DNA from: an uncultured Desulfobacteraceae bacterium
GTDB lineage: Bacteria > Desulfobacterota > Desulfobacteria > Desulfobacterales > Desulfatirhabdiaceae
Assembly: GCA_903839535.1 (NCBI GenBank)
Contig: CAIMCT010000254.1
Location: forward strand, 1-37,159
Reading direction: 5' to 3'
DNA: 37,159 bases
The position numbers were made by a program, and so were the translations under genes. Below are positions 1 through 37,159 of this stretch, piece by piece (position 1 is the first letter of the stretch; each line of letters opens with the position of its first letter). Under the pieces are notes generated by a model that did no database searches, was not told where the DNA came from, and worked only from the letters and a program-made list of their open reading frames with translations.

Positions 1-11
1 CCACCCCCCGA

Positions 12-34
12 CCCCCTCCCGCAAGGGGAGGGGG
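12..34. repeat. GC-rich stem-loop before the glycosyltransferase gene
   Basis: A run of C with one T (12-20) is followed by its exact reverse complement (26-34), giving a 9-bp stem with the loop GCAAG. No T-run follows on the + strand, so it is not a textbook intrinsic terminator. It may be a folded 3' end of an upstream transcript or a copy of a dispersed palindrome. The true left boundary cannot be judged this close to the window edge. Confidence 0.5.
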
Positions 35-80
35 GGAGTAGCGGCAGGGCAGAAAAAAGGATAGGAGGCGGAGCGGTTAT

Positions 81-2132
81 ATGAAACACGGGAAAAACAG
101 TAAAAAGCATTCTTATAAACAAAAACCGGATGCGAATCAGTTGCAGCGGCAGGTGATGGAGGCTATTCGGCTCCATCAGGCCGGGAATTTTCAGGAAGCT
201 GTGGCCATATATGAACGCGTGCTTGCTAAAAAGCCGGATCATGCCGATGCGCTTCATTTATTGGGCGTGGCTGCCCATCAAACCGGTCAGCATGAAACTG
301 CGGTTCAACTGATTCAAAAGGCCATAAAGGTTTCGCCGAAAATTCCCATGTTTTATTATAATCTGGGTGCCGCCTGTCACGCCCTGGACAATTATGAAGC
401 AGCAATTCAGCATTACCAAAAAGCACTTTCCCTTGATCCCGCTTATGCGGAAGTTTACAGCAATATGGGGAACAGCTTTAAAAGTATGGGAAAAATCGAA
501 AAAGCCATCACTTGCTACCAGGAAGCCCTTAGGTTAAAGCCGAATTTTGCAGATGCGTATAACAACCTGGGAACAGCTTATAACTATTTGCATAACTATG
601 ATGACGCTCTGATCTGTTTTCAGAAAACCCTGACGCTGAACCCGACATGTTTTGAGGTCCTGCACAATATCGGTGATGCTCATAAAGACCAGAACCAATT
701 ATCCGAAGCCATTCTCTGGTATCAAAAAGCATTGGCGCTTCAGCCAGGACATCCAGAAGTCTATAACAATCTGGGATATGTGTTGTTAGCGCAGGGTAAA
801 GTTCGTGAAGCCATATCCTGTTTCGAGATCGCCGTCAAGCAGAAGCCCGGATATGCAGGAGCACACTCAAACTTGCTGCTTGGCCTTAACTATCTGCAGG
901 ATGAAGACCCAATGTCTTTGTTTCAGCAGCATCTTGCGTGGGATATTCAGCACGGATCGGGTGTTACCAATTCTTCCGACGCCTGGCAATGTGTTCAGAG
1001 CCTTGATGAACGGATTCATATTGGATATTTGTCACCGGATTTCAGACAGCATTCGGTTGCCTATTTTATCGAGCCTGTTCTGAAAGTTCATGATCCTGTC
1101 AGGTTCAAGGTCACATGTTATTCAGATACCTATGAAACGGATGATGTGACCCAACAGATAAAGAGTGTGGGATGTGAATGGCGTGATATTTTTGGAATCA
1201 ATGATAGCAAGCTGTTTGATCTCATTCAGGCTGATGGCGTTCATATCCTCATTGATCTTGCAGGTCATACAGCCAACAATCGTTTGAAGGTATTCGCCCG
1301 AAAACCTGCTCCTGTTCAGGTGTCCTACCTTGGCTATCCGAATACCACAGGTCTTAAGGCGATGGATTACCGTATTACCGATGGTATGGCCGATCCGCCG
1401 GGCGCAGCGGACCGGTGTCACAGCGAAAAACTGATACGGCTTTCAGGCAGTTTTTTATGTTACCAGCCGTCAAATGATGCCCCTGAAGTATCTGATCTCC
1501 CAGTTTTAAATACAAGTGGCACGACATTTGCTTCTTTTAATAATCGAACGAAGATCACAGAGACCGTCATTCGTACATGGGCAACCATTCTCAATCTGAT
1601 TCCCGATGCCAGGCTCATTCTTAAATCAAAGGCGCTGGCGGATACTGACACCTGTCGGCAACTTGTGAAACAGTTTGAAGACTGTCATGTGAATCCCGAA
1701 CAATTAGAACTAATTGGGTTTATGCCGTTTCAATCCCATCTGGCGCTGTATCACCGGGTGGATGTGGCGCTGGATACCTTCCCGTATAACGGTACCACCA
1801 CAACCTGTGAAGCATTGTGGATGGGGGTTCCGGTGATTGCGCTACGAGGCATATCCCATGCTTCGAGAGTTGGGGTAAGTCTGCTGACCAGCGTTGGACT
1901 TGAATCGTTTATTGCCGGTTCAGTGGACGAATATATTCAAAAGGCCATTGCCTTTAGTCGGGATTTAGCAGTGCTTTCATCCATTCGATCAAGACTGCGG
2001 GAAACGATGAGAAATTCGCAGATGATGGATGCCAAAACCCTGACCCGGTCACTTGAACAGGTATATGAAAACATCTGGGCAAGTTACAAGAATCAGCCAC
2101 CGGAAAAAATAGAACATCCGTCAAAATTTTGA
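81..2132 (+). CDS. TPR-repeat GT41 glycosyltransferase (SPINDLY/OGT-like), probable flagellin glycosyltransferase
   Basis: The 683-residue protein has about seven tetratricopeptide repeats (residues 25-265, repeated NLG...A...Y..AL.L.P pattern) followed by a bacterial O-GlcNAc-transferase-like catalytic region (about 310-665). Visible GT41 hallmarks are HSVAYF, DLAGHTANNRL, QVSYLGYPNTTG, SFNNRTKIT (its lysine aligns with the catalytic lysine of human OGT) and DTFPYNGTTTTCEALWMGVPV. GT41 enzymes transfer a sugar from a nucleotide donor to Ser/Thr of proteins; the TPR superhelix selects the target. It lies directly upstream of two flagellin genes, and a TPR-plus-glycosyltransferase protein (FlmG) modifies flagellin in Caulobacter, so cytoplasmic flagellin O-glycosylation is the likely job. 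The sugar cannot be told from sequence. GGAG at 70-73 supports the ATG at 81. No signal peptide is visible. Confidence 0.85.
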   Translation: MKHGKNSKKHSYKQKPDANQLQRQVMEAIRLHQAGNFQEAVAIYERVLAKKPDHADALHLLGVAAHQTGQHETAVQLIQKAIKVSPKIPMFYYNLGAACHALDNYEAAIQHYQKALSLDPAYAEVYSNMGNSFKSMGKIEKAITCYQEALRLKPNFADAYNNLGTAYNYLHNYDDALICFQKTLTLNPTCFEVLHNIGDAHKDQNQLSEAILWYQKALALQPGHPEVYNNLGYVLLAQGKVREAISCFEIAVKQKPGYAGAHSNLLLGLNYLQDEDPMSLFQQHLAWDIQHGSGVTNSSDAWQCVQSLDERIHIGYLSPDFRQHSVAYFIEPVLKVHDPVRFKVTCYSDTYETDDVTQQIKSVGCEWRDIFGINDSKLFDLIQADGVHILIDLAGHTANNRLKVFARKPAPVQVSYLGYPNTTGLKAMDYRITDGMADPPGAADRCHSEKLIRLSGSFLCYQPSNDAPEVSDLPVLNTSGTTFASFNNRTKITETVIRTWATILNLIPDARLILKSKALADTDTCRQLVKQFEDCHVNPEQLELIGFMPFQSHLALYHRVDVALDTFPYNGTTTTCEALWMGVPVIALRGISHASRVGVSLLTSVGLESFIAGSVDEYIQKAIAFSRDLAVLSSIRSRLRETMRNSQMMDAKTLTRSLEQVYENIWASYKNQPPEKIEHPSKF

Positions 2133-2148
2133 CTGTGAGTCATTCGTT

Positions 2149-2211
2149 GTAGGTCGGGAAAGTATCCCGACAACATCATGATGAATTTGTCGGGTTTTAA
2201 ACCCGACCTAC
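2149..2211. repeat. 63-bp compound palindromic repeat between glycosyltransferase and flagellin 1
   Basis: Two 25-bp halves (2149-2173 and 2187-2211) are inverted copies of each other except for the central part of each half. Each half can also fold alone, because GTCGGG pairs with CCCGAC inside it. The 13-bp spacer begins with the perfect palindrome CATCATGATG (2174-2183). The outer ends are GTAGG and CCTAC. This looks like an intergenic palindromic (REP/MITE-like) element. It ends only a few bases before the flagellin 1 ribosome-binding site, so it could cap, stabilise or terminate transcripts there. Confidence 0.8.
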
Positions 2212-2229
2212 TAAAAAGGAGAATTAGTT

Positions 2230-4161
2230 ATGGCACTTACCATCAATACGAACATTGCATCTCTGAATGCACAAAAAAATCTGTCAAAGACGCAGAATGC
2301 CCTCAATAAATCCATAGGAAGGCTTTCTTCCGGGCTTCGCATTAACAGCGCAAAAGATGATGCGGCAGGCATGGCCATATCCAACCGCTTTACCACCCAG
2401 ATTCGGGGACTTGACCAGGCCGTTCGAAACGCCAATGACGGTATATCCCTGTTGCAAACCTCTGAAGGCGCCATGCAGGAGACTACCTCGATTCTGCAGC
2501 GGATGCGGGAGCTTGCAGTGCAGGCATCCAACGATACCAACTCGGCCTCGGACCGTGCATCGCTGCAAGGTGAGATGGATCAGCTATATTCTGAGATTGA
2601 CCGGATTGCCGGATCTACAAAGTTTAATGGAATCAGCCTTGTGGATGGATCCGGAGGCGCCCTGAACTTTCAGATCGGCAGCGATTCCGGCCAGTCCATT
2701 TCGGTGACATTAAAAAGTATCAAGACCAAGGATCTCAATTTGAACGGGTACTCAAAGCTTGGCGATCTTAACAGCGGCCGGATAGGCGATCTGGGTGGTC
2801 CCACTGCAACCGGATTGTCGATTAACGGCTTTGCCATTGGCGAGGCTGCAACAACAGCCACAGCAAAGGACGGCGCTACTGCTATCAATCTTGAAACCGG
2901 TAAAACCGGCGTGACCGCAGCTGCTTACAACACTTATAGGGGGGCAGGCAACGTCAGTGGCATTGTCAGTGGCCTGCAGATCGGTACAACGACTGGCAAT
3001 ATGGCTACCATAGCAGATTCTGGAAGCATGACGGACCTGGTCAAGAATATCAACCGTGATGCGGCAGGAGTTACAGCTACATTGGCCGGTGACGGATCCA
3101 TTACGCTGAGCAATGACACAGGCGAAGATATTGTGGTTGGTGGAGTTACAACAAACTCGGGGCTTACGGGAGGTTTATTAGGCGCCAATGCTACATATAA
3201 GGGCTACATTTCCCTGACGGATGATGCCAATGAAGCCATTGCGATTACCGCAACACCGGGCGGAACGGCCGCGAATGTTAATCTATGGGGATTTAACGTC
3301 TCTACTGGATCAACAAATATCACCAGCCAGGCAGTTTCAAGCAGTCCGATGGCTGCCGGCGATCTGGCGATAAATGGGGTTTCCGTGGGTGCTTCCACAG
3401 GGTCCAGCGCCGGCGATAAGGCCGCTGCGATTAACCTGGTAAAGTTATCGTCCGGTGTAACGGCCACTGCGACAACCCAGGTCAAATATACTGTCAATAT
3501 GGCAAATATTGCAACTGCGGTAGCAGATGGTCTTAGCATCAATGGTTCGCAAGTGGATTTATCAGGACCAGCCTCAACCATGGACAGGGTGATTTCTCAG
3601 ATCAATTTGCTCGGGGGGGGAGTTGTGGCCAGTGCCGATACAGGGGGACAACTGGTATTAACCGCTTCTTCCGGGCTGGATATTACAATTACGGGTACGG
3701 ATGCAGTTAACATAATGGGCGCTGCTGCGACAAATGTAACGCATGGAACTATTTCGCTGGTTTCAGATACAGGCGCTGATGTCAAAATTTCCGGTAATAA
3801 CGAAGCAGTTGCTGGTTTTACCGAACAGGGTGGAAGTTCTGAAGCCGTCGGATCAGGTTTAAACGTAATGACGATGCAAAATGCCAACAACGCCATAGAT
3901 CGGATTGATGATGCGATCGACAAAGTTTCTGAAAACCGGGCTGAACTGGGTGCAGTTCAAAACCGGCTGGATTCCACTATTTCCAATCTGCAGAATGCTT
4001 CCGAGAACTTCTCTGCCGCCAACGGTCGGCTGATGGATGCGGATTTTGCCAAGGAAACCGCAGATATGAGCAAACAGCAGATACTGATGCAAGCTGGTGT
4101 GGCCATGTTGGCTCAGGCCAAGCAGCTCCCGCAGCAGGTACTGCAATTGTTGCAGGCATAA
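2230..4161 (+). CDS. fliC: Flagellin 1 (filament subunit)
   Basis: This 643-residue flagellin has the conserved helical N-terminal D0/D1 region (about 1-170: SLNAQ.NL, RLSSGLRINSAKDDAAGMAI, LLQTSEG, LQRMRELAVQ) and C-terminal D1/D0 region (about 555-643: GAVQNRLDSTISNL, ending LPQQVLQLLQA). The middle 380 residues are Gly/Ala/Thr/Ser-rich, with flagellin_IN-type repeats. The Ser/Thr-rich surface would suit the glycosyltransferase encoded just upstream. AAGGAG at 2216-2221 supports the ATG. It is closely related to flagellin 2, with near-identical 3' ends at DNA level. Odd features: an uninterrupted run of eight G at 3613-3620 inside the coding region, and no recognisable sigma-28 promoter in the 97 bp upstream, which is mostly occupied by a palindrome. 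Subunits are exported by the FlhA/FlhB apparatus with FliS as chaperone. Confidence 0.96.
   Translation: MALTINTNIASLNAQKNLSKTQNALNKSIGRLSSGLRINSAKDDAAGMAISNRFTTQIRGLDQAVRNANDGISLLQTSEGAMQETTSILQRMRELAVQASNDTNSASDRASLQGEMDQLYSEIDRIAGSTKFNGISLVDGSGGALNFQIGSDSGQSISVTLKSIKTKDLNLNGYSKLGDLNSGRIGDLGGPTATGLSINGFAIGEAATTATAKDGATAINLETGKTGVTAAAYNTYRGAGNVSGIVSGLQIGTTTGNMATIADSGSMTDLVKNINRDAAGVTATLAGDGSITLSNDTGEDIVVGGVTTNSGLTGGLLGANATYKGYISLTDDANEAIAITATPGGTAANVNLWGFNVSTGSTNITSQAVSSSPMAAGDLAINGVSVGASTGSSAGDKAAAINLVKLSSGVTATATTQVKYTVNMANIATAVADGLSINGSQVDLSGPASTMDRVISQINLLGGGVVASADTGGQLVLTASSGLDITITGTDAVNIMGAAATNVTHGTISLVSDTGADVKISGNNEAVAGFTEQGGSSEAVGSGLNVMTMQNANNAIDRIDDAIDKVSENRAELGAVQNRLDSTISNLQNASENFSAANGRLMDADFAKETADMSKQQILMQAGVAMLAQAKQLPQQVLQLLQA
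3613..3620 (+). repeat. G8 homopolymer inside flagellin 1
   Basis: Eight consecutive G lie in frame in the Gly-Gly-Gly codons of a flagellin_IN repeat (LLGGGV). The matching place in flagellin 2 reads as mixed codons (LGNGV), so the run is not required by the protein. Runs of this length are candidates for slipped-strand length change, which would truncate flagellin 1. Confidence 0.75.
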
Positions 4162-4246
4162 AAAAGGGGGCAAGTATCATGGTGGAGCATGGGACAGAAA
4201 ATAAAGGGGGCAACCCGCTGGCAGGTGGTGTCGGCGGGAGCATCCT

Positions 4247-4840
4247 TCATATTTCCTCCGCCCCTTTAAATACCCGTTTTAGATCGATACGAAGTTCGGG
4301 AAGGATGCCAACCGTTATGACATCTGATTCGGTATATACATCAGGCCTTCCATAACGACCATCCGGATTCAACTGATAGACCATGACCAGCCGATCCAGG
4401 GGCTGCACGATCCAGTATTCGGTCACGCCGAACCGTTCATAGAGTTCACGCTTGATGATGTGGTCTTTGGAAGCGGTTGAAGGGGAGATAATTTCGATGA
4501 TCCAGTCCGGTGCGCCAAGGCAACCGTGGTTATCCAGTTTGGAGTGGTCGCATACCACCAGCAGGTCCGGCTGGACCACATTAAAGGCATTTTTATCGGA
4601 AATTCCAGCTTCTTCCAGCCGCACGTCAAATGGTGAATCAAACACCTCACAGGTTTTGTCCTGCAGATAATGCTCAATTTGGTATTCCACTCTTCTTGAG
4701 ACCGTCTGGTGGAGTCGGTTTGGCGCGGGCGACATCAGCAAGGGTTCGCCATCGATCAACTCCCATCGCTGGTCATCTGTCCAGGTCAAATAATCCATGT
4801 ATGAAAACCGTTCTTTTTCAGAGTGTTGTGCAATTGTCAT
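4247..4840 (-). CDS. Uma2-family (DUF820) putative restriction-endonuclease-fold protein
   Basis: The 197-residue protein has the Uma2 layout: RWELIDGEPLLM near the N terminus, then PDLLVVCD, APDWIIEIISPSTASKDHIIKRELYERFGVTEYWIV, and a C-terminal strand region. The pattern PD...(D/E)xxxEIxSPS...K resembles the PD-(D/E)xK nuclease core, but cellular roles are unknown for most members; they are abundant in cyanobacteria and in some sulfate reducers and are often near mobile DNA. The ATG at 4838-4840 follows a good GGAGGT site (4846-4851 on the + strand). It is the only convincing gene on the minus strand and sits convergently behind flagellin 1, splitting the flagellin pair. It looks like inserted cargo, not a flagellar gene. 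Confidence 0.88.
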   Translation of the reverse strand: MTIAQHSEKERFSYMDYLTWTDDQRWELIDGEPLLMSPAPNRLHQTVSRRVEYQIEHYLQDKTCEVFDSPFDVRLEEAGISDKNAFNVVQPDLLVVCDHSKLDNHGCLGAPDWIIEIISPSTASKDHIIKRELYERFGVTEYWIVQPLDRLVMVYQLNPDGRYGRPDVYTESDVITVGILPELRIDLKRVFKGAEEI

Positions 4841-4880
4841 GGCATACCTCCATTAAATTTATAAACAAGTATAAAAACGT

Positions 4881-4907
4881 TAAAGTATTTATACGAGATG
4901 GCGATAT
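4881..4907 (+). promoter_or_regulatory. Sigma-28-type promoter match A1 upstream of flagellin 2
   Basis: TAAAGTAT (4881-4888), an 11-bp spacer and GGCGATAT (4900-4907) match the flagellar sigma-28 consensus TAAAGTTT-N11-GCCGATAA. It is the most distal of four such matches before flagellin 2. Confidence 0.55.
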
Positions 4908-4950
4908 ATCTATCAAGAGCTAAAATGAAGCCAAATGATGAAAAAACAAT

Positions 4951-4977
4951 TGAAGTTTCTTTTCAGAACGCCGATGT
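4951..4977 (+). promoter_or_regulatory. Sigma-28-type promoter match B1 upstream of flagellin 2
   Basis: TGAAGTTT (4951-4958), an 11-bp spacer and GCCGATGT (4970-4977) closely match the flagellar sigma-28 consensus. It is followed by an AGTTAACACA stretch that recurs after match B2. Confidence 0.7.
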
Positions 4978-5032
4978 CAGAGTTAACACACAGTAACATA
5001 ACCCAAAAAGACGAAAGGAAGAAAAAAAATAT

Positions 5033-5059
5033 TGAAGTTTTCCGCGATAACGGCGATAT
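5033..5059 (+). promoter_or_regulatory. Sigma-28-type promoter match A2 upstream of flagellin 2
   Basis: TGAAGTTT (5033-5040), an 11-bp spacer and GGCGATAT (5052-5059) match the sigma-28 consensus with one clear difference in the -10 box (GGCG for GCCG). This is the second copy of the A1 element. Confidence 0.6.
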
Positions 5060-5104
5060 TGTTATTAAGAGGAAAGAACAAGTTCAAGCTGTGAAAAAAA
5101 TCAT

Positions 5105-5131
5105 TTAAGTTTGTCGGCAGGATGCCGATGT
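5105..5131 (+). promoter_or_regulatory. Sigma-28-type promoter match B2, proximal to flagellin 2
   Basis: TTAAGTTT (5105-5112), an 11-bp spacer and GCCGATGT (5124-5131) form the promoter nearest to flagellin 2. It would give a leader of roughly 80 nt before the ATG at 5220. It is the second copy of B1. Confidence 0.7.
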
Positions 5132-5219
5132 CAGAATTAACACAGTAAAGAAATAACCCGATTCAAACCAAGGGCATAGAGGTCCGAGGTCAACCAACTA
5201 TTCAAGGAGGAATACTACC

Positions 5220-7193
5220 ATGGCTATGACAGTTAATACCAATATGGCGTCTTTGAATGCTCAGCGCAATCTGGCCAAGACGCAAGGCTTGTTGAACAAA
5301 TCATTGGGGCGGCTTTCATCTGGTCTTCGGATCAACAGTGCAAAAGATGACGCTGCAGGGATGGCGATTTCCAATCGGTTTACAGCCCAAATCAGGGGTG
5401 TAGATCAGGCAGTTCGAAACGCCAACGACGGTATATCAATGCTTCAAACCTCAGAAGGCGGGATGCAGGAAGTCACCACGATTTTACAGCGGATGCGGGA
5501 AATTGCAGTGCAAGGCTCGAATGACACCAATTCGGCTTCTGACCGTGCATCTCTTCAGGGTGAAATGGATCAGCTCTTCAAAGAAATTGACCGGATTTCC
5601 GGAGCCACGCAATTTAACGGCATCGGCCTTCTGGATGGAACCGGAGGAACCAAGAGTCTTCAGATTGGTGCCAATTCCGGACAGACCATATCCGTTTCGT
5701 TAAGGAGTACAAAAACCGGTGCTTTGAATCTGAACGGGTATTCCAAACTTGGTGAGTTGAACAGTGGCAGGGTGGGCACAACCTCCGCTGCGGCTGGATC
5801 AGGATTGTCGATCAATGGTACGGCGATTGCCGGAGCCGCAGCGTCAACGGCAGCGGCTGGAGCAACGGCTATCAATCTTTCAGCCGGCGCTACAGGCGTA
5901 ACCGCAACTGCCTACAACACATACAAGGGAACCGGCGGCGCCAGTGGTATTGTATCAGGCCTGACGATCGGTACGACGACTGCCAATATGAGTCTTATAG
6001 CAGATTCTGGAAGCATGACGGAACTGGTCAATAATATCAACAGGGATGCTGCCGGGGTTACAGCTACATTGAACAAGGATGGATCCATTACGCTGAGTAA
6101 TGATACAGGTGAAAACATTGCAATTGGCGGAACATTCGCAAACACGGGGCTGAAGGCTGGGGAACGCACAGGCTACATTGCCCTGACCGACGATGCCAAT
6201 CAAGCCATTTCGATTACCGCCACTACGATCAAAGAAAGCCTCGCGGCGGGCAGACCAATCACGTCGGACTTTACTGTCGCTGATGTGGAAAAATGGGGAC
6301 TTAACATCTCCACTGGATCAACAAACACCACCGGCGCAGCAGTTACAAGCAATGCGATGGCTGCCGGCGATCTGGTGCTAAATGGGGTGTCCGTGGGTGC
6401 GTCCACGGGGGCTACCGCCGGTGATAAGGCGTTTGCGATTAATCTGGTGAAGGGTGAGTCCGGTGTGTCGGCATCTGCGAGGACCGAGGTCAAATATACG
6501 GTCGATATGACAGCGGTTGCAACAGCAGGATCAGAAAGCATTACTATCAATGGTTCTGCTGTGGCAGGTTTTGGGGTAACCGCCACAACCATGGATAATG
6601 TGGTTTCCGCGATTAAAGCCCTCGGAAATGGAGTTGATGCCAGCGTTGAGGCGGATACTGGAAAACTGGTTATATCCTCTGTTTCCGGGCTGGATATTAA
6701 AATTGAGGGAGCCGCCGCGGGTGCCGTGTTCGGCCAATCGTCAACATCTTTCACAACCACTGGAACCATCTCGCTGGTTTCAGACACAGGCGCTGATATC
6801 AAAATTGCCGGCTCTGCCGCGAGCGCCGGTGCCAGCGCATTGGCTGCTGGATTTGTCGAGCAGGGGGGAAGCTCCGAAGCTATCGGACAAGGCCTCAGCG
6901 TTGAAAACTTGGCCAATGCCAACAATGCCATTAACAGGATTGATGATGCCTTGGACAAGGTTGCGATTAACCGGAGCGAGCTGGGTGCAGTCCAAAACCG
7001 GCTGGACTCCACCATCTCCAACCTGCAGAATGCTTCTGAGAACTTTTCTGCAGCCAACGGTCGAACATTAGATGCGGATTTTGCCAAAGAAACCGCAGAT
7101 ATGAGCAAACAGCAGATACTGATGCAGGCCGGCGTTGCCATGTTGGCTCAGGCCAAGCAGCTCCCGCAGCAAGTACTGCAACTGCTTCAGTAG
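5220..7193 (+). CDS. fliC: Flagellin 2 (filament subunit)
   Basis: This 657-residue flagellin paralogue shares the D0/D1 ends of flagellin 1 (N-terminal RLSSGLRINSAKDDAAGMAI and LQRMREIAVQ, C-terminal GAVQNRLDSTISNL to LPQQVLQLLQ). Its central Gly/Ala/Thr-rich region has the same flagellin_IN-like modules but diverges in sequence and is slightly longer. The ATG follows AAGGAGG (5204-5210). The last ~120 bp are nearly identical in DNA to the end of flagellin 1, which fits gene duplication with possible gene conversion. Four sigma-28-type promoter matches lie upstream, so this is probably the major, late-expressed filament subunit. A UUCG stem-loop follows the stop, and the next genes are cap, chaperone and flaG. 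Confidence 0.96.
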   Translation: MAMTVNTNMASLNAQRNLAKTQGLLNKSLGRLSSGLRINSAKDDAAGMAISNRFTAQIRGVDQAVRNANDGISMLQTSEGGMQEVTTILQRMREIAVQGSNDTNSASDRASLQGEMDQLFKEIDRISGATQFNGIGLLDGTGGTKSLQIGANSGQTISVSLRSTKTGALNLNGYSKLGELNSGRVGTTSAAAGSGLSINGTAIAGAAASTAAAGATAINLSAGATGVTATAYNTYKGTGGASGIVSGLTIGTTTANMSLIADSGSMTELVNNINRDAAGVTATLNKDGSITLSNDTGENIAIGGTFANTGLKAGERTGYIALTDDANQAISITATTIKESLAAGRPITSDFTVADVEKWGLNISTGSTNTTGAAVTSNAMAAGDLVLNGVSVGASTGATAGDKAFAINLVKGESGVSASARTEVKYTVDMTAVATAGSESITINGSAVAGFGVTATTMDNVVSAIKALGNGVDASVEADTGKLVISSVSGLDIKIEGAAAGAVFGQSSTSFTTTGTISLVSDTGADIKIAGSAASAGASALAAGFVEQGGSSEAIGQGLSVENLANANNAINRIDDALDKVAINRSELGAVQNRLDSTISNLQNASENFSAANGRTLDADFAKETADMSKQQILMQAGVAMLAQAKQLPQQVLQLLQ

Positions 7194-7224
7194 TCAGGAA
7201 TCAGTTAAAACAGTGATGTAAATC

Positions 7225-7248
7225 ATCCCCCCGGTTCGCCGGGGGGAT
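7225..7248 (+). terminator. Stem-loop with UUCG loop after flagellin 2
   Basis: A perfect 10-bp stem (ATCCCCCCGG, 7225-7234, with its complement at 7239-7248) closes on a TTCG tetraloop. This is an exceptionally stable RNA hairpin. It lacks a T-run, so it may be a mRNA 3'-stabilising end or an attenuator between the abundant flagellin message and fliD. Confidence 0.7.
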
Positions 7249-7298
7249 TCCTGTTGAGTCGTTACTCTATTTTTTGGGTTTTAGAAGGGGGACATGTC

Positions 7299-8675
7299 AT
7301 GTCAATTTCTGTTGGTGGTCTGGTTTCGGGGATGGATACGGATAAAATCATCTCTCAGCTTCAGGCGCTTCAGCAAAAGCCCATTACAAAACTTCAGACG
7401 CAGGAAGCAGCTTATCAAGTCAAACTTACCGCGTACAGTTCCCTTCAGGGCAGCCTGAAAGACGTAAAAAACGCCGCCAGGAACCTGGACACCGTATCGG
7501 ATATTACAAGCTATGCCGCGACATCCAGCAACACCAGCCTGCTGACTGCTTCGGCGGAAAGAACGGCAGTGGCTGGAAGTTATTCGGTAACGGTGAATAG
7601 CCTGGCAGCGGTTCATAAGCTGACCAGTACCGGATTTTCTCCGACCGAAGCTGTAGGCGAGGGTACCATTCACCTCAAGATGGGCAGCAGCGCTGCGGTC
7701 GATATTTCAGTAGGTGCAAGCAGCACGATTTCGGATGTCGCCAAATCCATCAATGCCGCAGATACGGGGATTTACGCATCTGTTATCAACGATGGTACAA
7801 ACAGTTTTTTATCCCTGACCGGAAAGCAGACAGGGGCGGACAATGTCATCAACTTGACGGCAACAGAAGATTCCACAGGCCTATCCCGGCTGGTTTACGA
7901 TGCTGGCTCCACTGAAAGTATGGTTCAGCTCCAGGGCGCAGCAAACGCAGACATCACCGTGGATGGTGTAACCAGTATTAGCCGTGCATCCAATACCGTT
8001 TCCGATGTCATTGGCGGTGTTTCGCTGAAGCTGAAAGACTTGGGTACTACAACAGTTGAAGTCGAACGCAACGATGAGCTTTTCTCCACACGGTTGAATG
8101 CTTTTTTGGATGCCTACAATGGCCTGATGGATTCTCTGAACAATTTGCAGAGTTACGATAAACAGACCAAGGCAACCGGCACTCTTTTTGGAGATTCCAC
8201 TACCCGTCGGATTCAAAGCGAGGTTCAAAACCTGTTGTCCAATTCGGTTTCCGGACTTCCGGCAACGCTAAGTCACTTGACTGACCTTGGCGTTTCTACC
8301 AATGCAGCGGGAAAATTGGAGCTGGACTCCAGTGTATTCAGTACGCAACTGAAAGACAATTTTGATGATGTTGTCAAATTCTTTACGAAAACCGACACAG
8401 GAACGGAAGGGTTTGCGGTTCGGATGGCCACTTCTGTCGAAAAGATTCTGGACATTCAAGGCGGAACGCTGGCAGCCCGGACGAAGGGAATTCAGGGAAG
8501 CATTGATGGTCTGGATAAACAGATTCTAACGCTCAATAGCCGTATGACAATATCAGAAACCCGCCTTCGGACGCAGTTTTCTTCTCTGGAAGTGCTTTTG
8601 GGCCAATATCAGAACACGTCTAATTCATTGACCTCAAATCTTGATGCGCTTCAAAGTGGCTGGGGAACGAAATGA
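7299..8675 (+). CDS. fliD: Flagellar filament cap protein FliD (HAP2)
   Basis: FliD caps the growing filament and helps flagellin fold and insert. The start MSISVGGLVSGMDTDKIISQL and LQALQQKPITKLQTQ are typical FliD_N; the C-terminal ~200 residues (LNAFLDAYNGLMDSLN, RIQSEVQNLL, LTDLGVSTNAAGKLELD, SRMTISETRLRTQFSSLE) are FliD_C, and the end is coiled-coil. A reading frame opens at 7254, but the ATG at 7299 is preferred because it has AGAAGGGGG just upstream and gives the usual FliD N terminus, for 458 residues. It lies between flagellin 2 and fliS, as in many flagellar loci. Confidence 0.95.
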   Translation: MSISVGGLVSGMDTDKIISQLQALQQKPITKLQTQEAAYQVKLTAYSSLQGSLKDVKNAARNLDTVSDITSYAATSSNTSLLTASAERTAVAGSYSVTVNSLAAVHKLTSTGFSPTEAVGEGTIHLKMGSSAAVDISVGASSTISDVAKSINAADTGIYASVINDGTNSFLSLTGKQTGADNVINLTATEDSTGLSRLVYDAGSTESMVQLQGAANADITVDGVTSISRASNTVSDVIGGVSLKLKDLGTTTVEVERNDELFSTRLNAFLDAYNGLMDSLNNLQSYDKQTKATGTLFGDSTTRRIQSEVQNLLSNSVSGLPATLSHLTDLGVSTNAAGKLELDSSVFSTQLKDNFDDVVKFFTKTDTGTEGFAVRMATSVEKILDIQGGTLAARTKGIQGSIDGLDKQILTLNSRMTISETRLRTQFSSLEVLLGQYQNTSNSLTSNLDALQSGWGTK

Positions 8676-8792
8676 CGGATGACAGACAGACGACAGATGA
8701 CAGAATAATTTAATGAAATATTGACTGATTACGATCGAAAAAATCCATGGTTCTACTAATCCCTACGACGGCATGGATATTGAGGAGACCCT

Positions 8793-9236
8793 ATGACATA
8801 CGCAGGATACAGTGCTTACAACCGAGTCGCCAGTACAATTGACAGCAAAGAAATGATGCTGGTTAAACTCCTGGAAGGATCTGTGCGGTTTATTCAGGCT
8901 GCGAGGGCCGGGCTTGAGGCAGGGGATCCAAGAGTTAAAGGCGAGAATATCTCCAGAGTGGTAGCGATTGTTACGGAACTGGATTGTGCATTGGACCGGG
9001 ATATGGGCGGTAGCCTGGTAGAGAATCTTTCCGACCTGTATCAGTATATCCTGGGCCGCTTGACCTTGGCCAATCTCAGAAATGACAACCTGATGATGGG
9101 TGAAGTGGAAGGGCTTCTTACGACCATCAAGGAAGGATTTGCGGAAGCTTTGAAGCAAATGCCGACCACAGTGGTCTCGGATCACGATCTTTCATATCCA
9201 GCCGAATATCGGGGCGGATTCCGCATTGCAGCATAA
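8793..9236 (+). CDS. fliS: Flagellin export chaperone FliS
   Basis: This 147-residue mostly helical protein starts with the typical FliS pattern (YAGYSAYNRVASTIDSKEMMLVKLLEG). It continues with GENISRVVAIVTELDCALD, LSDLYQYILGRLTLANLRND and VEGLLTTIKEGFAEAL, all matching the FliS four-helix bundle. FliS binds the C-terminal D0 of flagellin in the cytoplasm, prevents premature polymerisation and delivers it to FlhA. GAGGAG at 8781-8786 supports the start. The next small gene begins within or just after its stop. The 117 bp before it contain only a GACAGA-rich simple repeat. Confidence 0.95.
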   Translation: MTYAGYSAYNRVASTIDSKEMMLVKLLEGSVRFIQAARAGLEAGDPRVKGENISRVVAIVTELDCALDRDMGGSLVENLSDLYQYILGRLTLANLRNDNLMMGEVEGLLTTIKEGFAEALKQMPTTVVSDHDLSYPAEYRGGFRIAA

Positions 9237-9246
9237 TAGACATGAA

Positions 9247-9531
9247 ATGCTGTATCTGAAGCTTGCCACGGTCACGGATCAAGTAAGGATGGCTCTGAAG
9301 GAAGCTGATCCGGATGTGCTGATGTCTCTGGCTGAAGATCATCAAAATGTCATGAAGGAAATTCAGGAGGCAGGTGCCAGCAGTGATACACAGCTTGTGA
9401 AGCAGATTCAGATGCTTAGTCGCCAGGTCTTTGATGTGATGTCGGAGATCCGTCAGCGCCAACTGGGTGTTTCCACCCAGATTCGACAGCTTGCGGATGG
9501 AAAAAAGATGGTTCATGCATACATAAAGTAG
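9247..9531 (+). CDS. Small FliT-like helical protein, putative flagellar chaperone
   Basis: About 94 residues, predicted all-helical, rich in Gln, Glu, Lys and Met, with the shape of FliT-class proteins (LYLKLATVTDQVRMALKEAD.....LAEDHQNVMKEI). FliT binds FliD in other bacteria. The family is poorly conserved in sequence, so the call rests mainly on size, helical pattern and position between fliS and flaG. The start is uncertain: the frame opens at a TTG at 9226 that overlaps the end of fliS by 11 bp, while the first ATG is at 9247; neither has a strong ribosome-binding site, suggesting translational coupling to fliS. Confidence 0.55.
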   Translation: MLYLKLATVTDQVRMALKEADPDVLMSLAEDHQNVMKEIQEAGASSDTQLVKQIQMLSRQVFDVMSEIRQRQLGVSTQIRQLADGKKMVHAYIK

Positions 9532-9542
9532 CGGAGGCAGGT

Positions 9543-9965
9543 ATGGAAGTAACACAATCACTTAAAGTTCAACGGTTTCAGACCGGTTTTGTGGATGTGA
9601 AATCCTTGGGCTATCCCGAGTCGCAGACTCCTGAGAAATCCGAAGTCAAACCGGTTCAAAACCTGGATCAGATTGATTTAAGAACCCGGGATCAAATTGA
9701 TCCGAAAAGCCAGGATCAGCAGAAACAGGCAAAAGGCGCGGAACAGGCATTGCCTGCCATGCTGAAGGATCTGGAAAGTAAAATCAATAAGATGCAGGAG
9801 GTCGGAATGGTATTTTCCCAGTACAAGGATTCTGGGAAGATGATCGTAAAGGTGGTTGAAAGAGGCACCAATAAGGTCATTCGGGAAATTCCCAGCGAAG
9901 AGTTTTTGAATCTTGTTGAAAAAATGGACCAGATGATCGGGATATTGTTTGACAAAAAAGTATAA
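9543..9965 (+). CDS. flaG: FlaG family protein
   Basis: This 140-residue protein has a variable, Gln- and Lys-rich N-terminal half. Its C-terminal half is typical of FlaG (VGMVFSQYKDSGKMIVKVVERGTNKVIREIPSEEFL, then a helix). FlaG proteins occur next to fliD and fliS and influence filament length in some species; the biochemical role is unclear. GGAGG at 9533-9537 supports the ATG. It is the last gene of the filament module, with a long stem-loop directly behind it. Confidence 0.9.
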   Translation: MEVTQSLKVQRFQTGFVDVKSLGYPESQTPEKSEVKPVQNLDQIDLRTRDQIDPKSQDQQKQAKGAEQALPAMLKDLESKINKMQEVGMVFSQYKDSGKMIVKVVERGTNKVIREIPSEEFLNLVEKMDQMIGILFDKKV

Positions 9966-9967
9966 CT

Positions 9968-9997
9968 TGCGATGCCACGCGAAAACGTGGTGTCGCA
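9968..9997 (+). terminator. Stem-loop after flaG, probable transcription end
   Basis: A 12-bp stem (9968-9979 with 9986-9997, two G-T wobbles, otherwise complementary) closes on a six-base loop right after the flaG stop codon. No U-run follows, so termination may be Rho-aided or the hairpin may protect the 3' end. Confidence 0.65.
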
Positions 9998-10259
9998 TAT
10001 TGGGGTCTGCCTGAATTTCTTGCCAAAGAATGAGATTGGTTCTTCCTGCCTTGTTTTCTCTTGATATTGGATTGTCATTCATGATAATCCTGACACCATG
10101 TGTGTTCTGTAAAAACCCCATAAAAACTGGCCGTCCATATGTTATATCCGGATGTTATATCTGGAATGGAACTTTGCTTTGCCTTATAGAGGTTGTTCGG
10201 GTAATGCGAGGCCGCGGATCGCTGCCTTTGTTTGGAATCAAGATAAGGAAGTCCGAAAG
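9998..10259 (+). other. Intergenic stretch before the signalling cassette
   Basis: About 260 bp without a credible gene. Frames open at 10030 and 10152 but encode no family-like sequence, and the latter only extends the receiver protein at its N terminus. A promoter for the signalling cassette is expected here, but no convincing -24/-12 or sigma-28 element was found. Near-matches with one extra spacer base occur around 10162-10180. Confidence 0.5.
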
Positions 10260-10643
10260 ATGGAACAAGTCAGGGTGCTGATTGTTGACGATGAATTGTT
10301 CGTAGGGGAATTGCTAAAGGAATATCTTTCTATCAAAGGGTATGAAGCGTTGGCTGTTTCAAACGGCGAGGATGCGCTGTCCGCTTCCGGGCAATTTCAG
10401 CCGCACATCGTCATTCTGGATATTCGGATGCCGGGAATGAGCGGCATGGAGGTGCTGAAAAACATCAAGGCAAAAAGCAAGGCAACTGGAGTGATTATGC
10501 TGTCTGCCTACGGAGATACGGAGACCGTTGATGAGGCGTTTCAGTTGGGCGCCAACCATTATCTTCAAAAACCCATGAACCTGAACCATCTGGTGGAAAC
10601 TTTGATACTGCTGCATCCTCGCCAGGACGAAAGCATGGCATGA
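10260..10643 (+). CDS. Single-domain response regulator (CheY-like receiver)
   Basis: The 127-residue protein is a lone receiver domain: acidic pair D10/D11 (LIVDDE), phospho-acceptor D54 (VILDIRMPGMSG), S82 (MLSAYGD) and K104 (YLQKP). It has no output domain, so it acts by binding a partner when phosphorylated. The ATG at 10260 is preferred over an in-frame opening at 10152, because it gives a normal receiver N terminus and follows AAGGAAG. The next gene overlaps by four bases (ATGA type), indicating co-translation with the small unknown protein and HDOD protein. The GAF histidine kinase two genes on is a plausible phosphodonor. Confidence 0.88.
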   Translation: MEQVRVLIVDDELFVGELLKEYLSIKGYEALAVSNGEDALSASGQFQPHIVILDIRMPGMSGMEVLKNIKAKSKATGVIMLSAYGDTETVDEAFQLGANHYLQKPMNLNHLVETLILLHPRQDESMA

Positions 10644-10996
10644 ACCTGATTGATCTGGAAAAAGCAAAGCCGGGGATGATGCTGGCCAAATCGGTTTATA
10701 CCCTGCAGGAGGTGCTACTGCTGAAACCGGATGTTCGGTTAACCGAAAAAAATATCCATATCATGAAATCATGGGGTATTCATGAGATTTGGATTGGTGA
10801 TGCAGCAGGTGAAGGCGTTGTTGGACACACCGAAATGGAACATGAACTCAGGACCTTCATTGATGATGAACTCAGGGCGAAATTTTCTGAAACGCTTCCA
10901 GATCCATTGATGGAAGAGATACTGCGGGTTGCCGGAAATCTTCTGGAAAAACGATTGCTGAAAAAAGAAAAAAAACATGGCGCCCAAAAACCTTAA
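10640..10996 (+). CDS. Conserved small protein, similar to N-terminal segments found before HD-type domains
   Basis: The 118-residue product is not assigned to a named family. Its first 55 residues (DLEKAKPGMMLAKSVYTLQEVLLLKPDVRLTEKNIHIMKSWGI) resemble the short beta-rich segment that precedes HD-GYP or other HD domains in many c-di-GMP-related proteins. The rest is charged and helical, ending in a Lys-rich tail. It overlaps the receiver gene by four bases and the HDOD gene by 20 bases, so the three are tightly coupled. A split HD-type regulator (this segment plus the next gene) is possible, but that is inference. Confidence 0.6.
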   Translation: MNLIDLEKAKPGMMLAKSVYTLQEVLLLKPDVRLTEKNIHIMKSWGIHEIWIGDAAGEGVVGHTEMEHELRTFIDDELRAKFSETLPDPLMEEILRVAGNLLEKRLLKKEKKHGAQKP

Positions 10997-11825
10997 ACGC
11001 ATTATAAACCAGATAGACGATCTCCCCACACTTCCAAGGACCGTGCTAAAAATAACGGAACTGGTCAACAACCCCAAATCTTCCGCCAGGGAAATTTCCA
11101 GCGTGATTACTGATGACCAGGTGTTGACAGCCCGCCTGCTTAAACTTGTGAATTCTTCCTTTTACGGATTTCCCCAGAAAATATCCACCATTACCGGCGC
11201 TATTGTCCTGCTGGGGTTTGATGCCATACGCAACCTGCTCCTGACCACTTCTGTATTTGATATGTTCTCAAGTCGCTCTCGTGAAAATCGGATGATTCAG
11301 GAAAGTTTCTGGGATCATTCCCTCGGATGCGCCATAGGGGCCAAAGTGATTGGAACCTATCTGCGGTATGAAAAAGTTGAAGAACTCTTTGTCTCCGGTC
11401 TTCTTCATGATATTGGAAAAATTGTGGAAATGCTGTTTCTGCCGGATGACTTTGCGGAAGTTCGCAACGTGGTGAAAATCCGCAATATACTGATCATTAC
11501 AGCGGAGGAAGAGGTTTTGGGCTTTACCCATCCGGATGTAGGCAGGTTGCTGGCGGAAAAATGGAATTTGCCCCTGAAGCTGGTAAACATTCTGGAACAC
11601 CATCATCAGCCGGAGCAGGCCGGGCGTTTTATTCAGGAAACATCCATTATTCATCTGGCGGATATTCTCTGCAGGGCCATTGATTTGGGATCCGGCGGCG
11701 ATAGAAAAATACCTTCTCTGAATTCAGATGCCTGGGCATCCCTGAAACTGAAACCCAATGTTATTGAGCCTATTTTACATGAAATGGAAAGGGAATTTCA
11801 GGATATCTCCTGGGTGGTAACCTGA
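10977..11825 (+). CDS. HDOD domain signalling protein
   Basis: The 282-residue protein is essentially one HDOD domain: LPTLPRTVLKITELVNNPKSS near the start, DDQVLTARLLKLVNSSFYGFP, ITGAIVLLGFDAIRNLLL, then FWDHS, SGLLHDIGK, FTHPDVGRLLAEKW, ILEHHH and IIHLAD. HDOD proteins are regulatory relatives of HD phosphohydrolases. Here several metal-ligand-type residues of the HD fold are present (H114, H144-D145, H185, H208, D229), so an enzymatic remnant cannot be dismissed. It follows a receiver and precedes a histidine kinase, suggesting a role in signal relay to the flagellum. The ATG lies within the previous gene and lacks a clear ribosome-binding site. Confidence 0.88.
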   Translation: MAPKNLKRIINQIDDLPTLPRTVLKITELVNNPKSSAREISSVITDDQVLTARLLKLVNSSFYGFPQKISTITGAIVLLGFDAIRNLLLTTSVFDMFSSRSRENRMIQESFWDHSLGCAIGAKVIGTYLRYEKVEELFVSGLLHDIGKIVEMLFLPDDFAEVRNVVKIRNILIITAEEEVLGFTHPDVGRLLAEKWNLPLKLVNILEHHHQPEQAGRFIQETSIIHLADILCRAIDLGSGGDRKIPSLNSDAWASLKLKPNVIEPILHEMEREFQDISWVVT

Positions 11826-11833
11826 AAATAGTA

Positions 11834-13135
11834 ATGGCCGATACAGACGATAACATTGATAATATCGAAAACTCCGAAAAATCAATCGCCATGCTGGAAA
11901 GGGGATATCAGGCCATACTGGAATTCATCGACCAGATGGATGAGATATCCCAGCTTCAGGATAAAATTGATATCACCGCCAACATCAATCAGATATGGAA
12001 TGTCTTCTTTAATGAACTGCAGAATTTGATAAAAATGGATGGCTGCGCCTTGTTTTTGGTTGATGACCAAAACCACGAATTTGTTTTAAAAAGCGCCTCG
12101 CCCTTGTCGATAAGTTCTGTTTGTCAGAACGAGATTGAACATCAGATCGAATGCGGCATGTTTTCCTGGATTATTAATCGCAGAAAACCCGCCCTGCTTC
12201 CCGCTCTCGTTCTGAAAAGCGAAAAGACGATCATCATGCTGCCGCTGGTTACCGCCAAACACACCCTGGGCGTGGTCCTTATCATCACAGCCATCGAAGA
12301 AAGCGCCATAACACAGGAAAACATGAAGCTTCTGGCCATGCTGGCCAAGCAATGTTCTCTGGTGATGGAAAACTCCCTGTTGTACGATCGGCTAAGAAAA
12401 GACCATGAATCGCTCCAGAAGGCTCAACGTCAGATCCTGCAGGCTGAAAAACTGGCATCCATCGGTCGGCTGACAGCGGGCGCTTCTCATGAAATTCTCA
12501 ATCCCCTCAATATTCTTTCCGGTTATATCCAGATGCTTACCCTGCAAGGCAATCCTGATGAGCGAACGGCCAGGTATTTAACCATCATGAGCGAGCAGAC
12601 CGAGCGAATATCCAGAATTGTGAACGGGCTCTATCAGTTTTCGCATGCAGCCGGTTCCAATATGGATACTGTCCAGATAAATGCACTGCTCCGGAAAGTT
12701 TTGCAACTTTTTGAGCACGAACATAAATATGATAATATTCGCAATGTGATGAATCTTGAAGAAAACTTGCCGACCATTCAGGGAAATGTTGATACCCTGT
12801 CTCAGGTATTCTTTATCATGCTGTCCAATGCCAGGGATGCCATGCCAAAGGGCGGTGAATTAAGCATTTCATCTAAAAGCGTCCCTTCTGAAAACTTGGC
12901 GGAAGGAATAGGCGTTTGGATTGAAATTCAATTTCGGGATACCGGACATGGCATTCCGGAAGCGGAAATTGACAGGATTTTTGATCCGTTCTTTACCACC
13001 AAGGCTTCGAAAAATGGAACCGGCCTGGGGTTGTCCCTCAGTTACGGCATCGTTCTGAATCATGGCGGAACCATTCATGTGGAAAGTCAGGTGAACAAGG
13101 GAACGATATTTACCATCCGTCTGCCCTGTTATTGA
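11834..13135 (+). CDS. Cytoplasmic GAF-domain sensor histidine kinase
   Basis: The 433-residue protein has no membrane segment. It has an N-terminal helix, a GAF-like sensor domain (about 45-185: [33 protein letters not shown]), a coiled linker, a HisKA domain with phospho-acceptor H219 ([20 protein letters not shown]) and an ATPase domain (N box LSNARDAM, G1 DTGHGIP, F box FDPFFTTK, G2 [13 protein letters not shown]). It begins nine bases after the HDOD gene stop. The combination resembles FlgS-type kinases that act on sigma-54 flagellar activators, but the activator here has no receiver domain, so the upstream lone receiver or the downstream receiver-STAS protein are more likely partners. 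Confidence 0.92.
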
Positions 13136-13204
13136 CATGCATTATTGCGAAACCATCGATATTTTGGCTTTTGACGAGAACATCATCGATCATTGGAGAT
13201 AATT

Positions 13205-13684
13205 ATGACGGATATCAGTAAATTAGACCTTAAAGGATTTTGCGCCAATTCAACCAGGAGCGTATTTCATACCATGCTTTCCATGGCGGTGAGCGCTGCT
13301 GAAGCTGATCCTTCAATGGAATTATCTGGCAGCAAAGTAGTTGGCTGTGTCGGTTTTGCCGGAGATGTTATCGGAAATATCTGCGTTCATGTTTCCAAAG
13401 AGTTTGGACGTGTCATGGCCGCTGCGATGATGGGCATGGAAGTAGATGAGATTGAAGATGATGAAATCAATGATGTCATCGGTGAAGTCAGCAATATGGT
13501 AGGAGGGGATATGAAATCCAAATTATGCGATGCAGGATTCCCCTGTGTGCTTTCCATTCCCAATGTGACTTCAGGCCGCGATTTTAAAATCGAATCCAAG
13601 GGGTGGATGCGGCATGAAAAAATTGCTTTCCAGCATCAGGAAGAGTTATCCATGGTTGAGGTATTCATTAAATTTATAGCCTGA
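13205..13684 (+). CDS. cheX: CheX/CheC-type phosphatase
   Basis: The 159-residue protein fits the CheX family: a beta-alpha fold with the signature helix E-x2-N (IGEVSNMVGGDMKSKL, E94 and N97). In CheX these residues place water for removal of phosphate from CheY. ATG 13205 is chosen over an in-frame TTG at 13193, because GGAG at 13195-13198 is correctly placed for 13205. The next gene, a receiver-STAS protein starting 49 bp downstream, is an obvious candidate substrate. A single E-x2-N helix fits CheX better than CheC, which usually has two. Confidence 0.88.
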   Translation: MTDISKLDLKGFCANSTRSVFHTMLSMAVSAAEADPSMELSGSKVVGCVGFAGDVIGNICVHVSKEFGRVMAAAMMGMEVDEIEDDEINDVIGEVSNMVGGDMKSKLCDAGFPCVLSIPNVTSGRDFKIESKGWMRHEKIAFQHQEELSMVEVFIKFIA

Positions 13685-13733
13685 TGGCGGTGTGTGATAC
13701 CTACCGCTTTTAAGATAAAAATGGAGGAATTTT

Positions 13734-14468
13734 ATGACGCTGAAAGTATTGGCTGTAGATGACAGCAAAACCATTCGAAAAATTGTGAGCAAAGCATTTT
13801 CAGCCTATGACTGTGAAGTCGTGGAGGCGGAAAATGGAATTGAAGGGCTTTCAATCGCCAGTCGTGATAAACCCGATTTGATTGTTTTGGACATTACCAT
13901 GCCGGTCATGAACGGGGTGGAGATGCTTGGTAAACTTAAGGGGCAGCCGGATCTGAAAGATATTCCGGTGATCATGCTGACTGCTGAATCCGGCAAAGAC
14001 AATGTCATGCAAATTGTTAAGATGGGTGTCCGCGATTATATGGTTAAACCTTTTAAGGGAGAGCAGTTGATCGAAAGGGTAATGAAAATAGTCGCCCTTA
14101 AGCCCAAGGCGGCTGCGCCGCCTTTACCCAGTCCTTATTTTTCAATTGTGGATGATATACAGGTTTTATCCTTGCCTGGAAAATCCGACAGGGCGACCCT
14201 TACAGAAATTGAGGGCGATTTCAACCGATCTTTAAAGACCATGGCCACTGCGGGGCTCAGTAAAATAATCCTGGATGCCAGGCATGTAAAGGAGATCAAC
14301 ATGCTGGTAATCAAGCTGATCCTTTCGGTTGTCGAGAGTTGTCAGAAATCAAAAGTTCATTTAAGATTCGTTGGGTCTCCGGCCTTGGGGACTGAACTCA
14401 AGGGGTTTCAGGAAACCAGCAATTTTTCCATCAACGCTTCGGTTGAAGAGGCCAAAACAACTTTTTGA
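13734..14468 (+). CDS. CheY-like receiver fused to a STAS-like domain
   Basis: Residues 1-120 form a receiver (D9/D10, phospho-acceptor D53 in VLDITMPVMNG, T83 in MLTAES, K105 in MVKPFK). A Pro/Ala-rich linker (about 122-135) leads to a C-terminal region (135-244) with the alternating strand-helix pattern of a STAS or anti-sigma-factor-antagonist domain (TLTEIEGDF, LSKIILDARHVKEINMLVIKLILSV, VHLRFVGSPAL). STAS domains bind partner proteins in partner-switching circuits. AATGGAGG supports the start. It is probably regulated by the CheX-type phosphatase immediately upstream. No catalytic output domain is visible. The STAS call is by fold pattern and less certain than the receiver. Confidence 0.85.
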   Translation: MTLKVLAVDDSKTIRKIVSKAFSAYDCEVVEAENGIEGLSIASRDKPDLIVLDITMPVMNGVEMLGKLKGQPDLKDIPVIMLTAESGKDNVMQIVKMGVRDYMVKPFKGEQLIERVMKIVALKPKAAAPPLPSPYFSIVDDIQVLSLPGKSDRATLTEIEGDFNRSLKTMATAGLSKIILDARHVKEINMLVIKLILSVVESCQKSKVHLRFVGSPALGTELKGFQETSNFSINASVEEAKTTF

Positions 14469-14488
14469 TGGCTGGAATTCCCCATGCT

Positions 14489-14512
14489 CCCCCCTTTTTT
14501 TTCAAAGGGGGG
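14489..14512. terminator. Stem-loop after the receiver-STAS gene
   Basis: A 9-bp perfect stem (CCCCCCTTT, 14489-14497, with its complement at 14504-14512) lies 20 bp after the stop codon. No T-run follows on either strand, so it may be a weak terminator or a mobile palindrome. Confidence 0.55.
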
Positions 14513-14579
14513 AATATCAGTTTATGGTTTGTTATTGATGCCCCCATACCTTCCCTTCTGCTTTCCCACGCGACTTTCC

Positions 14580-14705
14580 GCAAAATGCAAATCGCAAAAT
14601 GCAAAGAGATGGATAATCCTGTTTTGCAAGGATAGAAGCCATTATGTATGAATGTAGTCTTTCGAATTCTGGATAATCGATTGCAAAATGCAAATAATCC
14701 ATCTC
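14580..14705. repeat. Three GCAAAATGCAAA direct repeats within an inverted repeat, upstream of a sigma-54 promoter
   Basis: The 12-mer GCAAAATGCAAA occurs at 14580-14591, 14594-14605 and 14683-14694. The segment GAGATGGATAAT (14606-14617) has an inverted near-copy at 14694-14705. The cluster lies about 85-210 bp upstream of the -24/-12 promoter at 14791, the distance at which sigma-54 activators usually bind. It is therefore a candidate enhancer region. The alternative is a decayed repeat element. No gene is present in 14513-14873. Confidence 0.5.
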
Positions 14706-14790
14706 CTAAAAATATATGCCTTGAGAGAATATAAAATTAACTATCTGAATATATAAATTATAATCTGTTTTGAGGGATTTTTTTAGCAAT

Positions 14791-14806
14791 TGGCCCCATC
14801 CTTGCT
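14791..14806 (+). promoter_or_regulatory. Sigma-54 (-24/-12) promoter of the activator gene
   Basis: TGGCCCC-N4-TTGCT matches the sigma-54 consensus TGGCACG-N4-TTGCW with the invariant GG and GC ten bases apart. It lies 68 bp before the TTG start of the activator, so the activator gene is probably itself sigma-54 dependent. Confidence 0.82.
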
Positions 14807-14873
14807 TAGCAGACAGTAACAGTGGTTTACAAAAAAATGATGCATCGTTATGTTGAGAATAAGGAGGCGAACT

Positions 14874-15974
14874 TTGACAAACCTCGCAATTGATTATAGC
14901 AACTGGCAGGACACGGATTCCCGACTTGAGGTAAAGCCGGCCGTTTTCAGTTTCGACCGGCCTGGTCCATTTAGAAGCATGATTGGCCAGAGCGAGCAGA
15001 TGCGAAGAATTTTCCGCCTGATTGAAAAAGTGGCTGACAGCGACAGCACGATCATCATTCAGGGTGAAACCGGAACGGGAAAGGGGTTGGTTGCCAAGGC
15101 CATTCACGAGAATTCGTATCGAAAAGACAAACCATTCGTCCAGATCAATTGTGGCGCGATTCCGGAAAATCTTTTGGAGAGTGAACTTTTCGGACATGTT
15201 AAAGGTGCTTTTACCGGTGCTGTAGCGGCCAAGCCTGGAAAATTTGAAATCGCAAATGGCGGGACCATTTTTCTGGATGAGATAGGCGATATGAGCCATG
15301 ATCTTCAGGTTAAGCTGCTTAAAGTTCTTGAGGAAAGCGAATTTGAGCGTGTCGGCGGTTGCCAGACCATAAAAACGGATGTCAGGTTTGTTGCAGCAAC
15401 ACATCAGGACCTTGAAACAGCAGTAGAAAATGGTACATTTCGAGAAGATCTGTATTACCGTCTGTTCGTCATTCCTTTGACGCTTCCACCGCTTAGAGAT
15501 CGAAAATCCGACATTCCGCTTCTCATCGCCCATTTTCTGGAACAGCTTAATCAGAAAAAACATACTCAGGTAACCGGAATTTCTGAAAAAGCTATGGAGC
15601 TGATGACCGCCCATTCATGGCCAGGAAATGTGCGGGAGCTGAGAAACATGATGGAACGGCTGATTGTTCTCACCCAGGAAGGGGAGATTTATCCCAGGGA
15701 CCTGCCACAAAAACTCAGAGCCGTCCCATCGGACAGAACCGCTCCTTCGGATAGTACCGCTTCCTCGGACAGATCAGCCATTCCGGATATTGAAGTGTCG
15801 GATCAGGGAATATGTCTCAGTACGGCCGTCAGTGATTTTGAAAAATCGCTGATTTCCCAGTCGATGAAAATTGCAAACGGTGTTAAGAAAAATGCCGCGA
15901 AGCTGCTTAATATCAAACGGACTACCCTGATTGAAAAGATAAAACGCCATAATATTGAAGAAAATTTTGGATGA
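14874..15974 (+). CDS. Sigma-54-dependent transcriptional activator without receiver domain
   Basis: The 366-residue protein has a short N terminus (about 40 residues) and an AAA+ domain with Walker A GETGTGKG, the sigma-54-contacting GAFTGA loop, Walker B IFLDEIGD and [10 protein letters not shown]-terminal Fis-type helix-turn-helix follows ([21 protein letters not shown]). Start TTG 14874 is chosen because AAGGAGG (14861-14867) is placed right for it; an ATG at 14850 lies upstream of that site. Lack of a receiver means activity is set by expression or a partner protein, as with PspF. The linker before the HTH is a low-complexity Ser/Asp/Pro stretch ([15 protein letters not shown]). Position between chemotaxis-like genes and the flgB operon, both with -24/-12 promoters, makes it the likely flagellar class II activator (FlrC/FleQ-like role). 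Confidence 0.9.
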
Positions 15975-16022
15975 TTTCCTTGCTTGCTGTGCGCTTAAAA
16001 GTTTATTTTTGTTTAGACTCAT

Positions 16023-16057
16023 CCCCCTCTTCGGTCCCCATGAAGAGGGGGTTTTTT
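16023..16057 (+). terminator. Intrinsic terminator after the activator gene
   Basis: CCCCCTCTTC (16023-16032) pairs perfectly with 16042-16051 and is followed at once by six T. This is the clearest Rho-independent terminator in the window. Confidence 0.93.
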
Positions 16058-16250
16058 ATTTTCACGGTAACCGGTCGTAGCATCGACAACCTGCCGCCCT
16101 TCAGATGAGAATATACCACCTCCGTTTAACTCTTCGTGTTTTCGTGTATTTCGTAGATGAATAATATTTTACGGGTAAATAAATCAGCAACGCCTGAGAG
16201 AGTTCACCGATTCAGTTAGGTGATTTACGATAAAGAATATACGGCCTTGA

Positions 16251-16442
16251 TCATCGTTTCGGCCAGTTGGGTTTATTTCGTAGAGGCGAATCTTGTATTC
16301 GCCCTTTCGATAGGGCGAATACAATATTAGCCCCTACTATTGCCTGTTGGCGGCGATACACGGATAAATGCCTGGTGAAACGATGATCAATGCATAGAAA
16401 AATCTGATTCAGACAATCGAGGTATTCTTTGTTGGAAATCAC
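16251..16442 (-). CDS. Doubtful small ORF, partly overwritten by a palindromic repeat
   Basis: A 63-residue frame starts at a GTG (16440-16442) that is preceded by AGGAGGT (16446-16452 on the + strand). The first ~35 residues (ISNKEYLDCLNQIFLCIDHRFTRHLSVYRRQQ) look protein-like; the rest is simply the translation of the palindrome at 16280-16337. No family is recognised. It may be the start of a gene truncated by the repeat, or chance. Confidence 0.25.
   Translation of the reverse strand: MISNKEYLDCLNQIFLCIDHRFTRHLSVYRRQQAIVGANIVFALSKGRIQDSPLRNKPNWPKR
16280..16337. repeat. 58-bp intergenic palindromic repeat
   Basis: Arms 16280-16304 and 16313-16337 are 25 bp each, inverted, with three differences and an 8-bp loop. 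The inner arm contains TTGTATTCGCCC and the outer ends are GTAG and CTAC. The style (25-bp arms, GTAG ends) resembles the element at 2149-2211 but the core differs, so two palindrome families occur in the window. Confidence 0.8.
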
Positions 16443-16563
16443 CTTACCTCCTGTCAACGATATGACACAGGATCGAAGCTAATCGTGTCAATCCAGCAAC
16501 CGATAAACAGCCTGTCAGTCAATTCTTTTCCTTAATCCCTGTATATTGCTGCCAAATAATGAT

Positions 16564-16579
16564 TGGTATGAATATTGCT
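16564..16579 (+). promoter_or_regulatory. Sigma-54 (-24/-12) promoter of the flgB operon
   Basis: TGGTATG-N4-TTGCT has GG and GC exactly ten bases apart. It lies 40 bp before the flgB ATG at 16619, placing the transcription start about 28 bp before the gene. It overlaps an in-frame upstream ATG, which argues for the downstream start. Confidence 0.8.
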
Positions 16580-16618
16580 TTAATTATTGATAAACTTCTG
16601 AGAGAAAGGATATCGCTT

Positions 16619-17041
16619 ATGGAATCACAGGGACTATTCAGTAAGACTTTTACAGTTTTGGAAAAGAGCATGAATCTGCGATCCCAAAAACACAGCCTGC
16701 TGGTTTCCAATATCGCCAATATGGATACGCCCAATTACAGGGCATTTGACATTCTCGTGGAAGAAGAAATGGAAAAAGCATTCGGAGAAACAAATAAAAT
16801 GACGTTGATGCAGACACATCCCGAACATTTTTCCCTGAACGGCGCAGAGAACATGAATGTTCCGGAGATCAAACCGGCTGAAAGATCCTGGTATAATTTC
16901 CGAGAGGACGGTAATACGATGGACATTGACAGAACCATGTCCGTTCTATCGGAAAACGGTTTGCTGTATAATGCATCAGCGCAAATGATTTCCAAGAAGT
17001 TTCAATCGCTGACAAATGCGATTAATGGTACAGTGAGGTAA
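16619..17041 (+). CDS. flgB: Flagellar proximal rod protein FlgB
   Basis: The 140-residue product has the rod-protein N-terminal motif (HSLLVSNIANMDTPNYRAFDI) and the FlgB C-terminal pattern (DIDRTMSVLSENGLLYNASAQMISKKFQSL). FlgB is part of the proximal rod crossing the periplasm. The reading frame extends back to an ATG at 16559, but the sigma-54 promoter lies inside that extension and AAGGA (16606-16610) fits ATG 16619, so the shorter form is chosen. It starts the long structural operon, two bases before flgC. Confidence 0.94.
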   Translation: MESQGLFSKTFTVLEKSMNLRSQKHSLLVSNIANMDTPNYRAFDILVEEEMEKAFGETNKMTLMQTHPEHFSLNGAENMNVPEIKPAERSWYNFREDGNTMDIDRTMSVLSENGLLYNASAQMISKKFQSLTNAINGTVR

Positions 17042-17043
17042 TT

Positions 17044-17481
17044 ATGAATTTTTTTGATTCAATGCGAACCAGTGCATCGGGATTGACGGCTCAGCGGCTG
17101 AGAATGAATCTGGTTTCCAACAACTTGGCCAACACGAATACGACACGAACTGAACAGGGTGTTCCCTATCAGCGGCAAGAGCCTGTGTTTGCCGCCATAC
17201 CCGTTCAGAATGCCTTCGGTGAGATTTTGAAGGGAGAGCTTGGCGAAAATCTTTCGGATGTGAATGTTGTCGAAATCATTAACGATCAGCGAAAACCTTT
17301 GATAAAGTACGATCCCATGCATCCGGATGCAGATCCGCAAGGGTTTGTTTCTATGCCCCACATCAATGTCATGGAGGAGATGGTGAACATGATGACGGCA
17401 TCACGGAGTTATGAGGCCAATGTTACCGCCATATCCACTTCAAAAAACATGGTGCAGAAAGCACTCGAAATAGGCAGATAA
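17044..17481 (+). CDS. flgC: Flagellar proximal rod protein FlgC
   Basis: The 145-residue product has the flagellar rod signature (RTSASGLTAQRLRMNLVSNNLANTNTTRTEQGVPYQRQ) and the C-terminal HINVMEEMVNMMTASRSYEANVTAISTSKNMVQKALEIG typical of FlgC. It forms the proximal rod with FlgB and FlgF. It sits two bases after flgB and one base before fliE, a conserved order, so the three are co-translated. Confidence 0.96.
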   Translation: MNFFDSMRTSASGLTAQRLRMNLVSNNLANTNTTRTEQGVPYQRQEPVFAAIPVQNAFGEILKGELGENLSDVNVVEIINDQRKPLIKYDPMHPDADPQGFVSMPHINVMEEMVNMMTASRSYEANVTAISTSKNMVQKALEIGR

Positions 17482-17482
17482 T

Positions 17483-17788
17483 ATGGAACCAATTCGCTTT
17501 GACACGATACCGTTCTTTCCTAAGGCACCTGCAGCATCAATTAGTCCACTCATAAATGATGCGCAGAATAACTCTTTTGGAGGCATGTTAAAGAGCCATT
17601 TGGCAGAGGTCAATCATCTTCAGAACGAAGCAGATACTTCTGTCCAGAAACTGGCATCCGGCCAAAATAAAGACGTTCACAACACCATGATCGCCATGGA
17701 AAAATCAGGTGTAGCATTTCAGCTTACCATGCAGGTTCGAAACAAGATGCTTGAGGCTTACCAGGAAGTCATGCGGATGCAGGTTTAA
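17483..17788 (+). CDS. fliE: Flagellar hook-basal body protein FliE
   Basis: The 101-residue protein fits FliE in length and sequence (FGGMLKSHLAEVNHLQNEADTSVQKLASGQNKDVHNTMIAMEKSGVAFQLTMQVRNKMLEAYQEVMRMQV). FliE links the MS ring and export gate to the proximal rod. It begins one base after flgC and is followed by fliF. Confidence 0.96.
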   Translation: MEPIRFDTIPFFPKAPAASISPLINDAQNNSFGGMLKSHLAEVNHLQNEADTSVQKLASGQNKDVHNTMIAMEKSGVAFQLTMQVRNKMLEAYQEVMRMQV

Positions 17789-17811
17789 ATCTAAGAAGGG
17801 ATTGAGAGTCC

Positions 17812-19410
17812 ATGCAACTACAAGGGGCAATAGAGCAGTTTAAGGTTATTTATACCGGACTGAATACGGTAAAAAAAATCACATTGTTTTCGTTGATCGG
17901 AGGGGTTGTCGCCGGTTTAATCCTGATCATGGTTCTTAGCGGCAGACCCGATTACCAGGTATTGTTTTCCGGGCTCTCTGCTGAGGATTCCGGCGCCATC
18001 ATAGGCCAGCTCAAAGTCAAAAAAATTCCTTATCAGATTTCATCCAATGGCGGGGCTATTTTAGTCCCCAAAGAAATCGTTTATGAAACCCGTATGGAAT
18101 TCGCTTCCCAGGGACTTCCGCAGGGAGGCGGCGTTGGATTTGAAATATTTGACAATTCAAAACTCGGAATGACCGAATTCGTTCAGAACGTCAATTACCA
18201 AAGGGCCATACAGGGGGAGATTTCCCGAACTATTAACCGTTTTGAAGAGGTAGAAAGTTCCCGTGTTCATATTGTCATGCCCCCCAAATCCTTGTTTGTC
18301 GAGAATGAAGAGGCGGCCAGAGCATCGGTTGTCATAAAGTTTCGCTCCAGAAAGACACTGAATGAGGATCAGATTCAAGGGATTGTTCATCTTATATCGT
18401 CAAGTGTTTCTGGTCTGAAACCGGAAAATATCACTATTGTTGACAGTCTTGGAAATCAGATCAGCAGTCATAAGGAAAAAAACGATATTGACAAGGCCAG
18501 AACCGATCAATTGGCTTATCAGGAAAAAATTGAACGGACTCTGGAAAACAAAGTAAAAACCATGCTTGAAGATGCGTTGGGGCCTAACAAGGCCATTGTA
18601 CGCCTTTCGAGCAATGTGGATTTCAAAAAACAGGAAAAAACAGAAGAGCGATTCTATCCGGACAACAAGGTGGTTAGAAGCGAACAGATATCGAATGAAT
18701 CTTCTACAAAGCCTGAAAAAACGGCGATGGGGGTTCCGGGATCTAATGCAGCCATGACGGACAAACTTCAGCAGGGGGCTGATGCAGCGGCAGCCAACAC
18801 GGGTTTTCAGAAGCAGAATTCGACCGCCAATTATGAAATCGGAAAAATGACCAGCCACACAATCGAACCCATAGGCCGGATTACCAGCCTTTCTGTGGCG
18901 GTTCTGGTGGATGGATCTTATAAAGCAGTAACAGGTGAAGATGGGAAGTCTAAAGTCGAATATGTACCTCGCTCGCCGGAAGAAATCGCCAAAATAAAAA
19001 GTATTGTCATGCGCGCTGTCAATTACACGCCTTCAAGAGGGGATGAAGTGGAAGTCGTAAATATTCCTTTTGAAAATCCTGACCTTGCGGAAATTCGAAC
19101 GGGTGAAGGAAGCAATATCTGGGTTTCGAAGCTGATGCAGTATTCCACCTATATCAAATACGCTTTTTCAGGGGCTTTTATGCTGTTGACCTTTATCTTT
19201 GTTATCCGTCCGCTCATACAATGGTTGACTGCCGAGGCTTCAAATGATGCTCAGTTGCTAGGCCAGCTCCCCAAAACGGTTACCGAACTCGAAAGTGAAT
19301 ATGGTCAATTACCCGAGGCTTTGCCCATCAGTAATCAGCTTTCACAGCTTGCAATGGCGGACAATCAGGCTTTTGTTGAAGTGCTGCGTGAATGGATGAA
19401 ACAGAGCTGA
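17812..19410 (+). CDS. fliF: Flagellar MS-ring protein FliF
   Basis: The 532-residue protein has two membrane segments (about 22-42 and 443-465) flanking a periplasmic region with the YscJ/FliF ring-building motifs (YQVLFSGLSAEDSGAIIGQLK, YETRMEFASQGLPQGGGVGFEIFD, YQRAIQGEISRTINRFEEVESSRVHIVMP). The C-terminal cytoplasmic tail, ending DNQAFVEVLREWMKQS, is the expected FliG-binding segment. FliF forms the MS ring in the inner membrane. The ATG follows GAAGGGATTGAG. Confidence 0.96.
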   Translation: MQLQGAIEQFKVIYTGLNTVKKITLFSLIGGVVAGLILIMVLSGRPDYQVLFSGLSAEDSGAIIGQLKVKKIPYQISSNGGAILVPKEIVYETRMEFASQGLPQGGGVGFEIFDNSKLGMTEFVQNVNYQRAIQGEISRTINRFEEVESSRVHIVMPPKSLFVENEEAARASVVIKFRSRKTLNEDQIQGIVHLISSSVSGLKPENITIVDSLGNQISSHKEKNDIDKARTDQLAYQEKIERTLENKVKTMLEDALGPNKAIVRLSSNVDFKKQEKTEERFYPDNKVVRSEQISNESSTKPEKTAMGVPGSNAAMTDKLQQGADAAAANTGFQKQNSTANYEIGKMTSHTIEPIGRITSLSVAVLVDGSYKAVTGEDGKSKVEYVPRSPEEIAKIKSIVMRAVNYTPSRGDEVEVVNIPFENPDLAEIRTGEGSNIWVSKLMQYSTYIKYAFSGAFMLLTFIFVIRPLIQWLTAEASNDAQLLGQLPKTVTELESEYGQLPEALPISNQLSQLAMADNQAFVEVLREWMKQS

Positions 19411-19455
19411 ATCTGTTGGATGGACACTTTTTAAAATACATTGGAGTATCAGAGC

Positions 19456-20496
19456 ATGGATACAACTAATTTACCAGGAGCATTAAAAGTTGCGGTTCTC
19501 ATTCACTCAATGGGAGAAGAAGTTTCCAGGGATATTCTGGCCCGTATGGGGAATACTGAAAGAAAACTTATACAGGAACACATGTCTCAGATCGATTCGA
19601 TCTCGCCGGAAGTGGTGGAGAAAATCTCTCAGGAATTTGCGATGCTGGTAGAAAGAATGAGACAGCGTAACGCATTGGGACAGATTCTGGCTGAAACCAA
19701 AGACAATGAAGAATCCCAATCTGAACCCCTTCAGACACCGGAAATGCTCCAGGAATCCATTCCGGACGAATCTGATCCGGATACTGAGCCGATCGAAGAG
19801 GAGTCCACCTTAAAAGCGCTCCAATCCATTGATCCAGACCAGCTTGTTGAAATGATTAAAGATGAACATCCACAAACCATTGCTGTGATTGTTGTTCATC
19901 TTAAACCAGAGTCTGGCAGCGCTGTTTTATCCAAACTTCCGGATAATCTGAAAGTGGAAGTGGCCATACGAATCGCCAGGCTCGATAAGGTGTTGTCCGG
20001 CATGATCAATGAGATTGACCGGTTGTTTGAAGAACTCATGAAAAAGAAAAAAACATCCGCCATGCATAAAACCGGAGGTGTCAGCCATCTTGCCGAGTTG
20101 CTGAATATGGCGGAAGGGTCTGCGGGAGAGCAGATATTGAGTGAGATTGAAGAAGTCAATCCTGATCTTGCCGCCCAGATCAAGCAGATGATGTTTGTGT
20201 TTGAAGATCTGGTTCTGGTGGATGACAAGGGAATGCAGAAGGTTCTTCGGCGGGTTGAGACACCAAAACTGGCTCTGGCGCTTAAGGGCGCTTCTGAAGA
20301 AGTCAAACATAAGATATTCAAGAATATGTCTGAGCGTGCCGGTGTAATGCTGAAAGAAGAGATAGATTCAATTGGCGCAGTTCGGATGAAGGATGTTGAA
20401 GAAGCTCAGCAAAGCATAACCAAAATCATCCAGGAGTTGGAAGCCAAAAGCGAAATAGTCATCAGTGGCCGGAAAGGGGGGGATTATATTGCATAA
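19456..20496 (+). CDS. fliG: Flagellar motor switch protein FliG with acidic linker
   Basis: The 346-residue protein has a short N-terminal domain (1-75), an acidic Ser/Pro/Glu-rich linker (about 80-118, QSEPLQTPEM.., DESDPDTEPIEEES), then the middle domain with EHPQT (DEHPQTIAVIVVHLKP) and the C-terminal torque domain (FVFEDLVLVDDKGMQKVLRRVE, ALKGASEEVKHKIFKNMSERAG). FliG couples stator to rotor on the C ring. In E. coli FliG the N-terminal domain continues through a conserved LG.ERA...L helix; here that part seems replaced by the acidic linker, which is unusual because the region binds FliF. ATG 19456 is preferred over an in-frame TTG at 19441 (GGAG at 19443-19446). A G7 run lies at the very end (20476-20482). 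Confidence 0.95.
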   Translation: MDTTNLPGALKVAVLIHSMGEEVSRDILARMGNTERKLIQEHMSQIDSISPEVVEKISQEFAMLVERMRQRNALGQILAETKDNEESQSEPLQTPEMLQESIPDESDPDTEPIEEESTLKALQSIDPDQLVEMIKDEHPQTIAVIVVHLKPESGSAVLSKLPDNLKVEVAIRIARLDKVLSGMINEIDRLFEELMKKKKTSAMHKTGGVSHLAELLNMAEGSAGEQILSEIEEVNPDLAAQIKQMMFVFEDLVLVDDKGMQKVLRRVETPKLALALKGASEEVKHKIFKNMSERAGVMLKEEIDSIGAVRMKDVEEAQQSITKIIQELEAKSEIVISGRKGGDYIA

Positions 20497-21373
20497 AATC
20501 ATCAAAGCCTGCGGTCTTTTTTCTTGTGTTTCTTCTGAACCTTATTTTTTTCCGGATATCGTTAAAGGAGCATCACCGACCGATGAAGTCAATCCAAAAG
20601 GAAAAGACGCTACACCCTTTCAGCGTGTTTACATCAATGTCGATTATGGCTTGGAGGGAGAAACATCAGATAAATTCAGAAGAACAGGATCGGCAGTTGA
20701 GACAGAGGATCAAATAGATTACAAGACAAACTTTGATGCGCTGATTCTTGAATCTCAAAAAAAGGAAGCTGATGCCTATCAAAGGGGAGTTCAGGATGGT
20801 AACAGGGACGGATATTCACAAGGTAACAGGGAAGGATATGCACAAGGTAACAAGGACGGTAATTTACAAGGTAACAAGGACGGTTACGCACAAGGACACA
20901 AGGTCGGGGTTGCTGACGGACTAAAAGAAATTGAATCGGTGATTCATTCCCTTCAGCAGGCGATGCAGGAGATCAAAAAACTCCGCACAGAGCTTTGCCT
21001 GAACACAGAGAAAGAGGCCGTAAGACTCTCGCTTGCCATAGCCGGAAAAATACTGGCCCGGGAACCTGCTACAACTCCTAAAATTATTGCAGGAGTTGTT
21101 AAAAAAACATTTGAAACCATTGCAATAAATGCGCCTGTCCGGATTCGGATGCATCCTTCAGAACTGGCCTATATGCGGGAGCGCAGGCATTTGATTCCCA
21201 TTGAAGGTGAAGTTACATTTATTGATGATCCATCGATTTCATGCGGGGGATGTGTTGTGGAAAGCCTTTCGGGTGATGTTGATGCCAGAATTGAATCGCA
21301 ACTTAAGATGATTGAGGAGGCTTTCCTGCCAGGTATGGAGAAAATTGACATGGATCTGGAGAGAATATCCTGA
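20489..21373 (+). CDS. fliH: Flagellar assembly protein FliH with long GxxxG ladder
   Basis: The 294-residue FliH regulates the FliI ATPase and bridges it to the C ring. A central segment (about residues 95-150) has twelve glycines at every fourth position (GVQDGNRDGYSQG and onward), the GxxxG-type helix repeat known from FliH. The C-terminal half (EAVRLSLAIAGKILARE, VRIRMHPSELAYM, VTFIDDPSISCGGCVVES) is the conserved HrpE/YscL/FliH domain. Start TTG 20489 is chosen because it follows the G-rich site at 20473-20482 and overlaps the end of fliG by eight bases; a GTG at 20465 is the alternative. It overlaps fliI by one base. Confidence 0.93.
   Translation: MHKIIKACGLFSCVSSEPYFFPDIVKGASPTDEVNPKGKDATPFQRVYINVDYGLEGETSDKFRRTGSAVETEDQIDYKTNFDALILESQKKEADAYQRGVQDGNRDGYSQGNREGYAQGNKDGNLQGNKDGYAQGHKVGVADGLKEIESVIHSLQQAMQEIKKLRTELCLNTEKEAVRLSLAIAGKILAREPATTPKIIAGVVKKTFETIAINAPVRIRMHPSELAYMRERRHLIPIEGEVTFIDDPSISCGGCVVESLSGDVDARIESQLKMIEEAFLPGMEKIDMDLERIS
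20798..20893 (+). repeat. Four 24-bp tandem repeats in fliH
   Basis: Four consecutive 24-bp units starting GGTAACA encode GNRDGYSQ, GNREGYAQ, GNKDGNLQ and GNKDGYAQ. The units are close in DNA as well as protein, so the glycine ladder can grow or shrink by replication slippage in steps of two GxxxG turns. Confidence 0.85.
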
Positions 21374-22695
21374 TGGAATCCTTTAATTTAGACTATTTCC
21401 ACACGCTGCTGGATCAAGCCAGCCCTATAAAAGCCACTGGAAAGGTGACAAAAGTGGTGGGTCTGGTAACCGAATCTCTGGGGCCTTCATCTTATCTTGG
21501 GAGTGTATGTGATATTTACCCCCAGGGATCAGGCCGCAAGGTGAAGGCGGAAGTGCTGGGTTTCAGGGACAACAAGGTTCTCTTGATGCCGCTTGAGGAT
21601 ATTCGGGGAATCAGTCCAGGAAGCTTGGTGGTCGCTGGAAAACAAAAAGCATATATTCCGGTTGGAGACAATCTTCTGGGAAGGATTGTGGATGGGCTTG
21701 GGAACCCTATTGATGGGAAAGGGCCTGTTTCCTACGACTGTGAATATCCACTGTATGCCGATCCGATGAATCCGCTTTCACGAAACCGGATTAATAGGCC
21801 ACTTGACATCGGCATTCGGGCCATCAACGGCCTTCTGACAATTGGGTGCGGGCAGCGAGTGGGTATTTTTGCAGGCTCAGGCGTTGGAAAAAGCGTACTG
21901 CTTGGAATGATTGCCCGCAGAACCTCGGCGGATGTCAATGTTATTGCTCTAATTGGGGAACGCGGCAGGGAAGTAAATGAATTTATACAAAAAGAACTTG
22001 GCGATGAGGGGTTGAAACGATCTGTAATTGTTGTGGCGACCTCGGATCACTTGCCCCTGATCCGGCTGAGGGCTGCATTTATCGCCACTACAATTGCCGA
22101 ATATTTTCGTGATAAGGGACTCCATGTGAATCTGATGATGGATTCCGTCACCCGGTTTGCGATGGCGCAAAGAGAGATAGGCCTTGCTCTGGGGGAGCCG
22201 CCCACATCAAAGGGATATACCCCATCTGTTTTTACCCTGCTGCCCAAGCTCTTGGAACGGGCAGGCACATCATCAAATGCCGGAACCATAACCGGTCTAT
22301 ATACGGTGCTGGTCGAGGGGGATGATATGAACGAGCCAGTGGCGGATGCAGTCCGATCCATACTGGATGGACATATTGTCCTGACCCGTGATTTGGCCAT
22401 GCAGAACCACTATCCGGCCATTGATATATTAAGAAGTATCAGCAGAGTCATGACTGATATTGTTCCTTCCCGTCACAAGGAGTGCGCAGGGCTTTTTAAG
22501 TCGTTGTTGGCGACTTATCGAAAAGCAGAGGATTTAATCAACATCGGGGCCTATATTCCGGGCAGCAATCCAAAGATAGATCAGGCTATAAACATGATAG
22601 ACAATATCACTAAATATCTTCAGCAGGGAATTGAGGATACTGCCAGCTTTGAAGAAAGCGTTCAGCAGTTGGAGGGTCTTTTTCAACCCAAGTGA
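21373..22695 (+). CDS. fliI: Flagellar type III export ATPase FliI
   Basis: The 440-residue protein matches FliI/YscN ATPases: P-loop GSGVGKS (about residues 168-174), GERGREVNEF, the Walker B region LMMDSVTRFAMAQREIGLALGEPP, and GTITGLYTVLVEGDDMNEPVAD. It energises export of rod, hook and filament subunits on the cytoplasmic face of the export gate. The ATG overlaps the fliH stop (TGATG), showing translational coupling with its regulator FliH. All catalytic motifs look intact. Confidence 0.97.
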   Translation: MESFNLDYFHTLLDQASPIKATGKVTKVVGLVTESLGPSSYLGSVCDIYPQGSGRKVKAEVLGFRDNKVLLMPLEDIRGISPGSLVVAGKQKAYIPVGDNLLGRIVDGLGNPIDGKGPVSYDCEYPLYADPMNPLSRNRINRPLDIGIRAINGLLTIGCGQRVGIFAGSGVGKSVLLGMIARRTSADVNVIALIGERGREVNEFIQKELGDEGLKRSVIVVATSDHLPLIRLRAAFIATTIAEYFRDKGLHVNLMMDSVTRFAMAQREIGLALGEPPTSKGYTPSVFTLLPKLLERAGTSSNAGTITGLYTVLVEGDDMNEPVADAVRSILDGHIVLTRDLAMQNHYPAIDILRSISRVMTDIVPSRHKECAGLFKSLLATYRKAEDLINIGAYIPGSNPKIDQAINMIDNITKYLQQGIEDTASFEESVQQLEGLFQPK

Positions 22696-22767
22696 TGGGA
22701 TGGAAAGCCTTGGGGATTCATAACCAATTATTTATGATTTTCAGTTTATACTGGTGGGAGAGTTATA

Positions 22768-23214
22768 ATGTCCGGATTTAAATTTGCACTTGAAGCGCTC
22801 CTGAGTCACCGTCTTCATCACGAGGAAATCATTCAGAAGGAACTGTCGGTATGCGGGTGCAGGCTCAGGGATGAAAAAACGATTCTAACGCGGATTCACC
22901 AGGATAAAGACAAGGCGATCAAAGATGTTCATCAAAAACAATTGCATGGAATCGCCATTTCAGAACATATTCTTTACGCCAATTTTCTTGAAGGACTTGC
23001 TCTGAATATGGTTGTTCAGCAAGAAAAGGTGAAAGACTCAGAAAAAAAATATGCTCAAAAACGGGATGTTCTAATTGAAGCTGTCAAGAAAAGAAAAACC
23101 ATTGAAAATCTGAAAGAAAAAGGATTAGCTACCTACTCCAGAGAGATGCTGAAACTGGATCAGGATTTTCTGGATGAAGTTGCTATCTGTCGTTTTCACA
23201 AGGAAACCCCATAA
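22768..23214 (+). CDS. fliJ: Flagellar export protein FliJ
   Basis: A 148-residue, highly charged, coiled-coil protein starting FKFALEALLSHRLHHEEIIQKEL, as FliJ does (F.L..LL..R...E......L). Sequence conservation in FliJ is low, so length, coiled-coil nature and position after fliI support the name. FliJ is the central stalk of the export ATPase. A ribosome-binding site (GTGGGAGAG, 22752-22760) precedes the ATG. Confidence 0.9.
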   Translation: MSGFKFALEALLSHRLHHEEIIQKELSVCGCRLRDEKTILTRIHQDKDKAIKDVHQKQLHGIAISEHILYANFLEGLALNMVVQQEKVKDSEKKYAQKRDVLIEAVKKRKTIENLKEKGLATYSREMLKLDQDFLDEVAICRFHKETP

Positions 23215-23229
23215 TCAGGAATTCATATA

Positions 23230-25785
23230 ATGCTAAATGAAATCATCAGTGTAACCAATTCCGGCGACATGTTTTCCGGGATCGGCAGATCTCAATTGTT
23301 AAAGGACGGGGCTTTTGTCGGCCTGGGTCAATTTACTGATGATATTGACCCTCAGCAAAAGAATTTTATGTCGGTTCTTTCCCAGTTTGGTAAAGGAGCC
23401 ATTCAGGTAATGCCTGATGAATCTAAAAATGCCAATTCGAAACTTGCTGAAGGAAGATTGCCGGATGAGGTGAACGCAGACAATGCTTCTTCCGGCAAAC
23501 CAAAAGGAAAGCAAGGCAAGGACTGCTGTGTCGCCAAACGACTACCATCTGTATATCCGGATACACTTGGCCTTGTCATGGGATTCCTGTCCATACCGGA
23601 TATGCCGCAACCTGAACTGGCTGTGAATACTGCTTTTAATACTCTTAGCTCGGAAAGTGAAGAAAATCCTGCTTCTGGTTTGATCGCAGGTGGATCAACG
23701 CCGGAAACGATGAAGAATCAGCAATTGCCCGACGAGAGCATTATTCTGACAGGTATCCCGCAAATGCCCATTCCTGATCTTTCAGGCCCAGATATCGCCC
23801 AGGCTGCTCAAATTGAGATACCGCCGAAGTTACAAGGGCAGCAGCAACCTGATACATCATCTGTAAAAGGTACATCAACAAACAGTCCACAGATAAACAG
23901 TCCGGCAATAAAAGGAACTGCTCAGATTTTACAGGGCGGTGAGGCATCAGCGCAGCAGCAGGGGAACCCAGATTCGGTAACGGTTTCAAACCCGGTTTTT
24001 TCAAGGCTGGATTCGGCGCAATTCTTTAAAGGGGAGCTGACACCGAAGTTGCAGGGGCAACGTCAGCCCGATACATCATCTGTAAAAGGTACATCAATAA
24101 ACAGTACGGCGATAAACAGTCCGGCAATAAAAGGTACGGCTCAGGTTTTACAGGGCAGTGATGTGGCAGCGCAGCAGCAGGAGAACCCCAATTCGGTAAC
24201 GGTTTCAGACCCGGTTTTTTCAAGGCTGGATTCTGCGCAATTCTTTAAAGGGGATTTAACGCCGAAGTTGCAGGAGCAACGTCAACCCGATACATCATCT
24301 GTAAAAGGTACATCAACAAACGGTACGGCGATAAACAGTCCGGCAATAAAAGGTACGGCTCAGGTTTTACAGGGCGGGGAAGTGCCACTGCAGCAGCAGA
24401 ACCCAGATTCGGTAACGGTTTCAGACCCGATTTTTTCAAGGATAGATTCTGCGCAATTCTTTAGTGGGGAGCTAACATCGAAGTTGCAGGGGCAACGTCA
24501 ACCCGATACATTATCTGTGAAAAGTGCATCAACAAACGGTACGGCGATAAACAGTCCGGCAATAAAAGGTACGGCTCAGGTTTTACAGGGCGGGGAAGCG
24601 CCAGCGCAGCAGCAGAACCCAGATTCGCTAACGGTTTCAGACCCGCTTTTTTCAAGGATAGATTCTGCGCAATTCTTTAGTGGGGGGCTGACACCAAAGT
24701 TACAGAGGCAGCGGCAGCCCGATACATCATCTGCAAAAGGTGCATCAACAAATAGCCAGGCGATAAAAGGTACATCAATAAACAGTCCGGCAATAAAAGG
24801 TACGCCTCAGGTTTTACAGAGCGGTGAAGCGCCAGCGCAGCAGCAGGAGAACACCGTTTCGGTAACGGCTTCAGATCCGGTTTTTTCAAAGTCGGATACG
24901 ATTCAGCCCAATCCTTTGGCCGGAAAAGAGAATCCGGGTGCGAGAGGGAATATAACGCAAGAGAACTCCGCAGACAGTGTCTTTCAGAATACTTCTGAGC
25001 GCGAGAAGGCTCCAGTTGTACAGAAGAGTAGCTCTGCTGTTCGGCCACAGGAAGTAAAGGCGAAATCCGGTTCATTTCATCAAACCGGAAATGCCATCGA
25101 AACCGATGGGGTAGCATCACCTTTAGCCACTGCTTCAAATGCTGATAGCGTCGGAACGATGGGTTCGTTCAAGTCTGCAAGCTCTTTGGATACGATCACT
25201 GGCAGTGATGATGGCCCCCAACTTCAGCCCACGGAACCAGCTTCCGGAGGTTCGGTTGCGAATTTCGCCAGGGAAGGTCAGACGGAAAAAACATCATCGG
25301 TGAATTCATCTTCAAATGAGCCCCGACCTGTAAACCAGTCATTTCATGCGGAAGTAGTGAAGCAAGTGGTGGAAAAAACGGCTTCCACTTTAAAATCCGG
25401 GCAGTCTGAGATGCAGATTGATTTGAAACCCGAATCTCTGGGACATTTAAGGCTGCATGTATCCATGGAGAATCAGCAGGTGACTGTCAAAATTTTGGCG
25501 GAAAATACCCAAGTGAAAGAGATGATTGAACGTCAGGCATCTTTGATCAAAAGCGAGCTACAGCACCAGGGCATCAAGGTTGATGCTGTAAATGTGGACT
25601 TGTTGATGTCAGGTGGAACGGATTTTGCATCTTCCCATCATGAGGAGACAGCATTCAAGCAGGCACGACATGAACCTGCATACAGCAAGGGTCAGGAAAG
25701 TGCCGGTGAAAGCGGATTCAAGGAACCGGATTCGCCAAGTCAAGCCAACAGCAGAGGCGGAAATCTTGTTAATTATTTTGCGTAA
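23230..25785 (+). CDS. fliK: Flagellar hook-length control protein FliK with five long internal repeats
   Basis: At 851 residues this FliK is about twice the length of the E. coli protein. Residues ~199-557 are five near-identical repeats of 72-73 residues (QRQPDTSSVKGT..., NSPAIKGTAQVLQGG, SVTVSDPVFSR.DSAQFF). The C-terminal export-switch domain lies at about 715-800 (MQIDLKPESLGHLRLHV, VKILAENTQVKEMIERQ). FliK is a secreted molecular ruler: its N-terminal length sets hook length and its C-terminal domain acts on FlhB to stop hook export. The repeats lengthen the ruler region, so copy number could change hook length. It precedes flgD and the hook gene, as is usual. Confidence 0.93.
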   Translation: MLNEIISVTNSGDMFSGIGRSQLLKDGAFVGLGQFTDDIDPQQKNFMSVLSQFGKGAIQVMPDESKNANSKLAEGRLPDEVNADNASSGKPKGKQGKDCCVAKRLPSVYPDTLGLVMGFLSIPDMPQPELAVNTAFNTLSSESEENPASGLIAGGSTPETMKNQQLPDESIILTGIPQMPIPDLSGPDIAQAAQIEIPPKLQGQQQPDTSSVKGTSTNSPQINSPAIKGTAQILQGGEASAQQQGNPDSVTVSNPVFSRLDSAQFFKGELTPKLQGQRQPDTSSVKGTSINSTAINSPAIKGTAQVLQGSDVAAQQQENPNSVTVSDPVFSRLDSAQFFKGDLTPKLQEQRQPDTSSVKGTSTNGTAINSPAIKGTAQVLQGGEVPLQQQNPDSVTVSDPIFSRIDSAQFFSGELTSKLQGQRQPDTLSVKSASTNGTAINSPAIKGTAQVLQGGEAPAQQQNPDSLTVSDPLFSRIDSAQFFSGGLTPKLQRQRQPDTSSAKGASTNSQAIKGTSINSPAIKGTPQVLQSGEAPAQQQENTVSVTASDPVFSKSDTIQPNPLAGKENPGARGNITQENSADSVFQNTSEREKAPVVQKSSSAVRPQEVKAKSGSFHQTGNAIETDGVASPLATASNADSVGTMGSFKSASSLDTITGSDDGPQLQPTEPASGGSVANFAREGQTEKTSSVNSSSNEPRPVNQSFHAEVVKQVVEKTASTLKSGQSEMQIDLKPESLGHLRLHVSMENQQVTVKILAENTQVKEMIERQASLIKSELQHQGIKVDAVNVDLLMSGGTDFASSHHEETAFKQARHEPAYSKGQESAGESGFKEPDSPSQANSRGGNLVNYFA
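23824..24905 (+). repeat. Five-copy 216/219-bp tandem repeat in fliK
   Basis: Units begin at 23824, 24043, 24262, 24478 and 24694 (spacing 219, 219, 216, 216), each opening with a C-C-G/T-C-G-A-A-G-type sequence encoding PKLQ or SKLQ. Units 2-4 are very similar; the first and last diverge more. All length steps keep the reading frame. Confidence 0.9.
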
Positions 25786-25794
25786 TAACCAAAT

Positions 25795-25814
25795 GTCGGA
25801 AAGAATTCTCCGAC
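25795..25814 (+). terminator. Small stem-loop between fliK and flgD
   Basis: GTCGGA (25795-25800) pairs with TCCGAC (25809-25814), followed by TTTCT. The stem is only six pairs, so at most it is a partial attenuator within the operon. Confidence 0.4.
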
Positions 25815-25845
25815 TTTCTATCGCCCGATATAAGGGAGGGCAATC

Positions 25846-26508
25846 ATGACTGTTTCAGCTATTGGCGGGGCCACGAGTGGTTTATACAGTCCAGGTTCTC
25901 AGACCCTGGGTAAAGATGATTTTTTGAAACTTCTGGTTACCCAGCTTCAGAACCAGGACCCGATGAATCCAACGGACAGCACGGCGTTTGTTGCTCAGCT
26001 TGCTCAGTTCAGCTCTCTGGAACAACTGTCCAATGTCAATGATAACCTTAAGGTCGTCCAATTGTTCGATCAGTCCATCAATAATGCGCAGGCTGTCAAT
26101 TTTGTCGGTAAAACCGTTAAAGCCAGCGGCAGCATGTTTGAACTGGGTTCTGGGGAAACACATGAGATACAGTATCAACTTGGTGAAGATGCTGATGCGG
26201 TTTATGTCAGTATCTACAATTCATCCGGTGAACTCGTCAAGAAAATTGAAATGGATCAGATGACTGCAGGTTCGCAGAGCGTTGTCTGGGATGGCAAAGA
26301 TGAAAATGGCGGTGCAGCGCCTGCTGGAAGCTACTCCTTCTCGCTTCAGGCGAAAAACAAGGATGGAGAGATCATGGAGTCGGCCGCCTTTATCGAGGAA
26401 ATCATTACAGGTGTCAGTTATCATAGCGGCAACACCTATCTGCTGGCAAAGGGTATTGAAATTCCTTATGCGGCGATTATTGAGGTGTCGGAACCGGAGA
26501 AAAAGTAA
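25846..26508 (+). CDS. flgD: Flagellar hook cap/assembly protein FlgD
   Basis: The 220-residue protein has the FlgD N-terminal signature (LGKDDFLKLLVTQLQNQDPMNPTDSTAFVAQLAQFSSLEQLSNVN). It continues with the Ig/tudor-like core (VSIYNSSGELVKKIEM, VWDGKDENGGAAPAGSYSFSLQAKN), the standard FlgD build. It caps the growing hook during assembly and is replaced later. AGGGAGGG just before the ATG is a strong ribosome-binding site. It lies between fliK and the hook gene, the classic hook cassette. Confidence 0.96.
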   Translation: MTVSAIGGATSGLYSPGSQTLGKDDFLKLLVTQLQNQDPMNPTDSTAFVAQLAQFSSLEQLSNVNDNLKVVQLFDQSINNAQAVNFVGKTVKASGSMFELGSGETHEIQYQLGEDADAVYVSIYNSSGELVKKIEMDQMTAGSQSVVWDGKDENGGAAPAGSYSFSLQAKNKDGEIMESAAFIEEIITGVSYHSGNTYLLAKGIEIPYAAIIEVSEPEKK

Positions 26509-26587
26509 GAGCAATTTTAAACACAGTGACGATAATTACACAATACCTATAGGTTTTAAGATAATGATTTGGGGAAGGCAGCGGGAA

Positions 26588-26614
26588 GGGAATAGTACTC
26601 TTTCGTACATTCCC
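26588..26614 (+). promoter_or_regulatory. Stem-loop in the hook-gene leader
   Basis: GGGAAT-A-GTAC (26588-26598) pairs with GTACATTCCC (26605-26614) with one bulged A and loop TCTTTC. It lies about 75 bp before the hook gene and could act as RNA processing or regulatory structure. No promoter match was found nearby. Confidence 0.4.
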
Positions 26615-26688
26615 GACCGATAACGCACCCAAAATCTTTATCTTGAAAGCTATAACACCCATATAAAACAATAAAGGAGGTAGTTCTT

Positions 26689-27534
26689 ATGATCGGCTCA
26701 TTATATTCAGGAATAACTGGTTTAAACGCCGCGACACAGCGTATGGGAGTTATCGGCGACAATATCGCCAATGTCAATACCACGGCATATAAGGGTTCGG
26801 AGCTTTCGTTCGAGAGCTTGATCATGCAATCTGTTGGCGGATATACAGGTATGGAAATTGGCGGCGGGGTAATGTTGGGTGATCTCAGCTATGATTGGAA
26901 TCAGGGAACCATGCAAAAAACATCAAATCCCTTAGACATGGCTATTACTGGTTCTGGATTCTTTCAGGTCAAGGATGCTGCTGGCAAAACCTATTATACC
27001 CGTGACGGTGAGTTCAGCGTTGATCCAACAAGCGGAAAACTTGTTACTTCTTCGGGTATGGTGGTTCAGGGATGTGTCTATACCGATCCGCCTCCTGTTC
27101 CGCCTGTCGCTCCGACTGTCGCCGACATAGTTGTCCCGCCTAGCGCTACTCCTCCGCCAGCATATCAAAGTGTTTCAGTTGATGCTAAGGGCGTATATAC
27201 GTTTACGGACAACACCACTGACCCACCGACCACGGACCCAGCTTTAAGGCTTCAGATTGTGATTTTTGATGTTACGGATAAAGCTTCTATGGCTAAAATG
27301 AATAATAACCTTTACACAAAAACTACACCCGATGCGACAGATCCGCTGACAATCGGAGTTCCGGGTACATTTGGTTTGGGTTCGGTCGAGCCGGGATCAC
27401 TTGAAATGTCCAACGTCGATATCGCCAAGGAATTTGTCAACATGATTACAGCTCAGCGTGCGTTTTCAGCCAGTTCCAAGGTCATCACGACCAGCGATGA
27501 AATTCTGCAAGAGCTGATCAATATGAAGCGGTAA
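26689..27534 (+). CDS. flgE: Short flagellar hook protein FlgE (hook/rod family)
   Basis: The 281-residue protein has the hook/rod N-terminal motif (LYSGITGLNAATQRMGVIGDNIANVNTTAYKG), the FlgE/F/G core (GTMQKTSNPLDMAITGSGFFQV, YYTRDGEFSVD) and the C-terminal LEMSNVDIAKEFVNMITAQRAFSASSKVITTSDEILQELINMKR typical of hooks. Location after fliK-flgD points to the hook, not to FlgF/FlgG. It is much shorter than many hooks (about 400 residues in enterics), more like the ~264-residue Bacillus hook. In place of outer domains it has a Pro-rich insert at about 129-160 (DPPPVPPVAPT, VVPPSATPPPAY), with its only cysteine (C129) at the insert start. AAGGAGG precedes the ATG. Confidence 0.85.
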   Translation: MIGSLYSGITGLNAATQRMGVIGDNIANVNTTAYKGSELSFESLIMQSVGGYTGMEIGGGVMLGDLSYDWNQGTMQKTSNPLDMAITGSGFFQVKDAAGKTYYTRDGEFSVDPTSGKLVTSSGMVVQGCVYTDPPPVPPVAPTVADIVVPPSATPPPAYQSVSVDAKGVYTFTDNTTDPPTTDPALRLQIVIFDVTDKASMAKMNNNLYTKTTPDATDPLTIGVPGTFGLGSVEPGSLEMSNVDIAKEFVNMITAQRAFSASSKVITTSDEILQELINMKR

Positions 27535-27555
27535 TTCAAAAAAACCAGAAAAAAA

Positions 27556-27580
27556 GTAAGGGGTGAAATCAACCCCTTAC
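27556..27580 (-). terminator. Stem-loop between flgE and flbD, with A-run on its 5' side
   Basis: GTAAGGGGT (27556-27564) pairs perfectly with 27572-27580. On the + strand an A-run precedes and no T-run follows, so as an intrinsic terminator it would work on the minus strand. On the + strand it may only weaken read-through or protect the hook message end. Confidence 0.5.
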
Positions 27581-27608
27581 CGCGCTGACACAAATAAGGA
27601 GACTTCCG

Positions 27609-27842
27609 ATGATCAAGGTAACCAGATTAAACAATATTGAAATGATCGTGAACGCGGAAAGGATTCAATCGCTTCAGTCCACACCTGATACGTTGATCAC
27701 CTTTACAAACAAGGACCGGCTGATGGTCAGGGAGCCTGTTGAAGAATTATCCAGAAGAATATTGGATTACCGGCGGATGGTCTTTCAGAATCAAGTTTCA
27801 GCAGTAGATATTCTTCAGCAGTTTCCGGATGTCCTTCATTGA
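27609..27842 (+). CDS. flbD: FlbD/SwrD family protein
   Basis: The 77-residue protein matches the FlbD/SwrD family (MIKVTRLNNIEMIVNAERIQSLQSTPDTLITFTNKDRLMVREPVEEL). In Bacillus subtilis SwrD raises flagellar torque, probably through the stators. Its gene typically lies between flgE and motA or fliL, as here, 24 bp before motA. A ribosome-binding site AAGGAG precedes the ATG. This is unrelated to the Caulobacter transcription factor also called FlbD. Confidence 0.9.
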   Translation: MIKVTRLNNIEMIVNAERIQSLQSTPDTLITFTNKDRLMVREPVEELSRRILDYRRMVFQNQVSAVDILQQFPDVLH

Positions 27843-27866
27843 TGAATTTCAAGGAGACTGTATTTT

Positions 27867-28664
27867 ATGGATATCACGACACTGATGGGTATCCTGGTTT
27901 CCGGTGTGCTGGTGGTCAGCGCTATTCTGATGGGCGGGCCTGGAATATGGTTTCTGGATTACCCATCCCTGATGATTGTTATCGGCGGAACCATGGGCGC
28001 AACGCTTATCGCTTATCCGATTTCTGAAGTGATGAGCGTTTTTGGCATTGCCAGAAATGTATTTTTACACCGCTATCAATCCCCTACAACGCTGATTCCC
28101 ATAATTGTTCAATTCGCCAAAAAGGCGCGGACTGAAGGTATTCTTTCATTTGAACCTCAACTGAAAAAGCTGAAAAACCCGTTTCTTGTCAAGGGAATTC
28201 AGATGGCGATTGACGGGATGGAATCCAGCGCCATTGAAGATGTGTTGACCACGGAAATCGCTTATGTCGGAGAACGCCATAAAATCGGGGCGGAGATATT
28301 TTCGACAATGGGAGCTTATGCACCATCAATGGGAATGATGGGGACCCTTATCGGTCTGGTGCAGATGCTAAGACAAATGCATGATCCCAGCCTGATTGGC
28401 GGGCCAATGGCGCTTGCCCTGCTGACAACGTTTTATGGCTCCGTCCTTTCAAACCTGTTGTTTAATCCAATTGCCGGAAAACTGAGAACCCGAAGCAAGC
28501 AGGAGATACTGGTCAAACAGATGATTCTGGAAGGGATTCTGGCGATTCAGGCAGGAGATAACCATCGGATTGTCGAGCAAAAACTGAAAGCCTTTATCTC
28601 ACCCAAAATTCTTCAAAAATTATCATACGGCAACGTAAGGTCGTGGCATTCGGCAGAGCTATGA
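27867..28664 (+). CDS. motA: Flagellar stator protein MotA/PomA
   Basis: The 265-residue protein has four membrane segments and the MotA signatures: IVIGGTMGATLIAYP near the N terminus, and the TM3-TM4 region GAYAPSMGMMGTLIGLVQMLRQM...GPMALALLTTFYGSVLSNLLFNPIAGKL. The LLTTFYG form and overall shape resemble PomA/MotP (sodium-type) more than E. coli MotA; ion type is inference. It forms the pentameric ring around the MotB dimer in the inner membrane. Its stop overlaps the first motB start (ATGA), so stator subunits are co-translated. Confidence 0.94.
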   Translation: MDITTLMGILVSGVLVVSAILMGGPGIWFLDYPSLMIVIGGTMGATLIAYPISEVMSVFGIARNVFLHRYQSPTTLIPIIVQFAKKARTEGILSFEPQLKKLKNPFLVKGIQMAIDGMESSAIEDVLTTEIAYVGERHKIGAEIFSTMGAYAPSMGMMGTLIGLVQMLRQMHDPSLIGGPMALALLTTFYGSVLSNLLFNPIAGKLRTRSKQEILVKQMILEGILAIQAGDNHRIVEQKLKAFISPKILQKLSYGNVRSWHSAEL

Positions 28665-29395
28665 ACCCCAATTCAAGACACGGCATATCGAGCGATCCTC
28701 TCCCTGTTTCCAGTAATGATTGGGCTGTTGTATATGCTGGTTTTATCATCATGCTGCTGTGCTTTTTTATCGTGCTGTGTTCGTACTCCGTGACAGACAT
28801 ATCTAAAATGGCTCTGGCAGCCAAATCATTTTCAACGGCTGTAAGTGTTTTTACCGGTGGGCAGCGTTTTGAATCCGGTGAAGTTGCTTTGCCGGTTGCT
28901 CCTGATATGGTAAGTGTTGACAGTGAGCTTGCAGGTATATATAGCAATGTTCAAGTAGTGACCAGCAGCCTGGGGATGGAAAATGAGATTAAAGTGTCGA
29001 TTTCCGAGAAAGGACTTATCCTTCAACTTTCCGACAAAATTTTGTTTGAAGCGGGTCAGGCCGATATTCTGCCGGAATCCAGAAGGCTGATTGAACATCT
29101 GGGAACGATCATTGCAAATCATCCTTCATACAGTCTTCGCATTGCAGGGCATACGGACAATTCACCCATCCGCACTATCCGGTATCCATCCAACTGGGAG
29201 TTGTCCACGTCACGGGCCGTAAATGTTGCTCGGTATCTTCTGGACAAACGCATTATTGCTGCTGATAGATTGCTGGCGGCAGGCTTTGGCGAATACAAAC
29301 CCCTTTTCCCCAATGATACTCCGGAAAACAGAGCCAAAAATCGCCGGGTCGAGCTCCTTTTTTTTCGAAATGAAATTAAAAAGGTTGTTCAATGA
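28661..29395 (+). CDS. motB: MotB-like stator protein lacking the ion-binding aspartate (paralogue 1)
   Basis: The 244-residue product has one membrane helix (about 21-44, DWAVVYAGFIIMLLCFFIVLCS) and a C-terminal OmpA-like peptidoglycan-binding domain (RIAGHTDNSPIR, WELSTSRAVNVARYLL, AGFGEYKPLFPNDTPENRAKNRRVEL). In MotB/PomB the sequence W-x5-D carries the proton or sodium; here the aligned residue is G27 (W21-x5-G27). It therefore cannot carry the ion in the usual way. It overlaps both motA (ATGA) and the second motB (ATGA), which keeps the aspartate. ATG 28661 is preferred over GTG 28643 because of that overlap. A hetero-dimeric stator or an inactive modulator are the main options. Confidence 0.9.
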   Translation: MNPNSRHGISSDPLPVSSNDWAVVYAGFIIMLLCFFIVLCSYSVTDISKMALAAKSFSTAVSVFTGGQRFESGEVALPVAPDMVSVDSELAGIYSNVQVVTSSLGMENEIKVSISEKGLILQLSDKILFEAGQADILPESRRLIEHLGTIIANHPSYSLRIAGHTDNSPIRTIRYPSNWELSTSRAVNVARYLLDKRIIAADRLLAAGFGEYKPLFPNDTPENRAKNRRVELLFFRNEIKKVVQ

Positions 29396-30129
29396 GAGAA
29401 AATAGATGTAGAATCAACATCGAAAACGAACATGAAGCTCCAAATCCTCCAGGATGGTTGATAACTTTCAATGACTTGATTACCCTTCTGATGGTTTTCT
29501 TTGTACTCTTGTTTGCAATGGGCAACATCAATACCCAGAAATCCCAAAAGCTTGTCGGGTCAATTCAGGACGCAGGGGTGCTGCTGGAAGGGAGAAAAGT
29601 CGGTGTTAAGATTGTCAGGCCAATTCAGTCGACGGAGCCAGCGACTCAAGAAGTTTCTGGAGATTCTTCAAGTACGGTTTCCCAGCTTTCAGAAGTGTCC
29701 AGGAATGCTATTGATGATCTGGCCAATAATCCTGAAATCACGGTTATTAAGACCCCTAAGGGGTTGTTTATTACCCTTTCAGACGGTATTCTGTTTCAAA
29801 GCGGCCTTTCAGAACTGCGGCCTGAAGGATATCCGGTTCTGAATAAAATCATCCAGGTCCTTCAGCAGAGCAATGGACTTGATGTTCGTATTGAGGGGCA
29901 CACCGATAATGTGGCGATTCGAAGTGGACGGTTTTCATCAAATTGGGATCTTTCGATTGTCAGGGCTGTGCATGTTGTCAAATATTTTATAGATGCCGGA
30001 AAAATTGCTCCCCAGCGGCTTTCAGCAGTGGGTTATGGCGAATCCAAGCCGCTTTACCCGAATGACAGCCCGGCAAACAGGGAGAAAAACCGTCGCGTCG
30101 AGATTATTCTGGAGTTGATGGATTCATAA
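29392..30129 (+). CDS. motB: Flagellar stator protein MotB/PomB (paralogue 2, canonical)
   Basis: The 245-residue protein has a MotB N terminus with W22-x5-D28 (PGWLITFNDLITLLMVFFVLLFA), so the essential ion-carrying aspartate is present. A periplasmic linker and an OmpA-like peptidoglycan-binding domain follow (RIEGHTDNVAIRSGRFSSNWDLSIVRAVHVVKYF, GYGESKPLYPNDSPANREKNRRVEI). It starts by ATGA overlap with paralogue 1. With MotA it forms the torque-generating unit anchored to the cell wall. FliL follows directly. Confidence 0.95.
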   Translation: MRENRCRINIENEHEAPNPPGWLITFNDLITLLMVFFVLLFAMGNINTQKSQKLVGSIQDAGVLLEGRKVGVKIVRPIQSTEPATQEVSGDSSSTVSQLSEVSRNAIDDLANNPEITVIKTPKGLFITLSDGILFQSGLSELRPEGYPVLNKIIQVLQQSNGLDVRIEGHTDNVAIRSGRFSSNWDLSIVRAVHVVKYFIDAGKIAPQRLSAVGYGESKPLYPNDSPANREKNRRVEIILELMDS

Positions 30130-30130
30130 T

Positions 30131-30592
30131 ATGTCAAAGAAAAATATCATTATTATTGCAGGGGTTTTGCTGATCGTTTTAGCTGTCATTGGAGGTGGCT
30201 TTTTTATGCTGTGGCAGAAACTTTCCGCGCTTGACAAAACGCAAACAGAGGAGTCCAGCAAATCTTCTGAAAAAACCAGCCACGGCGGCATGGGCCCTGT
30301 TTTCGCTCTTGATTCCTTTATTGTAAACCTGTCGGACCAGGGCGGAAAACGGTACCTGAGAGTTACCATGGGTCTTGAACTGGGAGATCCGAAACTTGCT
30401 GAAGAGCTGACGAAAAGACTTCCGCAAGTTCGGGACAGCATTTTGATGACCCTTCCTTCCCGGAAGGTGGACGAGCTTCAAACCGCTGAAGGAAAGAGTG
30501 CGCTGCGCTCCGAAATTGTCTCCAACCTGAATGAATTGCTGGGTAAAGAGACTGTGAAAAAAATATATATTACTGAATTTGTTATACAATAA
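30131..30592 (+). CDS. fliL: Flagellar basal body-associated protein FliL
   Basis: The 153-residue protein has one N-terminal membrane helix (about 5-30) and a periplasmic SPFH-like domain with FliL pattern (FALDSFIVNLSDQGGKRYLRVTMGLELGD, VRDSILMTLPSRKVDELQT, LRSEIVSNLNELLG..TVKKIYITEFVIQ). FliL supports stator function at high load by encircling MotB. It begins one base after the second motB gene, in keeping with a stator module. Confidence 0.95.
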   Translation: MSKKNIIIIAGVLLIVLAVIGGGFFMLWQKLSALDKTQTEESSKSSEKTSHGGMGPVFALDSFIVNLSDQGGKRYLRVTMGLELGDPKLAEELTKRLPQVRDSILMTLPSRKVDELQTAEGKSALRSEIVSNLNELLGKETVKKIYITEFVIQ

Positions 30593-30606
30593 CGCATCGA
30601 GCCATT

Positions 30607-31608
30607 ATGTCTGACCAGATATTATCACAGGAAGAGATTGACGCACTTCTTGGGGCGATGGCCAAGGGCGAAGTAGATATTGAAGCAGAGGCCGTTCCGC
30701 AGGAACTCAAAGCCAAGACTTACGATCTGACATCTCAGCGCATTATCATGCGGGATGAATTCTATGCTCTCGGAGAGGTTTATGACAAGTTTACCGGAAC
30801 GCTTCAGGGATCGCTTTCTGCAAGCCTTCAGCGCTCCATTGATGTTTCCCTGGTTTCAACGGAAATGGTCAAGTATGGTGATTTCATCAAGGCTTTTCCA
30901 AATCCGACCTGCTACAATATTTTCAGTATGGACCCCTTGATCGGGTCTGGCCTGCTCGCCATTGAGACAGATCTGGTGTTTTCGCTGATTGACTGCATGT
31001 TTGGCGGCGACGGAAAACCCCTGACCCAAGTCAGGGATTTTACCCTGATTGAGCTGCGGATGATGCGGAAATTCGCAGTGGAAGTCTTGGCCAATTTCGA
31101 GAAAGCTTGGGATTTTTTATTTCCTGTCAAAATCGCATTGAAAAAAACCGAAACAAAATCCGAATTTGTTCACATTGTTAATTCCAGTGAGCTTGTGGTG
31201 GTCATTGTGTTTCTACTGCAAGGAAAAGAATTTTCAGGCCATGTATATCTCTGCGTTTCCTATCTGATGCTGGAGCCGATAAAAGAGAAGCTGTCCAGCA
31301 AATATCTTAGAGAAAAGGATATGGCTTATGCCTGGAAGCCTCAACTGGAAAACTTGCTGGACGATACTTCCGTAGAGATGGTAGCAGAACTGGGAAGGAC
31401 GGTTCAGTCCGTAAACGATTTACTGAACCTTCAGATTTCGGATATTCTCAAACTCAATTCCGGGCCAGATGACCTGATGACCATGAAAATTGCCGGCGTT
31501 CCAAAATTCTTTGGATTTCCAGGAGTTGCCAAGGGCAATCGGGCGGTTGAAATAACGGCGTTGTTAAGCCCCAAGGGAGAACATCAAGACGATGGCCGAT
31601 CCAAATAA
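30607..31608 (+). CDS. fliM: Flagellar motor switch protein FliM
   Basis: The 333-residue protein begins with the CheY-P-binding motif (LSQEEIDALLGAM). It continues with the middle domain (QGSLSASLQRSIDVSLVSTEMVKYGDF, LIDCMFGGDGKPL) and a C-terminal SpoA domain (VEMVAELGRTVQSVNDLLNLQISDILKLN). It forms the C ring and receives CheY-P, so signals from the chemotaxis-like cassette upstream may end here. FliN overlaps its end by 17 bp. Confidence 0.97.
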   Translation: MSDQILSQEEIDALLGAMAKGEVDIEAEAVPQELKAKTYDLTSQRIIMRDEFYALGEVYDKFTGTLQGSLSASLQRSIDVSLVSTEMVKYGDFIKAFPNPTCYNIFSMDPLIGSGLLAIETDLVFSLIDCMFGGDGKPLTQVRDFTLIELRMMRKFAVEVLANFEKAWDFLFPVKIALKKTETKSEFVHIVNSSELVVVIVFLLQGKEFSGHVYLCVSYLMLEPIKEKLSSKYLREKDMAYAWKPQLENLLDDTSVEMVAELGRTVQSVNDLLNLQISDILKLNSGPDDLMTMKIAGVPKFFGFPGVAKGNRAVEITALLSPKGEHQDDGRSK

Positions 31609-31960
31609 AATGAAATCCGGCGCTGCTTACGCCCCTAAATCAGGCCAAGGTATGCCGGGGACCAAAGGTAGTGGATCAGTAGATAAATCCGTTTCTCAAA
31701 AAACCAATATGGATTTTATCCTTGATATTCCTCTGGAAATTTCCGTTGAGCTGGGTCGAACAACCCTCCTTATCAATGATCTACTGAAGCTTGGACAAGG
31801 ATCGGTTGTTGAATTGTCCAAAATTGCCGGCGAAACTCTTGAGGTACTTGCCAACCAGCGGTTGATTGCAAGAGGTGAAGTTGTTGTCATCAACGATAAA
31901 TACGGTATCCGTCTGACGGAAATCATCAGTCCGATGGAGCGGATCGAGAGATTGCGTTGA
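31592..31960 (+). CDS. fliN: Flagellar motor switch protein FliN
   Basis: The 122-residue protein has a hydrophilic N-terminal third and a C-terminal SpoA domain (ILDIPLEISVELGRTTLLINDLLKLGQGSVVELSKIAGETLEVLANQRLIARGEVVVINDKYGIRLTEIIS). It forms the base of the C ring and docks FliH. It overlaps fliM by 17 bp and fliO by one base. Confidence 0.97.
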   Translation: MADPNKMKSGAAYAPKSGQGMPGTKGSGSVDKSVSQKTNMDFILDIPLEISVELGRTTLLINDLLKLGQGSVVELSKIAGETLEVLANQRLIARGEVVVINDKYGIRLTEIISPMERIERLR

Positions 31961-32304
31961 TGGATCAGCCCAATTTTATTTATACAACCCTGAAGATGCT
32001 GGGAATATTGATTGTTCTTACAGGGGGCTTATATGCCTGCCTTCAACTCGTAAAACGCCTGCTTAACGCAGCCGGATCAGACAGGAAGACAGATCAGTTG
32101 ATTAGGGTGCTGAATGTCCGTCCGATCGGTATCAAAAAACAAATCGCCCTTGTCGAAATTCCAGGCGCTGTTCTGGTCATCGGAATGACTGGAGATCGTA
32201 TTCAGTTGCTGGATAAAATTGTTGATGCGGAAATCCGAAACCGGATATCAACTGGCCATATATCAGAGGACCGGGGTCAGCAACCGGTTCCAGATAAGGG
32301 ATAA
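31960..32304 (+). CDS. fliO: Flagellar export assembly protein FliO
   Basis: The 114-residue protein has one membrane helix near the N terminus (about 11-32) and a cytoplasmic FliO domain (LIRVLNVRPIGIKKQIALVEIPGAVLVIGMTGDRIQLL). FliO helps assemble the FliP ring of the export gate. The ATG at 31960 overlaps the fliN stop (TGATG); a TTG three bases earlier is an alternative. Confidence 0.92.
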   Translation: MDQPNFIYTTLKMLGILIVLTGGLYACLQLVKRLLNAAGSDRKTDQLIRVLNVRPIGIKKQIALVEIPGAVLVIGMTGDRIQLLDKIVDAEIRNRISTGHISEDRGQQPVPDKG

Positions 32305-32312
32305 AGGTGGTA

Positions 32313-33101
32313 ATGAAAATTCAGGACATTCAGACTCCACGACCCTGCATTACGGTGGGTATCATCATGTTCATCCTGATGGTGCTGGTATCTGCGGTAT
32401 ATGGGGCGAATCCGCCGGCATCCAGCAATTTTCCACTGATCTCCATCGCCATGGATAAAGCAAAGGGGCCTGAAGATGTTTCGGTTGCTCTTCAGATTTT
32501 TGCAGCTCTGACCCTGCTGTCCATTGCTCCGTCGATTCTGATCATGCTGACATCCTTTACACGGTTTATTATCGTGTTTTCCCTGCTTCGCCAGGCCATG
32601 GGCACCCAGCAGATGCCCCCAAATCAAATACTTATCGGGCTGGCCATGTTTCTGACTTTTTATGTCATGACCCCGGTCTGGCAGGATGTGAACCAAAATG
32701 CCGTCCAGCCGTTTATAGAGAAAAAAATCAGTTCTGAACAGGCGATTGATACGGCCTTAATTCCCATTCGCAAATTTATGTACAAGCAGATTCGGGAAAA
32801 AGACCTGGCGCTTTTTATCGAAATTGCAGGACTCAAACGACCCGACACTCCGGCTGATGTTCCAACAATGGTCATGATTCCATCGTTTATCATCAGCGAG
32901 CTGAAAACGGCTTTTCAACTGGGATTTTTGCTTTTTATTCCGTTTCTGATCATTGATATGGTGGTTGCAAGCGTTTTGCTTGCCATGGGTATGATGATGC
33001 TTCCGCCCATCATGATTTCCCTGCCGTTTAAATTGCTCCTGTTTGTTTTAGTGGATGGATGGCATCTGATTGTGGGGTCTCTGGTCAAAGGGTTTGTGTG
33101 A
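32313..33101 (+). CDS. fliP: Flagellar export gate protein FliP
   Basis: The roughly 262-residue protein starts with a hydrophobic signal-like segment ending near AVYGANPP. It then has the FliP signature (LTLLSIAPSILIMLTSFTRFIIVFSLLRQAMGTQQMPPNQILIGLAMFLTFYVM, TMVMIPSFIISELKTAFQLGFLLFIPFLIIDMVVASVLLAMGMMMLPPIMISLPFKL). FliP forms the core pentamer of the export gate. ATG 32313 follows AAAGGTGG; GTG 32307 is the alternative start. Confidence 0.96.
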   Translation: MKIQDIQTPRPCITVGIIMFILMVLVSAVYGANPPASSNFPLISIAMDKAKGPEDVSVALQIFAALTLLSIAPSILIMLTSFTRFIIVFSLLRQAMGTQQMPPNQILIGLAMFLTFYVMTPVWQDVNQNAVQPFIEKKISSEQAIDTALIPIRKFMYKQIREKDLALFIEIAGLKRPDTPADVPTMVMIPSFIISELKTAFQLGFLLFIPFLIIDMVVASVLLAMGMMMLPPIMISLPFKLLLFVLVDGWHLIVGSLVKGFV

Positions 33102-33115
33102 AAGGAGCATAGCAG

Positions 33116-33385
33116 ATGACACCTGAATTCGTAACGGGTTTTTTTCTGGAAGCCATGAAAACAGCGGCGCTGCTGTCGATGCCTGTACTCTTGGTTGGTC
33201 TGATTGCCGGAGTTCTGGTCAGCGTGTTTCAGGCTGCAACCCAAATTAATGAAATGACGCTGGTGCTGATTCCCAAGATGATTGCAGTCGGTATTGCACT
33301 GATCATCTTCTTTCCATGGATGATGGAATTGATGGTGGATTTTACCCGCAATATCATTGTCAATCTGCCAACAACTGTTCGCTAA
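33116..33385 (+). CDS. fliQ: Flagellar export gate protein FliQ
   Basis: An 89-residue protein with two membrane helices, matching FliQ (FFLEAMKTAALLSMPVLLVGLIAGVLVSVFQAATQINEMTLVLIPKMIAVGIALIIFFPWMMELMVDF). It is part of the FliPQR export gate. GAAAGGAG (33099-33106) precedes the ATG, overlapping the fliP stop. Confidence 0.97.
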   Translation: MTPEFVTGFFLEAMKTAALLSMPVLLVGLIAGVLVSVFQAATQINEMTLVLIPKMIAVGIALIIFFPWMMELMVDFTRNIIVNLPTTVR

Positions 33386-33446
33386 CCATATCAGGAACCG
33401 TATCCTGGAATGCAGCAAGCAGTCTGATCCCTGATCCCCGAAAAAT

Positions 33447-34226
33447 ATGATCACACTTAACATTTCCTTGCCTCAGATTCAGCTTTTTCTGTTTATATTT
33501 TTGCGTGTCAGTGCAATGACACTGACCGTGCCGGTATTTGACAGTCGCAATATCCCCGTTATGTTCAAAGTCGGACTTTGCTTTACCATTACCCTGATGC
33601 TTTATCCGATTGTCCGTCTTGAGCCGCTTGTATTCGGCATGTCTGTGATTCAGATTGTCGTTGGTATTGCGTGTGAAATACTCACTGGTGTCATTATAGG
33701 CTTTCTGATTCGGCTGATTTTCGCCGGCATTCACCTGGCAGGTGAGTTGGCGGCGTTTCAAATGGGCTTCAGCGTCGCCAACGTGATTGATCCCATGTCC
33801 AGTAGTCAGGTACCTGTTATATCCCAACTGATTTATATGTTTGCCATTTTGATATTTTTAACAACCAATGCCCATCACCTGGTTCTTCGCGCTCTTGTCG
33901 AGAGCTTTACGCTGATTCCGCCATTCGGTTTTCATTCTTCGGGGAATCTTATGGCCAGCCTCACTCAGGCTGCCAGCGAAATGTTCGTGATCGCTGTCAA
34001 GGCAGGTTCACCTGTGATCGTTTCTCTTCTTTTAGTCAGTCTGGGCCTGGGCCTGGTCGGCCGAACCGTTCCTCAGATGAATGTTTTTATGGTGGCGACA
34101 CCAGTAAATATATTGATTGGATTTCTCTTTCTTTCTCTCTCCCTTCCCATAATGATGACTTATTTAAGTCAACTGCTTAACGGGTTAGGGAAGGAAATAA
34201 TTCAGATCATGAAACTGATGGGATAA
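33447..34226 (+). CDS. fliR: Flagellar export gate protein FliR
   Basis: The 259-residue membrane protein has about six hydrophobic helices and typical FliR sequence (FLFIFLRVSAMTLTVPVF, IPVMFKVGLCFTITLML, GIACEILTGVIIGFLIRLIFAGIHLAGELAAFQMGFSVANVIDP, APxNI-like TPVNILIGF). It completes the FliPQR gate. It lies 61 bp after fliQ and 12 bp before flhB. Confidence 0.96.
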   Translation: MITLNISLPQIQLFLFIFLRVSAMTLTVPVFDSRNIPVMFKVGLCFTITLMLYPIVRLEPLVFGMSVIQIVVGIACEILTGVIIGFLIRLIFAGIHLAGELAAFQMGFSVANVIDPMSSSQVPVISQLIYMFAILIFLTTNAHHLVLRALVESFTLIPPFGFHSSGNLMASLTQAASEMFVIAVKAGSPVIVSLLLVSLGLGLVGRTVPQMNVFMVATPVNILIGFLFLSLSLPIMMTYLSQLLNGLGKEIIQIMKLMG

Positions 34227-34238
34227 CAGGAAATACCC

Positions 34239-35300
34239 ATGGCGGATAATGACCAGGAGAAAACCGAGCAGGCCACCCCCAAGCGTGAGAGAGAAGCCAG
34301 AGAAGAAGGCCAAGCCATTCACAGCAAAGAGGTTTCGTCAGCGATCGTTCTTCTTGGAGCCATTGTTGCATTTTATGCGGCCGGATCATGGATGGTTCAC
34401 AGAATGGCCGGGGCAATGCAACGATACATCAGCGGTATGGGCGAAATTTCTCTCCGGGATGATTCCATCCAGACTCTTATTCTCAACGTGATGGCGGAGT
34501 TTGCACTGATTGTTTCCCCTGTGATGTTGGCTACACTCATTCTTGGAATTGCTGCAAGTGTTTTTCAGGTTGGATTTACGATCTCCACCAAGTCCATGTC
34601 CCCAAAGTTATCAAAGCTTAACCCGATTCAGGGTATTGGAAAATTGTTTTCACTCCGATCCTTTACTGATGTCATCAAAGCAATTGGGAAAATTCTGGTG
34701 CTGGGAAGTATTGCATATTCTCTGATCAAAGGAGAGGCGCAGACCCTGCCGTTGCTCATTCAGATGGATGTGCATGACATCTGGGGTTTTATCGGCATGA
34801 TCTCGCTTCGAATCTGCCTCTATACATTTCTGGCCATGGCCGCCATTGCAGGCATGGACTATCTGTTCCAGTGGTGGCAGCATCAAAAAGATCTGCGAAT
34901 GACCAAAGAGGAAGTCAAGGAAGAATCCAGGCAGACCGAGGGAGACCCGAAGGTCAAATCACGTATTCGTTCCATCCAACTGGAAATGTCCCGGCGCCGA
35001 ATGATGGATGGAGTTCCGGATGCGACCGTTGTCATCACCAATCCAACCCACCTGGCGATCGCCCTCAAGTACGATTCAAAAAACATGCAAGCCCCAAAGG
35101 TTGTCGCCAAAGGTGCCGGCTTCATTGCCGAAAGAATCAAGGAAATCGCCAGATCAAATCGTATCCCCATTGTCGAGAACAAACCCTTGGCCCGCGCCAT
35201 GTTTAAATCCGTGGTTGTTGGAGCTGATATTCCGTTCGAGATGTACAGAACTGTTGCTGAAATACTGGCCTATGTCTATCGACTCAAAGGTGTCCGCTAA
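34239..35300 (+). CDS. flhB: Flagellar export switch protein FlhB
   Basis: The 353-residue protein has a charged N terminus (EKTEQATPKREREAREEGQ), four membrane helices, a linker (MTKEEVKEESRQTEGDPKVKSRIRSIQ) and the self-cleaving NPTH motif (N268-P269-T270-H271 in VVITNPTHLAIALKY). FlhB switches export specificity from rod/hook to filament on interaction with FliK, encoded upstream with an extended ruler. All landmarks are present. Confidence 0.97.
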   Translation: MADNDQEKTEQATPKREREAREEGQAIHSKEVSSAIVLLGAIVAFYAAGSWMVHRMAGAMQRYISGMGEISLRDDSIQTLILNVMAEFALIVSPVMLATLILGIAASVFQVGFTISTKSMSPKLSKLNPIQGIGKLFSLRSFTDVIKAIGKILVLGSIAYSLIKGEAQTLPLLIQMDVHDIWGFIGMISLRICLYTFLAMAAIAGMDYLFQWWQHQKDLRMTKEEVKEESRQTEGDPKVKSRIRSIQLEMSRRRMMDGVPDATVVITNPTHLAIALKYDSKNMQAPKVVAKGAGFIAERIKEIARSNRIPIVENKPLARAMFKSVVVGADIPFEMYRTVAEILAYVYRLKGVR

Positions 35301-35301
35301 T

Positions 35302-35404
35302 ATAGACTTTCAGATATTAAATTTTGCTGCGTTGTCGGTCGTCAGCGTATTACAATACAGCTTCCTCCCTCTATCCTTGCGAAATGTAATATCTGAAAGT
35401 CTAT
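35302..35404. repeat. 103-bp inverted-repeat (MITE-like) element between flhB and flhA
   Basis: Arms 35302-35327 and 35379-35404 are 26 bp, inverted, with 24 matching positions and an uninterrupted perfect outer block of 18 bp. The 51-bp centre holds a smaller hairpin (GTATT-AC-AATAC, 35346-35357). It begins one base after the flhB stop. No transposase is encoded. It looks like a non-autonomous palindromic element that landed between flhB and the flhA promoter and may separate the two transcripts. Confidence 0.85.
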
Positions 35405-35449
35405 GCCTTCCTGAAAATCTCATATCCGCACGCATTCCCCCCCACCAGT

Positions 35450-35465
35450 TGGCACAAATCCTGCA
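35450..35465 (+). promoter_or_regulatory. Sigma-54 (-24/-12) promoter of flhA
   Basis: TGGCACA-N4-CTGCA keeps GG and GC exactly ten bases apart and the full TGGCAC block. It lies 47 bp before the flhA ATG. It indicates that flhA and whatever follows are transcribed separately from the flgB operon. Confidence 0.83.
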
Positions 35466-35511
35466 TTCTTTTTTTGGCAAATTAACACTCTTCCCCTTTT
35501 AACGGAAAAAT

Positions 35512-37159
35512 ATGGAAATCGCCGCACAGAATATGTTTGCAGGACAGATTGCACGCTTTTTGCGAAGCTCTGACATCTTCATGGCGGTTGCAGTTATCGC
35601 CATCCTTTTGATCATGATCGTGCCGATTCCATCAATTCTGCTGGACTTGCTGTTGTCTTTCAATATCACGTTTTCATTGATCATCCTTCTTGTCGGGATG
35701 TATATTCAAAAACCTTTGGAGCTGTCCTCGTTTCCCTCCATACTTCTGATTACCACCCTGTTCAGGCTGGCGCTAAATGTAGCGTCCACCCGAATGATTC
35801 TTCTTCATGGCAATGAAGGGACGGATGCTGCAGGGAAAGTGATCATGGCATTTGGTAATTTTGTCGTGGGTGGCAATTATCTGGTTGGAGTGATTGTATT
35901 TTTGATTCTTGTCGTCATTAACTTTATGGTCATTACCAAAGGCGCCGGACGGATTGCCGAAGTTGCGGCGCGGTTTACCCTGGATGCCATGCCGGGTAAG
36001 CAGATGAGTATTGATGCAGATTTAAACGCCGGTATCATCAATGACCAGGAAGCAAAGGTCAGGCGGCGTCTGGTCGCGCATGAAGCCGAATACTACGGAG
36101 CAATGGACGGCGCCAATAAATTTGTGCGTGGAGATGCCATCGCCGGTATTCTGATTACCCTGATTAATATCATTGCAGGTCTGGGAATCGGTGTTTTTCA
36201 GCACGGCATGAGTTTTTTTGACGCAGCCCGAAATTATACCCTTCTTACAGTGGGCGATGGGCTGGTCAGCCAGATTCCCGCCCTGATCGTCTCAACAGCC
36301 GCTGGTATCATTGTGAGTCGCGCCGGCTCTGAAATGAGCATGGGAAAAGAGATTACCTCCCAACTGCTGGTTCAGCCCCGCGCCATTGGCATTGCCAGTT
36401 CAGCTCTATTTGGATTTTCCCTGATTCCGGGACTTCCAATGATTCCATTTTTGATATTGTCAGCGTTGACAGGAACAGTGGCGTATGTCCTTTCAAAATC
36501 TCCCCAATCTGACAGTGAGAAAGGAGACATCACCGGTCGGACGGAAACTGCCAAAGCCAAAGCTCCGGAAGCGGTTAAACTCATGCCTCCGCTGGATGTT
36601 CTGGCGCTCGAAGTGGGATATGGACTGATCCCGCTGGTGGATGCCGCTCAGAACGGCGAGCTTCTGGAACGTATCAAATCCGTTCGCAGGCAGATCGCGC
36701 AGGATATCGGCATATTGGTTCCGTCGGTACATATTCAGGACAATATGCAGTTGAAACCTGGAGAATACTCAATTTTACTGAAAGGCAACGAAGTTGCAAA
36801 AGGTGATCTCATGCTCAATCATTATCTGGCCCTTAATCCAGGAGTGACCCAGGAAAAAATAGAAGGCATTCCAACCAAGGAGCCTACGTTCGGGCTTCCT
36901 GCATACTGGATAAAGGAACATGAAAAAGAAAAGATCATGGGAAAAGGATACACGGTGGTTGATCTTCCGACAGTTCTGACCACACATCTTACAGATGTCA
37001 TCAGAAAACATGCACATGAATATTTGGGAAGACAGGAAGTTCAGCAACTGCTGGATACCCTTAAGGAAGCCTATCCTAGAATCGTTGAGGAACTGGTTCC
37101 CAATCTGCTTCCACTGGGATCTGTGGTAAAGGTTCTTCAAAATCTGCTGGTCGAACAGA
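35512..37159 (+). CDS. flhA: Flagellar export protein FlhA (3' end beyond window)
   Basis: The first 549 residues are present with no stop; full-length FlhA is about 690-700, so the gene runs off the right edge. The N-terminal membrane domain shows FlhA signatures (FPSILLITTLFRLALNVASTRMILLHGNEG, the conserved cytoplasmic loop VITKGAGRIAEVAARFTLDAMPGKQMSIDADLNAG, VRGDAIAGILITLINIIAGLGIGVFQHG, GDGLVSQIPALIVSTAAGIIVSRAG). The cytoplasmic domain starts around residue 340 (LMPPLDVLALEVGYGLIPLVD). FlhA is the main docking platform for chaperone-substrate complexes such as FliS-flagellin. Its own -24/-12 promoter and an inverted-repeat element separate it from flhB. The ATG lacks a strong ribosome-binding site (ACGGAAAAAT). 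Confidence 0.96.
   Translation, partial: MEIAAQNMFAGQIARFLRSSDIFMAVAVIAILLIMIVPIPSILLDLLLSFNITFSLIILLVGMYIQKPLELSSFPSILLITTLFRLALNVASTRMILLHGNEGTDAAGKVIMAFGNFVVGGNYLVGVIVFLILVVINFMVITKGAGRIAEVAARFTLDAMPGKQMSIDADLNAGIINDQEAKVRRRLVAHEAEYYGAMDGANKFVRGDAIAGILITLINIIAGLGIGVFQHGMSFFDAARNYTLLTVGDGLVSQIPALIVSTAAGIIVSRAGSEMSMGKEITSQLLVQPRAIGIASSALFGFSLIPGLPMIPFLILSALTGTVAYVLSKSPQSDSEKGDITGRTETAKAKAPEAVKLMPPLDVLALEVGYGLIPLVDAAQNGELLERIKSVRRQIAQDIGILVPSVHIQDNMQLKPGEYSILLKGNEVAKGDLMLNHYLALNPGVTQEKIEGIPTKEPTFGLPAYWIKEHEKEKIMGKGYTVVDLPTVLTTHLTDVIRKHAHEYLGRQEVQQLLDTLKEAYPRIVEELVPNLLPLGSVVKVLQNLLVEQ

Follow-up and report, generated by a model that had tools for sequence, protein, structure and literature searches.

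motA and two motB genes within a flagellar gene cluster

The window, by which we mean the whole stretch of 37,159 nucleotides analysed, is a flagellar gene cluster. It contains flagellins, a fliF-fliG-fliH-fliI-fliK run, flgD, a gene for a hook-type protein and a small FlbD-like open reading frame (ORF), followed in order by motA, two motB genes (motB1 and motB2, with products B1 and B2), fliL, fliM, fliN, fliO, fliP, fliQ and fliR. We note that FliG (20143-20463) was identified by a profile match, and that the other flagellar names in the window were given by recognition of sequence. The small ORF, which resembles FlbD/SwrD, is also found upstream of motA in a genus relative. The features considered here are as follows.

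27609-27842, forward strand: small FlbD/SwrD-like ORF, 77 amino acids, directly upstream of motA, read from sequence
27867-28664, forward strand: motA, 265 amino acids, PomA/MotP-like (Pfam MotA_ExbB, E 8e-27; best NCBIfam models MotP and PomA)
28661-29395, forward strand: motB1, the MotB paralogue without the ion-carrying Asp, 244 amino acids, starting inside motA via ATGA; member of a conserved clade of 52
28718-28795, forward strand: B1 transmembrane helix, residues 20-45 (AlphaFold helix 20-45; MotB_plug match over residues 19-60)
28739-28741, forward strand: Gly27 codon (GGT), at the ion-carrying Asp position of B1 by gapless alignment with solved MotBs
29042-29344, forward strand: B1 OmpA-like peptidoglycan-binding domain, residues 128-228 (Pfam OmpA, E 6.5e-17)
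29392-30129, forward strand: motB2, the Asp-bearing MotB, 245 amino acids, starting inside motB1 via ATGA; member of a conserved group of 50
29473-29475, forward strand: Asp28 codon (GAC), the ion-carrying residue of B2, which is Asp in 50 of 50 B2 partners
29791-30093, forward strand: B2 OmpA-like peptidoglycan-binding domain, residues 134-234 (Pfam OmpA, E 1e-20)
30131-30592, forward strand: fliL, directly downstream of motB2, opening the fliL-fliM-fliN-fliO-fliP-fliQ-fliR run; named by sequence recognition from the ORFs

All three stator genes are intact in the window. The coordinates agree with the first-pass annotation, which had described ATGA overlaps at both the motA/motB1 and motB1/motB2 junctions. 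The 4-nucleotide overlap of start and stop between motB1 and motB2 was present in 22 of 50 pairs, an arrangement that would suit the synthesis of B1 and B2 in equal amounts.

Several other genes in the cluster are worth noting. An ORF with TPR and OGT-like glycosyltransferase regions (81-2132) adjoins the flagellins and is a candidate flagellin glycosyltransferase, and two large flagellin genes (2230-4161 and 5220-7193) flank a Uma2-like ORF on the opposite strand (4247-4840, minus strand). The FliK-like protein (23230-25785, 851 amino acids) carries about five long repeats of ~75 residues (TPKLQGQ..PDTSSVKG...SPAIKGTAQVLQGG...FSRLDSAQFFKGEL), which are unusual in a hook-length ruler. A short hook/basal-body protein of 281 amino acids with FlgE-like ends (26689-27534) occupies the place where a full-length flgE would be expected.

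Domains and ion-carrying position of the two MotB paralogues

Both paralogues have the MotB layout of a membrane helix and an OmpA-like domain that had been read from the sequence, with matches above cut-off to the Pfam models MotB_plug (PF13677) and OmpA (PF00691). The AlphaFold model of B1 (mean pLDDT 75.8) contains helices at residues 20-45 and 47-64 and an OmpA fold, closest to the periplasmic domains of MotS, DVU_2228 and PomB. The motifs of this domain (GHTD, SNWELSxxRA and NRRVE) are intact and invariant or nearly so, and peptidoglycan binding by B1 is predicted from them. We also considered B1 as a relative of ExbD/TolR and rejected this, as it matches MotB in both Pfam and the PDB. 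Judged by sequence, B1 is a MotB homologue that does not have the status of an ion-carrying MotB, with the Asp present in none of 52 B1s. B2 has the features of MotB/PomB, namely D28, T31 and an OmpA domain. The window MotA has those of MotA/PomA, with a MotA_ExbB domain and the Thr and Pro residues of TM3 and TM4. Its P153, T160, T187, T188 and P201 (window numbering) show no variation among the 49 MotAs that precede a B1, and by these residues MotA is ion-competent. Its best NCBIfam models, MotP and PomA, hint at sodium as the ion.

At the residue that carries the ion, the two paralogues differ. The helix of B1 reads W21-AVVYA-G27-F and that of B2 reads W22-LITFN-D28-L. In gapless alignments, the structural Asp of the MotBs in 6ysf and 6ysl (which we take to be from Clostridium sporogenes and Bacillus subtilis, respectively) falls on G27 of B1, and the contrast between G27 and D28 noted in the first-pass annotation is confirmed by this alignment and by the codons. 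Across the clade, the residue at the ion site is not always glycine. In the 51 B1s that could be read at this position, the residue is Gly (32), Ser (12), Ala (6) or Asn (1). The sole Asn was found in a B1 with the helix WMLTFCNL (L127/L167, G544:C87); Asn is a laboratory mimic of protonated Asp.

The first-pass annotation was likewise right that Asp had given way to Gly, but the difference is not in this residue alone, since the whole ion-binding face (positions -3, 0 and +3 relative to the Asp) is remodelled in B1. Position -3 is Thr or Ser in all 50 B2s and all 31 other MotBs, and position +3 is Thr in 47 of 50 B2s (T31 in the window) and 30 of 31 other MotBs. In B1, by comparison, -3 is Val, Ile, Leu or Met (47/51) and +3 is Leu, Ile, Met or Val (51/51). 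The loss of Thr/Ser at both positions alongside the Asp points to specialization rather than one accident, and suggests that B1 is adapted to something. The FF core of the helix (+8, +9) is retained, with F at +9 in all 51 B1s. Overall, the B1 helix seems to have kept its packing environment and to have given up the handling of ions.

Distribution, inheritance and selection of the pair

To find relatives of B1, we used profile searches within the phylum (Desulfobacterota/Thermodesulfobacteriota), drawing genomes from the genus, the order and the phylum, with one draw of 389 genomes within the order. The surveyed genomes are probably mostly metagenome assemblies, and more divergent B1s, or B1s without a B2, could have been missed by this kind of search. 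A scan with two short peptide patterns yielded five close relatives only, and the profile searches gave the real extent of 52 distinct Asp-less B1s across 25 family-level groups. The Asp-less paralogue beside motA, for which a survey of related genomes had been proposed, is thus not a lone case. Genus-level relatives are 58-86% identical to the window B1 and keep WA(V/I)VYAGF. The 35 other MotBs recovered by the survey all kept the Asp.

Linkage of B1 to its neighbours was strict. An Asp-bearing B2 lies directly downstream in 50 of 50 cases where the contig continues, and the two B1s without an adjacent B2 (in G095 and G474) are both at a contig edge, with the B2 of G095 opening another contig. 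Apart from these contig ends, none of the 52 surveyed B1s was without a B2. Wherever motA was on the same contig, it was directly upstream of B1, and no B1 was found in any place other than between motA and B2. On the evidence of these sequences, a pair of MotB genes beside motA, one of them permanently without the ion-carrying residue, is found in the window and also in many distant relatives.

In a tree of 137 MotBs, the B1s form one clade (SH-aLRT 98) with all other MotBs outside it, and they remain a single group when the helix is left out (SH-aLRT 89); the B2s group together with weak support. Distances among B1s mirror those among their partner B2s (r 0.85, with 0 of 1000 permutations as high), which together with the single B1 clade argues for co-inheritance of the two genes. 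The simplest reading would be a single old duplication and a single loss of the Asp, after which both genes were passed on jointly. We note that the mirrored trees have no force as an argument for direct pairing, as any co-inherited pair is expected to agree in this way, even if its members are non-touching parts of one motor.

Substitution rates indicate that B1 is under purifying selection, with dN/dS of 0.13, 0.20 and 0.13 when the window B1 is compared with those of three genus relatives (0.15 and 0.18 for B2). The possibility that the Gly form was pseudogene-like, on which the first-pass annotation had made its reading depend, gives way here to an old conserved clade. Mean pairwise identity across this clade is 52% in the helix, 48% in the OmpA domain and 26% in the linker, and the helix value compares with 10% after shuffling of residues within the helix. 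Such conservation would exceed the need of a plain membrane anchor. The distance from the transmembrane helix to the OmpA domain differs in length between B1 and B2 and is only weakly correlated between them (r 0.24).

The tandem was in some genomes the only source of MotB. Among 51 tandem genomes, three that are single contigs (G264, G300 and G355) contain FliG and no MotB_plug match other than the tandem; estimated completeness is 84% for G264 and 92% for G300 despite one contig each. Several drafts more than 90% complete (e.g. G582, G402 and G587) also have no MotB_plug match besides the tandem. Since the three single-contig genomes have no other MotB, this operon has to be capable of powering the motor there, unless their flagella are dead. 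The genome from which the window comes contains a second motA-motB pair (G000:C539:3461-7183; L022 and L078), which has a proton-type helix (WKVAYADF) and adjoins a flagellin/FlgL-like gene. This organism therefore has two stator types, and the tandem is not its only one.

Stator composition and comparison with known motors

In known stators, a MotA pentamer surrounds a MotB dimer, and ten ions pass per turn, the product of five MotAs and two sites (PMC9389320). As ions per turn are given by outer times inner subunits, a count of 5 instead of 10 would require a new model, as stated in a review of 5:2 motors (PMC9389320). The reading that we prefer, with modest confidence, is that the stator encoded here is an obligate heterodimer, MotA5-B1-B2, in which D28 of B2 is the sole ion-binding Asp. 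A mixed dimer with one active Asp was one of two options raised in the first-pass annotation, the other being a non-conducting MotB that anchors or regulates, and it is the better supported of the two; we infer it, as we do the place of B1 inside MotA, the pairing of B1 with B2 and the ion count. A MotA5-B1-B1 unit could not conduct, and conserved 1:1 co-production is for this reason easiest to understand as pairing of B1 with B2. Pairing is also the reading favoured by how strictly the genes are linked, by conservation of the B1 helix and by the 1:1 layout of the two motB genes. In related complexes the inner two chains hold unequal positions even if identical (PMC12965293), so separate genes for each chain are not far-fetched. 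Asp-replaced MotBs are dominant negative, or reported so, in E. coli, Salmonella and Pseudomonas (PMC12288467), which suggests that mixed dimers of ordinary MotB probably work poorly and that B1 would need adaptation.

In a heterodimer of this kind, B1 would take up the other axle position within the MotA ring. Its helix there would be inert, with an ion-binding face (-3, 0, +3) that has turned hydrophobic or small, and its OmpA domain would still tie the stator to peptidoglycan. The MotA ring would pass one active site rather than two, and a MotA turn would use ~5 ions in 72-degree cycles compared with 10 ions in 36-degree steps. Ion cost and maximum torque per stator could both be lower, and the two anchors would have a built-in asymmetry. 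We are evenly divided on the further proposition that this is a natural 5:1 rotary ion motor, with one site, ~5 ions per MotA turn and about half the maximum torque per stator, which has become established in many lineages of the phylum and in some species is the only stator.

The main alternative is that MotA5-B2-B2 is an ordinary conducting stator and that a B1 dimer lies outside the MotA ring as an accessory that, like other periplasmic supports of stators, is bound to peptidoglycan and acts as a scaffold or in placement. B2 alone has all that a MotB requires, B1 has an intact peptidoglycan-binding domain, the two proteins are unlike in the length between helix and OmpA domain, and the dominant negative behaviour of Asp-less MotBs in model species (PMC12288467) would also be consistent with this arrangement. 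We nevertheless consider it rather unlikely, as B1 keeps the MotB_plug profile and the FF core, its helix is conserved above its folded domain, which a plain anchor would not need, and its position is fixed between motA and B2. Free dimerization could instead make B1 a throttle, with weak or inert B1-B2 and B1-B1 units diluting or reserving the active B2-B2 units and torque set by the B1:B2 ratio. Mixed pools are expected from co-translation, and it has been reported that Asp-less stators are able to occupy motors in Salmonella (PMC12288467). This reading seems improbable to us, however, given that one inert unit per active one would be costly over 25 families, that fixed gene order and overlap leave the ratio little freedom, and that the clade-wide remodelling at -3 and +3 suggests a specific role.

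Two further explanations fit the data poorly. Small polar residues (C, S and T) recur at +7, +13 and +14 of B1 and could be taken as another ion-binding group replacing the Asp, in which case the stator would keep two sites. We regard this as very improbable, as no acidic residue lies between -4 and +16 of the Asp position in any of 51 B1 helices, which also answers the earlier concern that B1 might align with a substitute acidic residue in the ion pathway. Glu occurs at -5 in 21 of 51 B1s, not including that of the window, and the acidic residue at +19 is common to B2 and other MotBs. The idea that B1 is a duplicate in decay, or arose from faulty assembly, has the missing Asp alone in its favour and is almost certainly wrong: 52 intact copies, dN/dS of 0.13-0.20, the single old clade and the intact motifs of B1 rule it out.

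A conserved one-site stator, if true, would be a natural experiment on the need for both sites and on ions per turn, as 5:2 motor models all assume two identical, alternating ion sites. It would also bear on a division of labour between the two MotB chains beside the rotor, and would indicate that a rotary motor can change gear in evolution through the inactivation of one of its sites. In a B1/B2 system, either chain can be tagged or mutated without the other, which is impossible in homodimers. What the pair suggests is a rotary motor driven through a single ion site, compared with two in known motors.

The canonical MotA5MotB2 and PomA5PomB2 stators of E. coli, Campylobacter jejuni, Clostridium sporogenes and Vibrio resemble the system described here in having a MotA with all ion-path residues and a MotB with the Asp, the +3 Thr and an OmpA domain, as in B2; B1 has the same layout, and the genes are in the main flagellar cluster. 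They differ in having two identical MotBs and two Asps, whereas here one of two MotB kinds is without the ion site. A rotary motor in which a paralogue or repeat has lost its carboxylate, changing the ions per turn, is found in the V-ATPase c subunits, although these are an unrelated family and form a ring rather than an axle. In the literature searched, which had preprints and most subscription papers outside its scope, we found neither a heterodimeric MotB nor an Asp-less MotB described as a conserved component of a stator. The pairing of an Asp-less with an Asp-bearing MotB is likely, although not certain, to be new.

Other pairs of MotB-like genes beside a single motA differ from this one. 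Aquifex aeolicus shares the order motA-motB1-motB2, but its two MotBs share 97% identity over their N-terminal and transmembrane regions and show one Gly/Ser difference, at residue 20. Fused to the E. coli periplasmic part, either of these regions gave some motility with MotA (PMC4525482). B1 is ruled out as a duplicate of the Aquifex type, as its helix departs from that of B2 at the Asp position and at -3 and +3. The Myxococcus AglRQS gliding motor likewise combines one MotA homologue with two MotB/TolR-like partners, but AglQ and AglS are both described with a conserved Asp (PMC9389320) and have ExbD/TolR domains and no OmpA domain. Within the same order as the window, one genome (G051; L096, G051:C479) also has motA followed by two motB genes, here with the Asp in both copies (WMATYGD). 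These copies are sisters in the tree, fall in neither the B1 nor the B2 group, and apparently stem from a separate duplication.
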